From the NCBI RefSeq assembly GCF_029952445.1, contig NZ_JAQPPK010000014.1, positions 1 through 64,000 on the forward strand: a stretch of 64,000 nucleotides of DNA, given 5' to 3'. Below, one piece after another: positions 1-64,000 of the stretch. The position numbers and the translations under genes are program-made. Every line of letters starts with the position of its first letter. Positions within the stretch are counted from its first letter, which is position 1. Under the pieces are notes generated by a model, which did no database searches, was not told the DNA's origin, and saw only the letters and a program-made list of their open reading frames with translations. Source of the DNA: Paenarthrobacter nitroguajacolicus. GTDB taxonomy: Bacteria; Actinomycetota; Actinomycetes; Actinomycetales; Micrococcaceae.

Positions 1-1
1 C

Positions 2-66
2 ACGAAGGCCTCCTGGGTGTGCAGCGGTTTCTTAGACAGCTCCACTCCACACCGGGAGGCCTTCGT
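2..66. repeat. Inverted repeat at window edge
   Basis: The arms at about 2-21 and 47-66 are inverted copies matching at about 17 of 20 positions; the outer 12 bp (ACGAAGGCCTCC) match perfectly. The 25-nt loop has no evident gene. It lies downstream of the MFS gene and could be a terminator of a gene outside the window or another dispersed palindrome. No second copy was seen in this window. Confidence 0.5.
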
Positions 67-125
67 CATCCCGGAAATCTCACGCCGTGTCCTCACACGG
101 CCTCAACCAATCTCCCTGGGCAGTA

Positions 126-137
126 CACCTAGTTGGG
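126..137. repeat. Half copy of 68-bp palindrome family A
   Basis: The 12 bases CACCTAGTTGGG equal the outer right arm of the 68-bp palindrome family found complete at four other sites. They abut the stop codon of the MFS transporter gene. No left arm is recognisable, so this is a remnant or a chance match; the position right after a stop codon is the same as in two full copies. Confidence 0.4.
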
Positions 138-1490
138 CTAGTCCAGGACTCGTTGCTTCGTTTCGGGAGCGAAGAACGCCATCCACAGCACAGACAACAG
201 GACCAGCCCACCTGCCATCGCGAACGACGTCGCCAGCCCGAACTCAGGCCAGAAGTACGAGGCAAAGACCAACGGCCCAAAGCCCGCGCCAATGCGGGAA
301 AACGTCGATGCCCAGCCAAAGCCCGAGCCACGGAGTTCAGTTGGGTAGAGCTCGGACACGTACGCGTACAGGACCGGGATGGCCACCTGCACCACGAAGC
401 CGAACACCAGCAGCCAGAACATGGCCGCGGACGGCACGTCAACAACGAACGCCACGATCACCAGCGTTAGCGCGGACAAGGGACCGGTGATGGCCAGGAT
501 CCACTTGCGGCCCACGCGCTCCACCAGGACAGCGGCGACCACCACGCCCAAAAGTCCGACGGCGGCCATGCCCGCCGTGGTCACGAACGCCTTGTACTCC
601 TCGAACCCGGCGCCAATCAGAATGCGCGGCATCCAGGTCAGCGACAAGTAGTAGACCAGAAGCACGGAGAAGAAGAGGGCCCACGCGGCGGTGGTGATCT
701 TCCAGTTGAAGGTCCAGATGTTGCGGAGCTGCGCCCATGCACTGCCGGGGGAGAGCCGGGGAGCGGCCTGCGGTTCGGGCAGGCTGTAGGCGCGCGGAGA
801 AGCTCCGGTCGCGTCCACCAGGCCATCAATGACGGCGGCGGCCTCAGCGCGCCGGCCGGCCCGGATCAGGAACAGCGGAGACTCAGGAACGCTTCGCCGC
901 ACCCAGAAAACGAGGAGCGCCGGGATCACCATGATCAGCATGGTGAGCCGCCAGTCGCCGAAGGCAGCAACAAGCCCGGCGGAGATGAACCCACACAGCG
1001 CAGCACCAACAGGCCACCAACCGTCCATGGCCGTGAGCACTTTGCCCCGTTGCTTGCGGGGCGTGAACTCACCCACCAGTGCGTAGTCCACAGGGATGCA
1101 GCCGCCCAGTCCGAAGCCGGCCATGAAACGGAAGATGCAGAACCACACGATGTCCGGCGAGAACGCGCCAAGAACCGTGAAAATGCTGAAGATCAGGAGG
1201 GTAGCTGTGAAGGCCTTCTTACGCCCAATGGTGTCGGCGATGGTGCCCCATGCGAACGCACCCACAGCCATGCCGATCAGGTTCGCCGTGCCGATCCACG
1301 CAGCGTCGGCCGGTTGCAGCGACCAATGCTTGGACAGCAGGGGAATCAGGATGCCGTTGAGGGTGACGTCCCAGGCGTCGAACATGAACCCGAGCCCGCC
1401 GATCAGGAAAATCCTGCCTTGAACCTTCCACCGCCACGGCAGTTCCTGCACTACTTGTTCGCCGCTGGGCACGGCTGTGTATGTATTCAT
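138..1490 (-). CDS. MFS transporter, sugar-porter type
   Basis: A 450-residue permease with about 12 hydrophobic segments. MFS signatures are visible: the loop 2-3 motif GTIADTIGRKKA, and the PESPLFLIRAGR motif after helix 6 typical of sugar and organic-acid porters. The ATG at 1490 is chosen because AGGAGG lies 4 nt upstream; a longer frame from 1508 lacks a ribosome binding site. It follows murQ by 51 bp on the same strand and is probably the last gene of the amino-sugar salvage operon. Its substrate is therefore inferred to be MurNAc, GlcNAc or a related cell-wall sugar, but the family also carries aromatic acids and nicotinate, so substrate is unproven. Confidence 0.85.
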   Translation of the reverse strand: MNTYTAVPSGEQVVQELPWRWKVQGRIFLIGGLGFMFDAWDVTLNGILIPLLSKHWSLQPADAAWIGTANLIGMAVGAFAWGTIADTIGRKKAFTATLLIFSIFTVLGAFSPDIVWFCIFRFMAGFGLGGCIPVDYALVGEFTPRKQRGKVLTAMDGWWPVGAALCGFISAGLVAAFGDWRLTMLIMVIPALLVFWVRRSVPESPLFLIRAGRRAEAAAVIDGLVDATGASPRAYSLPEPQAAPRLSPGSAWAQLRNIWTFNWKITTAAWALFFSVLLVYYLSLTWMPRILIGAGFEEYKAFVTTAGMAAVGLLGVVVAAVLVERVGRKWILAITGPLSALTLVIVAFVVDVPSAAMFWLLVFGFVVQVAIPVLYAYVSELYPTELRGSGFGWASTFSRIGAGFGPLVFASYFWPEFGLATSFAMAGGLVLLSVLWMAFFAPETKQRVLD

Positions 1491-1541
1491 TGGGCCTCCT
1501 GCAAGCAACTTTATGCGCTGCGCACGGCGCGGAAGTCCGCG

Positions 1542-2492
1542 TTACTTCTGGTTCCCGATGGCCCTCCGCAGGAAACCACCGGCTTCTTCAAGCGCGATCT
1601 TGGCCTGACCAGCCTCGATGCCCGTGAGAACCACCAAAATCGCCGCTTTCACGGAGCCACCAACCGAGTCCAATGCCGCAGCCGCTTCCTCGGCAGATAC
1701 ACCGGTTGCGTGCTGAACCGTCCGCTGCGAGCGGGCCACCAACTTCTCGTTCGTAGCACGCAGATCCACCATCAGGTTCCCGTAGGTCTTGCCAAGCTTC
1801 ACCATCACCAGCGTGCTGATCATGTTGAGGACAAGCTTCTGCGCCGTACCCGAATTCAGACGAGTTGAGCCCGCAATGAACTCCGGACCCACCACCACCT
1901 CAATAGCCACGTCCGCCAGATGACTAACGGCCGAGCCCCTGTTGCACGCCAACGACGCCGTGAACGCGCCCTTCTTCCGGGCTTCCTCCAGCGCGCCGAT
2001 CACGTACGGCGTCCTCCCGGAGGCGGTAATACCCACGACGGCGTCGGCTTCCGTCACGTTGACATCGTGAAGGTCGCGCGCGCCGGCGGTTGCGTTGTCT
2101 TCGGCATACTCAACGGGCTTCTGTATCGCGTCCCGGCCCCCGGCGATCAGCCCGACGACGAGGCCCGGCGGGGTGCCGAACGTTGGCGGGCACTCGCTCG
2201 CGTCGAGCACACCCAAACGTCCAGCCGTCCCGGCACCCACGTACAAAAGGCGACCCCCGCGCTGGAGTCGCTCCGCAACGGCGTCGACCGTTTGGACAAT
2301 CGCGGCGCTGGCCGCTTCAACTGCGGCGTGTACTCCTGCACTGTGCGCAAGCATGGCTGCGACCAGTTCCTCCGTGCCCAGGACGTCCAGGTTCTCCAGG
2401 CCCTCCGTGGTGGCTTCGGTCTGCAACCCGGCGAGTTCGGTGCGCAGGCCTGCGAGTTTGTCCGCGTCAGTCGGGCCAGTTTGTTCCGTCAC
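1542..2492 (-). CDS. murQ: N-acetylmuramic acid 6-phosphate etherase MurQ
   Basis: MurQ cleaves the lactyl ether of MurNAc-6-phosphate, giving GlcNAc-6-phosphate and D-lactate in cell-wall recycling. The 316-residue protein has the SIS fold with the family's TLNVLGTEELV-like opening (here NLDVLGTEELVAAM), the sugar-phosphate loop YVGAGTAGRLGVLDASECPP and GITASGRTPYV. The GTG at 2492 is chosen: it gives normal family length and has AGGAAAGG upstream, whereas extending to 2621 adds unrelated residues. The start overlaps the kinase gene upstream by 26 bp, so the two are translationally coupled. No MurR-type RpiR regulator is adjacent. Confidence 0.95.
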   Translation of the reverse strand: MTEQTGPTDADKLAGLRTELAGLQTEATTEGLENLDVLGTEELVAAMLAHSAGVHAAVEAASAAIVQTVDAVAERLQRGGRLLYVGAGTAGRLGVLDASECPPTFGTPPGLVVGLIAGGRDAIQKPVEYAEDNATAGARDLHDVNVTEADAVVGITASGRTPYVIGALEEARKKGAFTASLACNRGSAVSHLADVAIEVVVGPEFIAGSTRLNSGTAQKLVLNMISTLVMVKLGKTYGNLMVDLRATNEKLVARSQRTVQHATGVSAEEAAAALDSVGGSVKAAILVVLTGIEAGQAKIALEEAGGFLRRAIGNQK

Positions 2493-3411
2493 GGTGGATG
2501 TACCTTTCCTGGAGGAGCCCGCGGCGCGTCGCAGCGAGGGCGGCACCGTCCAGGCCGTCGCCCAACGGGGCCACCACCTCAATCCCAGCCGAAGCGAGGG
2601 ACTTCCGCAAGAGCGCGGCAAAGAACTCCGAACCGACCACGCCGCCCAGCAGCGCGACCCGTGGCGTCCCTTGCCCGCCTGCGGACGCGAGCTCCACGGT
2701 GCGGGTCAGGATGCGGCACGCCTCGCCGATGATGTCACGGGCGACGGCGTCACCGGCCTCCGCTGCCTGCAGAACCAGCGGCGCGAACCTGGCCATGGCC
2801 CGGTACGGGTTTTCCTGTTCGGCCAGCCAACCCGGGAGTAGCTCCGGCGACTCAACCAAGGCCCCGGCCGCGACCGACATCGATGTGGAGGGGCCGCCGT
2901 CGTGCGCCTGAAGAACTGCCTGGAGTCCCTGCTGGCCTATCCAACGGCCGCTGCCGCGATCACCAAGGTAGGGACCCCAGCCGTCGGCCCGGTGCAGAAC
3001 CCCGGCTTCATCGAATCTGAAGGCGACCGCGCCGGTGCCCACGATCAACGTGGTGCCGGGAGCGCCTTGGAGGGCGCCAAGTTGGGCGGCCGTGGCGTCG
3101 GACAGGACAGCCGCGGGCACCCCGAACCTTTGCGAGAGCATCATGGCCAGCTCGCGTGATTTTTCCGCGGAAGCTTCCACCCCCGCCACGGCAGCGCCGA
3201 TCCCCGTCAGGGTACTGACCGGCAGCCCCGGCGGCAGCATGGACAGGGTTTCCATCAGAAGCTCGAAGGCGGCTACGGGACCGTTTTCAACGTGCACCCC
3301 GGGGAATCCGTGGTGGTCGGCGGCACCCAGTAGCCCGTCACCGCTGCGCAGCTCCACCCGGCATCGGCTCTTCCCAATATCGGCGACAAGAATGACCTCG
3401 GTGGATTCCAT
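2467..3411 (-). CDS. BadF/BadG-type N-acetylglucosamine/MurNAc kinase
   Basis: A 314-residue ASKHA-fold kinase. The first phosphate loop appears as ILVADIGKSRCRVEL near residue 7, the second as TTLIVGTGAVAFRF near 120, followed by GDRGSGRWIGQQGL, which is characteristic of the BadF/BadG/BcrA/BcrD group that includes N-acetylglucosamine kinase. Overlap with murQ and linkage to a permease argue that it phosphorylates an incoming amino sugar (GlcNAc or MurNAc) to feed murQ. The first phosphate loop reads GKS where GGT is usual, so substrate or activity may differ slightly. Its ATG at 3411 has only a weak ribosome binding site. It is the first gene of the three-gene operon. Confidence 0.85.
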   Translation of the reverse strand: MESTEVILVADIGKSRCRVELRSGDGLLGAADHHGFPGVHVENGPVAAFELLMETLSMLPPGLPVSTLTGIGAAVAGVEASAEKSRELAMMLSQRFGVPAAVLSDATAAQLGALQGAPGTTLIVGTGAVAFRFDEAGVLHRADGWGPYLGDRGSGRWIGQQGLQAVLQAHDGGPSTSMSVAAGALVESPELLPGWLAEQENPYRAMARFAPLVLQAAEAGDAVARDIIGEACRILTRTVELASAGGQGTPRVALLGGVVGSEFFAALLRKSLASAGIEVVAPLGDGLDGAALAATRRGLLQERYIHRDGTNWPD

Positions 3412-3424
3412 GAAGCAACCCTAT

Positions 3425-3485
3425 GTTGCGGGGCCTGCTCTGCGTGGTTAGGCGTGGGTTTACCGCGTAGAGCGGGCCTCGCAAC
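3425..3485. repeat. Family B GC-rich palindrome, copy 1
   Basis: Inverted arms of 20 bp (3425-3444 and 3466-3485) share the arm consensus GCGAGGCCCGCTCTGCG with three mismatches between arms. It lies between the kinase start and the DUF559-type gene. Confidence 0.8.
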
Positions 3486-3498
3486 GGGCGCCTACCCC

Positions 3499-3559
3499 GT
3501 TGTGAGGCCCGCTCTACGCCCTATTCGTCCACAACGAAACGCAGACCGGGCCTCACAAC
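3499..3559. repeat. Family B GC-rich palindrome, copy 2
   Basis: A second copy only 13 bp after copy 1. Arms 3499-3518 and 3540-3559 are inverted with two mismatches in 20. The total length of 61 bp equals that of copy 1, so the two behave as a tandem pair. Confidence 0.8.
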
Positions 3560-3614
3560 GCCTGTGGAGGAGAAGTCCCCGCCCCTCATCGGCGCGATTT
3601 CTGTGGATAACTGA

Positions 3615-4577
3615 ATGCGGACCATCGTTTCCCGCGAGCATTGTTCAATGCGGAAACCTAACCCTTTGCCGGTAAACGTTGACCCCCGGGGCTTCCTGGT
3701 CGCTGAGGCCTATGCCGCTGGAGTGCCTCGTTGGCGGCTCCAGGCCAGTGAGCTCGTGACCCCCAGTCGTGGTATTCGACTGGCCAAGGCGGGGGAACGC
3801 GATCTTGCCATCGTGGCGCGGCTGCACACCGCTGTGACTCCGAGATGCGCAGTCAGCCACATCACGGCAGCACTCCTTTGGTCAATCCCGCTCCCGATGT
3901 ACCTGGAGGACGAGGGGGCAGCAGGGCCGATCCACGTCACTCGCCGGCACGAGATCGGTCGCGTGAAGCGTCGCGGCGTCGTCGGACATCGGGCGCCGCT
4001 CCTGGCCAGGGATGTTCGGGTGGTGAATGGAGTCCAACTCACCTCGCCGGAATGGACTTGGGTGGACCTGGCACGGCACCTTGGGAGGTCATCGCTCGTA
4101 GCGGCCGGGGACGCCCTACTTAAACGTAAGGATCCGCTCACCTCAATTGAAGCCATTCAAGAAGTCATCGACCGCCGTCCAAAGGTCAAAGGTATCCAGA
4201 TGGCGCGCGCCATCCTTCCTCTGCTACGAGCCGGTGTCGACTCGCCCCAGGAGTCACGCTTGCGTTTGAAGATTCTCGACGCCGGTTTCCCGGAGCCTGC
4301 CGTAACGCAGCCGGTCTTCGACGATCACGGTAACTACATTTCGACTCCTGACCTGCAATACAAGGAGTACAAGATTGCCCTCGAATACGAAGGTGACCAC
4401 CACCGATCAGACCCGGTCCAGTGGGGCAAGGACATTGAACGCGACGACCGGCTGCGGGCGTTGGGGTGGACCGTGCTCCGCTTCACGGACGTCCAGATGA
4501 AGGGCGGCTGGGGCCACGCTGAAAAAAAGATCCAGGACGCTCTGCTGTCCCGCGGCTGGCGGCGCCTGCCTTCGTGA
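3615..4577 (+). CDS. DUF559/Vsr-like endonuclease-domain protein
   Basis: A 320-residue protein with two parts. The N-terminal ~190 residues resemble the AbiEi-like helix-turn-helix module of actinobacterial DUF559 proteins (RGFLVAEAYAAGVPRWRLQA; later AVSHITAALLW). The C-terminal ~90 residues look like a very-short-patch-repair type nuclease fold: DLQYKEYKIALEYEGDHH near 245-262, then DDRLRALGWTVLRFT. The acidic D, E and H residues fit a restriction-type active site. Function is unknown; DNA repair, antitoxin-like or repeat-linked roles are possible. The start may instead be the ATG at 3648; neither has a clear ribosome binding site. Family-B repeats lie on both sides. Confidence 0.75.
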   Translation: MRTIVSREHCSMRKPNPLPVNVDPRGFLVAEAYAAGVPRWRLQASELVTPSRGIRLAKAGERDLAIVARLHTAVTPRCAVSHITAALLWSIPLPMYLEDEGAAGPIHVTRRHEIGRVKRRGVVGHRAPLLARDVRVVNGVQLTSPEWTWVDLARHLGRSSLVAAGDALLKRKDPLTSIEAIQEVIDRRPKVKGIQMARAILPLLRAGVDSPQESRLRLKILDAGFPEPAVTQPVFDDHGNYISTPDLQYKEYKIALEYEGDHHRSDPVQWGKDIERDDRLRALGWTVLRFTDVQMKGGWGHAEKKIQDALLSRGWRRLPS

Positions 4578-5070
4578 GTCGGGTTGCTTGCGCAGAGTGG
4601 GCCTCGCAAGGGTGGGGGTGGATTTGTGGGGCCTGGTTTGCGTGGCAAACCCAGGAGGTGGAGCGCAGAGCGGGCCTCGCAAGGGTGGGGGTGGATTTGT
4701 GGGGCCTGCTTTGCGTGCCAAACCTAGGAGGTGGAGCGCTGAGTGGGCCTCGCAAGGGTGGGGGTGGATTTGTGGGGCCCGGTTTGCGTGGTTCGTTGGG
4801 GGTATGACACGCAGAGTGGGCCTTGCAAGGGTGGGGGTGGATTTGTGGGGCCTGGTTTGCGTGGTTCGTTGGGGGTATGACACGCAGAGTGGGCCTCGCA
4901 AGGGTGGGGGTGGATTTGTGGGGCCTGCTTTGCGTGGTTCGTTGGGGGTATGACACGCAGAGCGGGCCTCGCAACGCAGAATGACGCAAAACGAGCCCGC
5001 CAACGAAACACGATAAACTCTCCGTATCCCACCACCCGCGACATTTACGCGAACTAAGACGGAGACTTTT
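4578..5070. other. Gene-free stretch upstream of purH
   Basis: This 493-bp gap is mostly filled by the 73-bp tandem array (4591-4975). The last ~90 bp hold the purH promoter region, which is more AT-rich (around GATAAACTCT), and the ribosome binding site GGAG at 5061. Long open frames on both strands here are a consequence of the 73-bp periodicity combined with high GC and do not look like genes. Confidence 0.7.
4591..4975. repeat. 73-bp tandem array, five units, related to family B
   Basis: Units begin at 4591, 4664, 4737, 4810 and 4883, with a partial sixth from 4956 to 4975; the spacing is exactly 73 bp each time. Every unit starts CGCAGAG(T/C)GGGCCTCGCAA, continues with GGGTGGGGGTGGATTTGTGG, and ends in one of two linkers: CAAACC(C/T)AGGAGGTGGAG in units 1-2, or TTCGTTGGGGGTATGACA in units 3-5. 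The unit start and the GGGGCCTGGTTTGCG segment form an imperfect inverted pair like the family-B palindromes. The array is G-rich on the plus strand. It sits between the nuclease gene and purH. Confidence 0.9.
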
Positions 5071-6741
5071 GTGAGCTTGACGCAGCTTGACCGTGTTCCC
5101 ATCCGCCGTGCACTGATCTCGGTTTACGACAAGACGGGACTGGAGGAGCTCGCGAGGGGCCTGCACGCAGCCGGCGTCGCCATCGTTTCCACCGGCTCCA
5201 CTGCCAAGAAGATCGCCGCCGCAGGCATCCCGGTCAAGGAAGTCGAAGAAGTCACCGGCTCCCCGGAAATGCTGGACGGCCGCGTCAAGACGCTGCACCC
5301 GCGCGTGCACGGCGGCATCCTCGCTGACCGCCGCGTGGAAGCCCACATGGAGACGCTCGCCGGCATGGAGATCGAAACGTTCGACCTCGTGGTGGTGAAC
5401 CTCTACCCGTTCGTCGAGACCGTGAAGTCCGGCGCAGCGCAGGACGACGTCGTTGAGCAGATCGACATCGGAGGCCCCGCGATGGTGCGCTCGGCCGCGA
5501 AGAACCACGCCGCCGTCGCGATCGTCACGGACCCCAACTTCTACGGAGCCGTAGTCGACGCCGCTGCGCACGGCGGTTTCGACTTGAACACCCGCCGCCG
5601 CCTGGCTGCGAAGGCCTTCGCCCACACGGCCAGCTACGACAATGCGGTTGCTTCCTGGACCGCCAGCCAGTTCCTGGACGAAGACGGCGACGGCGTCATC
5701 GACTGGCCCGCCTATGCCGGCCTTGCCTTGGAGCGCTCCGAGGTCCTCCGCTACGGCGAAAACCCGCACCAGCAGGCCGCGCTTTACGTGGACAAGGCAG
5801 CTCCGGCGGGCATCGCCCAGGCCGACCAGCTGCACGGCAAGGCCATGAGCTACAACAACTTCGTCGACGCCGATGCCGCCCTCCGCGCTGCGTTCGACTT
5901 CGCCGAGCCCGCCGTTGCAGTGGTCAAGCACGCGAACCCGTGCGGCGTTGCCGTCGGTTCCGCTGATGCCGCAGACCCGATCGCCGACGCCCACGCCAAG
6001 GCCCACGCCTGCGACCCCGTCTCCGCTTTTGGCGGCGTCATCGCAGCCAACCGCACCGTCACCGCAGGCATGGCCCGCACGGTCGCCGACATCTTCACCG
6101 AGGTCGTTATCGCACCGGACTTCGAACCCGAAGCCGTGGAGATCCTCTCCAAGAAGAAGAACATCCGCCTCCTCGCCCTTCCCGAGGGCTACGGCCGCTA
6201 CCCGTCCGAGATGCGCCAGGTGTCCGGTGGCGTTTTGGTCCAGATGAGCGACAAGGTGGACGCCGACGGCGACAACCCCGCCAACTGGACCCTCGCCGCC
6301 GGCGAAGCCGCTGACGAAGCCACGCTCGCGGACCTCGCTTTCGCCTGGACCGCTTGCCGTGCAGCCAAGTCCAACGCCATCCTGATCGCCAACCATGGTG
6401 CTGCCGTGGGCATCGGCATGGGCCAGGTCAACCGCCTGGATTCCTGCCGCCTCGCCGTCGAGCGCGCCAACACGCTGGGCGTCCAGGTGGAGTCCGACGT
6501 CGATGGCGCCGGCGGTGCCTCGAACGCCAGCGGTGCCAACGCACCCGAGCGCGCACGTGGTGCGGTTGCGGCTTCGGATGCGTTCTTCCCGTTCGCTGAC
6601 GGCCTGCAGATCCTGATCGACGCCGGTGTCCGCGCCGTGGTCCAGCCGGGCGGATCGGTCCGCGACGAGGAAGTCATCGCCGCGGCCAACGCTGCCGGCA
6701 TCACGATGTACTTCACGGGCGCACGCCACTTCTTCCACTAA
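5071..6741 (+). CDS. purH: Bifunctional AICAR transformylase/IMP cyclohydrolase PurH
   Basis: PurH catalyses the last two steps of purine synthesis: formylation of AICAR with 10-formyl-THF, then ring closure to IMP. The 556-residue protein has the N-terminal MGS-like cyclohydrolase domain ([14 protein letters not shown], residues 40-53; [16 protein letters not shown], 67-82) and the C-terminal transformylase domain with the catalytic Lys-His pair at 286-287 in [14 protein letters not shown]. Start is GTG at 5071 with GGAG 6 nt upstream. It stands alone, without purN directly upstream, but its formyl donor links it to purU, glyA and folD elsewhere in the window. Confidence 0.97.
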
Positions 6742-6778
6742 GAAGAGGCGCGGCCCGAAAGGGCCTACCCCCAACGCA

Positions 6779-6813
6779 ACGGCGGCCGCCCCCGGAGAGG
6801 GGAGGGCCGCCGT
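6779..6813. terminator. Hairpin between convergent purH and protease genes
   Basis: ACGGCGGCC (6779-6787) pairs with GGCCGCCGT (6805-6813). The hairpin lies between the convergent stops at 6741 and 6865 and could serve both. No strong T-run follows on either side. Confidence 0.6.
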
Positions 6814-6864
6814 CGTCGTTCAAGTGCACGTACTTAACAGGGACGTGCTGGAAAAGCAGGACCG

Positions 6865-7866
6865 TTACGAAGCCGCCGCGGTGTTGTAGGTGGACTGGAT
6901 CACGGTGCCCCAGTAAGGGCCGTACATGGTGGTTGAGTTGCTGCCGTAGCCGTAGGAGTTGATCGAGTTCTGGTAACCGGTGGAGCTGTTGCCGATGAAC
7001 CACGGACCGCCCGAGGACCCACCGGTCATGTTGCACGGGATGCCCTGGGTGGCGAACTGCGGGTTGTAGGGGTCGTTGGTGGCGGTGCCGGAGCAGCTCT
7101 TCAGGGATTCGCCGTTGAACGGGGAGGCTGCCGGGTAGCCGAAGGACTTGTAGCTCAGGCCGCGGGCGGCGTTGAACTGGACGCCGGAGGAGCCCACGAC
7201 GTCGGCGAGCTTCTGGCCGTTGAGGGTGTTCATGACGGCGAAGGCGGTGTCGTACTGCATGTTGCCGTTGGAAGCCCACTGGCTGGGGGAGTACAGCGCC
7301 TTTGCCGTCCACTTCCCGTAGGGTGCTGCGCCGTTGAGGTAGGCAGGCACGAAGACGAAATTGGTGGCGTAGGCGCCGGGGCCTTCATTGACGCAGTGGC
7401 CTGCGGTGGACACTGTGCTCTTGTTGGCCGCTGTCACGGAGTTGCCCGAGCAGACGTAGTTGGAGCCGCCCAAGGTGAAGAAGATCTTGCCGATGTGCTT
7501 GACCGGCGTTTCGCTCTGGTTGACCTTCCGGTTGATGGCCGTGGAGTCGGTGGCCGCAGGCTGGCCCGCGATGCTGCTGGTGGCGCCCGGGGCTTCGGTC
7601 GCGGGGGCTTTGCCGAGGTTGAGGAGCTGCCCGCGTTCCAGCGCCTTGGCACCGAGGATGTCGCCGGACTTGGCATTCTTCATGCGTTCCGGGGTCCAGT
7701 AGTCTGCAGCGCCGGCGTCGGAAACTGCATGGCTGCTGACCGCTGCGCCGGACGTGTCCGCGTCCTTTGACGGTGCTGCGTTGGCGCTGGTGGTTCCAAC
7801 CAGCGCCAGGATTGCGGCAGCGGACAGACTCAGCAGGCTTGTGGCCAGGGTCTTGGTTTTTGTCAC
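6865..7866 (-). CDS. Secreted trypsin-like serine protease
   Basis: A 333-residue exported protein. A signal peptide of about 30 residues ends in SANA|AP, followed by a ~90-residue propeptide-like region. The chymotrypsin-fold triad is visible: His157 in STAGHC, Asp206 in QYDTAFA and Ser285 in TGGSSGGP. Cysteines at 139 and 158, and at 258 and 278, are placed to form disulfides. The start is GTG at 7866, with TAGGAA just upstream. It is a single gene facing purH and divergent from icd. Family members of this type are extracellular glutamyl-endopeptidase-like enzymes; specificity cannot be read here. Confidence 0.9.
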   Translation of the reverse strand: MTKTKTLATSLLSLSAAAILALVGTTSANAAPSKDADTSGAAVSSHAVSDAGAADYWTPERMKNAKSGDILGAKALERGQLLNLGKAPATEAPGATSSIAGQPAATDSTAINRKVNQSETPVKHIGKIFFTLGGSNYVCSGNSVTAANKSTVSTAGHCVNEGPGAYATNFVFVPAYLNGAAPYGKWTAKALYSPSQWASNGNMQYDTAFAVMNTLNGQKLADVVGSSGVQFNAARGLSYKSFGYPAASPFNGESLKSCSGTATNDPYNPQFATQGIPCNMTGGSSGGPWFIGNSSTGYQNSINSYGYGSNSTTMYGPYWGTVIQSTYNTAAAS

Positions 7867-10437
<2,571 letters not shown>

Positions 10438-10444
10438 CCACGGC

Positions 10445-10483
10445 AAAGAGTCCCCGCAAGCATTGTGCTTGCGGGGACTCTTT
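10445..10483. terminator. Bidirectional terminator after icd
   Basis: A perfect 18-bp inverted repeat, AAAGAGTCCCCGCAAGCA (10445-10462) and its complement at 10466-10483, with a 3-nt loop. A/T tracts on both sides suit termination of icd and of the opposing flavoenzyme gene ending at 10496. Confidence 0.9.
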
Positions 10484-10495
10484 CATTCGTGGCTC

Positions 10496-11605
10496 CTAGC
10501 GTTCGGCGTGGAACCGCACAGGTGCCGTGCCGCCGTCGACGATGTCCTTCAGCACCCGTCCGATGGCCGGCGTGAACTTGAAACCGTGCCCCGAGAAACC
10601 GGCGCCCACCACCAATGGACCGAAACTGTCCAGCACAAAGTCCTCGTTGGGCGTGGTGGTGTAGGTGCAGCTGATGGGCACCGCTGAGGAAGGGTCGACG
10701 CCGGGGAGCCACTCTTCCGCGTACCTCACCAGGGCTTCGAGCTGCTGGGGGATGGGCTCGAACGTGCGCTCATCGGGGTCCATGACCGGGCCGACGCCAT
10801 GCCAGCCTGCCTTGACGCCTTCGCCTGGGGTGAGCATGCCGTAGACGGGGCTAAACCAGTACTCGTAGAGCTCGTTGTTGGGGTCGGGATCGGGGTTGTG
10901 GTTGAAGCTGGGCCACACCAGCGTCTTGTCCGTAGGAGTGAAATGCGCGGGCTGCTCCTGGGTCACCACCAGGGCAGGGAGTTTGGCGAGGTCCTTGAGG
11001 ACTTTGGGGGTCCAGGCGCCCGCGGTTACCACCACTCGCTTTGCCGTGTACTCGGTCTCCTCCGTCACCACCACTACCGATTCGGCGCCGTCGACGCGGA
11101 TGTCCCGGACCGGCGTCGAGTACTTGAAGACCGCACCTCGGGCTTCGGCTGCCGTGCGCAGTGCCACCAACGCATCAGCTGAGCGGATCCGCCCGGACCC
11201 GGGGACGAAAAGGACGTCCGTGGCGAAGTTCATGCCCTGCCAGCGGTTGGCGGCCTCGTCAGCGGAGATGAAGTAGCTTTCGATGCCGCGTTCCTGATGT
11301 GCCTCCCGGACCAGTTCCAGCTTGGGCAGGTTGCCGTGGTTCGCGAGCCCCACGAGGTCCAGCAAGGGTGCACCGTGTTCGGCTGCGAGCTCGTCCCACA
11401 GGATCTTGGACTCAGCCAGGAGGTCCAGGTAATCGGCCTCGGCGTATGCGGTGTTGAAGTTGCGGGTGGCACCGTGGGAGGCGCCGATGTGGTGTCCGGC
11501 CTCGAACTGTTCCAGGAGAACCACCGAGCGGCCCGACCGGGCCAGCTGCCACGCGGCGGCCGATCCCATGGCTCCGCCGCCAACAACCACAACATCCACC
11601 TGCAT
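10496..11605 (-). CDS. Sarcosine oxidase/N-methyltryptophan oxidase-like flavoenzyme
   Basis: A 369-residue DAO-fold amine oxidase. The FAD-binding VVVVGGGAMGSAAAWQLA opens the protein, and GASHGATRNF (41-50) is the flavin-site signature of the monomeric sarcosine oxidase group. Cys313 in SCTYTTTPNEDFVLD matches the cysteine that covalently holds FAD in that family. It probably demethylates an N-methyl amino acid, producing formaldehyde, glycine or another amino acid, and H2O2. The ATG at 11605 is chosen (GGAGCAGGC upstream). The gene is single; a family-A palindrome lies upstream of it. Confidence 0.88.
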   Translation of the reverse strand: MQVDVVVVGGGAMGSAAAWQLARSGRSVVLLEQFEAGHHIGASHGATRNFNTAYAEADYLDLLAESKILWDELAAEHGAPLLDLVGLANHGNLPKLELVREAHQERGIESYFISADEAANRWQGMNFATDVLFVPGSGRIRSADALVALRTAAEARGAVFKYSTPVRDIRVDGAESVVVVTEETEYTAKRVVVTAGAWTPKVLKDLAKLPALVVTQEQPAHFTPTDKTLVWPSFNHNPDPDPNNELYEYWFSPVYGMLTPGEGVKAGWHGVGPVMDPDERTFEPIPQQLEALVRYAEEWLPGVDPSSAVPISCTYTTTPNEDFVLDSFGPLVVGAGFSGHGFKFTPAIGRVLKDIVDGGTAPVRFHAER

Positions 11606-11680
11606 GCCTGCTCCATCCCACCGTAGTCGCGCGTCGATACCGGGCCCCGAACAGGGCCACCTCCCATTCTGCCCCCACTC

Positions 11681-11748
11681 ACCCAACTAGGTGACAGCAC
11701 ATGCTCCAGTGATGGCTCAGTGCGACGTTTACTGTCACCTAGTTGGGT
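11681..11748. repeat. Family A 68-bp palindrome, copy 1
   Basis: Perfect 17-bp terminal arms, ACCCAACTAGGTGACAG and its complement, bound a 68-bp element. The inner arms are of mixed type: the left one carries the ACATG core seen in copy 4, the right one the ACGTTTA core seen in copy 2. It lies between divergent genes, so it is not simply a terminator. Confidence 0.9.
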
Positions 11749-11799
11749 CCAAGGGGGTGGGGTTGGCGGCTGACGCGCAGGCATGGAAGATTGGAACCC

Positions 11800-12234
11800 G
11801 TGAAATTCCTTCACCCCTCACCCCAGTCCTCTGCTCGTGGCATCACCATTCTGCGCGTGGTGTTCGGCGCGCTTGTCATGGTCCACGGGATACAGAAGCT
11901 CATGGCCGGTCATGCCGCCTTCGCAGCATCCGTTGCTGCCATGGGTGTGCAGAAGCCCGAACTCGTAGCCTGGCTGGTGATCGCCGGAGAAGTCGGCCTG
12001 GGGCTGCTCCTGGTCCTCGGGGCGTTGACCCGTGTGGCTGGTTTCCTGTCAGCTTTGATGTTTGCAGGGATCTGGTTCGTGACCGAAGCCGGCAAACCCT
12101 TGCTCACGGACAGGGCGGGGGTGACAGCGGAACTGCTGATCATCTACTTCGCAGTGTCCGTGGCGTTTGTCTTCCTGGGCTCCGGCGCGTTGTCGCTTGA
12201 CCGCAAACTCTCCCGGCAGCCAAGCCGCCGATGA
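11800..12234 (+). CDS. DoxX family membrane protein
   Basis: A 144-residue protein with four hydrophobic segments (ITILRVVFGALVMVHGIQKL; ELVAWLVIAGEVGLGLLLVL; VAGFLSALMFAGIWF; LLIIYFAVSVAFVFLGSG). The RVVFGALVMVHGIQKL segment is the DoxX/DoxD hallmark. The family includes subunits of thiosulfate:quinone oxidoreductase and mycobacterial redox-complex partners, but most members lack known function. The GTG at 11800 is chosen because upstream codons run into the family-A palindrome and look non-coding. It is monocistronic. Confidence 0.8.
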   Translation: MKFLHPSPQSSARGITILRVVFGALVMVHGIQKLMAGHAAFAASVAAMGVQKPELVAWLVIAGEVGLGLLLVLGALTRVAGFLSALMFAGIWFVTEAGKPLLTDRAGVTAELLIIYFAVSVAFVFLGSGALSLDRKLSRQPSRR

Positions 12235-12286
12235 TCTTAACCCGCCTGCGTTAAATCACGACGCCGGACCTCACCTCAGGACGAAG

Positions 12287-13357
12287 TCAGCGGGCATCGT
12301 TGGGGTAGCGGACACCGAGCTGGGAGCGCACTCCGTCGAAAAGGCGCATGACGTTGACGGAGTCCTCTAAGGGCATCACCGGACTTTCGAGGAGTCCTTG
12401 CTGGATGCATCGTGTCACTTCCCGCAGTTCGTAGGTGTAACCAATACCCACGACGTCGAAGTGTTCGGTCCGTGGCTCGTCCCAACCAACACGGATGAGC
12501 AGCTCGCGTGGGTTGTTCACGGATCCCACTGTCTGCAGAAAACCAAGGCCGCCAGCCACAGTGGCCGTCCGCGGCCCATGCGCCATCAGGGACGACGTCA
12601 ATTGCGCCTGTGCACCGGTGTCATAGCCCAGCGTCAATGCGTTCTGGGTATCCACGCCGTCCTCGTTCAAGGAACCGATCGCGGAAACGGACTGCGGAAA
12701 ACCGAGTGTCCCCAAGGCCCAGAGCAAGGGATAGACGGTGATGTCCAGCAGCGCTCCGCCGCCGTCGTTCAGAGCCCAGATCCGCGCCGAGGGATCATAC
12801 GGAGCCGGAAACCCGAGGTCCGCACTGACCCACTGAAGCTGTCCGAGCTCACCGGAGGCGGCGATCTCGAAAGCCCGCTGCATGCTGGGCAGGAACCGGC
12901 TCCACACGGCCTCCATGAAGAACACGTTTTGCTCACGCGCGATCTTCACCAGCTCCATGGCCTCACGGGCGTTGATGGTCAGGGCTTTCTCGCACAGGAC
13001 GTGCTTCCCGGCACGCAATGCGGCCGAAGCAATCTGGAAGTGCTGGGCATGGGGAGTCGCCACGTAGACCACGTCCACGGCAGGATCGTCGAACAGGCGC
13101 TGGTAGCCGGGAACCCCGCCGTCGTCTCCGTACGCCTTAGCGAATCCGCGCGCCTGCGCGAAGGCGTCCGCGGCGGCCTGGGTGCGGGAACTCACGGCGT
13201 GGAGTTCGGCATCTTCGAGAAGGGCCAGATCCTGGGAAACGCTGTTGGCGATGTTGCCCGTGGACACCACGCCCCACTTCAACCGCCGCCCTGTTGCCGA
13301 ACGGGGATCCTGGTTGGTCTGGGAGGAAAGCCACGGCGCGGCGATGGGGAGTGTCAT
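12287..13357 (-). CDS. Gfo/Idh/MocA family oxidoreductase
   Basis: A 356-residue NAD(P)-dependent dehydrogenase. The Rossmann motif is WGVVSTGNIANSVSQDL, followed by VDVVYVATPHAQH and the signature GKHVLCEKALTINAREA with the catalytic-site lysine of EK. The C-terminal half is the alpha/beta substrate domain (ALLDITVYPLLWALGTLG). Family members act on sugars, inositols or trans-dihydrodiols; the LDITVYPL stretch is like dimeric dihydrodiol dehydrogenases and glucose-fructose oxidoreductases. The ATG at 13357 has AGAGG 9 nt upstream. No sugar gene is adjacent, so the substrate is unknown. Confidence 0.87.
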   Translation of the reverse strand: MTLPIAAPWLSSQTNQDPRSATGRRLKWGVVSTGNIANSVSQDLALLEDAELHAVSSRTQAAADAFAQARGFAKAYGDDGGVPGYQRLFDDPAVDVVYVATPHAQHFQIASAALRAGKHVLCEKALTINAREAMELVKIAREQNVFFMEAVWSRFLPSMQRAFEIAASGELGQLQWVSADLGFPAPYDPSARIWALNDGGGALLDITVYPLLWALGTLGFPQSVSAIGSLNEDGVDTQNALTLGYDTGAQAQLTSSLMAHGPRTATVAGGLGFLQTVGSVNNPRELLIRVGWDEPRTEHFDVVGIGYTYELREVTRCIQQGLLESPVMPLEDSVNVMRLFDGVRSQLGVRYPNDAR

Positions 13358-13662
13358 GAGTGTCATCCTCTCAGAAGCTGTTAAGTCCGTGCACGATCGC
13401 ATCTTGTTTACGGTCGAGAACAGCGGTGACGCGGCTGCATCCCGCCCCCGTTGTCGCCGCTCGCTCCCGCAAGCACTGGTGCGTCGGGCGGGAATGGGGG
13501 CATCCGATGCTTGCCCTGGTCGCTCCCGGAATTCGCTAAACAACCGACACACTAAGCACCCTGTCGGTCCCGGGAATGCCCGGCGCCGGGAGCCACCTCG
13601 CTTAGGCTGAGGCAATCATCCCTCGCAGAGGTTCTGTGGGGAGTTACCGAAATGGAGCAGGG
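13358..13662. other. Divergent intergenic region
   Basis: A 305-bp gap between the oxidoreductase and the adaptor gene. A TAGGCT hexamer at 13605-13610, of the -10 type seen at other promoters here, could drive the adaptor operon. No ORF with a ribosome binding site is seen. Confidence 0.4.
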
Positions 13663-14754
13663 ATGGGTATTTTTCGGCGCGTCATTTTGCCGGTTGCCTG
13701 GTTGTTGGTTTTCGCGGTTATCGCCGTGGCTTTGGTCAAGATCGCCTTTGTGGATGGCCTGAAGTCGGCCGGTTCCGCCCCAGCACCACTGGCCCAGGTT
13801 GATATTCCCGTGGTCCCCGCCACCCGGGCCACCGTCACCAACACCGTTCAAATAAAAGGCACTGTCCAAAGCGACGCCGCGGAGGCTGTCCGCAGCACCT
13901 CGGCGGGAAAAGTCGTGCAGATTTTTGCTGAGCAGGGAGCCACAGTAGCCAAGGGCGACGCCCTTTTCCAGGTCAAGGCTGAACGAACCGTGGTGGCCCA
14001 ACCGTCCCAGGACGGGCCAGCCGCTGCGCCCAAACCCGTCTATGACTACTTCGATATCCTGGCCCCGCGCGCCGGCACCCTGCAGCAACTGACCACGCTG
14101 GTGGACCAGCAGGTCAATGTTGGAGAGGCCGTGGGCAAGATCGATCCCGGCACGTACACAGTGGCCGGCCCGGTCACCGCCTCCCAGCAGTACCGTCTCC
14201 TGGACAAACCCGGTCCAGCCGAGATTGCCTTGGTGGGCGGTCCGGCTCCGTTCCAGTGCAGCGAAGTGACGCTCAAGAACAACTCATCCGACGACGGCGG
14301 TACCTCCTCGGGCGGTTTGGCCGCTACAGGCGGGGGCGCGGGAATGGGCGTGGCCGGCGCGATCGCTGGTCCCGGCAGCAGTTCCGGCACCCAGCCAGAC
14401 GGCAGCAGCACCCCGACGGGAACCATCAGCTGCGCGGTCCCGAAGGATCAGCAGGTCTTTGCCGGACTCGGTGCCACCATGACCGTCAGTGCCGGCGTCT
14501 CGCCCGATGTGGTGACCGTTCCGCTGACGTCGGTGAAGGGCAGCGTGAAGGATGGCATCGTCTGGGTAGCCGGCGCAACCGGCGGGGCACCGGAACAACG
14601 CACGATCCAGCTCGGCCTGAACGATGGCAACGTAGTGGAAGTGACATCCGGACTGACCGAGGGGGAGCAGGTCCTCGAGTTCGTGCCCGGCACCCCGGCG
14701 GCCCAGGATCCAATGATGGGTCCTGGCCAGGGCACCTACATTCCGGCGGGTTAA
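13663..14754 (+). CDS. HlyD/RND-type efflux adaptor protein
   Basis: A 363-residue protein with one N-terminal membrane anchor (RRVILPVAWLLVFAVIAVAL) and two biotinyl-lipoyl-like half motifs: GKVVQIFAEQGATVAKGDAL and APRAGTLQQLTTLVDQQV. A Gly/Ser/Thr-rich insert lies at about 210-250. The C-terminal part (KDGIVWVAGATG... LGLNDGNVVEVTSGLTEGEQ) is the membrane-proximal domain of MacA-like adaptors. The ATG at 13663 follows GGAGCAGGG. It is the first gene of a three-gene operon with an ABC ATPase and permease, an actinobacterial MacAB-like export or envelope system. Confidence 0.85.
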   Translation: MGIFRRVILPVAWLLVFAVIAVALVKIAFVDGLKSAGSAPAPLAQVDIPVVPATRATVTNTVQIKGTVQSDAAEAVRSTSAGKVVQIFAEQGATVAKGDALFQVKAERTVVAQPSQDGPAAAPKPVYDYFDILAPRAGTLQQLTTLVDQQVNVGEAVGKIDPGTYTVAGPVTASQQYRLLDKPGPAEIALVGGPAPFQCSEVTLKNNSSDDGGTSSGGLAATGGGAGMGVAGAIAGPGSSSGTQPDGSSTPTGTISCAVPKDQQVFAGLGATMTVSAGVSPDVVTVPLTSVKGSVKDGIVWVAGATGGAPEQRTIQLGLNDGNVVEVTSGLTEGEQVLEFVPGTPAAQDPMMGPGQGTYIPAG

Positions 14755-14756
14755 GC

Positions 14757-15485
14757 ATGGACGCCACCATTGCCAAAGAAACCCTGGTCAGCCTCCGCGA
14801 GGTGACCCGGTCCGTGACCCTGCCGGACGACCAGCAACTGCACATCCTGCGCGGCGTCGACCTTGAGGTGCTCAGCGGTGACCATACGGCCATCGTGGGA
14901 CGCTCCGGTTGCGGTAAGTCGACGTTGCTCAACTTGCTCGGCCTGCTGGACGTCCCGACGTCGGGGGAACTCGAATTCATGGGGCAGCCCGCGCAGCGGC
15001 TCAGCAGCAATGCCCGGGCAAGGCTTCGGGGGTCCACTGTGGGCTTCGTGTTCCAGCAATTCAACCTGCTGCCAGGGCGCAGCGCGCTGGACAACGTCAT
15101 TACTCCGCTGTTCTATGCCAAGGGCAGGGAGTTTTGGCGTCGCCGCGAGATCGCCATGGACATGCTGGACCGTGTTGGGCTGTCCGCCCGCGCGAACACC
15201 ATGCCCAATATGCTCTCAGGCGGCGAACAACAACGCGTTGCCATCGCACGTGCGCTGGTTCGCCGGCCCAGGCTCATCCTGGCCGACGAGCCAACCGGTG
15301 CCCTGGATGTCGAAACCGGCCAGGCAGTCATGGCCCTCCTGGACACCGTCGCCACCGAAACGGCCGCCGCGTTGGTAACCATCACGCACGACACTAACGT
15401 GGCAGCCTTGGCCAGAGCCTGCTACCGCCTCGATTCCGGTGTGCTCAGCCCCATGGCGCTGGCAGAAGCGGGAGCCCACGCATGA
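14757..15485 (+). CDS. MacB/LolD-type ABC transporter ATP-binding protein
   Basis: A 242-residue ATPase. Walker A is GRSGCGKST, the Q-loop is in [16 protein letters not shown], the signature is [16 protein letters not shown], and Walker B is [13 protein letters not shown] with H-loop THD. The [11 protein letters not shown] and EPTGALD forms are typical of the MacB/LolD/FtsE class that powers FtsX-type permeases without transmembrane transport through a pore. It starts 2 nt after the adaptor stop and overlaps the permease by 4 bp. Confidence 0.93.
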
Positions 15486-16663
15486 CCGGCTTTGTGTCCT
15501 CGCTGGTCGAAGCGTGGCAGGAACTCCGCATCAACAAAGTGCGTATCCTTTTGGCCCTCCTCGGGGTCGCCCTGTCGGTGGCCGCGCTGACATCCGTGGT
15601 GGGCCTTGGCAGCCTGGTCCGCGAAGGGATCAAAGCGCAGTCCGAACGCGACGGTGGGCGGGTGGCAACCCTGACCCTGAGCGTCAACGGACCGTCCACT
15701 CCGGATGCCGAAAAACTGGAGAAGGCCTACGAAGGAATCCAGCAGCGCTACGGCATCACAACCTCTACCCATGTGGGTCGCACCCAGGCGGGATTCCAGT
15801 TTCCCCGCGGCGTGACAGCCGTGAACATGACCATCGTGGACATTGGCTACGGCATCATCCACCGCGTGCCGCTCACCCAAGGAACCTGGTTCGCCGCCGA
15901 CGACGACCAAAGGCTCGCACCCGCCGTCGTCGTCTCTGAGGGCTTCTACAACCAAGCCGGCAGGCCCAACCTGGCTACCAATCCCACGGTCAGCATCCCA
16001 GGGGACCAGCCGGCAACGGCGGTGATTATCGGCGTCGTTCCGGACACCTGGCCGGGCACCCCGCCCGCTGCGTTCATCCTCACCAAAGGGGCAGCCATGA
16101 CCGGTATGAAACCCGACATGTCCGAGTTCAAGCTGTGGGTGGGGGAGGAGCAGGCGGGCGCACTGACCGCGGCCATCTCGGCAGACCTGCAGGGCCAATT
16201 CCCGGGATACTACGCCCAAGCCCAGCGCCTCGACTACGCCGCCCACGGTGATCCCCTGGGACCGGCCCAGTGGATCATTGGCGGCGTAGCCGGGCTGGTG
16301 CTCTTGCTCGGTGCGGTGGGAATGCTCAACATTTCCATGGTCACGGTGCGCTACCGTGTCCGTGAAATCGGTATTCGCCGCAGCTTCGGCGCTACCTCAG
16401 GCCGCATCTTCGTGGGGGTCATGATGGAATCCGTGGTGGCCACTGCTGTTGCCGGCCTGGCAGGAGTCATGCTGGCCGTGGCCGTGGTGAAAAACCCGTG
16501 GATCGAATCAAAGGTAGCCCCGGGACTGACGGAGTATCCGCCCTTTCCCATCGACGCCGCGCTGCTGGGTTTCGGTGCGGCGGTCCTTGTGGGCGCACTC
16601 GCCGGAGCCATCCCGGCGCTCGTGGCGGTGCGCGTCAAGGTTATCGACGCGATCCGCTTCTGA
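15482..16663 (+). CDS. MacB/FtsX-type ABC transporter permease
   Basis: A 393-residue permease: one N-terminal membrane helix (VRILLALLGVALSVAALTSV), a ~220-residue extracytoplasmic MacB_PCD domain, and three C-terminal helices with the FtsX motif VRYRVREIGIRRSFGA. It partners the ATPase and the adaptor encoded just upstream; the start overlaps the ATPase stop in ATGA. Its 3' end overlaps by 23 bp the 3' end of the converging ABC ATPase gene. Confidence 0.9.
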   Translation: MTGFVSSLVEAWQELRINKVRILLALLGVALSVAALTSVVGLGSLVREGIKAQSERDGGRVATLTLSVNGPSTPDAEKLEKAYEGIQQRYGITTSTHVGRTQAGFQFPRGVTAVNMTIVDIGYGIIHRVPLTQGTWFAADDDQRLAPAVVVSEGFYNQAGRPNLATNPTVSIPGDQPATAVIIGVVPDTWPGTPPAAFILTKGAAMTGMKPDMSEFKLWVGEEQAGALTAAISADLQGQFPGYYAQAQRLDYAAHGDPLGPAQWIIGGVAGLVLLLGAVGMLNISMVTVRYRVREIGIRRSFGATSGRIFVGVMMESVVATAVAGLAGVMLAVAVVKNPWIESKVAPGLTEYPPFPIDAALLGFGAAVLVGALAGAIPALVAVRVKVIDAIRF

Positions 16664-17333
16664 CCTCCTCGGTGAGCCGGCCCTGCTGAAGACGGAAGCA
16701 GCGTTCGGTTTTCTGCGCCAGGCTGCGATCATGCGTGACCACCAGGATGGTGGTGTTGTGGTCGCGGCTCAGCGAACTCAGGAGTTCGATGATGTGCTCG
16801 CCGGTCTGTTCATCCAGGTTTCCGGTGGGCTCATCAGCCAGGATCAACTTGGGCTCGTTGGCCAGAGCCCGCGCAATCGCCACACGCTGCTGCTCTCCAC
16901 CTGAGAGCCGGTTGGTCCGGCGCGGGTGCTTCTCTGGATCCAGCTGCACCTGCTCCAGCAGCTCCTTGGCGCGCTTCAGCCTGGCCGCCTTGCGGATACC
17001 GGCGAACTCCATGGGCAGCATGACATTGTCCACGGCGCTGAGGTTGGGGATCAGGTTGAACTGCTGGAACACGAAGCCGATATCCCGGCGACGGTACTCG
17101 GTCAGCTTGCCATCCGGAAGGCCCGCCAGGCTGACGCCGTCCACGACGACGTCCCCGGAGGTGGGCTTGTCCAGCGCACCCAGGAGGGACAACAGTGTGC
17201 TCTTGCCGCTGCCGCTCTTGCCCACGATGGAGGACAACGAGCCCTTTTCCAGTTCGAAGCTCACACCGTTGACGGGCTTGATGGTCCGGTCACCGGACTT
17301 GAATTGGCGGACCAGGTCCTTGACTTCAATCAC
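16641..17333 (-). CDS. MacB/LolD-type ABC ATP-binding protein (second system)
   Basis: A 230-residue ATPase with Walker A GKSGSGKST, Q-loop [17 protein letters not shown], signature [16 protein letters not shown], Walker [14 protein letters not shown] and H-loop VTHD. It is a paralogue of the ATPase at 14.8-15.5 kb, but carries the arrangement found with long FtsX permeases. Its start lies 2 nt after the permease stop upstream, so the two are one operon. Confidence 0.93.
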   Translation of the reverse strand: MIEVKDLVRQFKSGDRTIKPVNGVSFELEKGSLSSIVGKSGSGKSTLLSLLGALDKPTSGDVVVDGVSLAGLPDGKLTEYRRRDIGFVFQQFNLIPNLSAVDNVMLPMEFAGIRKAARLKRAKELLEQVQLDPEKHPRRTNRLSGGEQQRVAIARALANEPKLILADEPTGNLDEQTGEHIIELLSSLSRDHNTTILVVTHDRSLAQKTERCFRLQQGRLTEEVRSGSRR

Positions 17334-17335
17334 GG

Positions 17336-18826
17336 CTATTCTCCTCGGAGTACTTCGATGGGACGGATACGGGCTGTCAGCAGCGCCGGAACCAGCGCGC
17401 CGATAATGGCGACGGCGAACACAGCTGCGATGCCTGCTGCGAGGACGCCGGGGGAGACGCTGGCCGTGACGGAGGTGAGCAATTGCGAGGCCCCACCAAA
17501 AGGTCCTCCCTGCCCGCCTCCGCCGAAGCCGCCGCCTCCGGGGACGGCGCCGTTGGGCACGGCCCCGGCAAGGCCGCCGCCGCGCTGGGTGGTGGTGGCC
17601 GCCGTCGTGCTGGTGTTCGAGCTGATCAGCGCGGAGGCGATGCCGCCGCTGGCGAACGAAGCGATCACTGCGCCCACCACGCTGCCCATGGCGACCAGGA
17701 CCAGGGACTCAAGAACAAACTGCAGCCCAATGGTGCGGTTGGGGGCGCCGATGGCCTTGAGCACGCCGATTTCACGACGCCGCTCGCGGACCAGCATGAC
17801 CATGATCAGCAGGATGATGATCCCCGCCGTGGCGAGGGCCGCGATGAACGCGACCAGTGAGATGTTCTTGACGCTGTCCAGTGAGCTGACCGCGGTTTCG
17901 AGGTTGCGCTGGCCCTGTGTGACGTCCGCTTTGTCCGCGCCGAGGGCGTTCTGGACAGCGGTTTTGGTGCTGTCCACATTCTCCATGCTGTTGACGGTGA
18001 CGATCATGGTGGACAGTTCGTCCGGTGTCGCGGCCAGGGTTTGGGCTTCGGGGAGCGTCACGTAGACGGCGTTGTTGCCGAACGCGGTTCCGGCGTCGAA
18101 GATGCCTGCCACTGTGAAGGTCTTGTCCTGGATGGTGAAGGTTGATCCCACGCTCAGGTTGTTCTTGGTGGCCAATGATGTGCCTACCAGGGCCTTGTCA
18201 CCGGCGGTGGTGTAGTCGCCCAGGCCGGTGCCGCTGGTGATGTTCAGCGCCTTGCCCGTGCTGTCCACCTCCGCTCCGATGCCCGTTGCCGTGATGGGAA
18301 GGGCACGAGCGGGCTGGGTAGTTGTCCCGTTGGTACCCGTGGTTCCGCTGGTACCCGTGGTTCCGCTGGAGTTGTTGCGGTTGCCCAGCGTGCCCGCATC
18401 AATGGCGGCCGTCAGATTGGTGCTGACCGATGCCTGCTGGCCGCCAGGACCGAAGCCCCCGCCTTGCCCCGTCTGCTGGGTGGTGCCCGTAGTGCCAGTG
18501 GTGCTGGTGGTTCCCGTTGTTGCCGTCTGCAGGCGCAGGGCCTTCGTTCCGACTACGGACGTAACATTGGCTACCGAAGCCGCTGTCTGGGCTTCCGTCG
18601 TCGTGAGTGGTTCACCGCCGCCTTCGAAGCCCTGTCCACCGGCCGGGTTTACCGTGAGGGTGGTGCCCACCGAAGCGTTGAGCTCCTGCACCTTGGACCC
18701 TACGGCCTGGTTGGCTACCAGCATGGACAGGGCCAGTCCGATTGCTACGGCAAGAACTGCGACCACCGCCGCTGTTCTGATTTTGTTGCGGAAGGCATTG
18801 CCTACGCTTCGGGCAAGGACGCTCAC
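17336..18826 (-). CDS. FtsX-type ABC permease with Thr/Gly-rich insert
   Basis: A 496-residue permease: N-terminal helix at about 18-38, a MacB_PCD-like extracellular domain, then three helices with the FtsX motif VRERRREIGVLKAIGA. Two low-complexity inserts are striking: a TTGTTSTTGTTGTT-type run near residues 105-120 and SGTTGTSGTTGTNGTT near 150-170, plus a Gly-rich stretch near 420-440. All lie on the predicted outer side. Both inserts stay in frame, so it is not a frameshifted gene. The GTG start at 18826 has AGAGGAG 4-5 nt upstream, directly after a strong leader hairpin. It is co-transcribed with the following ATPase. Confidence 0.88.
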   Translation of the reverse strand: MSVLARSVGNAFRNKIRTAAVVAVLAVAIGLALSMLVANQAVGSKVQELNASVGTTLTVNPAGGQGFEGGGEPLTTTEAQTAASVANVTSVVGTKALRLQTATTGTTSTTGTTGTTQQTGQGGGFGPGGQQASVSTNLTAAIDAGTLGNRNNSSGTTGTSGTTGTNGTTTQPARALPITATGIGAEVDSTGKALNITSGTGLGDYTTAGDKALVGTSLATKNNLSVGSTFTIQDKTFTVAGIFDAGTAFGNNAVYVTLPEAQTLAATPDELSTMIVTVNSMENVDSTKTAVQNALGADKADVTQGQRNLETAVSSLDSVKNISLVAFIAALATAGIIILLIMVMLVRERRREIGVLKAIGAPNRTIGLQFVLESLVLVAMGSVVGAVIASFASGGIASALISSNTSTTAATTTQRGGGLAGAVPNGAVPGGGGFGGGGQGGPFGGASQLLTSVTASVSPGVLAAGIAAVFAVAIIGALVPALLTARIRPIEVLRGE

Positions 18827-18837
18827 GTTTCTCCTCT

Positions 18838-18880
18838 GGACCTGCAGTTTTGTGCCCGCGGAACCGCGGGCTGCAGGTCC
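18838..18880 (-). promoter_or_regulatory. Leader hairpin abutting the permease ribosome binding site
   Basis: GGACCTGCAG (18838-18847) and CTGCAGGTCC (18871-18880) pair perfectly, and CCCGCGG (18855-18861) pairs with CCGCGGG (18864-18870) inside. In the minus-strand transcript this hairpin ends just before the AGAGGAG ribosome binding site of the permease gene. It could mask or present that site, or act as a DNA operator. Confidence 0.6.
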
Positions 18881-18954
18881 AACCTTGCTAAGCGCTGCTG
18901 TGTGGCACGCCAGTCGAAGCTATGCGTGGGCTGTGAAACCCTGAACACGGCAAA

Positions 18955-18988
18955 AAGCCCCGGCCCGCCTGTTGGCGGACCGGGGCTT
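18955..18988 (-). terminator. Intrinsic terminator of the monosaccharide importer operon
   Basis: 15-bp arms 18955-18969 and 18974-18988 (AAGCCCCGGCCCGCC, one G:U) with a 4-nt loop. On the minus strand the stem is followed by a T-run (TTTTTG), a standard Rho-independent terminator, 22 bp after the binding-protein gene. Confidence 0.92.
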
Positions 18989-19009
18989 GCTGTCGTGCTT
19001 AAAGAAGTG

Positions 19010-20122
19010 TTACTTGGTGATCGGGCCGAGTACCGGATCGTCGACGTAGGCGGTCTTGACGTTCTCCATGGTCACGATCTGTGGCGGCAGGAGGAAGGCC
19101 GGGACGGTCTTGACGCCGTTGTTGTAGGAGTCCTTGTCGTTGATTTCCAGCTGCTTGCCTGCCTGGAGGTCCTTCACCATGGTGATGGCGTGCTCAACGA
19201 GCTTGCGGGTGTCCTTGTTGATGGTGGAGTACTGCTCGCCAGCCATGATCGACTTGACGGACTCAACCTCGGAGTCCTGGCCTGTCACAACGGGGAGCGG
19301 CTTGCCGGCAGCCTTGACGGACGTCAGAACCGCACGGGCAAGGGTGTCGTTGGGGGACAGGACGCCGTCCAGCGAAGCGGTGCCGTAGCTGCCGGTGAGC
19401 AGCGTATCAGCACGACGCTGGGCGTTTTCAGCCTTCCAACCCTGGGTAACAGCCTGCTCGAACGAGGTCTGGCCGGAGAGTACCTTGAGGGTGCCGTCGT
19501 CGATCTTCGGCTTCAGGACGCTCATGGCGCCGTCGAAGAAGACCTTGGCGTTGGCATCATCCGGGGAACCGGCGAAGAGCTCGATGTTGTAAGGACCGGA
19601 AGGCTTCTTGGCCTTCAGTCCGTCCAGAAGCGCCTGGCCCTGCAGGACACCAACCTTGAAGTTGTCGTACGCCACGTAGTAGTCCACGTTGTCCGTGTTC
19701 AGGAGGAGACGGTCGTAGGCGATGACCGTAGCGCCCGAGTCCTTGGCCTGCTGGAGCTGCGTACCCAGCTGGGCGCCGTCGATGGCTCCCACAATGATGA
19801 CCTTGGCACCCTTGGTGACCATGGCGCTGATCTGGTTCTGCTGCTCGGACACGCCGCCGTTGGCGAACTGGACGTCTGCCTTGAAGCCGGCGCCGGTGAG
19901 GCCGTCGTTGAACAGCTTCTCCGCGAGGACCCAGTTCTCACTGGTCTTCTGAGGAAGTGCGACGCCGATCAGCGAGTCCTTGGGGAATGCTTCCCCGCCT
20001 CCTGTGCTGCTGCTGCTTGAGCCGCTGTCTGTGCGGCCGCAGGCTGTCAGCGCCAGTGCCGCGATGGCAGCGACTGCTGCTGCCTTTCCTGCTTTACCAA
20101 ACATTCGCATATCTTGGTTCAC
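19010..20122 (-). CDS. chvE: Multiple-monosaccharide ABC importer binding lipoprotein
   Basis: A 370-residue periplasmic-binding-protein type I lipoprotein. The signal peptide ends in the lipobox LTAC (Cys28), followed by a Ser/Gly linker. The mature part has LIGVALPQKTSENWVLAEKL and YVAYDNFKVGVLQGQALLDG, close to ChvE/MmsE proteins that bind xylose, arabinose, galactose or glucose. Start is GTG at 20122 or ATG at 20110; the ribosome binding site is weak for both. It is the third gene of the ggu-type operon and has the terminator. Confidence 0.92.
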   Translation of the reverse strand: MNQDMRMFGKAGKAAAVAAIAALALTACGRTDSGSSSSSTGGGEAFPKDSLIGVALPQKTSENWVLAEKLFNDGLTGAGFKADVQFANGGVSEQQNQISAMVTKGAKVIIVGAIDGAQLGTQLQQAKDSGATVIAYDRLLLNTDNVDYYVAYDNFKVGVLQGQALLDGLKAKKPSGPYNIELFAGSPDDANAKVFFDGAMSVLKPKIDDGTLKVLSGQTSFEQAVTQGWKAENAQRRADTLLTGSYGTASLDGVLSPNDTLARAVLTSVKAAGKPLPVVTGQDSEVESVKSIMAGEQYSTINKDTRKLVEHAITMVKDLQAGKQLEINDKDSYNNGVKTVPAFLLPPQIVTMENVKTAYVDDPVLGPITK

Positions 20123-20182
20123 TTTCTGTGTGGGTGGGGTGGAGCGAGTCTTCTGGGTGGAGAAGTTTGGGGTGGAAGCCGC

Positions 20183-21454
20183 TCAGGCTTCCCGGGAAAT
20201 GACCTCTTTGGTGGAAGTGGCTTCGTCGGGCTTGAGCTCGTTGTTGTTGCGCTGGAAGTTCTTCAGCAGCAACCCCGTGATGGAGCGCTTGCCCTGGGAC
20301 TTGTTGTAGACATCGAAGGCAACAGCTGCCAGGAGCACCAGGCCCTTGATGATCTGGGTAAGGTCCGCGCCAACGCCCAGGAGCTGGAGGCCGTTGTTGA
20401 GGACAGCCATGACCAGGCCACCGACGATCGAACCGATCACGGTACCAACACCACCGGTAACGGCAGCGCCGCCGATGAACACTGCGGCGATGGCGTCAAG
20501 TTCCCAGCCGACACCATCGAACGGGCCCGAGGCCGTGGAGCGGCCAACGAAGATCATGCCCGCAAGGCCTGCCAGCACGGACATGTTCATCATGACCATG
20601 AAGTTGACCTTCTTGGACTGGACACCGGACAGCTCGGCTGCGTGGCGGTTGCCACCCACGGCGTAGACGTGGCGGCCGAGGACGGTCTTGTCAGCGATGA
20701 AACCGTAGATGAGGACCAGGACCGCGAGGATCAGGCCGGGGATGGGGAAGGACGTTCCGGGGCGACCCGTAGCGAACAGGTACGTGGCGTAGAGGATGGC
20801 GCCGCAGATCAGTACCAGCTTGGTGACCTCTACCCAGAGTTCGGGGACGTCTGCGCCCAGTGCCTTGTTGGTGGCGCGGGCACGCAGAGACATGATGACG
20901 ACGAAGGCGGCGGCAAGGATGCCCAGGAGCAGTGTCAGGTTGTTGAAGCCGGTGTTCGGTCCGATTTCAGGCAGGTAGCCGGAGCCCAGGAACTGGAAAT
21001 CCTTGGAGACAGGGATGGTGTTCGACTTGCCGACGAACTGGTTGAAACCGCGGAACAGGAGCATGCCGGCCAGTGTCACGATGAACGCGGGGATGCCCAC
21101 GTACGCCACCCAGAACCCTTGCCAGGCACCGATCACGGCACCAAGGAGCAGGCCGAAAAGCACGCCCGCCCACCAGGGGAGCCCCCAGTCACGCATGGCG
21201 AGGGCCACGAACACGCCCACGAATGCGGCCACGGAACCAACGGAGAGGTCGATGTGGCCGGCGATGATGACCAGGACCATGCCGATGGCCAGGATGAGGA
21301 TGTAGGAGTTGCCGTTGAACAGGTTGATCACGTTGCCGGGCGTCAGCGTGCGGCCGTCCGTGAAGATCTGGAAGAAGACGATAAGTGCCACCAGGGCGAA
21401 GATCATGCCGAACTGGCGGGTATTGCCACCAAATAGCTTCTTGAGCGCATTCAT
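20183..21454 (-). CDS. gguB: Multiple-monosaccharide ABC importer permease
   Basis: A 423-residue permease of the BPD_transp_2 (ribose/xylose) family with about 10-12 membrane segments; the signature GMVLVIIAGHIDLSVGSVAA lies near 55-75. The length matches GguB/XylH-type permeases, longer than RbsC. It is encoded 45 bp after the ATPase gene and 60 bp before the binding protein, in one operon. Confidence 0.93.
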   Translation of the reverse strand: MNALKKLFGGNTRQFGMIFALVALIVFFQIFTDGRTLTPGNVINLFNGNSYILILAIGMVLVIIAGHIDLSVGSVAAFVGVFVALAMRDWGLPWWAGVLFGLLLGAVIGAWQGFWVAYVGIPAFIVTLAGMLLFRGFNQFVGKSNTIPVSKDFQFLGSGYLPEIGPNTGFNNLTLLLGILAAAFVVIMSLRARATNKALGADVPELWVEVTKLVLICGAILYATYLFATGRPGTSFPIPGLILAVLVLIYGFIADKTVLGRHVYAVGGNRHAAELSGVQSKKVNFMVMMNMSVLAGLAGMIFVGRSTASGPFDGVGWELDAIAAVFIGGAAVTGGVGTVIGSIVGGLVMAVLNNGLQLLGVGADLTQIIKGLVLLAAVAFDVYNKSQGKRSITGLLLKNFQRNNNELKPDEATSTKEVISREA

Positions 21455-21499
21455 TGTTTTGGTCCTTGTGTCAGGAAGGGGCGGGGCTGGGCCAAAGGG

Positions 21500-23056
21500 T
21501 CAAGCTGCTTTGCGGGAGGAAGTCATCAGCTTCATGAGGCTTTCCTGGCTCGCTTCGTTCTTGTTCAGGACGCCGGTGATGGCGCCTTCGAAGATGGTGT
21601 AGATGCGGTCGGACAGGCCCAGGAGTTCTGGAAGCTCCGAGGAAATGACGATCACTCCCTTGCCTTGGTTCGCCAGCCTTTGGATGATGCCGTAGATCTC
21701 ATATTTGGCGCCGACGTCAATGCCACGTGTGGGTTCGTCCAGGATGAGCAGGTCCGGATCGGTGAACATCCACTTGGCCAGCACTACCTTCTGCTGGTTG
21801 CCGCCGGAGAGCTTGGCTACGCCCTCTTCAACCGATGGGGTCTTGGTCCGAAGCGACTTACGGTATTCCTCCGCGACGCTGAACTCCTTGCGGTCATCCA
21901 CCACTGAGTAGTTGCTGATGGCGCGAAGGTTGGCCGCAACGGTGGTCGTCTTGATGTCGTCCAGCAGGTTCAGCCCGAGCGATTTCCGGTCCTCGGTCAC
22001 GTAGCCCAGGCCGGCGTCGATCGCGGCGCGGACGCTGCGGATCTGGATCGGCTTGCCGTCCTTGTAGATCTGGCCCTTGATGAACCGGCCGTAGGAATGG
22101 CCGAATACCGACCGTGCCAGTTCCGTCCGGCCAGCGCCCATGAGGCCCGCGAACCCGACGATTTCGCCACGACGCACAAAGAAGTTCGAGCCCTTGCAGA
22201 TCAGGCGGTCCTGGATCTGCGGGTGGCCGACGGTCCAGTCCTTGACCTCGAAGAAGACCTCGCCGATCTTCGGTTCGTGGTCCGGGAAGCGGGATTCGAG
22301 GGTCCGGCCCACCATGCCCTTGATGATGCGGTCCTCGTCCACGCCATCGCGCTTCACGTTCAGCGTTTCGATCGACTTGCCGTCACGGATGATGGTGATC
22401 TCGTCCGCAATCTGTTCGATCTCGTTGAGCTTGTGGGAAATGATGATCGAGGTAATGCCGCGGCCCTTCAGGCCCAGGATCAGGTCCAGCAGGTGCTGGG
22501 AGTCCGATTCGTTCAAAGCTGCCGTGGGCTCGTCGAGGATCAGGAGCTTCACGGACTTGTTCAGCGCCTTGGCGATCTCCACCAGCTGCTGCTTGCCAAC
22601 GCCGATTTCCTTGATGGGGGTGTCAGGGTCGTCCCGGAGGCCCACACGCGCCAGGAGTTCGAGGGAACGTTTCCGGGCTTCGGCCCAGTCGATGACGCCC
22701 CACTTTGTGGGTTCGTTTCCCAGGAAGATGTTCTCCATGATGGACAATTCCGGGATCAGCGCCAGTTCCTGGTGAATGATCACGATGCCGGCCGCTTCGC
22801 TGGCGCGGATGTCCTTGAACTGCTGCGTTTCGGCCTGGTACACGATGTCGCCGGTGTAGCTGCCGTAGGGGTAAACCCCGGACAGGACCTTCATCAGGGT
22901 GGATTTGCCTGCACCGTTCTCACCACAAATTGCGTGGATCTCGCCGGCCATTACGCGCAGGCTTACGTTCGACAAGGCTTTCACTCCGGGGAATTCCTTG
23001 GTGATGGAGCGCATCTCCAAAAGGATGGGCTCGCCTTGCGTGTCGAGGGTTGTCAT
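21500..23056 (-). CDS. gguA: Multiple-monosaccharide ABC importer ATPase (two NBDs)
   Basis: A 518-residue tandem ATPase. NBD1 has Walker [10 protein letters not shown] near residue 45, signature [14 protein letters not shown] and Walker [19 protein letters not shown]2 has [18 protein letters not shown] in place of a full Walker A, signature [16 protein letters not shown] and Walker [17 protein letters not shown]. This is the MglA/RbsA/GguA pattern. It is the first gene of the importer operon; its promoter region carries the ROK operator-like site. Confidence 0.95.
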
Positions 23057-23148
23057 CAGCCCTTACGCCTCCAATGCATGACTTCGTTGTCGGCCCCGCA
23101 AACGGCGGAGCTGTCTGATGAAAAAGTAAACTGGATCACCTATATTGT

Positions 23149-23163
23149 CGTCAAGACTTGAAC
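23149..23163 (-). promoter_or_regulatory. ROK operator-like site over the gguA -35 box
   Basis: TCAAGACTTGA (23151-23161) is a perfect 11-bp palindrome. On the minus strand it ends in TTGACG, a candidate -35 box (23149-23154). A very similar site lies ahead of the ROK regulator gene; 18 of 23 aligned positions agree across both. A wider inverted pair, CTGGATCA (23131-23138) and TGATCCAG (23167-23174), encloses the site. Confidence 0.7.
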
Positions 23164-23186
23164 GCATGATCCAGCTAACGATTTCG

Positions 23187-24377
23187 TTACCTACCGGTAA
23201 TACCCGCGTGTTGGAACACCAAAGCGGCCGCCCCGAGGGCCTCCGCGCGGGCTCCGAGGGAGGACATTGCCAGGTGCGTAGTCTCGCCCACCACGGGCAC
23301 GGCATGCCGCACCAGGCACCTGCGGATGGGGTCCAGGAGGAGGTCGCCAAGGCCCGCCAATGGGCCACCGACAACGATCACTTCCGGGTTGATCAGGTTG
23401 GAAACGTTCCCCAGCGCCCGGCCGACGGCCAGGCCGGCGTCGTCCACTACGCGCTGGGTGGCGGAGTCCCCGGCGAGGCAATTGCGCACGATGTCCTGCG
23501 GGGTCAGCAGGGTGTCCTGACCGCGGCCCAACAACTCGATCATGGTGGTGGTGGACGCTATCGTTTCCAGGCAACCCCTGTTCCCGCAACGGCACACGAG
23601 GCCGTGCTCGTGGATGGTCGCATGGCCTATTTCACCGGTAATGCCAACGTTGCCGTAGTACGGGAATCCGTTCAGGATCAGGCCCGCGCCGATGCCTGAG
23701 CCGATCTTGAGGAACATGAGGTTGGAGACTCCGCTGTGGGGTCCCCAGGTCACTTCCGACAAGGCGCCGAGGTTGGCGTCGTTGTCAACAAAGACGGGGC
23801 AATTCAGGGCTTCTTCCAGCCGGTGGAGGATGTCGATCCCCACCCACTCGGGCAGGATGGCGCCCTGCGCGACGGTTCCGGACCGGCGGTCGATCGGGCC
23901 GGGAATGCCGGCCCCGGCACCTACCACCGCTGTCCGGTCGATGCCGTTCTCGCGGAGCAATTTTTCGAGCAGCCGGACTGCGGCGGCGATGCCTTCTTCC
24001 GCCTGGTGCCCCAAGGGCAACTCAATGTAGTCCTCGGCAATCACGTGGTAGCCCAGCGACGCCAGGACTACCCGGAGGTGGCGGCGGCCGAAGTCGATTC
24101 CGACGGCGACAGCGCCGTTGCTGTTCAACCTCACGTTGGTTGCCCGGCGGCCGGAGCTCGTGGTTGGTTCGGTGGACACCAGCCCTGCGTCCTGCATGAT
24201 TTTGACGATGTTCGAAATCGTGGCAGTGGAGAGCCCGGTCTGCCGGGAAAGCTCTGCCTGCGTGGACGGCCCGCTCAACAAGCACTCGATGATCCGTTGC
24301 TGGTTAAGGTGGCGGAGCGCGGATTGCGAGCCGGGTTTTCTTGGATGGCTCTTCGTTGAGCGCTGCGTAGCGGGCAT
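23187..24377 (-). CDS. ROK family transcriptional regulator (NagC/XylR type)
   Basis: A 396-residue repressor with an N-terminal winged helix (QAELSRQTGLSTATISNIVKIM, residues ~38-58) and a C-terminal sugar-kinase-like ROK domain: VAVGIDFGRRHLRVVLASLG, GAGIPGPIDRRSG and the zinc-site motif HEHGLVCRCGNRGCLETIAS. The full zinc motif suggests sugar-responsive folding. It is encoded 130 bp upstream of gguA in the same direction, with its own operator-like site, so it most likely controls the importer and itself. Confidence 0.93.
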   Translation of the reverse strand: MPATQRSTKSHPRKPGSQSALRHLNQQRIIECLLSGPSTQAELSRQTGLSTATISNIVKIMQDAGLVSTEPTTSSGRRATNVRLNSNGAVAVGIDFGRRHLRVVLASLGYHVIAEDYIELPLGHQAEEGIAAAVRLLEKLLRENGIDRTAVVGAGAGIPGPIDRRSGTVAQGAILPEWVGIDILHRLEEALNCPVFVDNDANLGALSEVTWGPHSGVSNLMFLKIGSGIGAGLILNGFPYYGNVGITGEIGHATIHEHGLVCRCGNRGCLETIASTTTMIELLGRGQDTLLTPQDIVRNCLAGDSATQRVVDDAGLAVGRALGNVSNLINPEVIVVGGPLAGLGDLLLDPIRRCLVRHAVPVVGETTHLAMSSLGARAEALGAAALVFQHAGITGR

Positions 24378-24408
24378 GACAAGAAGATTGCCCCAGAAGC
24401 CATGTTGT

Positions 24409-24423
24409 AGTCAAGAAGTGAAC
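24409..24423 (-). promoter_or_regulatory. ROK operator-like site over the ROK gene -35 box
   Basis: TCAAGAAGTGA at 24411-24421 resembles the gguA site. On the minus strand TTGACT forms a -35 box, then 18 nt lead to CAATCT, 7 nt before the ATG at 24377. The site would thus allow autorepression. Confidence 0.65.
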
Positions 24424-24482
24424 ACAGTGAGTCAAGCATCGCTTACATACTCCAACGCAAGGATTACCCTTAAGTACCCCCT

Positions 24483-24537
24483 GCGAGGCCCGTTATGCAG
24501 GGATAATCCCTCCAATTCCACGCAGGGCGGGCCCCGC
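24483..24537. repeat. Family B GC-rich palindrome, copy 3
   Basis: Arms 24483-24498 (GCGAGGCCCGTTATGC) and 24522-24537 (GCAGGGCGGGCCCCGC) match at 12 of 16 paired positions, the most degenerate copy. The centre holds a small GGGATAATCCC hairpin. Confidence 0.6.
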
Positions 24538-24678
24538 AACGGCAGGAGTTGCGTGCATTGCGTCCCGCATCCGGGCTTGGCGGGTCCAATCGCCTCGCCA
24601 CAAGCAAGATGGCCGAGCCTAGGCTTGAAGCAAGAAGATGTCCCCGGCCTCTGAACGCCCGGGATCAGGAGAAACAAG

Positions 24679-25530
24679 GTGGTAATGATGCTGCTCGCAG
24701 TCCTGCAAGCCAATGCTTCCGTGATGGACGTTGACGCCAACCTGCGCACAATCGATGACGCAGCCCGGCGCGCCGCACAAGCAGGAGCCGGGCTGCTGCT
24801 CACGCCCGAGCTGTTTCCGGTTGGCTACGCACCGCTCAGGCTGGATGCCGAACTTGACCCCGCCACGCTGCCGGGAGTTCGTGAACGCCTGGCCGGTATC
24901 GCCCGGCAGCACAGGATTGGACTGGTCTACAGCCTCCCGGCAGTCGCGAAGGTACCGCAGCAGGGCGCGGACGACGACGCCGCGCGGCCCACTCACGCCG
25001 CTAGCGCCTGGCACATCACGGCTACCTTGCTGGACGCCACGGGCCATGAAGTCCTCAACTACGCCAAGGTCCACCTCTTCGGTCCGGAGGAACACAAAGC
25101 GTTCGTCGCCGCCGAAGAACCTCCCGCCGTCGTGGATTTCGGCGGAATCCGGACGTCGATGCTGATCTGCTACGACGTCGAATTCCCGGAGGCCGTGCGG
25201 GCTGCCGCCACCCGCGGCGCCGAACTCCTGCTGGTGCCCACCGCGCTGTCCAGTGGTTTCGACAACGTGCCGCAAGTGCTCATCCGCGCCCGGGCCCTGG
25301 AGAGCCAGCTGAACGTGGCCTATGCCAACCATTCAGGGCACGAGGACGTGTACAACTTCCTGGGCGGCAGCGTCGTGGCCGGTCCTGATGGCTCGCTGCT
25401 CGCCGCAGCAGGGGAGGGCCCAGCTTTGCTGTTCGCGGAGGTTGGCACTGAAACGGTCAAAGCTGCCCGCGAGGAAGTCCCGTACCTGCGGGAGCGCAGG
25501 CCGGAACTGTACCGGGAATGGCAGAGCTAG
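24679..25530 (+). CDS. davA: DavA-like 5-aminovaleramidase (nitrilase superfamily)
   Basis: A 283-residue carbon-nitrogen hydrolase. The Glu-Lys-Cys triad is visible: Glu44 in LLLTPELFPVGY, Lys130 in LNYAKVHLFG and Cys164 in LICYDVEFPE. The general plan, including the KVHLFG motif and a C-terminal PYLRERRPELYR, resembles delta-aminovaleramide hydrolase DavA as I recall it. It would convert 5-aminovaleramide, made by the DavB-like enzyme encoded 4.4 kb away, to 5-aminovalerate. GTG at 24679 is chosen (AGGAG 7 nt upstream). Its stop overlaps the convergent PucR gene by 4 bp. Another omega-amide or aliphatic amide is possible. Confidence 0.75.
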   Translation: MVMMLLAVLQANASVMDVDANLRTIDDAARRAAQAGAGLLLTPELFPVGYAPLRLDAELDPATLPGVRERLAGIARQHRIGLVYSLPAVAKVPQQGADDDAARPTHAASAWHITATLLDATGHEVLNYAKVHLFGPEEHKAFVAAEEPPAVVDFGGIRTSMLICYDVEFPEAVRAAATRGAELLLVPTALSSGFDNVPQVLIRARALESQLNVAYANHSGHEDVYNFLGGSVVAGPDGSLLAAAGEGPALLFAEVGTETVKAAREEVPYLRERRPELYREWQS

Positions 25531-27125
25531 TCCGCAGGTACCGCCACCAACTCATCCGCGTACTGCAGCGCAATCCATAGTTCAGCCCGGACCTGCGCCT
25601 GGTTGAGGTCCATGTCCAGGAGTTCGCCCAGCACGCCGATTTGCCGCCGCACGCTGTTGCGGTGCAGGCCCAGGAGCTTGGCGGAGCCGTCCCAGCTGCC
25701 GTTTTCGCTGAGCCACCCGCGCAGCACTGACAAGAGCGGATCCCTGCGGTCCGGTTCCAGTGCGAGCACTGGTGCCAGTAGTCGTTCGGCGAGCATGGTG
25801 CCAGCCTCCCGGCCCAACAAGCCGGTGACGGACCACGTCACTTCATCCACACGGGCGCTCAACCCGGTGGACAGCACCCGGCTTCGCAGGGAACTGGCGC
25901 GCTGATAGGCGGCCGAGAGTCCATGAAGTTCCGTAGGCTCGCCAATAACCAGGCGCCAGCCGAGCTTTTCGACGTCGGCCAGCAACGAATCGTCAACCTT
26001 CAAGCGGGTGATCGCCGCGAAGCCATACTCGGTGATCTCCACCAGCTTGGTATCGAAAAGCCGGCGCCACTGGAGCGCTTCGCGAACCGGGCCGTCATCG
26101 GCCGTCCCATCCACGCGCACTCCCTGGATGACCCGCATTTGGGCAGACCGCGTGGAGGACAGGCTTTGCGCCAACAGGTCCTTGAGCCCGTTGACGTGCT
26201 TCGTTCCGCCCGAAACCAGCGATTCCGGGTGCAGCAACACCGCGGTGGCCAGTTGGCTGGGAGCCAGTGAGCCACTGGTCCGCTGCCGCACCAGCAATTC
26301 CAGCAAGCCGACGGCGGCCTGCACCACGTTGTTCTGCGCAGGAGACAAGGGGGTGTCCGAGCCAAGGATCAGGGCCCCGAGATTCGCGTCCTTGGTGCTG
26401 CGGAGGGGATGGCCGAATACCAGCGCAGATCCCGGCTGCTCGAAGCCGTCCATCTCCACGCGCGGACCGCTGCCGGACAACAGCCGCTCCAGCATGGGTG
26501 CCAGCAAGGAATGCTCGACGCCGGTGCTGCCGCCGGCACTGTGCCCGCGGGCCCTGACCCGCCCGTCCGCCCCCACCAGCAGCGCCCACACCGGCACCCG
26601 CTGGACGAGGGCGGCCAACAGTTCGTGTTCCGGCCTGGGGGAGAGGACCGCGCGCATGAGTTGGCGGTTCGTCTCGGCCAGCTGCCGGAAAACGCGGGCG
26701 TTGTCCGTCTCCAGGAGTTGCGAGAATTCCAGCCCGATCGCGGCGAACGGTACCGATTCCGGGACCTCGAACAGGGTGAGGTTGTGCTTCCGGCAGGCAT
26801 CAACCAAGGCCTCAGGGACGGCGTCGAAGTACGGCCTGATGCCGAAGCCCAGTGCAGCAACCTTCGCTTCCACCAGCCGGCGGACGTAGGCATCAACCTT
26901 GGCCGCCGAGCCGCCCTTCCCAAGGAAGGGCAGCCCGGCGGTGAGGAGGAACTCGCCCTCCGGAAGGTAGGGGGTGGGGTCTTCAAGCTCACTGGGTTCC
27001 ACCCACCGCAGCAGCGAGGCACCGCTGCCGCCGTCGTGAATCATGGTCAACTCCGGCGGCAGCTGCTCAACGAACTGTTCAAGCGTGACGAAACTGAGGC
27101 GGGCGGTGGCAGGCTCAGGCGACAT
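25527..27125 (-). CDS. PucR family transcriptional regulator
   Basis: A 532-residue regulator with an N-terminal PucR domain (RLSFVTLEQFVEQLPPELTM onward), a central GGDEF-like/CdaR module and a C-terminal PucR-type helix-turn-helix (SAKLLGLHRNSVRRQIGVL, about 485-503). The ATG at 27125 is chosen: it overlaps the alr stop by 11 bp, so translation is coupled to alr. The position, surrounded by the permease, oxidase and amidase genes, suggests it activates amino-acid degradation. Confidence 0.87.
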   Translation of the reverse strand: MSPEPATARLSFVTLEQFVEQLPPELTMIHDGGSGASLLRWVEPSELEDPTPYLPEGEFLLTAGLPFLGKGGSAAKVDAYVRRLVEAKVAALGFGIRPYFDAVPEALVDACRKHNLTLFEVPESVPFAAIGLEFSQLLETDNARVFRQLAETNRQLMRAVLSPRPEHELLAALVQRVPVWALLVGADGRVRARGHSAGGSTGVEHSLLAPMLERLLSGSGPRVEMDGFEQPGSALVFGHPLRSTKDANLGALILGSDTPLSPAQNNVVQAAVGLLELLVRQRTSGSLAPSQLATAVLLHPESLVSGGTKHVNGLKDLLAQSLSSTRSAQMRVIQGVRVDGTADDGPVREALQWRRLFDTKLVEITEYGFAAITRLKVDDSLLADVEKLGWRLVIGEPTELHGLSAAYQRASSLRSRVLSTGLSARVDEVTWSVTGLLGREAGTMLAERLLAPVLALEPDRRDPLLSVLRGWLSENGSWDGSAKLLGLHRNSVRRQIGVLGELLDMDLNQAQVRAELWIALQYADELVAVPAD

Positions 27126-28347
27126 TGCCCTGCCCGGCGGCGGCCGGCTCCTGGTAATCGGGGCACTCGTAAGCGGTATTGGCGTAGGCACGCGGGAGGC
27201 GCGGCGCAATCCTGTTGATGATTTCGTCACCGTGGCTGCCGATCGCGGCGCCCCAGTCGTCGGCGCTCGCGGCCCCTGTGGCGGGGTCTCCAAAGAGCAC
27301 AGCGGTGTCTCCGACGGCGATCCCGGACGCGTCCGGTCCGAGGTCCACCATGAACTGGTCCATGCAGACCTTGCCGATTACCGGCACGCTGCGGCCGGCG
27401 ATCTTCACAACCGAACGGCCGCTGATGCCCTTGGGGATACCGTCCGCATAACCGAGGGGGATCAGGCCGAGGTACCTGGGTTCGTAGGTGATGGCCTGGT
27501 GTTCGTAGCTCACGCCGGTGCCTGCAGGGACCTTCTTGACCATTACCAGCGGCGCCGTGACGCTGAGCGCGGGGCGGAGTCCGAAGTCGGCGGGGTCCAA
27601 GTGGTCGGCGGGAGCCAGGCCGTAAATCGCCAGGCCCGCGCGGACCATGTCGAAATGGAATTCGGGGCGGTCAAGGATGTTTGCAGAGCTGGAAACGTGC
27701 CTGAGTTCGGGCGTGAGTCCGGCGTCACGGGCTTCGCGGACAGCGTCCTCGAACTCGGCGACGGCGGTGGCGTTTCCGGGATGCGCGGGAACATCGGCCC
27801 AGGCCAGGTGGGTCCAGAGGCCGCGGACGCGCAGGGTTCCGTCGATTTCGGCCTGCCGTGCCTGCGCCACGAGTTCAGCCCAGTCTTCCTTGCGCGCGCC
27901 GCCGCGGCTAAGGCCGCTGTCCAGCTCCAGATGCACGACGGCGGGACGGCCAAGGCGGGCCGCGATGCCTGCCAGGACCTCCAGTTGCCCGACGCTCCCG
28001 AGGGAGACATCGATGTCGTTTTCCAGCGCCTCAAGAATCGTGGCGCTTGTCTGGGATGCCAGATAAAGCCACGAAAGAATGGGCAGGGTGATACCCGCTT
28101 TGCGCAGCGCAATGGCTTCGGTGAGCTGGGCTGTTCCCAGCCAATCAGCTCCCGCTTCCGCTGCCGTTCTGGCAACTTCCACCAAGCCGTGCCCGTAGGC
28201 ATTGCCCTTGACCACGGCCATGAAGAACGGCGCTTCAGTGCGCTGCTTCAGGGCCTTGACGTTGTCCGAAATGGCGGACAGGTCAACGGTGACCTGTCCG
28301 GAGAGGACTGCGGAGGCAGCCTCTTGATACTGTGCATTACGTCTCAT
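27115..28347 (-). CDS. alr: Alanine racemase, possibly catabolic
   Basis: A 410-residue fold-type III PLP enzyme. PLP lysine is Lys47 in AVVKGNAYGHG and the opposing catalytic tyrosine is Tyr281 in GTGVSYEH. It lacks a signal peptide, unlike periplasmic broad-spectrum racemases. Linkage to a PucR regulator and to amino-acid degradation genes suggests a catabolic copy or one with lysine or other amino-acid side activity; that is inference. The ATG at 28347 has no ribosome binding site, but TATAGT lies 8 nt upstream, so the message may be leaderless. Confidence 0.9.
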   Translation of the reverse strand: MRRNAQYQEAASAVLSGQVTVDLSAISDNVKALKQRTEAPFFMAVVKGNAYGHGLVEVARTAAEAGADWLGTAQLTEAIALRKAGITLPILSWLYLASQTSATILEALENDIDVSLGSVGQLEVLAGIAARLGRPAVVHLELDSGLSRGGARKEDWAELVAQARQAEIDGTLRVRGLWTHLAWADVPAHPGNATAVAEFEDAVREARDAGLTPELRHVSSSANILDRPEFHFDMVRAGLAIYGLAPADHLDPADFGLRPALSVTAPLVMVKKVPAGTGVSYEHQAITYEPRYLGLIPLGYADGIPKGISGRSVVKIAGRSVPVIGKVCMDQFMVDLGPDASGIAVGDTAVLFGDPATGAASADDWGAAIGSHGDEIINRIAPRLPRAYANTAYECPDYQEPAAAGQGNVA

Positions 28348-28355
28348 GGTTGAAC

Positions 28356-28361
28356 ACTATA
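28356..28361 (-). promoter_or_regulatory. Putative -10 box of alr (near-leaderless)
   Basis: TATAGT on the minus strand ends 8 nt before the alr start codon. No Shine-Dalgarno sequence fits between them. Confidence 0.5.
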
Positions 28362-28445
28362 GGTCATTTTGCACCGTGGTGAGAGGTGGCTCACATGCCA
28401 GTCTTGTGGAGGGGAAATCGAAACTACTTGGAAGGGACGTCAAGG

Positions 28446-29972
28446 GTGACTGTGCCTGTGAACACCGAAAATCCAGCGGCGGTGGGCGCTGCGAGGCCGA
28501 GCCTCGGAGCCCAGTTGCTGCGTCGTAAGCCCATTGGGCAAATGGTCAGCGAGTCCGGCAGCGGCGAGGGCGGCACTCCGCTGGTCCGCAGCTTCGGCGT
28601 GTTGCAACTGACCATGATCAGCGTTGGTGCCACGCTTGGCACCGGCATCCTGGTGATTCTTGGCGAATCCGTTCCGCTGGCCGGCCCGGCTATCTGGATC
28701 TCCTTCGTCATAGCCGGCCTGGCAGCGCTCCTGTCCGCCGTCTCCTACGCCGAAATGGCCGGGCTTGTCCCCGTAGCCGGCTCCAGTTACTCCTACTCCT
28801 ACGCCACCATGGGCGAGGGAATGGCATGGATTTGTGGCTGGTGCCTCGTGCTCGAATACGCCGTCTCCGTGGCAGCGGTCGCTGTTGGCGCCGGACAATA
28901 CGTCAACGAGACCCTGGCCGCGTTCGGCCAGGTCCTTCCGGATGCGTTGTCGCAACCACCGGGGGATGGCGGCATGGTCAACGTGCCCGCCGTCGTGATC
29001 GTGGTCTTCGCCATGATCCTGCTGGTCAGGGGCGCCCGTGAGAGTGCATGGATCAACACCGCGATCGTCATCATCAAGATCGGCATTCTGGTCTTCTTCT
29101 GCGCAGTGGCCTTCACGGCCTTCAATGCCGGCAACTTCGAGCCCCTCCTGCCCATGGGCGCTGCAGGTGTTTCGGCCGCCGCATCGAGCGTCTTCTTCTC
29201 CTACATCGGCTTCGATGCCGCCTCCACTGCTGGGGAAGAGGCCAGGAACCCCAAGAGAGACTTGCCCCGGGCCATCATGCTTTCCATGGTGATCGTTACC
29301 AGCATCTACGTCCTGGTCTCCGTGGCCGCCATAGGTGCCCGCCCCTGGGGATGGTTCGATGGAACCGAAGCGGCCCTTGTCCAGATCCTGCACGAGATCA
29401 CCGGCCAGCCCTGGATCGCCCTAGTCTTCTCCATCGGTGCCGTGCTTGCCATCGCCAGCATCGTATTGACCGTCCTTTATGGCCAGACGCGCATCCTGCT
29501 GTCCATGTCCCGCGACGGCATGGTGCCTAAGATCTTCGGCCGCGTCTCACGCAGGACCGGCACGCCGGTGGCGGGAACGCTCATCATTGGCACCGCCGTC
29601 GCCCTCACCGCAGGCTTGGTGCCGCTGGGTGCCCTGGCCGACGCCACCAGCATCGGCACGCTGTTTGCCTTCGCCTTGGTCAACGTTGCCGTGATCTACC
29701 TGCGACGCAACCGACCCGACCTTGAGCGCAGCTTCCGCGTCCCGCTGTACCCGATCACGCCGATCCTTGGCGCCCTGATGTGCGCCTACCTGATGCTCAA
29801 CCTCGGCGCCGATACCTGGATCACCTTCGGTATCTGGATGCTCGTGGGCATCGCCGTCTACTTCGGCTATGGACGCCGGAACTCCAAGGTAGCCGCGCTC
29901 AGCGAGCAGGACTACCGTGAACTGACAACCAGGGCCATGAGCCCGGAACCTGTGAAAGCAGCGAACCCATGA
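28446..29972 (+). CDS. APC family amino acid permease
   Basis: A 508-residue, 12-helix permease of the cationic amino-acid transporter-like branch. The first helix carries TMISVGATLGTGILVILGES, the substrate-binding GxG region, and later FFSYIGFDAASTAGEEARNP is the family signature. GTG at 28446 is chosen (GGAAGGG 9 nt upstream); upstream in-frame codons are possible. It overlaps the DavB-like gene in ATGA, so the permease probably imports the substrate of that oxygenase, lysine in this reading. Confidence 0.9.
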   Translation: MTVPVNTENPAAVGAARPSLGAQLLRRKPIGQMVSESGSGEGGTPLVRSFGVLQLTMISVGATLGTGILVILGESVPLAGPAIWISFVIAGLAALLSAVSYAEMAGLVPVAGSSYSYSYATMGEGMAWICGWCLVLEYAVSVAAVAVGAGQYVNETLAAFGQVLPDALSQPPGDGGMVNVPAVVIVVFAMILLVRGARESAWINTAIVIIKIGILVFFCAVAFTAFNAGNFEPLLPMGAAGVSAAASSVFFSYIGFDAASTAGEEARNPKRDLPRAIMLSMVIVTSIYVLVSVAAIGARPWGWFDGTEAALVQILHEITGQPWIALVFSIGAVLAIASIVLTVLYGQTRILLSMSRDGMVPKIFGRVSRRTGTPVAGTLIIGTAVALTAGLVPLGALADATSIGTLFAFALVNVAVIYLRRNRPDLERSFRVPLYPITPILGALMCAYLMLNLGADTWITFGIWMLVGIAVYFGYGRRNSKVAALSEQDYRELTTRAMSPEPVKAANP

Positions 29973-31675
29973 CCATCGCCACCGAACTTCCCACCGCCGA
30001 CGCGATAGCTCCCGCGCCAGGTGCCACGGGAGCCCCCATCACCATGCTGAACCCGGACTTTCCCTTCAGCTACGACCATTACCTGGCGCACCCGGACGGA
30101 CTGGGCTCCATCCCCAAGGAGCAGTACGGCACCGAAGTCGCCGTCATCGGCGCCGGACTCTCAGGGCTCGTCACCGCCTACGAACTCATGAAGCTCGGCC
30201 TCAAGCCGGTCATCTACGAGGCAGACCAGATCGGTGGCCGGCTCCGGACCGCCAGCTTCCCCTCCGCCCCGGGCGTGGTGGCAGACCTTGGCGGCATGCG
30301 CTTCCCGGTTTCGGGCAAAGCCTTCTACCACTACGTGGACCTGCTGGGCCTGGACACCAACGACTTCCCCAACCCCATGGCACCGGCAACGTCCAGCACC
30401 GTGATCGAACTCGCTGGCAAGAAGCACTACGCCACAACGGCCGATGAGCTCCCCGAATTCTTCCGCGAGGTTGCCGATGCCTGGAAGGCCGCCATCAACG
30501 ACGGCGCTGCGTTTGCGGAGATGCAGGAGGCCATCAAGGCACGCGATACCAAACGGATCAAGGAGCTGTGGAACGCGCTCCTGCCCGAACTGGATGAGCA
30601 GACCTTCTACGGCTTCATCGCGGCCAGCAAGTCCTTCAAGGAGGCCGGCTTCGCCCACCGCGAGGCATTCGGCCAAGTGGGTTTCGGCACCGGTGGTTGG
30701 GACACGGACTTCCCCAACTCGATCCTGGAGATCCTGCGTGTCGTTTACACCGACGCGGATGACCAGCACCGCTCCATCGCGGGAGGAGCGCAAAGGCTCC
30801 CCGAGGCACTCTGGAACCACGCGCCGTCGGGCATTAAGCACTGGCCGGAAGGCACCTCGCTGGCATCGCTGCACTCAGGTTCGCCGCGCGGAGCCGTGGA
30901 CAACATCCGGCGTTCTGAAAACGGCGACCTCGTTGTACGGGAAAACTGGGGGCGCGAAGCCAGCTACCAGGCCGTGGTGACCACGTGCCAGTCCTGGCTG
31001 CTCTCCACCCGCATCCACACCGAAGAAGCATTGTTCCCCGCGGAGATGTGGACGGCGATCGAGCGTTCGCACTATATGCAGTCGTCCAAGACCTTCGTGA
31101 TGGTGGACCGGCCCTTCTGGAAGGACATCGACCCCGAGACCGGGCGTGAGGTCTTGTCCATGACCCTCACCGACCGCCTCAACCGGGCAACATACTTGCT
31201 CGACGACGGCCCCGACAAGCCCGCTGTCATCCTCCTGTCCTACACCTGGAATGACGACGCCTTGAAGTGGCTGGCCCTCACCGCGGAGGAGCGCGTCAAG
31301 CTGATGCTGCACTCGCTGGAGCAGATCTACCCGGGCGTGGACATCGCCAGCCACATCGTGGGCCAGCCGATCACGGTCTCCTGGGAGGCGGACCCCAACT
31401 TCATGGGGGCTTTCAAGGCCAACCTGCCCGGGCACTACCGGTACCAGCAGAGGCTCTTCACGCACTTCAAGCAGGACAAACTGCCTGAGGGCCAGCGCGG
31501 TATCTTCCTGGCCGGCGATGACGTCTCCTTCACAGCCGGTTGGGCCGAGGGCGCAGTGACAACGGGCTTGAACGCTGTGTGGGGCGTCGTGAACCACCTG
31601 GGTGGCTCGTCGGTGGCCGGAAACCCGGGTCCGGGTGACCTGCTGGACGAGCTCGGCCCGATTTCGCTCGACTAG
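29969..31675 (+). CDS. davB: L-lysine 2-monooxygenase-like flavin amine oxidase
   Basis: A 568-residue FAD enzyme of the monoamine oxidase fold. Before the FAD motif VAVIGAGLSGLVTAYELMKL (about 54-73) it has the family segment NPDFPFSYDHYLAHPDGLGS, as in lysine 2-monooxygenase DavB and tryptophan 2-monooxygenase. Further landmarks: DLGGMRFPVSGKAFYHYVD, FGQVGFGTGGWDTDFPNS, MQSSKTFVMVDRPFWKD, and the C-terminal GIFLAGDDVSFTAGWAEGAV. From memory, Pseudomonas DavB shares most of these stretches. The reaction would be lysine + O2 to 5-aminovaleramide + CO2. Tryptophan or arginine as substrate is the alternative. Confidence 0.82.
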   Translation: MTIATELPTADAIAPAPGATGAPITMLNPDFPFSYDHYLAHPDGLGSIPKEQYGTEVAVIGAGLSGLVTAYELMKLGLKPVIYEADQIGGRLRTASFPSAPGVVADLGGMRFPVSGKAFYHYVDLLGLDTNDFPNPMAPATSSTVIELAGKKHYATTADELPEFFREVADAWKAAINDGAAFAEMQEAIKARDTKRIKELWNALLPELDEQTFYGFIAASKSFKEAGFAHREAFGQVGFGTGGWDTDFPNSILEILRVVYTDADDQHRSIAGGAQRLPEALWNHAPSGIKHWPEGTSLASLHSGSPRGAVDNIRRSENGDLVVRENWGREASYQAVVTTCQSWLLSTRIHTEEALFPAEMWTAIERSHYMQSSKTFVMVDRPFWKDIDPETGREVLSMTLTDRLNRATYLLDDGPDKPAVILLSYTWNDDALKWLALTAEERVKLMLHSLEQIYPGVDIASHIVGQPITVSWEADPNFMGAFKANLPGHYRYQQRLFTHFKQDKLPEGQRGIFLAGDDVSFTAGWAEGAVTTGLNAVWGVVNHLGGSSVAGNPGPGDLLDELGPISLD

Positions 31676-31685
31676 TCCAAACGTT

Positions 31686-31740
31686 GCGGGGCCCGCTCTG
31701 CACGTCATATCCCCAGGATGGCGTGCAGAGCGGGCCTCGC
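31686..31740. repeat. Family B GC-rich palindrome, copy 4
   Basis: The best-conserved copy: arms 31686-31703 (GCGGGGCCCGCTCTGCAC) and 31723-31740 match at 17 of 18 paired positions. It follows the DavB-like stop codon by 10 bp and ends 6 bp before the convergent carbonic-anhydrase stop, so it can act as a bidirectional terminator. Confidence 0.85.
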
Positions 31741-31746
31741 ATCCGT

Positions 31747-32268
31747 TTAAGCCGCGTGCATCTCCCGGTGAGCCGCAGCCAGTTCCTTGTAGTGGGACGC
31801 GTTGTGCTTGACGCCCTCGAATTCCTCGTCCGTCAATTCGCGGCGGACCTTCGCCGGAACACCGGCTACGAGGGATCGCGGGGGAATGACCGTGCCTTCC
31901 AACACCACGGCACCCGCGGCAATCAGGGAACCGGTGCCGATCACTGCGCCGTTGAGGATGGTGGCGCTCATGCCGATAAGGCAGTCGTCCTCAACAGTGC
32001 AGCCATGGACCACAGCACTGTGCCCTACCGAGACGCGCTCGCCGACGGTGCAGGGAAATCCGGGGTCCGCGTGCAGGACCACGTTGTCCTGGAGGTTGGA
32101 TCCAGCGCCGACTTTGATCGCTGCAGTGTCCGCACGTACAGAGACGCCGTAGAAAGCGCTGGAATCTTCCGCCAGTGTCGCCTTGCCGATGATCGACGCC
32201 GTGGGTGCCACAAAAGCCGTTTCATGGATGTCCGGGGTGTCCCCGGCGAAGGTGTAAGAAGGTGCCAT
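31747..32268 (-). CDS. Gamma-carbonic anhydrase/hexapeptide acyltransferase-like protein
   Basis: A 173-residue left-handed beta-helix protein built of hexapeptide repeats (ASIIGKATLAEDSSAFYGVS onward). Metal ligands fit the gamma-CA set: His in NVVLHAD, then GHSAVVHG. It is of the PaaY/YrdA type; activity as a carbonic anhydrase or thioesterase is not certain. The ATG at 32268 is chosen because upstream codons lie in the family-A palindrome. It is tandem with purU, separated by that palindrome. Confidence 0.85.
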   Translation of the reverse strand: MAPSYTFAGDTPDIHETAFVAPTASIIGKATLAEDSSAFYGVSVRADTAAIKVGAGSNLQDNVVLHADPGFPCTVGERVSVGHSAVVHGCTVEDDCLIGMSATILNGAVIGTGSLIAAGAVVLEGTVIPPRSLVAGVPAKVRRELTDEEFEGVKHNASHYKELAAAHREMHAA

Positions 32269-32282
32269 GTGCCCCAGCTTAT

Positions 32283-32350
32283 TCCCAACTAAGTAGCAGC
32301 AAACGTCGCTATGAAGGGTCAGTGGAACGTTTACTGTCACCTAGTTGGGT
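32283..32350. repeat. Family A 68-bp palindrome, copy 2
   Basis: Imperfect palindrome of exactly 68 bp; outer 23-bp arms match at 19 of 23 positions, with the AAACGT core in both arms. It sits between purU and the gamma-CA gene, which run in the same direction. Confidence 0.85.
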
Positions 32351-32357
32351 GAAGGGG

Positions 32358-33209
32358 CTAGTTGAACACCACGGTCCGGGTGCCGTCCAGGAGCACGCGG
32401 TGTTCGGCGTGCCACTGGACAGCCTGGGCCAACGTGCGTCCCTCGACGTCGCGGCCCATCTGGACGAACTGGGCGGCGGTGCGGGCGTGGTCCACCCGGA
32501 TCACTTCCTGCTCGATGATCGGACCCTCATCCAGGTCGGCGGTCACATAGTGGGCTGTTGCGCCGATGATCTTCACGCCGCGCGCGTGGGCCTGGTGGTA
32601 CGGCTTGGCTCCCTTGAACGAGGGGAGGAACGAGTGGTGGATGTTGATGGCCCGGCCGTTCAATTCCGTGCAGAGATCGTTGGAAAGGACCTGCATGTAC
32701 CTTGCCAGGACGGTGAGCTCAACATCGTGCTCGGCGATCAGCTTCAACAGCGTCGCTTCGGCCTGCGGCTTGGTATCTGCGGTGACGGGGATGTGGTGGA
32801 ACGGGATGCCGTAGAACTCCGCCAAGGACTCAAGGTCGCGGTGGTTGGACACGATGGCCGGAACCTCGATGGGCAGGGTTCCGGTGCGCTGCTGGAACAA
32901 CAAGTCGTTGAGGCAGTGCGCGTCCTTGGAACACAGGATGAGGGTGCGCACCTTTTGGCCCACGGGGTTGATCTGCCAAGTCATGCCGAAGGTTTCGGCG
33001 ACAGGCTGCAGGGCCGCTGCGAGTTCCGCCTGGGTGCTCGACGTCGTTGCCTCCACGCGCATGAAGAAGTTGCCTGTGGTGGGGCTTCCGTACTGTTGCG
33101 AATCGGCGATGTTGCACCCCGCACCAAGAAGGGCGCCGGCAACAGCGTGGACGATGCCGGGACGGTCGGGGCAGGAGAGGGTCACAACAAAAGCGGTGGA
33201 TTCAGTCAC
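32358..33209 (-). CDS. purU: Formyltetrahydrofolate deformylase PurU
   Basis: PurU hydrolyses 10-formyl-THF to formate and THF, balancing one-carbon pools. The 283-residue protein has an N-terminal ACT domain (FVVTLSCPDRPGIVHAVAGA) and a C-terminal formyl-transferase fold with catalytic residues in VSNHRDLE, INIHHSFLPSFKGAKPYHQA and TADLDEGPIIEQE. The GTG at 33209 is chosen; TAGGCT ends 7 nt upstream, so the mRNA may be leaderless. It is divergent from glyA and belongs functionally with glyA, folD and purH. Confidence 0.95.
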   Translation of the reverse strand: MTESTAFVVTLSCPDRPGIVHAVAGALLGAGCNIADSQQYGSPTTGNFFMRVEATTSSTQAELAAALQPVAETFGMTWQINPVGQKVRTLILCSKDAHCLNDLLFQQRTGTLPIEVPAIVSNHRDLESLAEFYGIPFHHIPVTADTKPQAEATLLKLIAEHDVELTVLARYMQVLSNDLCTELNGRAINIHHSFLPSFKGAKPYHQAHARGVKIIGATAHYVTADLDEGPIIEQEVIRVDHARTAAQFVQMGRDVEGRTLAQAVQWHAEHRVLLDGTRTVVFN

Positions 33210-33216
33210 ACGGATA

Positions 33217-33222
33217 AGCCTA
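33217..33222 (-). promoter_or_regulatory. Putative -10 box of purU, leaderless
   Basis: TAGGCT on the minus strand, 7 nt before the GTG start of purU; the spacing puts the transcription start at or next to the start codon. Confidence 0.55.
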
Positions 33223-33249
33223 CCGGTGCAGCCTTGTTGTACTGTTAAC

Positions 33250-33325
33250 GGGTCGCAACTGGCGTTGGGTGGACTACCACCAGGGAGCGGCAATCATGAA
33301 GACCACGGATCGTACGCCTGGGCCG
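33250..33325 (+). ncRNA. ZTP riboswitch (pfl motif) ahead of glyA
   Basis: The conserved elements appear in order: GGGTCGCAACTGGCG at 33250-33264, a GGTGG-ACTA-CCACC hairpin at 33268-33281, the conserved AGGGAGCGG at 33282-33290, a variable linker, and the CGTACGCCTGGGC pseudoknot-strand segment at 33311-33323. These match the published pfl motif as I know it. ZTP/AICAR riboswitches switch on one-carbon and purine genes when 10-formyl-THF is short. The motif lies about 120 bp upstream of glyA, the expected target. The expression platform (33326-33446) is not obvious. Confidence 0.88.
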
Positions 33326-33446
33326 AGGGTCATGTCTTACCGTCGCACGCACGTGACCGATGCCTCCCGTCATCAAGGGGACGCGGGAATGCTGCTGCCG
33401 GTAGCCTGACCTGTAGCACCACCCGTTGCCTAGCCAGGAGATCTCC

Positions 33447-34742
33447 GTGACTAACACCACTACTTCAGCGTCTGTTAGCAACCAGTCGCTCGCCGATCTC
33501 GATCCCGAGATCGCAGCAGTCCTCAACCAGGAGCTTGGCCGCCAGCGCGGCACCCTGGAAATGATTGCCTCCGAAAACTTCGCCCCCCGCGCCGTGATGG
33601 AAGCCCAAGGCTCCGTCCTGACCAACAAGTACGCCGAAGGTTACCCGGGCAAGCGCTACTACGGCGGTTGTGAATACGTCGACGTCGCTGAGCAGCTTGC
33701 CATCGACCGCGTCAAGGAGCTCTTCGGCGCCGAGTACGCCAACGTCCAGCCGCACTCCGGTGCCCAGGCCAACGCCGCAGCACTCTCGGCCATGATCACC
33801 CCGGGTGACAAGATCCTTGGTCTTTCCCTGGCCCACGGTGGCCACCTCACCCACGGTATGAAGCTCAACTTCTCCGGCAAGCTGTACAACGTTGCTGCCT
33901 ACCAGGTTGAAGAAGACAACTTCCGCATCGACATGGACAAGCTCCGCGAGCAGGCCATCGCCGAAAAGCCCCAGGTCATCATCGCCGGCTGGTCCGCGTA
34001 CCCCCGCCACCTCGACTTCGCTGCCTTCCGCTCCATCGCCGATGAAGTTGGCGCGCTCCTCTGGACGGACATGGCGCACTTCGCCGGACTGGTTGCAGCA
34101 GGCCTGCACCCGAGCCCGGTGCCGTACTCCGACGTCGTCACCTCCACCGTGCACAAGACCCTCGCGGGTCCGCGTTCCGGCGTGATCCTGGCCAAGGAGC
34201 AGTATGGCAAGAAGATCAACTCCAACGTCTTCCCGGGCCAGCAGGGCGGTCCGCTGATGCACGTTATCGCGGCCAAGGCTGTTGCCTTCAAGATCGCCGG
34301 CAGCGAAGAGTTCAAGGAGCGCCAGGAGCGCGTCCTCGAAGGCGCCAAGATCATCGCCGACCGCCTGAACCAGTCCGACGTCGCCGAAGCCGGCGTCTCG
34401 GTCCTCACCGGCGGCACCGATGTCCACCTGGTCCTCGTTGACCTGCGCAACTCGCAGCTGGACGGCCAGCAGGCCGAAGACCTCCTGCACTCCGTGGGCA
34501 TCACCGTGAACCGCAACGCTGTTCCGTTCGACCCCCGCCCGCCGATGGTCACCTCCGGCCTCCGCATCGGTACACCGGCACTGGCTACCCGCGGATTCGG
34601 CGCCACAGAGTTCACCGAGGTTGCCGAGATCATCGCCACCGCACTGAAGGCCGGCTCGGCTGCGGACGTCGAGTCCCTCCAGGCCCGCGTCGACAAGCTT
34701 GCCGCTGACTTCCCGCTGTACCCGCAGCACGAGCAGTGGTAA
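33447..34742 (+). CDS. glyA: Serine hydroxymethyltransferase
   Basis: GlyA converts serine and THF to glycine and 5,10-methylene-THF. The 431-residue PLP enzyme has the PLP lysine Lys237 in [14 protein letters not shown], the family stretch [20 protein letters not shown] (41-60), and [13 protein letters not shown]. The GTG at 33447 is chosen: AGGAGA lies 5 nt upstream and it gives normal length. It is under the predicted ZTP riboswitch and is followed by folD. Confidence 0.96.
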
Positions 34743-34793
34743 ACAGCCTTCCCAGGGCTGAACACGCATTACCCGGGCACTGACCCGGAGCTA

Positions 34794-34833
34794 ACGGGAT
34801 CCGCCGCCACACATACGGCGGCGGGTCCCGTTG
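34794..34833 (+). terminator. Hairpin between glyA and folD
   Basis: 16-bp arms 34794-34809 and 34818-34833 with one G:U pair; only GTT-type weak tail follows. It may attenuate rather than fully stop transcription into folD, whose start is 40 bp further on. Confidence 0.6.
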
Positions 34834-34873
34834 GCATGAGCCAACAGGTCACCCACCAGAAAGAGCAGATGGA

Positions 34874-35767
34874 ATGACACAGTCCACCGCACAGATCCTT
34901 GACGGCAAGGCCACCGCCGCAGCCATCAAGGCAGAACTGACCACTCGCGTTTCCGTCCTGGCCGGCAAGGGAATCGTCCCGGGCCTGGGCACCATCCTGG
35001 TGGGATCCGACCCCGGCAGCACCTGGTACGTCGGCGGCAAGCACAAGGACTGCGCCGAGGTTGGCATCCAGTCCATCCGCCGCGACCTTCCGGAGGACAT
35101 CTCCCAGGAAGAGCTCCTGAAAGTTGTCCAGGAACTCAACGAGAATCCGGAGTGCACCGGTTACATCGTCCAACTGCCGCTGCCCAAGCACATCGACCAG
35201 GACGTCATCCTCGAAGCCATGGACCCCGACAAGGACGCCGATGGCCTGCACCCCATGAACCTTGGCCGCCTGGTGGCCAATGTCAACGGCGAAATGAAGT
35301 CCCCGCTGCCCTGCACTCCCAAGGGCTGCGTGGAGCTGCTTCGCCGCCACAACATCGAGCTCAAGGGCAAGCGCGTCCTGGTGGTTGGCCGCGGCGTCAC
35401 CATCGGCCGCCCGATTGGCCTGCTGCTGACCCGCAAGGAAGTCAACGCCACGGTGATCCTGGCCCACACCGGAACCGTGGACCTGCCCGCCGAACTCCGG
35501 CAGGCCGACGTCGTGATTGCTGCTGCAGGCGTGCCGCACATGATCAAGGCTGAGGACCTCAAGCCGGGTGCGATCGTGCTCGACGTCGGCGTCAGCCGCG
35601 TGGACGACGGCGACGGCAAGGCTGTTGTCACCGGAGACGTGGACCCGGCAGCTGCCGACGTCGCCGCCTGGCTGTCCCCGAACCCGGGCGGCGTTGGCCC
35701 GATGACCCGCGCCATGCTGCTCGCCAACGTCGTGGAGAGCGCCGAGCGCCAGGCCGGTATCGCCTAG
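34874..35767 (+). CDS. folD: Methylenetetrahydrofolate dehydrogenase/cyclohydrolase FolD
   Basis: FolD interconverts 5,10-methylene-, methenyl- and 10-formyl-THF. The 297-residue protein has the catalytic Tyr52 and Lys56 in [40 protein letters not shown], the NADP-binding [14 protein letters not shown] and the C-terminal [13 protein letters not shown]. The YVGGK segment has Gly-Gly where many homologues have R-x. It follows glyA by 131 bp and supplies the 10-formyl-THF used by purH. Confidence 0.96.
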
Positions 35768-35781
35768 GTCTCCCGCAACAC

Positions 35782-35819
35782 AGCAGGGCGCCTACTCCCC
35801 ACGGAGTAGGCGCCCTGCT
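35782..35819 (+). terminator. Terminator after folD
   Basis: A perfect 17-bp inverted repeat (35782-35798 and 35803-35819, arm AGCAGGGCGCCTACTCC) with a CCAC loop. The tail is weak in T, but the stem is very stable. Confidence 0.85.
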
Positions 35820-35854
35820 CCGTTAACCCGACGACGCCACACGGCAACCACCGC

Positions 35855-35860
35855 TAGGCT
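35855..35860 (+). promoter_or_regulatory. Putative -10 box of the histidine kinase gene, leaderless
   Basis: TAGGCT followed by 6 nt and the ATG at 35867; no Shine-Dalgarno sequence is present. Confidence 0.6.
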
Positions 35861-35866
35861 CTGTGT

Positions 35867-37045
35867 ATGCAGCCCCGTTCCCTTGGGCCAACGCGGCGTC
35901 CGGGGCCTTCGCGATACCCGGGTCCACGCCGTTTTGCCGGCCCGCCCACCAGCTTCATCGTCATCACGGTGGCCGTCATCCAGATTGTGGGTACGTTGTT
36001 TTCCGCAGGCCGCCAGGATGCACCCCGGCCCCTGGACGTGCTTGCGATCCTGTTGCTCCTGGCCGGCCCCGCCGGGCTGGCCTTCCGCAAGCGCGCCCCG
36101 CAGCTGATGCTGCCGATCGCGCTTGTTGCCACTGGCGCCTACCTGGCCTTGGGTTACCCCTGGGGGCCCATCGTCTTGTCCTTGGCCCTGGCCGTCATCA
36201 TGACGGCGGCAGCGGGCCTTCGCTGGCAGGCCTGGGCCGGTGCCGGGGTGGCCGCTGCGGCTGTTATTGCTGCGGCAGCCCTGGCAGGCGACGACAATTG
36301 GCCGGTGCGTGCCTCCGCCGGGGTGGCCTGGGCTGCGATCCTGGTGTTGATCGGGCAGGGGATCCGACGCCGGAGCGAACGGTTCGCCGAGTACCGGCGC
36401 CGACGCGAGTCTGCCGAGAAAGCCGAGCGCGACGAGTACCGGCTCACGCTGGCCAGGGACATCCACGACGTCGTGGCGCACTCCTTGTCCATGATCAACG
36501 TGCAGGCGTCGGTGGCCCTGCATGTTGGCGCCGATGATCCGGCGAAACTCAGGCCCGCCTTGGAGGCCATCAAGGCTGCCAGCAAGGAATCGCTCACCGA
36601 GGTCCGGCAACTCCTGGGCGTGCTGCGCGAGGACATCCCGCTGGCCCCTGCCGCGCGGCCCACGCTCGTCCGAATCCCCGAGCTGGTAAAGAACGCGGAG
36701 GTCGGAGGCCTCCAGGTGACCCTGACGGACAACGCCAACCATCAGCTCGTCGGATCCGCCCAGCAGGAAGCCGCCTACCGGATCATCCAAGAGGCCCTCA
36801 CCAACGTCGGACGGCACTCAGGTGCCCGATCCGCCGTCGTGCGCATTGCCCAAACCGCCGAGTCACTGACGGTGACCGTTGAGGACGACGGCGGCGGCAT
36901 GGGTGGGGCGCTCCCGGGCAACGGCCTCACGGGGATGCGGGAGAGGGCGGCCGCCTTGGGCGGGACGCTCACCCTCGGCGAGCTGCATCCCGGGCTGAGG
37001 GTCCAAGCAACCTTGCCCGCACCCCAAGAAGGAAACCTCCCATGA
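35867..37045 (+). CDS. NarL-type sensor histidine kinase
   Basis: A 392-residue kinase: a Pro/Arg-rich N terminus, about four to six membrane segments to residue 165, a short coiled coil (SERFAEYRRRRESAEKAERD), then the HisKA_3 motif with phospho-acceptor His200 in LARDIHDVVAHSLSMINVQA. The HATPase domain shows EALTNVGRHSGA and GNGLTGMRERAAALGG. The short loops between helices imply a membrane stimulus, as in DesK/LiaS-type kinases. It overlaps the response regulator gene by 4 bp. Nearby SHOCT and ABC-2 exporter genes are likely targets. Confidence 0.92.
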   Translation: MQPRSLGPTRRPGPSRYPGPRRFAGPPTSFIVITVAVIQIVGTLFSAGRQDAPRPLDVLAILLLLAGPAGLAFRKRAPQLMLPIALVATGAYLALGYPWGPIVLSLALAVIMTAAAGLRWQAWAGAGVAAAAVIAAAALAGDDNWPVRASAGVAWAAILVLIGQGIRRRSERFAEYRRRRESAEKAERDEYRLTLARDIHDVVAHSLSMINVQASVALHVGADDPAKLRPALEAIKAASKESLTEVRQLLGVLREDIPLAPAARPTLVRIPELVKNAEVGGLQVTLTDNANHQLVGSAQQEAAYRIIQEALTNVGRHSGARSAVVRIAQTAESLTVTVEDDGGGMGGALPGNGLTGMRERAAALGGTLTLGELHPGLRVQATLPAPQEGNLP

Positions 37046-37707
37046 TCCGCATCCTCCTGGCCGACGACCAAACCCTGATCCGGGCAGGTTTCCGGGCGCT
37101 CCTGGACGCCGAACCGGACATGGAAGTGGTGGGGGAGGCCGGCACGGGCCGGGACGCCGTGCGCCTGGCCACGCGCGAAAAGCCGGACGTCATCCTCATG
37201 GACATCCGCATGCCGGACGAAGACGGACTGACCGCCACCCGAAAGATCCTCAGCGACCCGGCCCTGGCCGGAACGCGGGTCATCATCCTCACCACCTTCG
37301 AGCTGGACGAGTACATTGCCGAAGCCGTCCGCGCCGGCGCAGCGGGTTTCCTGGTCAAGGACACAGAACCCACTGAACTCATCCGCGCCGTCAGGGTGGT
37401 CCACGATGGAGACGCGCTGCTTTCCCCCTCCGTAACCCGGCGGATCATGGCCCAATTGGCATCCCAGAGCCGCGCGGCAGGCAAAGTGGTCCCGCTCGAT
37501 CAGGTGACAGAGCGTGAGCGCGAAGTCCTGGCGCTGGTCGGTGAGGGCTTGAACAACGCCGAGATCGCAGAACGGCTTTTCATCACGCCCCTGACAGCCA
37601 AAACCCACGTGTCCCGCATCATGACCAAGCTGATGGTCCGGGACCGCTCCCAACTGGTGGTCCTGGCCTACGAATCCGGACTGGTGAAACCCGGCTGGAG
37701 CAGCTGA
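37042..37707 (+). CDS. NarL/LuxR-type response regulator
   Basis: A 221-residue regulator with a receiver domain (acidic pocket DDQ at 8-10, phospho-acceptor Asp54 in PDVILMDIRMPDEDG, Lys in FLVKDTEP) and a C-terminal LuxR helix-turn-helix (LTEREREVLALVGEGLNNAEIA form: VTEREREVLALVGEGLNN). Cognate to the kinase encoded just upstream. Confidence 0.95.
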   Translation: MIRILLADDQTLIRAGFRALLDAEPDMEVVGEAGTGRDAVRLATREKPDVILMDIRMPDEDGLTATRKILSDPALAGTRVIILTTFELDEYIAEAVRAGAAGFLVKDTEPTELIRAVRVVHDGDALLSPSVTRRIMAQLASQSRAAGKVVPLDQVTEREREVLALVGEGLNNAEIAERLFITPLTAKTHVSRIMTKLMVRDRSQLVVLAYESGLVKPGWSS

Positions 37708-37846
37708 CCGACTCCCCGCGGAGTAGGCGGCCACCCCAAGGTGACTCCCGACGTCGGACGCCCCGCCCGCCGCTTCTGAACAGACTTGAACCAGAGCCGA
37801 AAGACGGTTCCCGCCCGAACCGGCGGAGAGAGTTTGGATCACTGAC

Positions 37847-38167
37847 ATGTTCACAGCATTGACGTCAATCGTTGGCGAAACCACCACGCTGCCAGGCTCG
37901 CTGGCGCAGGTGCCGGCCGCCGTCGTCGCCCATGCTCCGTGGGGAGACGGCGTTGCCTGGCCATTCTTCCTGTTGTTCCCGTTGTTCTGGATCCTCGTGA
38001 TCGGCCTGATCATCTTCACGGCCCGCAGAACCTGGCGCCGGAACCACCAGTGGGCTGCGACGCAGGGCGCCGAAGGCGTGCTCCGCGAACGGTATGCGCG
38101 CGGCGAGATTGACGAGACCGAGTTCCGGCAGCGCCTGGAGGTCCTGCGCTCGCAGCCCTCGTCCTAG
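37847..38167 (+). CDS. Small membrane protein with SHOCT domain
   Basis: A 106-residue protein with one strong membrane helix (WPFFLLFPLFWILVIGLIIF, 38-57), a basic loop, and a C-terminal SHOCT motif (GVLRERYARGEIDETEFRQR). Such proteins are often encoded beside envelope-stress regulators and exporters; function is unknown. It sits between the two-component system and the ABC-2 exporter. A ribosome binding site is GGAGAGAG near 37825-37833, somewhat distant. Confidence 0.75.
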   Translation: MFTALTSIVGETTTLPGSLAQVPAAVVAHAPWGDGVAWPFFLLFPLFWILVIGLIIFTARRTWRRNHQWAATQGAEGVLRERYARGEIDETEFRQRLEVLRSQPSS

Positions 38168-38245
38168 GGGTCCCGTGCCGGCCTCAGGGAGGGTTATATT
38201 CAAGGAATTTGCGGAATAGATCTTTCACATCTTCCCAGGGGCTAT

Positions 38246-38251
38246 TAGTCT
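38246..38251 (+). promoter_or_regulatory. Putative -10 box of the ABC-2 exporter operon
   Basis: TAGTCT, 7 nt before the GTG at 38259, supports that start as leaderless. Confidence 0.45.
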
Positions 38252-38258
38252 GCTGAGG

Positions 38259-39248
38259 GTGCACAATGAAGCAATCCGCTCTGAAACCTCCCCAGGATCG
38301 TCGCAAACCAGCTTCGACATGAACCCACCCACCGTCATCAGCGCACGCAACCTCACCAAGGCCTACGGGGACCTCACCGCCGTGGACAACATCTCCTTCG
38401 ACGTGCCGGCAGGGGAGTCCTTCGGACTGCTGGGCCCCAACGGTGCGGGCAAGTCCACCACCATGAAAATGATCGGTGGCGTCTCCCAGCGGACCTCCGG
38501 CTCGCTGAGCATCATGGGCCTGGACCCCGAATCCCACGGCCCCGAGGTCCGCGCCCACCTTGGCGTGGTCCCGCAACAGGACAACCTCGACGAAGAGCTC
38601 AAGGTCCGCGAAAACCTGATCGTCTATGGGCGCTACTTCGGCCTGCCGCTGAGCTATCTGCGCCCGAAAGCCGATGAACTCCTGGAATTCGCGCAGCTCA
38701 CGGACAAGGCCAACTCGAAGGTGGACGCATTGTCCGGCGGCATGAAGCGGCGCCTCACCATTGCCCGATCGCTGATCAACGAACCGCGGATCCTGCTCCT
38801 GGACGAGCCCACCACCGGGCTGGACCCGCAGGCGCGGCACATCCTCTGGGACCGGCTGTTCAGGCTGAAGGAAAACGGCGTGACGCTCATCCTCACCACC
38901 CATTACATGGATGAGGCTGAGCAACTCTGCGATCGCCTGATCGTGGTGGACAAGGGCCGGATCATGGCCGAGGGCTCACCAGCCAGCCTTATCCGCGAGC
39001 ACTCCTCGCGCGAAGTACTCGAGCTCAGGTTCGGTTCCGAGCGGAACGCGACCATCGGCGTCGAGCTTGTTGGTATCGGCGAGCGGCTGGAGACGCTGCC
39101 GGACCGCGTGCTCATCTACGCGCACGACGGCGAGGCCGCCCTGGAGCAGGTGACGGCACGCGGGCTGCGGCCCATGACGTCCCTGGTGCGCCGCTCATCG
39201 CTGGAGGACGTGTTCCTTCGGCTGACGGGCAGGAGTCTCGTTGACTAG
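38259..39248 (+). CDS. DrrA-type ABC exporter ATP-binding protein
   Basis: A 329-residue ATPase: Walker A GPNGAGKST, Q-loop VVPQQDNLDEEL, signature LSGGMKRRLTIARSL, Walker B ILLLDEPTTGLDPQ, H-loop TTHY. The ~90-residue C-terminal extension (residues 240-329) is typical of NodI/DrrA-type drug or lipid exporters. The GTG at 38259 fits a leaderless start; the ATG at 38319 is the alternative (309 residues). Forms an operon with two permeases. Confidence 0.92.
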   Translation: MHNEAIRSETSPGSSQTSFDMNPPTVISARNLTKAYGDLTAVDNISFDVPAGESFGLLGPNGAGKSTTMKMIGGVSQRTSGSLSIMGLDPESHGPEVRAHLGVVPQQDNLDEELKVRENLIVYGRYFGLPLSYLRPKADELLEFAQLTDKANSKVDALSGGMKRRLTIARSLINEPRILLLDEPTTGLDPQARHILWDRLFRLKENGVTLILTTHYMDEAEQLCDRLIVVDKGRIMAEGSPASLIREHSSREVLELRFGSERNATIGVELVGIGERLETLPDRVLIYAHDGEAALEQVTARGLRPMTSLVRRSSLEDVFLRLTGRSLVD

Positions 39249-40119
39249 GGGACCGTTGACTGGCGGCACTGACAAGCTACTCACGACGGCGGAGCAGCCG
39301 TTGCGGGCCCACCCACCTGCCGTCTCGGCCGCCAAAGCGCGGCGTTGGGGCTCCTTCTTCTACGCGGAGCAGGTTCTCCGCGTCATGCGCAACTACGGCT
39401 GGTCCGTGTTCCTCTACAGCGTGGGGCAGCCCGTGGCGTACCTGTTCGCGATGGGCGTCGGCTTGGCCAGTTTGGTGGACGCCAACAGTGTGGCGGCCTT
39501 TGGCGGAGTGAGCTATTTGGAGTTCGTGGCGCCGGCGTTGCTGGTATCCGCTGCGGTGATGACGGCGTCCGGCGAGTTCTCGTACCCCGTCACCGACGGC
39601 TTCAAATGGCGCCGCGTGTTTTACGGGCCGCATGCCTCGCCGCTGACACCGCAACAGATCGCCAGCGGACATGTCATGGCCAGCACCGTCCGCTTCCTCC
39701 TGCAATCGGTGATCTACTTCGCGGTGGTAGCCATGTTCGGTGCATCGCCGGGCCCGTGGGGCTGGGTCTCCGCGCTGGTGGCCACAGTTGCCGCGCTCTC
39801 GTTTGGCCTGCCGCTCATGGCGTACGCGGCCAGCATCACCCAGGACAAAGGCCAGTTCGCCTTGGTCCAACGCTTCATCGTGATGCCGTTGTTCCTGTTC
39901 TCCGGAACGTTCTTCCCGCTGGATACCCTGCCCCTTGCGGTGCGCTGGATCGGCTGGATCTCGCCGGTCTGGCACGGAACCGAGCTTGGGAGGGTCTTCA
40001 CATATGGAATGGACGAGGACCCGTTGCTGACCATCACCCACGGGTTGTTCCTGGTGGCTGCGGCCGTTGTGGGCTGGGTGCTGGTCCGCCGCCAATTCGT
40101 GAAGAGGATGGGCTCATGA
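39241..40119 (+). CDS. ABC-2 type exporter permease 1
   Basis: A 292-residue permease with six membrane helices of the ABC-2 type; the LFLFSGTFFPLDTLP motif near residue 220 is the NodJ/DrrB signature. The start is TTG at 39241 with AGGAG 5 nt upstream and overlaps the ATPase stop by 8 bp. It pairs with permease 2 as a heterodimer. Confidence 0.9.
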   Translation: MTRGPLTGGTDKLLTTAEQPLRAHPPAVSAAKARRWGSFFYAEQVLRVMRNYGWSVFLYSVGQPVAYLFAMGVGLASLVDANSVAAFGGVSYLEFVAPALLVSAAVMTASGEFSYPVTDGFKWRRVFYGPHASPLTPQQIASGHVMASTVRFLLQSVIYFAVVAMFGASPGPWGWVSALVATVAALSFGLPLMAYAASITQDKGQFALVQRFIVMPLFLFSGTFFPLDTLPLAVRWIGWISPVWHGTELGRVFTYGMDEDPLLTITHGLFLVAAAVVGWVLVRRQFVKRMGS

Positions 40120-40949
40120 GCGTCCTGACCGGTGGCCACAGCGCCACGGATCTTGCCCGCGAACGGAAGTTCGGCTCCTTGTACTCCCGCAACGCCAGGG
40201 CTGTGGTGGGTCGTGGCCTCATGGCAGCGAAATCGAGCACCTGGTTGGTGCTGGTATCCGGGTTCTTCGAGCCGGTGCTCTTCCTCTTGGCCATGGGCGT
40301 AGGCATGGGATCGATCGTGGGGACGGTCCAAGGCCCGGGCGGTGCGGAAATCAACTACGCCGCCTACATTGCCCCGGCGCTCCTCGCAGTGTCCGCCATG
40401 AACGGGGCAATCTACGACTCCACCTGGAATGTCTTCTTCAAGATGAACTTCGCCAAGTTGTACCAGGGGATGCTCTATACCTCGCTTGGTCCGTTGGATG
40501 TGGCCATCGGGGAGATCTTCCTGGCGTTATTACGGGGACTTCTGTATGCCACCGGGTTTACCGCGGTGATGGGTGCCATGGGCCTGATCACCAGTTGGTG
40601 GGCCATCCTGGTCATTCCGGCCTCCGTGTTGATCGCCTTTGGATTCGCCAGCTTTGGGATGGGCATCACCAGCTTCATGAAGACGTTCCAGCAGATGGAC
40701 TGGATCAACTTCTTCCTGCTCCCCATGTTCCTGTTCAGCGCCACTTTCTATCCGCTCAGCGTGTACCCGCAGCCGATCCAGTGGTTCATCCAGGCCATGC
40801 CGCTCTGGCACGGCGTGGAGCTCCTCCGGCAAATCAGCGTGGGCGTCTTTACTCCTGCGACCGCCATCCACGTGGGCTATTACCTGGTGATGATCGCGCT
40901 GGGAATCATGCTCACCACGGGAAGGCTGCGCCGATTGTTCCTCAAATGA
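40116..40949 (+). CDS. ABC-2 type exporter permease 2
   Basis: A 277-residue six-helix ABC-2 permease, paralogous to permease 1, with MFLFSATFYPLSVYPQ as the family motif. Its ATG at 40116 overlaps the previous stop (ATGA). Upstream extension in the same frame is a shadow of the first permease. The pair plus ATPase resembles NodIJ/DrrAB-type exporters; cargo is unknown. Confidence 0.9.
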   Translation: MSVLTGGHSATDLARERKFGSLYSRNARAVVGRGLMAAKSSTWLVLVSGFFEPVLFLLAMGVGMGSIVGTVQGPGGAEINYAAYIAPALLAVSAMNGAIYDSTWNVFFKMNFAKLYQGMLYTSLGPLDVAIGEIFLALLRGLLYATGFTAVMGAMGLITSWWAILVIPASVLIAFGFASFGMGITSFMKTFQQMDWINFFLLPMFLFSATFYPLSVYPQPIQWFIQAMPLWHGVELLRQISVGVFTPATAIHVGYYLVMIALGIMLTTGRLRRLFLK

Positions 40950-40957
40950 TGGAGTTT

Positions 40958-41008
40958 TTGTGCAGCTAACGCGCTGATGAGGGCCTCCTGGGAGCATTAG
41001 CTGTACAA
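40958..41008. terminator. Inverted repeat after the exporter operon
   Basis: Arms TTGTGCAGCTAACGC (40958-40972) and GCATTAGCTGTACAA (40994-41008) pair with two mismatches. The 21-nt loop contains GAGGGCCTC. It starts 8 bp after the exporter stop and probably terminates that operon. Confidence 0.6.
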
Positions 41009-41074
41009 GACATCCTGTGTTCGCCGTCCGTGGAAGCGTCCCGGGCACCTTTCGGCGTTTGAGAGAATGGGGTC

Positions 41075-41641
41075 ATGCAATCTCTCGGTGACCCGCACCC
41101 GTCCACGTCTCCCGCCAGCAAAGGCATGTTCAAGGGCTTCCGCATTGGTGGCCTGGGGATGACCGTCGTTATCATCGCCTTCCTGGTGGCCGTCATCTTC
41201 GCGGCCAACCAGAACGATGTTGTTGGTTGGGTAGTCGCTGTCGTGGCGTTCGGTTGGCTGGCCCTTGCAACGTTCGTTGTCCTGAGCATCCGGCGGGCCG
41301 CCCAGCGAGCCGGCGCAAAGCTGACCGAAGCGCAAAATGCCTTCAACGCCGCAGCCGGCCGCGCGCCGTCGTCGAACGTTGCCGACCACGGTGGCACCCG
41401 CGTGGTTGCCGAACGGAACCAAGCCGACGAGGTCCGCGACCTCAAGTTGGACCACTCCTTCAAGATTGTCCAGGTGCAGGTCCGGGTGGTGGATGAGGAA
41501 CGCGCAAAGGGCGACGCCGCCAACCAGGACACCATCAACCGCGCCTTGGAAACCATCGCCATTACGGCCACCAACGCCAGGGATATGATCAAGTCCTCCG
41601 GCGGCTCGGACGAGCCCGTTGCCGGCACCATCATCGACTAG
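41075..41641 (+). CDS. Uncharacterised two-helix membrane protein
   Basis: A 188-residue protein: short N-terminal tail, two hydrophobic helices (GLGMTVVIIAFLVAVIFAAN, 26-45; VVGWVVAVVAFGWLALATFV, 49-68) and a soluble C-terminal ~115 residues rich in Ala, Glu and Lys with likely helical character (NQDTINRALETIAITATNAR). I do not recognise the family. It is 10 bp upstream of xth, possibly co-transcribed. Confidence 0.75.
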   Translation: MQSLGDPHPSTSPASKGMFKGFRIGGLGMTVVIIAFLVAVIFAANQNDVVGWVVAVVAFGWLALATFVVLSIRRAAQRAGAKLTEAQNAFNAAAGRAPSSNVADHGGTRVVAERNQADEVRDLKLDHSFKIVQVQVRVVDEERAKGDAANQDTINRALETIAITATNARDMIKSSGGSDEPVAGTIID

Positions 41642-41651
41642 AGTAGAGCGG

Positions 41652-43618
<1,967 letters not shown>

Positions 43619-43622
43619 CTCC

Positions 43623-44300
43623 ATGTGCTCTGCTGGCCAGCTCAACGTCAAGACCGACACCCGCAGCGGTGTGGGTCCGGACGACTCTCGCCAGCCGGCT
43701 GTCACCGGCGCTGACTGCGGCGCCGGTGACGCCATGTGCGTAGGCGTGATCCTTGGCTTCCCGCCGGAAATAGCCCGTGAACTCCAGGAATGGCGGGCTT
43801 CCTTCGGCGATCCCATGGCCGAGGTTATTCCCGCCCACATCACGCTGATCACCACAACGCCCACCCAGGACTGGGACGCTACCCGTGAGCACGTCAGGGA
43901 GGTCGCCCGTACCCAGGAACCGTTCCACATCACGATCTCCGGCACCGGCTCTTTCCGGCCTGTCTCGCCGGTAGTGTTCGTGAACGTCGAAGAGGGCTTT
44001 GAGGAATGCGTGCAATTGCACGAGAAACTCCAGACGGGTCCCCTCGAGCGAATGCTTCCTTTCCCTTACCATCCGCACGTCACCGTGGCGCACGACGTCG
44101 CCCAGGAAAATCTTGACGAGGCCGAAACGGTCCTCAGAGATTACCGGGCCACCTTCCCTGTGGTTAGCATGGGACTTTACGAGCACGACACCAATGGAAT
44201 TTGGCAGCTACGGGAAGAGCTCGACTTTGGCGGCGATACTGACGAAGAACAGCAGGCGGATTCAGGCCACGGAGGCGGACGCTCCTCCGCTGCCAACTGA
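43623..44300 (+). CDS. 2'-5' RNA ligase/2H phosphoesterase family protein
   Basis: A 225-residue protein with the two H-x-T motifs of the 2H superfamily: AHITLI and PHVTVAHD, about 85 residues apart. Members act on cyclic phosphates of RNA or nucleotides. The start may instead be the ATG at 43734 (MCVGVILGFPPE), nearer to the typical family length of ~170-190; codon use in between still looks coding, so the longer form is listed. It directly follows trpS and overlaps the YihY gene. Confidence 0.8.
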   Translation: MCSAGQLNVKTDTRSGVGPDDSRQPAVTGADCGAGDAMCVGVILGFPPEIARELQEWRASFGDPMAEVIPAHITLITTTPTQDWDATREHVREVARTQEPFHITISGTGSFRPVSPVVFVNVEEGFEECVQLHEKLQTGPLERMLPFPYHPHVTVAHDVAQENLDEAETVLRDYRATFPVVSMGLYEHDTNGIWQLREELDFGGDTDEEQQADSGHGGGRSSAAN

Positions 44301-45312
44301 GCTGGCAAAACTCAAGCTTGAGCTGCTCCGCAAGCGGCAGGACTGGGGCCACTCCAAACGCGCCGGGGAACCTCTGCTGAAGAAGGCAGGTGCCTTTTTC
44401 GCGCTGTTCATGGCGCGGCTCAACACCAACCGCGCCATGCGTTCCTTCCAGCACTACTCCCGCCAGCACGGACCCCTGTTGAGTGCGGGCATCGGCTTCA
44501 ACATGTTCTTCTCCGTGACCGGCTTGCTCACCACGGGCTTCGCAGTTGCAGGCATCGTGTTGGGTGGCAATCCGGTGCTGGAGGACGCGGTCATCAAGAG
44601 CGTCGCGGCCGCAGCTCCCGGCCTGCTGCAGGTGAACGGTGGAGAGGGCCTTGTTGATCCGCAGTCGCTGCTCAACCCTTCCGGCCTGGGCTGGACTGCG
44701 GTGATCGCAGCGGCTGTCACGATCTTCACTTCCCTCGGCTGGATCGCGAGCGTCAGGGAAGGCTTGCGCGGGGTGATGAACGCCGGTCCCTTGGTGCGCA
44801 ACGCCATCCTGCAAAAGCTCATCGATGCCGGCACCCTGCTGCTCCTGGGCGTCATCCTGGTGGTCAGCGCCGGTGCTTCCCTGGTTTTTGGAACCGCCGC
44901 GGATTGGTTCTTCGGGGTCCTGAAGCTCGACGAAACCATCGCCGCACCCATCGCGGCGGTCGTCAAGATCGTGGTTCCGCTCCTGCTGAACTGCGCGACG
45001 GCGGCCGTCCTGTTCCGCGTGGCCGGTGGCCTCACGTTGACCCGGCAGGCGTTCCTTGAAGGGGTAGTACTGGCAGGCGTTGGCACCACGGTCCTGCAGT
45101 TCTTCAGCACCGAACTCCTGGCCCGGTCCGGAAACAATCCTGTCCTGGCTTCGTTTGCCATCATCATCGGCCTGCTGATCTGGTTCAACCTGGTGAGCCA
45201 GGTGTACCTTGTTTCGGCGTCGTGGTCAGCCATCCGCGAGGCCGATACCGAGTCGGGGGAGACTCCGCGGAAGAGGGTCCTCGGTTCGCGCCGCGTAGCG
45301 CCGCGCACCTGA
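44227..45312 (+). CDS. YihY/virulence factor BrkB family membrane protein
   Basis: A protein of about 361 residues with six membrane helices. Family stretches are visible: FQHYSRQHGPLLSAGIGFNM, TSLGWIASVREGLRGVM and LIWFNLVSQVYLVSASW. Function of the family is unsettled (once taken as RNase BN). The TTG at 44227 has GGAAGAG 7 nt upstream; the ATG at 44194 is the alternative. Either overlaps the 2H gene by 70-110 bp, which is unusual. A basic, charged N-terminal tail of ~50 residues precedes helix 1. Confidence 0.85.
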   Translation: MAAILTKNSRRIQATEADAPPLPTELAKLKLELLRKRQDWGHSKRAGEPLLKKAGAFFALFMARLNTNRAMRSFQHYSRQHGPLLSAGIGFNMFFSVTGLLTTGFAVAGIVLGGNPVLEDAVIKSVAAAAPGLLQVNGGEGLVDPQSLLNPSGLGWTAVIAAAVTIFTSLGWIASVREGLRGVMNAGPLVRNAILQKLIDAGTLLLLGVILVVSAGASLVFGTAADWFFGVLKLDETIAAPIAAVVKIVVPLLLNCATAAVLFRVAGGLTLTRQAFLEGVVLAGVGTTVLQFFSTELLARSGNNPVLASFAIIIGLLIWFNLVSQVYLVSASWSAIREADTESGETPRKRVLGSRRVAPRT

Positions 45313-45331
45313 CGGACCCGGTGGAGGCGGC

Positions 45332-45484
45332 ATGAACAACCAACTGTGGATAGCCTGCTTGCTGGGGGCTGCCGTGGGCCTGATCGTGGGTCAACTGATC
45401 TTCAATTCACCCTTCCTGGGGATTCTCCTCGGCGTGGGCTTGGGCGCTCTTGTTGGTGCGGCAGTAGGCCCACGCCGCGGTTGA
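45332..45484 (+). CDS. 50-residue Gly-rich membrane protein
   Basis: Starts with ATG at 45332 after GGTGGAGGCGGC (GGAGG 4-5 nt upstream). The product MNNQLWIACLLGAAVGLIVG continues to 50 residues and ends GAAVGPRRG. It has two Gly-rich hydrophobic helices (6-24 and 28-47) and a short basic tail, as in a helical hairpin. It lies 19 bp after the YihY stop. The good ribosome binding site and clear reading frame support a real gene. Function unknown. Confidence 0.7.
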   Translation: MNNQLWIACLLGAAVGLIVGQLIFNSPFLGILLGVGLGALVGAAVGPRRG

Positions 45485-45487
45485 GAA

Positions 45488-45552
45488 GCAACGCGGGGTC
45501 ACTTATGGCCCATCCGGAGGCGGATTATGGGCCATAAGTGACCCCGCGTTGC
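45488..45552. repeat. Perfect 25-bp inverted repeat
   Basis: Arms 45488-45512 and 45528-45552 are perfectly inverted over 25 bp (GCAACGCGGGGTCACTTATG then GCCCA), with a 15-nt loop. It lies between convergent genes (stops at 45484 and 45560), so a bidirectional terminator is one role. Such exactness suggests recent spread or selection as a mobile palindrome. It differs from families A and B; no second copy was seen. Confidence 0.9.
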
Positions 45553-45559
45553 CCTGAAG

Positions 45560-48500
45560 CTAGGGCGACTGCACCAGTCCTTCCCACGCCACCGTCCAAT
45601 CCTCAGGAAATCCCGGGGTGTGCCGCTCGGGTCCGTTGTCCCAGCCGGCGGCCATCAACGCGACCGCGGACAGGAGACCACCGTTGCCCGGCAAGTACAG
45701 CGGCAAGGAATCAGTCTGGCGATTGTGGCCGTTTGGAAGCACGGTATTCTTTCCCGCACTCAACAGCAGGGCGTCGACGGCGGCCTCGGGGTCGCCCAAG
45801 CGCGCGGCGGTCATGGCCATTACGGGATAGTCCCACCCCCAAGTGCTGGCCCAGTCCCAGTCGGCCAGGACGTCGTTCAAAGTAGCCCTCATGATGGCGG
45901 GATCGATCAGTTCGGTCTGTGGGAGGACACCCAGTGCGCACAGCATCGATGGGTGGTCGGTGCGGATGGTGAAGGGTTCGACGTCGATGGCTGCGTACAC
46001 GCCGTTCACCACCCTGGGCGCCACCATGCCCCGTGACACGGCCGACCATTCCTCCACAGGCTCCAGTCCGAGCCGGTCGCGCCAGGCGGCGGCCGTTTGC
46101 AGACCCCATTGCCAGTAGGCCAGCTCGAAGGTGGGGTTGGTGACCGAGGCCCTGATGGCACCGTAGCTCTCCTGCGCCGGAATCAAGGGTGGGCCCAACT
46201 CGAATCCCCGCGACGTCGGATGCGCAAAGCTTGCCATGAAAGCCGCCGATTCGAACACGACCTCCGCGAACTCTTCCAGCACATCCCGGCTGGGGTTGGC
46301 CCGATACACGAGCTCGGCCAGGTAGATCGGGTGCGGCTGCTGCCAGATCAGGAACGTCCCGATCGGACTTGGACTCTCCCGCCCCTCCGGACCTACCTGC
46401 TTGGGCCAGCGGACGCCGTCGAAACCCTGCGCTTTCGCGGTTTGCCGCGAGGTCTCAAGCACCGTCGAGTACCACCGCAGGGACGGCAGCAGCAGCTCCA
46501 TCCGGTTCCACTGCGCGAAATGCGCCGCATGCCACCAGTGCATCTCCAAATGAAAGCGGCCGCGCCAGGAATTACACACGAGGCCCGTCTCCTGCGGCGG
46601 CAGTGAACCCGAGCAGTTGACCGCCGTCAGGTACTGGGACAGGACAATCCGGCGCTCCAGCTCCTTGGCCCGAGGATCTTCCGTGGCATGGAGCTCTATC
46701 GCCCCACCCGAGGACCAGAACTGCGGCCAATGACCAGCCGAAGCCGCGGCAACACCGCTGCCAGGCGAAAGCACGACGCCGGCACTCGTCTTGGCGTGGC
46801 CGGCCGGTTCCGGCGCCCTGTCACCGGCGCGGTGCCTACCTCGTGTGACGTGCCCACCCCGTGGGAGGCAGTCGCCGTCGCCGGAAGAAACGAAGGAGAT
46901 GGCGAAGTCCAGGATGCCGTTGTTCGTTTGGCCCGCGGGACGCACGCGGAGGCCATGTTCCTGAGGTTGTTCGACTCCGAGGTGCCGGCCAGTGATGATG
47001 ACCCGGTAACGGGAATTATCCAGTTCACGGGTGGCCGTCCACATCGTGGCATCGTCATCGCCGGCCAAAGGCAGGGATTCGGTGAGGGTTGTGCGGTGTT
47101 CGCCCGGCCTGGTCCAATCCGCCGCGTCATGCCAGGCCTCCGATCCGTAAGGAAAGGCAAGTCCCACCACCAACCCGGCCCCGAGCGCAGCCGACTCCAC
47201 ACGGAAGCCGAGCTCGTCACGATCCGGGTGGCACGCCGTCGTGACTTTGACGAGGTGCCCGCCCAGGGAGAAGCGGCTGGTTACCACCCCTGTCCACAGG
47301 TCCAGCGTCTGCACGGCATCGGTGATCTCTTCCGGCCTGACCCGGCGCTCCACACCGTCCTCCAACCAACGCAGGCCGATGCGCCCCAGGTCCAGCCGAT
47401 GCGAGTTGGCGCGTAACCACTCTTCGGCGGCGGAGGTGTTGGTCTCGCGATCGTTGACGATGTCGCCCACCATGTCCACGTAGGGGACGGGGCCGCGCGG
47501 CGAGTCGTAGAGGACAGTGGATCCGGCGAGGTCGTACGACTCCGCGGACGGTATGGTGTGCCAACCCCACTGCGATTGCGTACCCAGGAGCGTGCCCGGC
47601 GCCAGGTCACCCCGGGAAGCGACGGGGTAGGCCTCAGGCAGCGTCTGGAAGCCGGTGAGATCCATGGTGAAGGCAAACTCGCCGTTGCCCACAGAGACAG
47701 GGCTCCGGGGATCGAGCTCACGCTGGCTGACACTGTGGCGCCGGACCAGGGCTTTGCGATCGATGGTGGCGGGGGAGTGCCCAGTACCTGCGGGCTCCAG
47801 CACCACTGTGTCTTCCAGCTCGTGCAGCGGATGGAACGCGGCCCGCTCGTGGGGGCTCTTGTTGGGCTGGTGCAGGGTCAGGAAGAGGCTGCCGTCGAGT
47901 TTCCGGCCGATCATGCCGTGTCCACCGTCCGTGCTCCACAGTGGTTCCACTTCCTGGGTCCAGGGGCCAAGGACCGTTCCGGATTCACTGCGCGCGATTC
48001 CCATGGCGTAGCCGTCGCTGCCAAAGCTGGACCACAGCATGATCAGGCCGCCGCTGGAGAGCCGGTGGAGGAAAGGGCCGTCCGTGACGTAAACCGGAGC
48101 GGCCTGTGTCGATGCCGCCGTCGATGCCCGTTCCAGTGCGCGCGACCACGGTGCCTCGGAGGCGTTGAACAGCACTACCGGCTCTCCGTCCGAACCACGG
48201 AGATCCGGACTCAAACGTTGGGCCATTATCGCGCCGTCGCTGACCTGTTTCCATTCGTGGCAGAACACCATCCACGGCACGCCGGACTCATCAACGTGGA
48301 GGGTTCCATCAAGGCACTCCCAATCCGCAGGGGTGACGGGGCCATCGCTCCAGGGTTCGTAAGGGCCTTGCGGATCTGGTGCGGAGAGGATTTGCGTCCC
48401 GCGGGAATGGCCCGGGGCGGTGAACGTGGCGAACATGAAAAACTGACCTTGGTACTCATGAACCTCGGGCGCCCAGTACTGTTCCTTGCTCCAAAAATCC

Positions 48501-48706
48501 GGGGCGGGACGGAACGCAGGGTAAGGGCCCTCCCACTCCACGAGGTCGCGGCTTCGGTAGCAGTCGAAGCCTGTGGCCGGTCCGGACCAGATGTTCTTGT
48601 CAGTGCTGCCGAACAGCAAATACTCCTGCGACCCGGGCAGCGTCAGGACGTAGGGATCCCGGATCTGGATCTGGCCAATCCCGACTTGGTTAGGGCGTTG
48701 TGGCAC
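45560..48706 (-). CDS. GH43-type glycosidase fused to (alpha/alpha)6 glycosidase-like domain
   Basis: A 1048-residue protein. The first ~310 residues have a five-bladed beta-propeller pattern of GH43: base Asp17 in QIRDPYVLT, YWAPEVHEYQGQFFMFATFT, ECLDGTLHVD, VTDGPFLHRL, and GGHGMIGRKLDGSLFLTLHQ. The usual acid-Glu segment reads TDGPF. The remaining ~740 residues resemble GH65/GH95-like enzymes: NGEFAFTMDLTGFQTLPEAY, GTQSQWGWHTIPS, HWWHAAHFAQWNR, TFLIWQQPHPIYLAELVYR. No signal peptide is seen, so the enzyme is probably cytosolic. GTG start at 48706 with GAGGAG 7 nt upstream. It may act on imported oligosaccharides; both activities are inferred. Confidence 0.82.
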   Translation of the reverse strand: MPQRPNQVGIGQIQIRDPYVLTLPGSQEYLLFGSTDKNIWSGPATGFDCYRSRDLVEWEGPYPAFRPAPDFWSKEQYWAPEVHEYQGQFFMFATFTAPGHSRGTQILSAPDPQGPYEPWSDGPVTPADWECLDGTLHVDESGVPWMVFCHEWKQVSDGAIMAQRLSPDLRGSDGEPVVLFNASEAPWSRALERASTAASTQAAPVYVTDGPFLHRLSSGGLIMLWSSFGSDGYAMGIARSESGTVLGPWTQEVEPLWSTDGGHGMIGRKLDGSLFLTLHQPNKSPHERAAFHPLHELEDTVVLEPAGTGHSPATIDRKALVRRHSVSQRELDPRSPVSVGNGEFAFTMDLTGFQTLPEAYPVASRGDLAPGTLLGTQSQWGWHTIPSAESYDLAGSTVLYDSPRGPVPYVDMVGDIVNDRETNTSAAEEWLRANSHRLDLGRIGLRWLEDGVERRVRPEEITDAVQTLDLWTGVVTSRFSLGGHLVKVTTACHPDRDELGFRVESAALGAGLVVGLAFPYGSEAWHDAADWTRPGEHRTTLTESLPLAGDDDATMWTATRELDNSRYRVIITGRHLGVEQPQEHGLRVRPAGQTNNGILDFAISFVSSGDGDCLPRGGHVTRGRHRAGDRAPEPAGHAKTSAGVVLSPGSGVAAASAGHWPQFWSSGGAIELHATEDPRAKELERRIVLSQYLTAVNCSGSLPPQETGLVCNSWRGRFHLEMHWWHAAHFAQWNRMELLLPSLRWYSTVLETSRQTAKAQGFDGVRWPKQVGPEGRESPSPIGTFLIWQQPHPIYLAELVYRANPSRDVLEEFAEVVFESAAFMASFAHPTSRGFELGPPLIPAQESYGAIRASVTNPTFELAYWQWGLQTAAAWRDRLGLEPVEEWSAVSRGMVAPRVVNGVYAAIDVEPFTIRTDHPSMLCALGVLPQTELIDPAIMRATLNDVLADWDWASTWGWDYPVMAMTAARLGDPEAAVDALLLSAGKNTVLPNGHNRQTDSLPLYLPGNGGLLSAVALMAAGWDNGPERHTPGFPEDWTVAWEGLVQSP

Positions 48707-48727
48707 GGCGAACTCCTCTGGGGGATG

Positions 48728-48750
48728 AATAGTTCATGCTCAAAACTATT
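48728..48750. promoter_or_regulatory. Inverted repeat AATAGTT-N9-AACTATT in divergent promoter
   Basis: Perfect 7-bp arms at 48728-48734 and 48744-48750, adjoining the -35 box of the SBP promoter. It lies in the 110-bp region shared by the GH43-fusion and SBP genes and is a candidate operator for both. Confidence 0.5.
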
Positions 48751-48777
48751 GACGAATATACACGGTCTTGATACGTT
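48749..48777 (+). promoter_or_regulatory. Promoter of the sugar-binding protein gene
   Basis: TTGACG (48749-48754), 17-nt spacer, TACGTT (48772-48777). GGAACCGTTTTC downstream at 48781-48792 looks like a degenerate LacI-family half-palindrome. Confidence 0.5.
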
Positions 48778-48816
48778 TCAGGAACCGTTTTCTCGAGGCT
48801 GAAAGAAGCTTACCCA

Positions 48817-50118
48817 ATGACGCGTAAATCTCTCCGACACATTCGCAAATCACTCGCATTCTTCACTGCAGTCGGCCTGGTGGGCCTGACCGCCGCCTGC
48901 TCCAGCCCGTCGTCGAACCAGCCCGAGGACGGACCCGTGGAAATCCGCTTTTCCTGGTGGGGCAACGCTTCCCGTGCCGAGTTGACCAACAAGGCCATCG
49001 CAGAATTCGAGGCCGCCAACCCCAACATCAAGGTCAAGCCCGAGTACGGCGATATCAGCGGCTACTTCGACAAACTGGCCACCCAGGTTGCAGCCAACGA
49101 TGCCCCCGATGTGATCACCATGGGTGGCGCCTACCCTGCGGAATACGCCAACCGGGGAGCACTCCTGGATCTGTCGAAGGTGCAGGGTTCACTGGACCTG
49201 TCAAAGATGGATCAGGGCGCCTTGGAAAACGGCCAGATCCAGGGCAAACAATACGGCGTCTCCACAGGGGCCAATGCGCTGGCGGTGGTGGTGAACCCGG
49301 CCGTCTTCCAGGCGGCCGGTGTCGAGCTACCCGATGACAGCAAATGGTCCTGGGATGACTTCGCCAAGGTGGCCGCCGATGTCACGGCCAAGAGCCCCAA
49401 GGGAACCTACGGCACGGCAACGGTCCTGACGCACGACTCACTTGATGCCTTCGCCCGCCAACGCGGCAAGTCCCTGTACACACAGGATGGCCAGTTGGGA
49501 CTGGACAAGGACACTGTGCAGGCCTACTTCGACTACTCGCTCAAACTCAGCGAATCCGGTGCAGCCCCCAGTGCCTCGGAGACAGTGGAAAAGCTCAATG
49601 TCAGCACCGAGCAGACGCTCATGGGCATGGGACAGGCGGGCATGATGCTCACGTGGAGCAACTCGCTTTCTGCGTTGAGCAAGGCATCGGGCGCGGACCT
49701 GAAGCTGTTCAAGCTCCCCGGCGAGACCCCTACTCCCGGCATCTGGCTCCAGTCCTCGCAGTTCTACACCATCTCAGCCCGCAGCAAGCACACGGACGCC
49801 GCCGCAAAACTCGTGAGCTTCCTGGTCAACAATGAAGCCGCAGCCAAGATCATCCAGAGCGACCGCGGGGTGCCCAGCAACTCGGGTATGCGCACGGCCA
49901 TCCAGGACCTTCTCACCCCGCAGGGCAAGGTTGAGGCCTCCTACATCGACCAGGTCGGCAAGATGGACTTCGCGCCCACGTTTATCGGCCCCACGGGTTC
50001 CACGGCTGTTTCGGAAATCACGGCCCGCATCAACACGGAGGTGCTCTTCAAGCGCCTGACACCCGAGAAAGCCGCCGAGCAATGGATCAGCGAGAGCAAA
50101 GCAGCCATCGGCAAATAA
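48817..50118 (+). CDS. Extracellular sugar-binding lipoprotein (family 1 SBP)
   Basis: A 433-residue ABC solute-binding protein. The signal peptide ends in lipobox TAAC (Cys28), followed by SSPSSNQPEDGP. The mature part has the SBP_bac_1 pattern (VEIRFSWWGNASRAELTNKA; DVITMGGAYPAEYANRGALL; MMLTWSNSLSALS). It probably captures an oligosaccharide that the adjacent GH43 fusion degrades. No permease gene is adjacent, so it is orphan here or works with permeases encoded elsewhere. Confidence 0.9.
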   Translation: MTRKSLRHIRKSLAFFTAVGLVGLTAACSSPSSNQPEDGPVEIRFSWWGNASRAELTNKAIAEFEAANPNIKVKPEYGDISGYFDKLATQVAANDAPDVITMGGAYPAEYANRGALLDLSKVQGSLDLSKMDQGALENGQIQGKQYGVSTGANALAVVVNPAVFQAAGVELPDDSKWSWDDFAKVAADVTAKSPKGTYGTATVLTHDSLDAFARQRGKSLYTQDGQLGLDKDTVQAYFDYSLKLSESGAAPSASETVEKLNVSTEQTLMGMGQAGMMLTWSNSLSALSKASGADLKLFKLPGETPTPGIWLQSSQFYTISARSKHTDAAAKLVSFLVNNEAAAKIIQSDRGVPSNSGMRTAIQDLLTPQGKVEASYIDQVGKMDFAPTFIGPTGSTAVSEITARINTEVLFKRLTPEKAAEQWISESKAAIGK

Positions 50119-50120
50119 GC

Positions 50121-50188
50121 ACCCAACTAAGTAACAGCAAACGTTCCACTGAGGCGTCAGTTGAACGTTTGCTGTCACCTACATGGGC
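50121..50188. repeat. Family A 68-bp palindrome, copy 3
   Basis: Starts 2 bp after the SBP stop and ends before the convergent hydrolase stop. The inner arms, ACAGCAAACGTTC and its complement, are perfect; the outer right arm is eroded (CACCTACATGGGC for CACCTAGTTGGGT). Confidence 0.85.
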
Positions 50189-50189
50189 G

Positions 50190-50966
50190 TCAGGCAGAGT
50201 CGCGGATCTCCAGGTACGGGTCGGCCCAGGCACCGATGATCCGGGCAACCCGTGCCGCCTGGCCCTTCCCCGTGAGCAGGTGCTCGCTGCCCTCGAGGGA
50301 GATGAAGCTCCGGGGGTGGCGGGCTGTGCGGAAGATTTCGCTCGCGTTGTCGATCCCCACGGTGTTGTCGGTGGGGGAGTGCATCACCATCAGGGGCTTG
50401 TGGAGTGTCCGGATGCAATCACGCAGGTCGGCGCTTTCCACGTCCTCCACGAAGTGCCTGCGAATCTCCATCGGGCGGCCACCCAGGTCAACTACGGCGC
50501 TTCCGTCGCGAAGGATGGAGTCAATTTCGGCGTCGAACATGTGCTCCACGTGCTTTGGTTCGTAAGGCGCGGCAACAGTCACCACTGCATTGAGCCCGGG
50601 AATGTCGCGGGCGGCGGCGAGCACAGCCGCACCGCCGAATGAATGGCCCACCAGCAACGAAATCTCCCGGCCTGTGAGCCGCATGAAGTCTGCCGCCAGG
50701 ATCGTGTCGGCCACCTTGACGCTGAACGATCCAGCCGACCATTCGCCTGCGGAACCGCCGAGGCCCAGGTTGTCGAACCGGAGCATGCCGACCCCCTGCT
50801 CGGCCAGGCCCTTGCAGATACGCGACGCCGCAGGGCTGTCCTTGCCCAGGGTGAGGCCATGCGAGTACAGCCCCCAACCGCGCACTGGTCCCTCGGGAAC
50901 ATCCACGATTCCGGCCAGCGTATCGCCGGTGCTTCCCGTGAAGCTGATCTTCTCAGAGCGTGACAC
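50190..50966 (-). CDS. Alpha/beta hydrolase
   Basis: A 258-residue alpha/beta hydrolase with nucleophile Ser in LVGHSFGGAAV (near 107), the oxyanion region LYSHGLTLGKDS and the C-terminal acid/His part MVMHSPTDNTVG and EGSEHLLTG. It resembles the hydrolase half that is often fused with an OsmC domain in other bacteria; here it stands alone. Substrate unknown. It ends next to family-A copy 3. Confidence 0.85.
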   Translation of the reverse strand: MSRSEKISFTGSTGDTLAGIVDVPEGPVRGWGLYSHGLTLGKDSPAASRICKGLAEQGVGMLRFDNLGLGGSAGEWSAGSFSVKVADTILAADFMRLTGREISLLVGHSFGGAAVLAAARDIPGLNAVVTVAAPYEPKHVEHMFDAEIDSILRDGSAVVDLGGRPMEIRRHFVEDVESADLRDCIRTLHKPLMVMHSPTDNTVGIDNASEIFRTARHPRSFISLEGSEHLLTGKGQAARVARIIGAWADPYLEIRDSA

Positions 50967-51010
50967 GCTGGTCTCCTTGCGTTGCGGTGTGCGGTTACGG
51001 CAGTTGATTA

Positions 51011-51058
51011 ACGACGACGGCGCCCCTCACCTGCAGTGGTGAGCGGCGCCGTCGTCGT
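51011..51058 (-). terminator. Terminator of the sdh operon
   Basis: 14-bp arms 51011-51024 and 51045-51058 (ACGACGACGGCGCC) with an inner CTCACC/GGTGAG stem. On the minus strand it starts 24 bp after the sdhB stop. Confidence 0.8.
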
Positions 51059-51081
51059 GCTGTTCTTTGGAGAACGTCAGA

Positions 51082-51864
51082 CTAGATCTTGCGGGCCAGG
51101 ATGGCTTGCTTGACCTCGGCGATTGCCTTGGTCACCTGGATGCCACGGGGGCATGCTTCCGAGCAGTTGAAGGTGGTGCGGCAGCGCCACACGCCTTCCT
51201 TGTCGTTCAGGATCTCAAGGCGCATGTCGCCGGCGTCATCACGGGAATCGAAGATGAAGCGGTGTGCATTGACGATCGCTGCCGGGCCGAAGTACTGGCC
51301 GTCGGTCCAGAAGACCGGGCAGGACGACGTGCACGCTGCGCAGAGGATGCACTTGGTGGTGTCGTCAAAGCGCTCACGGTCCTCAACGGACTGCAGGCGT
51401 TCCTTGGTGGGCTCGTGGCCCTTGTTGATCAGGAAGGGCATGACTTCGCGGAAGGACTGGAAGAACGGTTCCATGTCCACGATCAGGTCCTTCTCCACGG
51501 GGAGGCCCTTGATCGGCTCGACCGTGATGGGCTTGGACGTGTCCAGGTCCTTCAGGAGGGTCTTGCAGGCGAGGCGGTTGCGGCCGTTGATGCGCATGGC
51601 ATCCGAACCACACACACCGTGGGCGCAGGAGCGGCGGAACGAAACGCTGCCGTCGATCTCCCACTTGACCTTGTGGAGGGCGTCCAACACGCGGTCCGTG
51701 CCGTACATGGTCAGCTTGTAGTCGTCCCAGCGGGCTTCTTCTGAGATCTCGGGGTCGTAGCGGCGCACGCGGAGCGTGATGTGGAACGTGGGAATTTCAC
51801 CGTCGCCGGCAACACTGGCCGGAAGCTCGATCTTGGAGGCGGGCTCTGCCATTTCGGTGGTCAT
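51082..51864 (-). CDS. sdhB: Succinate dehydrogenase iron-sulfur subunit
   Basis: A 260-residue subunit transferring electrons from FAD to the membrane anchor. The [2Fe-2S] ligands are Cys80, Cys85, Asp88 and Cys100 (SCAHGVCGSDAMRINGRNRL then AC); the [4Fe-4S] and [3Fe-4S] ligands lie in CILCAACTSSCP and CRTTFNCSEACPRGI. Last gene of sdhCDAB; start overlaps sdhA stop by 1 bp. Confidence 0.97.
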   Translation of the reverse strand: MTTEMAEPASKIELPASVAGDGEIPTFHITLRVRRYDPEISEEARWDDYKLTMYGTDRVLDALHKVKWEIDGSVSFRRSCAHGVCGSDAMRINGRNRLACKTLLKDLDTSKPITVEPIKGLPVEKDLIVDMEPFFQSFREVMPFLINKGHEPTKERLQSVEDRERFDDTTKCILCAACTSSCPVFWTDGQYFGPAAIVNAHRFIFDSRDDAGDMRLEILNDKEGVWRCRTTFNCSEACPRGIQVTKAIAEVKQAILARKI

Positions 51865-53663
51865 TAGTACTTACGCTCCATCGGCTCGTAACGGGTGAAG
51901 ATCACGGGCTTCGTCTCCAGACGGATGCCCGCAACGGATTCCGCCGAGGAGGCGGCAGTGACGGAATTGTCCAAGTAAGCCATGGAGTGCTTCATGAACT
52001 TTTCGTCGTCGCGGTCCGGGAAGTCCTCGCGGTAGTGGCCACCGCGGGACTCTTCACGGTGCAGCGCACCGACGGTCATGACCTTGGCCATGTCCAGCAG
52101 GAAGCCCAGCTCCACCGCTTCCAGGAGGTCCAGGTTGAAGCGCTTGCCCTTGTCCTGGACGGTGACGTTCTTGTACCGCTCTTCGAAGGAGGCGATGTCG
52201 CGGAGGACCTGCTCCAGGGATTCCTTGGTACGGAACACCTGCATGTTGGCATCCATGGTGTCCTGCAGTTCCTTGCGGATCTGCGCAACACGCTCGGTGC
52301 CGTTGCCGTTGAGCAAGCCATTCAGGATGCCGCGGGTCATTGCCTCGGGGTCCTCGGGCAGCTCGACGTAGTCGGCGGTCTTGGAGTACTCCGCTGCGGC
52401 GATGCCTGCGCGCTTGCCGAACACGTTGATGTCCAGAAGCGAGTTCGTGCCAAGACGGTTGGAGCCGTGCACGGAGACACAGGCAACTTCACCGGCTGCG
52501 TACAGGCCAGGAACGATCGTGTCGTTGTCCTGGAGTACTTCGGTGGTGATGTTGGTGGGGATGCCGCCCATGGCGTAGTGCGCCGTGGGGAATACGGGGA
52601 CGGGATCGGTGAACGGCTCCACACCCAGGTAGGTGCGGGCGAATTCGGTGATGTCCGGAAGCTTGGCCTCGATGTGTGCCGGCTCGAGGTGGGTGAGGTC
52701 CAGGAGGACGTAGTCCTTGTTCGGGCCACAACCGCGGCCTTCACGCACTTCGTTTGCCATGGCGCGGGCCACGATGTCACGGGGCGCGAGGTCCTTGATG
52801 GTGGGGGCGTAGCGCTCCATGAAGCGCTCACCCTCGGAGTTACGCAGGATGGCACCTTCACCACGCGCACCCTCGGTGAGGAGGATGCCCAGGCCGGCGA
52901 GGCCGGTCGGGTGGAACTGGAAGAACTCCATGTCCTCCAGGGGGATACCGCGGCGGAACGCGATGCCCATGCCGTCGCCCGTGAGGGTGTGGGCGTTGGA
53001 GGTGGTCTTGAAGACCTTGCCGGCTCCACCGGAGGCGAAGACCACGGACTTTGCCTGGAAGACGTGCAGTTCACCGGAGGCGAGGTCGTAGGAGACGACG
53101 CCGGCGACGCGCTTCTGCTTGTACGGCGTGCCGTCCTCGCGTACAGCGTCTTCTTCAACGATGAGCAGGTCAAGGACGTAGTACTCGTTGTAGAACTCAA
53201 CGTTGTGCTTGACGCAGTTTTGGTACAGGGTCTGCAGGATCATGTGGCCCGTGCGGTCTGCTGCATAGCAAGCGCGGCGGACGGGAGCCTTGCCGTGGTC
53301 GCGGGTGTGGCCACCGAAGCGGCGCTGGTCGATCCGGCCCTCGGGGGTGCGGTTGAACGGCAGACCCATCTTTTCCAGGTCCAGCACGGCGTCGATGGCT
53401 TCCTTCGCCATGACCTCGGCCGCGTCCTGGTCAACCAGGTAGTCGCCACCCTTGATGGTGTCGAAGGTGTGCCATTCCCAGTTGTCTTCTTCGACGTTGG
53501 CCAGTGCTGCGCACATACCACCCTGGGCCGCACCAGTGTGCGAGCGGGTGGGGTAGAGCTTGGTCAGTACCGCTGTGCGTGCACGCTGACCGGACTCGAT
53601 CGCGGCGCGCATGCCGGCGCCACCTGCACCGACAATGACGACGTCGTACTTATGGACCTGCAT
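51864..53663 (-). CDS. sdhA: Succinate dehydrogenase flavoprotein subunit
   Basis: A 599-residue subunit oxidising succinate to fumarate. The FAD motif is [15 protein letters not shown]; covalent FAD attaches to His42 in [15 protein letters not shown]. Active-site segments [14 protein letters not shown] and the C-terminal [15 protein letters not shown]-type motif (here [18 protein letters not shown]) are present. The ATG at 53663 is chosen; the 7 residues before it have no family support. Confidence 0.97.
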
Positions 53664-53762
53664 ACCAGATGCTCTCTCTTTCAAAATTCAGATGGTCGGC
53701 GGAGGCTGCTCCGCTACGTCAGGCGGCAGGCCGAAGCCGGACCGCCACTGTGGCACAGCCCG

Positions 53763-54239
53763 CTACGGGGCCGGGCAGAATCCGCCAGGCAGCTGAACGC
53801 CGTCGACGACGGGGCACGGGTTGAAGGTGAAGATCACCAGGGTGCCCAGGATGATGATGACCAGGGTGGCCGCGTAAAGGACCATCTTGAGCCAGAAGCG
53901 AGTGGAATCCTTCTCGGCGTAGTCGTTGATGATGGTGCGGACGCCGTTGGTGCCGTGCAGCATGGCAAGCCACAGCATGGCCAGGTCCCAGAACTGCCAG
54001 AAGGGATCGGCCCACTTGCCGGCGACGAAACCGAAGTCGATGGCGTGGATGCCTTCGCCCACCAGCAGGTTAACGAAGAGGTGGCCGAAGATCAGCACCA
54101 CCAGGACGATGCCGGAGAGCCGCATGAAGAGCCAGGCGATCATCTCGAAGTTGCCACGGCTGGAGCCGGTGCGGTTGTACTTCGGGGCGATTTTCCCGGA
54201 GCCGATTTTCCCGCTGCGCGGGGATTCGATGGTTGTCAT
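53763..54239 (-). CDS. sdhD: Succinate dehydrogenase membrane anchor subunit
   Basis: A 158-residue protein with three helices (WLFMRLSGIVLVVLIFGHLF; DLAMLWLAMLHGTNGVRTII; VLYAATLVIIILGTLVIFTF). The FGHLFVN His and the HGTNG His are heme-ligand or quinone-site candidates. It lies 3 bp after sdhC; a 99-bp gap separates it from sdhA. Confidence 0.93.
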   Translation of the reverse strand: MTTIESPRSGKIGSGKIAPKYNRTGSSRGNFEMIAWLFMRLSGIVLVVLIFGHLFVNLLVGEGIHAIDFGFVAGKWADPFWQFWDLAMLWLAMLHGTNGVRTIINDYAEKDSTRFWLKMVLYAATLVIIILGTLVIFTFNPCPVVDGVQLPGGFCPAP

Positions 54240-54242
54240 GGC

Positions 54243-54623
54243 TTAGTGGCCTCCCAGCGCGAGGGAAAGGTGGCGGATAGCGAAGCCGGCGAACGTGACC
54301 AGCCACAGTGCAAGCACGACCCACAGCATCTGGCGCTGGTACTTCGCGCCCTTCTTCCAGAAGTCGATCGCGATCACACGCAGGCCGTTGAAGGCGTGGA
54401 AGATGATCGCGGCGACCAGGCCCGTTTCCCCCAGGGCCATGAGGGGGTTCTTGTAAGCACCAATGACGGCCGTATAGGCCTCAGGGGACACGCGCACCAA
54501 TGAGGTGTCCAGCACATGGACCAACAAGAAGAAAAAGATCACTACACCGGTAATACGATGTCCAACCCAGGACCACATGCCTTCACGGCCGCGGTACAAG
54601 GTGCCAGCTGGTTTTGTCGGCAC
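54243..54623 (-). CDS. sdhC: Succinate dehydrogenase cytochrome b556 subunit
   Basis: A 126-residue three-helix protein: MWSWVGHRITGVVIFFFLLV with the SdhC signature (HRITG), and IIFHAFNGLRVIAIDF with a conserved His. GTG start at 54623 with AGGAAGG 8 nt upstream. It is the first gene of the sdhCDAB operon, of the actinobacterial Sdh type. Confidence 0.94.
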   Translation of the reverse strand: MPTKPAGTLYRGREGMWSWVGHRITGVVIFFFLLVHVLDTSLVRVSPEAYTAVIGAYKNPLMALGETGLVAAIIFHAFNGLRVIAIDFWKKGAKYQRQMLWVVLALWLVTFAGFAIRHLSLALGGH

Positions 54624-54817
54624 TGATTAAACCTTCCTGCAACACAGCGGCGCTGGCATGGGATCCATGCGGGGGGAACGCCTGCTGCGAGAGCACTCGT
54701 AGCTCACGCCTAAATCTAGGCTTCGCTCACAGCATATTCAATTTAGGACGGGCTTCTCTGCTTGTTAATTCCGTGTTTCCTGCCCGGATTCAGGCGATTT
54801 TGGGTGCTGTCTGAGAC

Positions 54818-54839
54818 GAACGCCACATGCGTGGCGTTC
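54818..54839. promoter_or_regulatory. Hairpin upstream of manC
   Basis: GAACGCCAC and GTGGCGTTC form a perfect 9-bp stem with loop ATGC in the sdhC/manC divergent region, 38 bp before manC. Could be an operator or a terminator-like element. Confidence 0.5.
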
Positions 54840-54864
54840 TGCGGAGCTTACCCGCTGCGTCGGA

Positions 54865-54870
54865 TAAAGT
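54865..54870 (+). promoter_or_regulatory. Putative -10 box of manC, leaderless
   Basis: TAAAGT ends 6 nt before the GTG at 54877. No ribosome binding site lies between. Confidence 0.55.
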
Positions 54871-54876
54871 GTTGCG

Positions 54877-56010
54877 GTGAGTACAGAAGACGCGAAATAC
54901 CCGGAATCGCCCATGAACCGCTTCCATGCGGTTATTCCGGCGGGCGGTGTGGGGACCCGGCTATGGCCACTCTCGCGTGCCGCTGCGCCCAAGTTCCTGC
55001 ATGACCTGACCGGATCCGGCAGCACTTTGTTGAGGGCTACCTACGACCGCCTGGAGCCACTGGCCGGCGAACGCGTGCTGGTAGTGACGGGCCAGGCCCA
55101 CCGTGCTGCCGTCTGCCGCCAGCTGCCCGAAGTAGGGGACGACGAACTCGTCCTCGAAAGTGAACCCAAGGACTCCGGCGCTGCCATCGGACTGGCCGCT
55201 GCCATCCTCTACCGCCGCAACCCGGACACCATCATGGGCTCCTTCGCGGCGGACCACGTCATCAGCCCCGACGACCTCTTCCAGGAAACGGTCCGGGAAG
55301 CGATCTACACCGCTGCGACGGGCAAGATCGTCACCATTGGCATCAAACCCACCCACCCTTCCACCGGCTTTGGCTACATCCGTTCGGGCGCCGCGCTCAA
55401 CGTGGACGGTGCTCCGAACGCACTTGCGGTAGCGGAGTTCGTGGAGAAGCCCAGCCAGGAAGTTGCCAACAAGTACGTCGAAGCAGGCGACTACGTCTGG
55501 AACGCGGGCATGTTCGTAGCTCCCGTGGCGCTGATGCTCAAGCACCTCGAAGCCAACCAACCCGAGCTTTTTGCCGGCCTCCAGGAAATCGCCGAAGCCT
55601 GGGACACCCCGCAGCGTGCCGACGTCACGGCGCGGGTTTGGCCCACGCTGCCCAAGATTGCCATCGACTACGCCGTCGCGGAGCCCGCCGCGGCAGCCGG
55701 CGATGTCGCCGTCGTGCCTGGCACTTTCCGTTGGGACGACGTCGGCGACTTTGCCGCCATCGGCCGCCTGAACAACGCCGGCGACGTCGATGAGGTGACG
55801 GTTCTCGGCGAAGGCGCACGTGTGTTCGCGGAGAACGCCAGTGGCGTGGTGGTCTCCGATACCAAGCGCGTGATCGCCCTGATCGGCATCAAGGACGTGG
55901 TCATCGTGGACACCCCGGACGCACTGCTGGTCACCACCAAGGAACATGCGCAACTGGTGAAAGGCACCGTCGACGCCCTGAAAGCCAGTGGCGACACCGA
56001 CGTCCTGTAA
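54877..56010 (+). CDS. manC: Mannose-1-phosphate guanylyltransferase
   Basis: A 377-residue nucleotidyltransferase making GDP-mannose from mannose-1-phosphate and GTP, for cell-envelope glycans. The start motif HAVIPAGGVGTRLWPLSRAA (residues 15-34), FGYIRSG and FVEKPSQE (the lysine contacts sugar phosphate) are present, and FRWDDVGDF binds the sugar. The isomerase domain of bifunctional ManC/AlgA proteins is missing, giving the short form. GTG at 54877 fits a leaderless start; the ATG at 54913 is an alternative. Confidence 0.93.
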   Translation: MSTEDAKYPESPMNRFHAVIPAGGVGTRLWPLSRAAAPKFLHDLTGSGSTLLRATYDRLEPLAGERVLVVTGQAHRAAVCRQLPEVGDDELVLESEPKDSGAAIGLAAAILYRRNPDTIMGSFAADHVISPDDLFQETVREAIYTAATGKIVTIGIKPTHPSTGFGYIRSGAALNVDGAPNALAVAEFVEKPSQEVANKYVEAGDYVWNAGMFVAPVALMLKHLEANQPELFAGLQEIAEAWDTPQRADVTARVWPTLPKIAIDYAVAEPAAAAGDVAVVPGTFRWDDVGDFAAIGRLNNAGDVDEVTVLGEGARVFAENASGVVVSDTKRVIALIGIKDVVIVDTPDALLVTTKEHAQLVKGTVDALKASGDTDVL

Positions 56011-56029
56011 CGCCTGCGCTTATACCGTG

Positions 56030-56082
56030 AGCCACCTCTTTGGTTGTCCTGCGCCTGAACGCAGCGTAACCAAGAGGTGGCT
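56030..56082 (+). terminator. Terminator after manC
   Basis: AGCCACCTCTTTGGTT (56030-56045) pairs with AACCAAGAGGTGGCT (56068-56082) with one bulged T; a TTTCGTTCTT tail follows. Confidence 0.85.
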
Positions 56083-56108
56083 TTCGTTCTTCGGGTGCCG
56101 CGGATGGC

Positions 56109-56114
56109 TAGAGT
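56109..56114 (+). promoter_or_regulatory. Putative -10 box of the M20 hydrolase gene, leaderless
   Basis: TAGAGT ends 6 nt before the GTG at 56121; no Shine-Dalgarno sequence fits. Confidence 0.55.
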
Positions 56115-56120
56115 TGTGAC

Positions 56121-57326
56121 GTGCGCAATTACACGACTGAAACCGAGCCCGCCCCCGTTGTGAGTCCCTGGGTTGATGAACTGCTGCCCGGACTCATCGA
56201 GTTCCGCCGGGACCTCCATGCGCACCCGGAGCTGTCCTTCAAGGAATTCCGTACCACGGACAAGCTCGCGGAGCGCCTGGAAGCAGCCGGGCTGAAGCCG
56301 CGCAGGCTCGAAGGAACCGGCTTGACGGTTGACGTGGGCGAGGGCCCCATCGCCACGGCGCTTCGTGGGGACATCGACGCGTTGCCGATCATCGAGGAAA
56401 CCGGACTGCCGTTCGCCTCCAAGAACCACGGCGTCACGCACGCCTGCGGGCACGACGTCCACACCACAGCCATGCTGGGCATTGCCCTGACACTTCAGCG
56501 GATGCACAAGAACAACCCCTTGGGCGCCACGGTGCGCATCATTTTCCAGCCTGCCGAGGAAACCATGCCCGGCGGTGCGTTGTCTTGCATCGAGCAGGGA
56601 GTGCTTGAAGGCGTGCCGCGCATCCTGGCCCTGCATTGCGATCCCCGGATCAACGTGGGCCAGATCGGTACGCGCATCGGTGCCATCACGTCGGCGTCGG
56701 ACACGATCAAGATCGAGCTTTCCGGCCGGGGCGGCCACACCTCCAGGCCGCATCTGACTGAAGACCTGGTGTTCGCGTTGGCGCAGATAGCGGTCAACGT
56801 GCCCGCAGTCCTGTCCCGCCGGGTTGATGTCCGCAGCGGCGTCTCGGTGGTGTGGGGGCAGATTTCGGCAGGTTCGGCACCGAACGCCATTCCCGGTACC
56901 GGATATATGGCCGGCACCATGCGTTGCCTGGACCGCGATGCCTGGCACAGCGCGGGGGAGTTGCTGGACGACGTCGTCAGGCAGGTCGCTGCACCCTACG
57001 GCGTGGACGTCCATCTTGAGCACACCCGCGGCGTGCCACCGGTGGTGAACTCCGAGCATGAGACCGCCCTTATCGAAGCGTCAGCGCGCGCCGAACTGGG
57101 CGAGAACGCTGTGGTCCTGACTCCGCAATCCATGGGCGGCGAGGACTTTGCATGGTTCCTGGCGGACCTTCCGGGTGCCATGATGCGCCTGGGCACGCAT
57201 ACTCCTGGTGGCGAAGAGTACGACCTCCACCGGGGCGATTTCATTGTTGACGAGCGCGCCCTGGGCTACGCCATCCGCGTCCTCACCGCCGCTGCCCTCC
57301 GCACGATCCGCGACCTCGAACAGTAA
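56121..57326 (+). CDS. M20D amidohydrolase (IAA-amino acid hydrolase type)
   Basis: A 401-residue metallo-aminoacylase. Metal ligands are in ACGHDVHT (Cys, His) and FQPAEET (Glu), then LALHCDP; the dimerisation domain begins at GRGGHTSRPH and SMGGEDFAWFL near the C-terminus supplies the last ligands. The group hydrolyses N-acyl amino acids or related amides. Its physiological substrate is unknown; a family-A palindrome starts at the last base of the stop codon. Confidence 0.9.
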   Translation: MRNYTTETEPAPVVSPWVDELLPGLIEFRRDLHAHPELSFKEFRTTDKLAERLEAAGLKPRRLEGTGLTVDVGEGPIATALRGDIDALPIIEETGLPFASKNHGVTHACGHDVHTTAMLGIALTLQRMHKNNPLGATVRIIFQPAEETMPGGALSCIEQGVLEGVPRILALHCDPRINVGQIGTRIGAITSASDTIKIELSGRGGHTSRPHLTEDLVFALAQIAVNVPAVLSRRVDVRSGVSVVWGQISAGSAPNAIPGTGYMAGTMRCLDRDAWHSAGELLDDVVRQVAAPYGVDVHLEHTRGVPPVVNSEHETALIEASARAELGENAVVLTPQSMGGEDFAWFLADLPGAMMRLGTHTPGGEEYDLHRGDFIVDERALGYAIRVLTAAALRTIRDLEQ

Positions 57327-57393
57327 CCCAACCAGGTAACAGCACATGCTCTACTGAGTGCTCAGTGGAACATGTGCTGTCACCCAGTTGGGT
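57326..57393. repeat. Family A 68-bp palindrome, copy 4
   Basis: Outer 23-bp arms match at 20 of 23 positions, with ACATG cores in both arms (AACAGCACATG against CATGTGCTGT). It lies between the M20 gene stop and the ohrR promoter, genes in the same direction. Confidence 0.9.
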
Positions 57394-57412
57394 ACTTGCG
57401 GCGGGAATTGAG

Positions 57413-57441
57413 TTGTACACAATTGAATTGTGCACTATCGT
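57413..57441 (+). promoter_or_regulatory. ohrR promoter with OhrR operator
   Basis: TTGTAC (57413-57418), 17-nt spacer, TATCGT (57436-57441), then 7 nt to the ATG. The spacer holds the palindrome CACAATTGAATTGTG at 57418-57432, which fits the known OhrR operator core (ACAATT-N-AATTGT). Confidence 0.8.
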
Positions 57442-57448
57442 TTTAGTC

Positions 57449-57883
57449 ATGAGTGATGCACCCCGCCTCCGCCACCAGGTCTGCTTTGCGCTGTACTCGG
57501 CATCAAAGGCCGCGACGGCGGTCTACCGCCCCGTGCTCGACGACCTTGGACTCACCTATCCCCAGTACCTCGTGATGCTGGTCTTGTGGGAACAGGAGCC
57601 GCGGAGCGTGCGTGAACTCGGCGCCGAACTGGGGCTCGATTCCGGAACGTTGTCGCCGCTGCTCAAACGCCTTGAGGGCCTGGGGCTGGTGGAGCGGAAG
57701 CGCTCCGCAGAGGATGAACGTCGCGTGGACGTCGTCCTGACCGACGCCGGAACGGCGCTCAGCGCCAGGGCCCAAGCGGTGCCCCAGCGGTTGGCCGACG
57801 CCGCAGGACTTTCCGCGGCCGAGATCGAGCAACTGCACGCAACCCTGGGCAAGCTCACTGCAGCGCTGAACAGCTCACTCTGA
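57449..57883 (+). CDS. ohrR: MarR family organic-hydroperoxide sensor OhrR
   Basis: A 144-residue MarR-family repressor. Cys12 in RHQVCFALYSASKA is the peroxide-sensing cysteine of OhrR; the two tyrosines that usually hydrogen-bond to it can be placed in ALYSAS and TAVYRPVLDD. The winged helix covers about 50-95 (VRELGAELGLDSGTLSPLLK). The ATG at 57449 is chosen; no ribosome binding site, so leaderless. Followed by ohr. Confidence 0.93.
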   Translation: MSDAPRLRHQVCFALYSASKAATAVYRPVLDDLGLTYPQYLVMLVLWEQEPRSVRELGAELGLDSGTLSPLLKRLEGLGLVERKRSAEDERRVDVVLTDAGTALSARAQAVPQRLADAAGLSAAEIEQLHATLGKLTAALNSSL

Positions 57884-57926
57884 AGCTTTTTACGCCATTA
57901 CATTCCCGAAGAGAAACGGAAACACC

Positions 57927-58358
57927 ATGAAGACTCTCTACACAGCAGAGGCCCTGGCCTCGGGCGAAGGCCGCGACGGCAACGCCCGCACCAAGGACGG
58001 CAAGCTGGATGTGGCCCTCGCCAGCCCGGTTGAACTCGGTGGCAACGGCCAGGGAACAAACCCCGAGCAGCTTTTCGCGGCGGGATATGCCGCCTGCTTC
58101 CACTCCGCGCTGCGGCTTGTCGGCCGCAAGGAACGTGCCGACGTCAGCGATTCCGCCGTTGCAGCCAAAATCCACTTTGGCGCGCTGACCGACAGCGAAG
58201 GCTACGGCCTCGCTGCCGAACTCGAGATCGCCTTGCCGGCCCTGGACCGCGACACCGCCGAAGCCCTGATGGCCAAAGCGCACCAGATCTGCCCGTACTC
58301 CAACGCAACCCGCGGGAACATGAATGTCGACCTCAAGCTCGTGGAGTTCGCAGCATGA
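57927..58358 (+). CDS. ohr: Organic hydroperoxide resistance protein Ohr
   Basis: A 143-residue OsmC-fold thiol peroxidase that reduces organic and fatty-acid hydroperoxides. Catalytic cysteines are Cys57 in AACFHSAL and Cys122 in QICPYSNATRGN; Arg21 fits the conserved catalytic Arg. It is 43 bp after ohrR and overlaps the reductase gene in ATGA. Confidence 0.96.
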   Translation: MKTLYTAEALASGEGRDGNARTKDGKLDVALASPVELGGNGQGTNPEQLFAAGYAACFHSALRLVGRKERADVSDSAVAAKIHFGALTDSEGYGLAAELEIALPALDRDTAEALMAKAHQICPYSNATRGNMNVDLKLVEFAA

Positions 58359-59368
58359 GCGCCGCCGTCACCGAAACCCGCGAAATCCAGCTTGCCTCAC
58401 GTCCCGTCGGCCGCCCGGCTCCGGAGAACTTCCGGCTGGCCCAGGCCGAGTTGCCCGAGCTCGCTGACGGACAGCTCCTGGTGAAAAACCAGTTCATGTC
58501 CGTGGATCCCTACATGCGCGGCCGCATGAACGACGTCAAGTCGTACTCCGCGCCCTTCCGCCTGGATGCAGCGCTCGACGGCGGTGCCGTAGGTGAGGTG
58601 ATCGCGTCCCGTTCGGACGCGCACAAGGTGGGTGACGTCGTCGTACATCAACTGGGGTGGCGTGAACACGCGGTAGTTGACGCCGCAGCGACCACGCCTG
58701 TGCCGGGTGGGCTCGCTCCCACCTCCGCTTTCCTGGGCGCGCTGGGCATGACGGGGCTCACCGCCTACGCGGGCCTGCTGAAGGTGGCCGAGTTCAAAGA
58801 GGGCGACGTCGTGTTCGTCTCCGGTGCTGCCGGTGCCGTCGGTTCCATGGTGGGCCAGATTGCCAAGGCCATGGGCTCCTCCAAGGTCATCGGCAGCGCG
58901 GGCTCGCCGGAGAAAGTGGCCCGGCTGCTGGAGCTTGGCTTTGACGCTGCGTTCAACTACAACGATGGTCCCGTCCTCGAGCAGCTCCAGGAAGCTGCGG
59001 GGGAGCGCGGCATCGATGTGTACTTCGACAACGTCGGTGGGGAACACCTCGAGGCCGCGTTGGCGACCCTGACCGTCGGTGGCCGCGTGGCTATGTGCGG
59101 CGCCATCGCCCAGTACAACTCAACCGAGCCGCCTGCCGCCCCGCGGAACATGGCGGTGGCGATCGGCAAGCAGCTGACCCTCCGTGGTTTCCTCGTCGGC
59201 GGACAGCGGCAGCATGCTGCCGAGTTTGCCCAAAAGATGGCCGGATGGCTTGCCGACGGCACCATCAGCTACGACGAGACGATCGTCGACGGGCTGGAGA
59301 ATGCACCGCAGGCCTTCATCGATTTGCTGGACGGAGCCAACACCGGAAAAATGCTGGTCCGGTTGTGA
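58355..59368 (+). CDS. NADPH-dependent MDR oxidoreductase (CurA/enal reductase-like)
   Basis: A 337-residue zinc-free medium-chain reductase. It has SVDPYMRGRMNDVKSYSAPF near 48-67, the NADP loop VFVSGAAGAVGSMVGQIAK and VYFDNVGGEHLEAAL, as in alkenal/one oxidoreductases and CurA. Overlap with ohr suggests it removes reactive carbonyls formed from lipid hydroperoxides; this is inference. Third gene of the ohrR operon, closed by a hairpin. Confidence 0.9.
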   Translation: MSAAVTETREIQLASRPVGRPAPENFRLAQAELPELADGQLLVKNQFMSVDPYMRGRMNDVKSYSAPFRLDAALDGGAVGEVIASRSDAHKVGDVVVHQLGWREHAVVDAAATTPVPGGLAPTSAFLGALGMTGLTAYAGLLKVAEFKEGDVVFVSGAAGAVGSMVGQIAKAMGSSKVIGSAGSPEKVARLLELGFDAAFNYNDGPVLEQLQEAAGERGIDVYFDNVGGEHLEAALATLTVGGRVAMCGAIAQYNSTEPPAAPRNMAVAIGKQLTLRGFLVGGQRQHAAEFAQKMAGWLADGTISYDETIVDGLENAPQAFIDLLDGANTGKMLVRL

Positions 59369-59372
59369 GGCG

Positions 59373-59409
59373 GCAGTAGCCGGGTGTGACTTGCGCACCC
59401 GGCTACTGC
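59373..59409 (+). terminator. Terminator after the ohrR operon
   Basis: Perfect 14-bp arms 59373-59386 and 59396-59409 (GCAGTAGCCGGGTG) with a 9-nt loop, 4 bp after the reductase stop. The tail is TTGG. Confidence 0.85.
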
Positions 59410-59612
59410 TTGGTAACAAAAAGTCAACAATCTGACCCGGACGGCACCTTTGTGCTATCCGGGTGTGTTCCAGGCCACTAGGGTGGTGTCATCAAATGCG
59501 CTTCGGCGCAGCTGCGAGCATCAGTGAAAACAGAATTTCTGCCTCAGGTATAGGAAACGGACACTCATTGACCATCCGTCGTAGCGCCAATCACTTTCTT
59601 CCTGGAGGAAAA

Positions 59613-60719
59613 TTGAAGAAACCACTGCGTGCCACCCTGAAGCGCGGTTCAATGGCCGGTGTTGCAACCGTCGGCGCAGCAGCGCTCCTGCTGACCGGCT
59701 GTGGCCAGGCCCCCGACGCCGGATCCGGCGCCGCCACCAAGAGCGACTTCCTCGGATGCATCGTTTCCGACTCCGGCGGATTCGATGACCAGTCCTTCAA
59801 CCAGTCCTCGTACGAGGGACTGAAGAAGACCGAAACAGATCTTGGCATCCAGACCAAGTCGGCCGAATCCAAGGCCAACAGCGACTTCGAAACCAACCTC
59901 AATGGCATGGTCTCCGCCGGTTGCAATTTGACCATTACCGTGGGCTTCCTCCTGGGCGATGCCACCAAGGCCGCTGCCGAGAAGAACACCGACAAGCACT
60001 TCGCGATCATCGACTACGCGTACGAGACTCCGATCGCCAACGTCAAGCCCGTTGTCTACGACACCGCACAGGCTGCCTACTTGGCCGGTTACACTGCTGC
60101 TGCAACCACCAAGACCGGCAAGGTGGGAACCTTCGGCGGCATCAAGATCCCCACAGTGACGATCTTCATGGATGGCTTCTACGACGGCGTCCAGGCGTAC
60201 AACAAGGCCAAGGGCAAGTCTGTCCAGGTGGTTGGTTGGGACAAGAACACCCAGGACGGTTCGTTCACCGGCGACTTCGAGAAGCAGGACACCGGCAAGC
60301 AGGTCACCATCAACCTGCTGGACCAGGGCGCGGACATCGTGATGCCCGTGGCCGGCCCGGTTGGCAAGGGTGCAGGCGCCGCACTCAAGGAAGCCAAGGC
60401 TGCAGGCAAGGACGTCAAGCTCATCTGGGTTGACTCCGACGGCTACCTCACGGCTCCCGAGTACAAGGACCTCATGCTGACCTCCGTGGTCAAGCAGATG
60501 GGCGAGGCCGTTGAAACCGTGGTGAAGGACGACAAGGACGGCAAGTTCAGCAACACCGCCTACGTTGGCACGCTTGAGAACGACGGCGTGGCCATTGCCC
60601 CGTTCCACGACCTCGATTCCGCGGTTTCTGCTGAAACCAAGAGCGAACTCGATGCCCTGAAGGCGGATATCGTCTCCGGCAAGCTCGTGGTCGAGTCGAA
60701 GGCAAGCCCCAAGAAGTAA
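59613..60719 (+). CDS. bmpA: BMP family nucleoside-binding lipoprotein
   Basis: A 368-residue ABC solute-binding lipoprotein of the BmpA/NupN type. The start is TTG at 59613 with GGAGG 5-6 nt upstream. The lipobox is LTGC (Cys30). Family stretches: CIVSDSGGFDDQSFNQSSYE, LTITVGFLLGDATKAAAEKN and KVGTFGGIKIPTVTIFMDGF. It binds purine or other nucleosides for the importer encoded downstream. A strong terminator follows, so it is probably made in excess over the membrane components. Confidence 0.94.
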   Translation: MKKPLRATLKRGSMAGVATVGAAALLLTGCGQAPDAGSGAATKSDFLGCIVSDSGGFDDQSFNQSSYEGLKKTETDLGIQTKSAESKANSDFETNLNGMVSAGCNLTITVGFLLGDATKAAAEKNTDKHFAIIDYAYETPIANVKPVVYDTAQAAYLAGYTAAATTKTGKVGTFGGIKIPTVTIFMDGFYDGVQAYNKAKGKSVQVVGWDKNTQDGSFTGDFEKQDTGKQVTINLLDQGADIVMPVAGPVGKGAGAALKEAKAAGKDVKLIWVDSDGYLTAPEYKDLMLTSVVKQMGEAVETVVKDDKDGKFSNTAYVGTLENDGVAIAPFHDLDSAVSAETKSELDALKADIVSGKLVVESKASPKK

Positions 60720-60731
60720 GCAATTCCTGGA

Positions 60732-60773
60732 CGCGCCGCCAGTACCGAGCCCCGGTACTGGCGGCGCGTTTTT
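60732..60773 (+). terminator. Intrinsic terminator after the binding-protein gene
   Basis: A perfect 16-bp stem (60732-60747 and 60753-60768, arm CGCGCCGCCAGTACCG) with a 5-nt loop and TTTTT. It divides the importer operon between binding protein and ATPase genes. Confidence 0.93.
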
Positions 60774-60838
60774 GCCCTGACTAGGCTGATCCCAAGCCAA
60801 CGGCTTGCGGCAGCAAAGTCCCTCGGACTCACAGAACG

Positions 60839-62368
60839 GTGGGAGTTGTGAAACTCGAATTGAAGGGGATCTCGAAAGCATTCGGGACCTTCTACGCCAA
60901 CCAAGATATTGACCTCGTGGTTGAATCCGGCCAGATCCATTGCCTCCTTGGCGAGAATGGTGCCGGCAAATCAACCCTCATGAATGTGCTGTACGGGCTG
61001 TACGAGCCCACCGCCGGGCAGATCCTGGTGGATGACAAACCCGTGAACTTCCGCGGCCCCGGCGATGCCATGGCCGCAGGGATCGGCATGGTGCACCAGC
61101 ACTTCATGCTGGTTCCCGTTTTCACCGTCGCAGAAAACGTTGCGCTGGGTGCGGAGCCGACGTCGTTCGGCGGCGTCCTCAGTATCGAGGAAACCCGGAA
61201 AAAGATCCGCGAAATTTCCGACAAATACGGCTTCGACGTTGATCCGGACGCCTTGGTGGAGGACCTCCCTGTAGGCGTCCAACAGCGCGTGGAGATCATC
61301 AAGGCACTGGTACGGCAAGCCAAAGTCCTCATTTTGGATGAGCCCACAGCCGTGCTCACCCCGCAGGAAACCGACGAACTGCTGGACATCATGCGCCAAC
61401 TCAAGGCCGGCGGGACGTCCATTGTCTTCATCTCACACAAGCTGCGGGAAGTGAAGGCCGTTTCCGACGTCATCACCGTGGTGCGACGCGGCAAAGTGGT
61501 TGGGGACGCCCCTCCCACGGCTTCCGCCACTGAACTGGCCTCCATGATGGTTGGCCGGCCTGTCAGCCTGAGCCTCAACAAAGCCGCTGCACAGCCCAAG
61601 GAAACCACGTTCGTCGTGGAAAACCTCACTGTCCGTGCCGCCAACGGGACGAACGTGGTGGACGGCATCAGCTTCGACATTGCCCAGGGCGAGATCCTGG
61701 CCATCGCCGGGGTCCAGGGCAACGGCCAAACGGAACTGACTGAAGCGATCCTCGGCATTCAGGAACACGTGACGGGCTCAGTGGTCCTTGACGGGAAGCA
61801 ACTCCTTGGCCTCCCCGTCAAGGATGTCCTGCGATCCGGCGTCGGCTTCGTTCCCGAAGACCGGACCGTGGACGGACTGGTCGGTCCCTTCTCCGTAGCC
61901 GAAAACCTGGTGCTTGACCTCTACGACCAAGCACCGTTTGCCAGCGGCATCAGCATGAAACCTGCCAAGGTGGCCGAACATGCCAAGGCCAAGATCGAGG
62001 AATTCGATATCCGGACGCCCTCCGCGGGCTCGGCTGCGGGAACCCTGTCCGGCGGCAACCAGCAGAAGGTGGTCATGGCCCGGGAACTGTCCCGGCCACT
62101 GCGTTTGTTCATTGCCAGCCAGCCAACCCGTGGCGTGGACGTAGGCTCCATCGAATTCCTGCACAAGCGCATTGTCGCCGAGCGGGATGTTGGAACTCCG
62201 GTCATGATCGTTTCCACCGAGCTTGATGAGGTCATTGAGCTCGCAGACAGGATCGCCGTGCTCTACAAGGGCAAACTCGTGGGAATCGTCCCGGCGGGCA
62301 CGCCCCGCGACACGCTCGGCTTGATGATGGCCGGCGTCGGCCCGGAAGGAGGCTCCGATGACCAGTAG
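60839..62368 (+). CDS. nupO: Nucleoside ABC importer ATPase (two NBDs)
   Basis: A 509-residue tandem ATPase. NBD1: Walker [10 protein letters not shown], signature LPVGVQQRVEIIKAL, Walker [19 protein letters not shown]2: GVQGNGQTELTEAIL, signature [16 protein letters not shown], and FIASQPTRGVDVGS, where the usual Walker B Asp-Glu reads Ser-Gln; this replacement is normal in the RbsA-like nucleoside branch. Start is GTG at 60839 or 60848 (three residues shorter). It overlaps the permease gene by 11 bp. Confidence 0.93.
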   Translation: MGVVKLELKGISKAFGTFYANQDIDLVVESGQIHCLLGENGAGKSTLMNVLYGLYEPTAGQILVDDKPVNFRGPGDAMAAGIGMVHQHFMLVPVFTVAENVALGAEPTSFGGVLSIEETRKKIREISDKYGFDVDPDALVEDLPVGVQQRVEIIKALVRQAKVLILDEPTAVLTPQETDELLDIMRQLKAGGTSIVFISHKLREVKAVSDVITVVRRGKVVGDAPPTASATELASMMVGRPVSLSLNKAAAQPKETTFVVENLTVRAANGTNVVDGISFDIAQGEILAIAGVQGNGQTELTEAILGIQEHVTGSVVLDGKQLLGLPVKDVLRSGVGFVPEDRTVDGLVGPFSVAENLVLDLYDQAPFASGISMKPAKVAEHAKAKIEEFDIRTPSAGSAAGTLSGGNQQKVVMARELSRPLRLFIASQPTRGVDVGSIEFLHKRIVAERDVGTPVMIVSTELDEVIELADRIAVLYKGKLVGIVPAGTPRDTLGLMMAGVGPEGGSDDQ

Positions 62369-63707
62369 CAGCGAAGGGTCCACCAAGGACCAAACCCCTG
62401 AGGAGTCCACTGCGGAAGTACGGGCAGCAGATGTTGCCTTGGATACTGCCGGCGGGACGCTTGAGCCCTCGATCGTGCCGGTATCGTCCCAGAGCGGGGA
62501 TACCGGGCACCAACAGGGCAGCCTCATGCGCCGCATCGTGATGGGCAATGGCTTCGTGTCGGTTTTGGCCGTCATTGTGGCGCTCTTCCTCGGTGGCCTC
62601 CTGATTGCCAGCACGGATGCCCAGGTAGCCAAAACCGCTGGCTATCTCTTTGCCCGTCCCAGCGACTTCCTGACTGCACTGTGGTCGGCCATGACAGACA
62701 GCTACGTTGCACTCTTCCAGGGCTCGGTTTTCAGCCCACGGGAAGGCTTCAAGCCCATCCTCGAGACCATGACGGTTGCCACCCCGCTGATTTGCGCAGG
62801 CCTGGGCGTGGCCCTGGCCTTCCGTGCGGGCCTCTTCAACATCGGTGCGCAGGGGCAGATCATCATCAGTGCCACCCTGGCCGCCTACGTCGGCTTCACC
62901 TGGCACCTGCCCTTCGGGTTGCACCTTCTCCTGGTGATCATCATGGGCGTCCTCGGCGGTGCCGCCTGGGGTGCGATCGTCGGCATCCTCAAGGCCAGGA
63001 CCGGTGCGCATGAGGTCATCGTGACCATCATGCTGAACTACGTCGCCTTGTTCCTCCTGGACTTCCTCCTGAACACCTCCGCCTTCCGGCGGCCGGGGGA
63101 CAACAGCCCCATCTCTCCGCGTTTGGACGAATCGGCCACCTATCCGGTGCTTATCCCGGGATCCCGGCTCCACCTGGGCTTCCTGGTGGCAATCGCCCTC
63201 ACGTATGGCGTCTGGTGGATGTTGAACCGGTCCACCATCGGCTTTGAGTTCCGCGCCGTCGGCGCCAACCCCATCGCGGCGCGTACAGCCGGAGTGAAGG
63301 TGCCCCGTGCCACCATCCTGGTGATGGCCCTGGCCGGTGCCCTCGCGGCCTTCGGTGGCGTGGCCCAGGTGGCGGGCACGGAAAAGGTACTTACCGGTGG
63401 CGTGGCAGCGCAGATCGGATTCGACTCGATTACTGTCGCCCTGCTTGGCCGCAGCACGCCGTGGGGGACGTTCTTCGCAGGACTGCTGTTCGGCGCGTTC
63501 CGTGCCGGTGCCGTGCAGATGCAGATCCAAACGGGAACGCCCATCGACATCGTGCTGGTGGTCCAGTCCCTGATCGTTCTCTTTATCGCAGCGCCGCCCC
63601 TGATCCGATCGATCTTCCGGTTGGAAAGCAAGAAAAAGAAGAAGAACAAGACACCGAAGGCGGCTCCGGAAGCTGCCCTTGCCAATGCCACCGGAGGTGC
63701 CAAATGA
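62358..63707 (+). CDS. nupP: Nucleoside ABC importer permease 1
   Basis: A 449-residue permease of the BPD_transp_2 family (NupP/YufP-like). About 55 polar residues precede the first helix. TLICAGLGVALAFRAGLFNI-type sequence (PLICAGLGVALAFRAGLFNI) and GAQGQIIISATLAAYVGF are the family signatures. The C-terminus is Lys-rich. ATG at 62358 has GGAAGGAGG upstream and overlaps the ATPase stop. Confidence 0.94.
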   Translation: MTSSSEGSTKDQTPEESTAEVRAADVALDTAGGTLEPSIVPVSSQSGDTGHQQGSLMRRIVMGNGFVSVLAVIVALFLGGLLIASTDAQVAKTAGYLFARPSDFLTALWSAMTDSYVALFQGSVFSPREGFKPILETMTVATPLICAGLGVALAFRAGLFNIGAQGQIIISATLAAYVGFTWHLPFGLHLLLVIIMGVLGGAAWGAIVGILKARTGAHEVIVTIMLNYVALFLLDFLLNTSAFRRPGDNSPISPRLDESATYPVLIPGSRLHLGFLVAIALTYGVWWMLNRSTIGFEFRAVGANPIAARTAGVKVPRATILVMALAGALAAFGGVAQVAGTEKVLTGGVAAQIGFDSITVALLGRSTPWGTFFAGLLFGAFRAGAVQMQIQTGTPIDIVLVVQSLIVLFIAAPPLIRSIFRLESKKKKKNKTPKAAPEAALANATGGAK

Positions 63708-64000
63708 GCGCGACAACCACCGTTCCACGCTCGGGGTCAACGGCCCTTCCTGCGTTCCGACCCTCGCTGAAGGTTCCCGTTTCACTGGGCGTCCTCGCGC
63801 TCATTGCGCTGGTTTTCTTCGGCTTCCTTGGCTCGGACAAGACTGCCGAGATGAAGATCAGCGACGCCGGTGACGCCGTCGCCGTCCCTGCCCTGATGAT
63901 CCCCGGCCAGGTGGGCGGCATTGTCCTCGGCATCTTGCTGCTGGCCATGGCCGCCTACTCGATCTACCGCTGGACGCAGGGAGAAAAGTCGCCGAAGTGG
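63704..64000 (+). CDS. nupQ: Nucleoside ABC importer permease 2, partial
   Basis: Starts with ATG at 63704 in ATGA overlap with permease 1 and stays open for 99 codons to the window end. The visible part has two hydrophobic helices (VSLGVLALIALVFFGFLG and MIPGQVGGIVLGILLLAMAA-like). Order ATPase-permease-permease equals that of NupOPQ, so this is almost surely the second permease. It has no stop because the window ends. Confidence 0.85.
   Translation, partial: MSATTTVPRSGSTALPAFRPSLKVPVSLGVLALIALVFFGFLGSDKTAEMKISDAGDAVAVPALMIPGQVGGIVLGILLLAMAAYSIYRWTQGEKSPKW

Follow-up and report, generated by a model that had tools for sequence, protein, structure and literature searches.

Palindromes that flank a gene and recur between other genes call to mind the RAYT genes and their REP sequences, and to our knowledge the RAYT family is the only dedicated enzyme partner known for dispersed bacterial palindromes. 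A nuclease gene in the DNA analysed here, 64,000 nucleotides of Paenarthrobacter nitroguajacolicus (the window), raises the question of whether an enzyme of another kind could hold such a partnership. An earlier, sequence-only reading had proposed a RAYT/REP-like module from this gene, two palindromes upstream and a 73-bp array downstream, all of which lie where it placed them. It had called the array related to the upstream palindromes; the relation is closer still, the two being one and the same family (family 1). The family-1 unit spans 63 bp and consists of two inverted 21-bp half-sites on either side of a 21-bp centre. Two units lie upstream of the gene, at 3424–3486 (half-sites 3424–3444 and 3466–3486, centre 21 bp) and 3498–3560, and a strong hairpin at 3465–3519 is the junction between them. 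Five more follow the gene, 73 bp apart, at 4622–4684, 4695–4757, 4768–4830, 4841–4903 and 4914–4976, headed by a lone right half-site on the plus strand at 4591–4611.

Single palindromes had also been said to occur elsewhere, and this was borne out by family-1 elements at 24479–24541 (degenerate) and 31682–31744. A degenerate half-site pattern derived from these elements, TTGYGRGGCCYGNTNTGCR, has 19 matches in the window with up to 2 mismatches, against a mean of 0.43 and a maximum of 2 in 100 dinucleotide shuffles. The genome scans, whose pattern the right half-site of the last array unit matches exactly, found 35 half-sites in the whole genome at ≤3 mismatches and none with the pattern reversed. 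Both chance and local duplication were rejected as sources of the palindromes by the dinucleotide shuffles, by matched shifted positions and by comparison with other real genes. The dispersed copies examined are old, since neither site is empty in any genome in which both of its flanks could be anchored (10 and 17 of 21 sequences): an element, degenerate in some, stands at the orthologous position of 24479–24541 in 16 other genomes, and one stands at that of 31682–31744 in 9. No recent insertion polymorphism was found at these two sites. A difference at 32.3 kb in the window is a missing methyltransferase-like gene (named from sequence), together with which G038 lacks most of the palindrome. 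RAYT was rejected as the mobiliser: a search for PF01797 that was positive in 5 of 14 control genomes found the domain in a single one of the 150 genus genomes.

The start of the nuclease gene is probably the ATG at 3648 rather than position 3615, as first proposed, because 4 of 15 orthologues carry an in-frame TGA ahead of this ATG, which is itself common to 15/15. Read from there, the gene occupies 3648–4577 on the plus strand and encodes 309 aa. The protein is predicted to fuse an AbiEi-antitoxin-like DNA-binding region (residues about 3–194) to a Vsr/I-Bth0305I-type (EDxHD) nuclease domain (residues 197–304). A Pfam search (E ≤ 1) returned DUF559, which passed its cut-off, and MTES_1575, which did not, with no other family, and an NCBIfam search with the same protein gave no match. 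The structure model (pLDDT 92.1) aligned to I-Bth0305I with Z 12.4 (rmsd 2.6 over 96), to Vsr with Z 10.6 (2.6 over 100), to the AbiEi structure 6y8q with Z 11.5 (6.0 over 177) and to 1zel with Z 8.5 (4.0 over 181). Against these assignments, the Foldseek E-values are weak (I-Bth0305I, 4.9e-3; none ≤0.001), and a profile of 69 homologue sequences found no convincing relative in the PDB, its best match being a TetR regulator at E 0.8. A structure alignment of 69 diverse homologues, which left out 10 of 78 named loci (L262, with an internal stop, and nine partial or near-duplicate sequences), showed E202, D235, E246, E248, H252 and D262 to be invariant; these are candidate active-site residues, equated with the EDxHD motif by their order only.

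Among 150 sampled genomes of the genus, 15 orthologues were found. The sequence-only reading had pointed to flanking repeats and repeat number in other genomes as a check on its proposal, and both came out in its favour: family-1 elements lie on both flanks in 15/15 orthologues (≤5 mismatches) and in 7/7 further ones (≤6 mismatches), and at least 4 half-sites are present in all 15 carriers (range 7–85), compared with 10 of the 135 non-carriers. Repeats in the absence of the gene, which it had set against itself, do exist in those ten; five of them (25–43 half-sites) branch among the carriers on a tree built from two neighbouring genes, a pattern that fits loss of the gene with repeats left over. 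G114, with 25 half-sites, has as its nearest carrier G079 with 42, G083 (36) and G022 (32) have G059 with 77, and G032 (43) has G136 with 80; G065, with 33, has no clear nearest carrier on the tree. RAYTs are likewise single-copy and vertically inherited, and REPs can outlive them.

The same arrangement, with different palindromes, is seen in much of the nuclease family, which goes beyond what the sequence-only reading had considered. A second genus has three homologues, of 50–52% identity, that lie between palindromes of different sequence, and paralogues have palindromes on both sides in 27 of 36 cases. Among the named nuclease loci with full flanks (77 of 78), palindromes stand on both sides in 28, against 7 of 612 other genes, and on either side in 66, against 109 of 612; the two palindromes form a matched pair (score cut 17, set at the 99th percentile of the scores for unmatched pairs) in 26 of the 77, against 2 of 612. 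Matched shifted positions gave 1/570 for both sides and 61/570 for either side, where the nucleases gave 28/78 and 67/78. In a comparison of the 88 nucleases that remained after a skip list and motif filtering, a nuclease's own pair ranked first in 27 of 29. A flanking 14-mer or longer is shared in 30 of 35 paralogues and at 6 of 378 null positions, a count that excludes L004 and also L080, whose shared flank is a contig-end artefact. The half-sites of L151 were read by eye, and in one locus set 11 of 29 loci lacked a reading frame by motif. Similarity between elements tracks the nuclease domain less closely than it does the AbiEi-like domain. The pairing of nucleases with palindromes is thus an observed fact, and we have little doubt that it is functional.

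Two of these other families are dispersed as well. A family-2 palindrome at 45488–45552 in the window belongs to the family that brackets another nuclease of the same genome (L006, contig C11), and the genome holds 92 family-2 half-sites. Family C, which brackets nuclease L004 (contig C27), occurs in the window at 11682–11747, 32284–32349, 50122–50187 and 57327–57392. Thus families 1 and 2 are dispersed genome-wide and family C within the window. At least 13 family-2 half-sites were counted in all 40 genomes that have a family-2 nuclease (≥66% identity) among the matches listed, a gene fragment in G050 being scored as absent.

These observations have led us to propose that gene and palindromes form one two-part system. 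A dimer of the protein would bind the double-stranded 63-bp element, each of the inverted half-sites, about 21 bp long, being contacted by one AbiEi-like domain, so that a pair of Vsr/EDxHD-type nuclease domains comes to lie over the 21-bp centre. Repair provoked by a nick or cut there would maintain the elements and, from time to time, copy or expand them, which would account for the tandem arrays next to the gene and for the copies dispersed between other genes. Inheritance of the gene, present in one copy between badF and purH, would be mainly vertical, with loss in some cases, after which the elements would decay. Each nuclease lineage would co-evolve with its own element sequence, so that several nuclease-element pairs could exist in one genome. 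We give this explanation as a whole a probability of roughly 0.55. Its parts differ in standing: dimeric binding through the AbiEi-like domain is quite likely, and on whether the nuclease maintains or spreads the elements we are evenly divided.

The dimeric, duplex reading is favoured because family 1 lacks overall covariation between its arms and because half-site spacing is fixed. When the centre was left free, 126 of 132 elements proved to have one of 21 bp, and array units recur at a constant 73–74 bp. In element sets built on a constant 21-bp centre, with mismatches limited for each arm, the two arms of a family-1 element match at 72.9%, compared with 75.0% after shuffling of right arms (215 distinct elements, which are not independent of each other). 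For the window family, a double-stranded dimer site suits these data better than a REP hairpin. I-Bth0305I, whose fold (like that of Vsr) the nuclease domain appears to share, is reported to dimerise on a target almost 60 bp long (PMC3943268). Unlike genes for homing endonucleases of that type, the gene here is free-standing and keeps its place between badF and purH, the DNA-binding part resembles AbiEi, and the target-like elements are intact, both beside the gene and dispersed.

Several observations weigh against a two-part system. Intact sites beside an active nuclease gene demand a reason for their survival. Repeats persist in the ten gene-less genomes for family 1, and for family 2 at least 10 half-sites occur in 28 of 110 genomes without a listed nuclease (≥66% identity). 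Some carriers are no richer than gene-less genomes (G040 with 30 half-sites, G000 with 35, and G146 with 40, near G083 with 36), and the position of the carrier G012 beside gene-less G004 on the tree is a further point against. The age of the dispersed copies examined counts on the same side, and extra copies are rare near 50 other nucleases, where 873,042 bases (within 0.87 Mb) held 4 half-site clusters, against 1 in the reversed control. At the thresholds used, moreover, many homologues have just a one-sided palindrome or lack one altogether.

A first alternative is that the protein is a regulator or chromosome-organising factor, the palindromes being operators for autoregulation and further chromosomal sites, with the nuclease acting elsewhere or rarely and the copies spread by ordinary recombination. 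AbiEi and Rv2827c, antitoxins of type IV toxin-antitoxin systems whose fold the N-terminal 194 residues are predicted to share, bind 23-bp inverted repeats and autoregulate through them (PMC7319586), and here too inverted repeats of about 21–23 bp stand upstream, within the divergent badF/nuclease intergenic region. Old, stable dispersed sites and arms that do not covary overall, as for a protein site, would also be accommodated. Autoregulation, however, could do without elements downstream of the gene, in tandem arrays or at tens of dispersed sites, and the candidate active-site residues are invariant across the diverse homologues. Unlike in the AbiEi and Rv2827c systems, a nuclease is fused to the DNA-binding region and no toxin gene adjoins it. 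We consider this alternative rather unlikely.

A classical mobile unit, in which a palindrome-nuclease-palindrome cassette moves like an insertion sequence or homes into single palindromes that serve as ends or targets, would be in keeping with the homing-endonuclease fold of the nuclease domain and with the existence of gene-free badF–purH sites, of which that in G065 keeps a single palindrome. The carrier G012 (7 half-sites) groups with gene-less G004, apart from other carriers, on the two-gene tree, and G000 has two adjoining family-1 elements that in G083 are separated by a rhodanese gene. Such a unit is improbable, however, as the gene has the same position by purH in 15/15 orthologues, with one match per genome at E ≤ 1e-60, unlike an insertion sequence or composite transposon; among the matches listed for family 2, no genome has a second copy of the same nuclease subfamily. 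At E ≤ 1e-10 the window protein had homologues in 5 plasmid records among 72,556, and at E ≤ 1e-5 in a single phage record among 50,697; a plasmid or phage origin was rejected on these counts.

Processing of single-stranded hairpins in the manner of RAYTs, with a Vsr-type nuclease in place of the Y1 transposase, is more improbable again. Layout and population pattern are alike (a single-copy gene in a fixed place, with flanking and dispersed palindromes). In REPtrons and REPINs, too, the palindromes flanking a gene are also dispersed between genes, and different genes of one genome have different repeats (PMC3733652, PMC3116915). Families 2, 3, C and Q show a better arm match within elements than between them, in sets whose mixture of lineages is a confounder, and the orthologous family-1 copies at the 31.7-kb site of L337 and L339 have changed alike on both arms. 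Against this stand the arm match of family 1, which falls below its shuffled value, the constant centre and the regular unit spacing. The enzyme is AbiEi-like and Vsr-like where RAYT is an HUH Y1 transposase (PF01797), and the element is built of two half-sites over 63 bp. The part of the earlier proposal that concerned flanking and abundance stood, and hairpin processing was not supported. CGTC-type REPs are dispersed palindromes without a dedicated transposase (PMC3733652), and resemble the present elements in lacking RAYT; they differ in that a cognate non-RAYT nuclease is present here, a distinction drawn from their description and not from repeat sequence.

A defence or toxin-antitoxin module, AbiE-like or restriction-like, with palindromes that mark self DNA or control expression, is scarcely credible: an AbiEi profile in PADLOC-DB matches the protein (E 5e-6), but at this locus no nucleotidyltransferase toxin gene was found beside the nuclease, the adjoining genes encoding a BadF-type ATPase and PurH, and such modules leave dispersed, lineage-specific palindromes unexplained.

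Among the matches listed from open-access PMC, no description of DUF559/AbiEi–Vsr nucleases with palindromes was found. The bracketing of related nucleases by palindromes of their own points to an apparently undescribed enzyme-repeat partnership. The broadest form of our proposal, for which the chances seem even, is a second, independent REP-plus-enzyme partnership in which a large actinobacterial family of AbiEi–Vsr fusions binds, as dimers on duplex DNA, its own palindromes of about 60 bp and two half-sites, keeps copies and seeds them chromosome-wide, with several orthogonal pairs per genome. If the two-part system is real, dispersed palindromes would have an enzyme partner unrelated to RAYT, with many natural nuclease-site pairs; a common, little-studied family (DUF559/MTES_1575 with an AbiEi-like region) would gain a function; several intergenic repeat families in Arthrobacter-like bacteria would be accounted for; and a source of long-site nucleases with readable specificity would be at hand.

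With regard to RNA features, a terminator scan that allows loops of 3–8 bases only, the element centre being 21, reported none at the family-1 elements. Over the window, the sole Rfam match was a ZTP riboswitch at 33245–33330.

The nuclease gene (309 codons; 3648-4577, + strand) is flanked by a BadF-type ATPase gene and purH, both named from Pfam, in an Arthrobacter-like soil bacterium; its closest named orthologue, at 96% protein identity, is that of Paenarthrobacter nicotinovorans SSBW5. The ATG at 3648 is the likely start on sequence grounds, since it is common to all 15 orthologues and an in-frame TGA lies upstream in 4 of them. At E≤1e-60, 16 of 150 genus genomes gave a match; 15 of these proteins are orthologues (71-100% identity) and the other is a relative at 41%. 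PurH adjoins the gene in 15/15 orthologues and badF also in 14. The gene is single-copy with a fixed place, and its family is rare in plasmids and phages.

The family-1 elements around this gene consist of a 21-bp half-site, a 21-bp centre and an inverted 21-bp half-site, 63 bp in all; two lie upstream, five downstream as a 73-bp array, along with one lone half-site. The half-site pattern, derived from the elements themselves, matches the window 19 times against 0.43 expected, far above chance, and at ≤3 mismatches the whole genome holds 35 half-sites and no match to the reversed pattern. The sequence-only reading had proposed a nuclease-repeat module, and its expectation that orthologues would be flanked in the same way is borne out: family-1 half-sites lie on both sides of 15/15 orthologues (≤5 mismatches, within 1.5 kb) and of seven more (≤6 mismatches) from a scan of 395 family genomes. 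Repeat number also tracks the gene, as that reading would expect, with ten exceptions that count as evidence against it. All 15 carriers have at least four half-sites (7, 30, 35, 40, 42, 42, 48, 50, 61, 63, 74, 77, 77, 80 and 85), but so do 10 of 135 non-carriers (4, 7, 7, 10, 10, 25, 32, 33, 36 and 43), the others having 0-3; Fisher's test gives p 2e-14 with relatedness ignored.

Repeated loss of the gene, with fewer repeats following loss, probably accounts for several of these non-carriers, as gene-less genomes with lower half-site counts nest among carriers. On a tree of badF and part of purH (two linked genes, root unresolved), five non-carriers with at least 25 half-sites are placed among carriers: G114 (25) beside carrier G079 (42; support 1.00), G083 (36) and G022 (32) beside carrier G059 (77; support 0.99), G032 (43) near carriers G136 (80) and G047 (77), where the pair has support 0.40 and the trio 0.97, and G065 (33), which is placed with poor support. 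No portion of the gene was detected at the badF-purH junction of the ten repeat-bearing non-carriers; junction leftovers in non-carriers comprise one palindrome in G065 and palindrome-like remnants in G005, G127 and G145. Against loss, the comparisons are few, carriers G040 (30) and G000 (35) are as low as gene-less genomes, as is carrier G146 (40), a neighbour of the G059 group, and carrier G012 clusters with gene-less G004, away from other carriers.

Many other nucleases of the protein family are bracketed by other palindromes. Three homologues from a second genus of the family (51-54% identity in one comparison, 50-52% in another) have palindromes of different sequence, at one of them (L151) partly as half-sites. 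Paralogues (32-42% identity; 36 usable loci from this genome, ten related genomes and G002) mostly have yet others, on both sides at 27, one side at four (L002, L005, L058, L060) and neither at five (L061, L068, L072, L076, L078), as counted at a low threshold and without a null of its own; the two flanks share an exact stretch of at least 14 bases at 30/35 loci versus 6/378 null positions. The flanks of the last five carry tandem half-site-like stretches, e.g. CTCTCTCACATCCC, instead of full palindromes, perhaps a direct-repeat variant. Relatives of the family-2 nuclease at 55-60% identity were compared in genomes rich and poor in family 2, ten of each; none of the 20 has family-2 sites beside it, and a third palindrome family lies on at least one side of 18 and both sides of 15.

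Among 78 named loci (Arthrobacter, Paenarthrobacter, Microbacterium, Leifsonia, Agromyces, Pseudoclavibacter, Brevibacterium and others; full flanks in 77), which seem partly the same strains as the genus genomes (G096 and L210) and so are not an independent set, palindromes lie on both sides of 28/77 nucleases versus 7/612 other genes of the same loci, a 14-mer is common to both flanks at 38/77 versus 6/612, and a matched palindrome pair occurs at 26/77 versus 2/612. At the threshold of this comparison 11/77 have no palindrome: six family-1 orthologues with imperfect arms (L211-L214, L216, L221), and L236, L258, L259, L274 and L286. A phylum-wide sample gave nuclease matches in 27/296 genomes and a usable frame at 18/29 loci, with palindromes on both sides at 11 (the two sides unmatched at L156 and perhaps others), one side at six (L158, L159, L162, L163, L166, L169) and neither at one (L155).

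There is strong support for a functional pairing between nuclease and palindrome. In 27 of the 29 nucleases that have a palindrome on each side, the upstream palindrome is best matched by its own downstream palindrome (median score 31; others 7.5, 99th percentile 17), rivals being drawn from nucleases of <55% identity. Palindrome span has a median of 61 bp (middle half 59-66), and similarity drops with protein identity, nearing background below about 65%. Over 637 non-independent pairs of at least 45% identity, its partial rank correlation is higher with the AbiEi-like domain (0.57) than with the nuclease domain (0.28).

A structure model built with 69 sequences (mean pLDDT 92.1) shows two parts. 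The first, residues 3-194, is similar to the AbiEi antitoxin (6y8q; Z 11.5, rmsd 6.0 over 177) and to Rv2827c (1zel; Z 8.5). The second, residues 197-304, is similar to the I-Bth0305I homing endonuclease in its catalytic domain (3r3p; Z 12.4, rmsd 2.6 over 96) and to Vsr (1cw0; Z 10.6). Foldseek E-values were weaker (best 2.9e-3; I-Bth0305I 4.9e-3), and the AbiEi profiles of PADLOC match at E 5e-6. At E≤0.01, 67 of the 69 sequences match MTES_1575 and 49 DUF559; S199, E202, R206, D235, E246, E248, H252 and D262 are invariant in 69/69. I-Bth0305I is described as forming a dimer on a target almost 60 bp long (PMC3943268), and inverted repeats of 23 bp are described as the sites that AbiEi and Rv2827c bind (PMC7319586). 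A dimer of an AbiEi-nuclease fusion would suit a 63-bp element with two 21-bp half-sites, and the protein likely recognizes the element in dimeric form.

On balance, the family-1 elements appear to be double-stranded protein sites rather than hairpins, because their arms as a whole vary independently and centre and spacing are nearly constant. Across 215 distinct, non-independent elements, arms are complementary at 72.9% of positions, below the 75.0% obtained with right arms shuffled among elements, and variable half-site positions differ independently on the two arms; exceptions include single orthologous copies at the 31.7-kb site (L337, L339) changed alike on both. A search with free centre found 21 bp in 126/132 elements, and neighbouring elements are spaced by 73 or 74 bp, near whole helical turns, in 45/54 cases. 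Families 2, 3, C and Q do show a higher arm match within than between elements, but their element sets mix nuclease lineages.

The mechanism we favour, at about even odds, is that cutting by the nuclease would maintain or spread the elements. The family-1 copies at 31.7 and 24.5 kb are old, since the orthologous place is occupied in every sequence giving both anchors (10/21 and 17/21 respectively, window included; some copies degenerate); gene-less G022, G083 and G114 have an element at the orthologue of the 24.5-kb site. In G083 (L327 1015-2039, contig C60) a rhodanese gene separates two family-1 elements, whereas in this genome (G000; L309 8059-8194, contig C12) the two adjoin each other and no gene intervenes, which suggests that such elements can delimit genes that are gained or lost.

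This genome has 92 half-sites of family 2, 46 of them forward and 46 reverse. At least one occurs in 103 of the 150 genomes, and the reversed control in none. All 40 genomes among the matches listed with a family-2 nuclease (at least 66% identity) have 13-130; of the other 110, 28 have at least 10, one of which, G050, carries a truncated family-2 nuclease gene. Family C brackets a nuclease on contig C27, with four more copies within the 64 kb of the window; nine further stretches examined from this genome have none. Palindromes of three families thus occur in the window, and their nucleases are encoded at three genome places.

The enzyme sets this system apart from RAYT/REPtron systems, to which the arrangement had been likened, and the genes next to it set it apart from an AbiE module; no description of this system was found in the open-access literature. 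The RAYT domain (Y1_Tnp) was found in 1/150 genomes, G031 (contigs C169 and C38). At 32284-32360 in the window, a gene read from sequence as methyltransferase-like, present in G066, G038 and G136, is absent from this genome and G296; the break in this genome lies at the edge of a family-C palindrome (32.3 kb), most of which is gone in G038. The window also contains two short tandem repeats, at 8061-8107 (22-bp units) and 18327-18369 (18-bp units), and a ZMP/ZTP riboswitch at 33245-33330 (+; RF01750, 41.5 bits).
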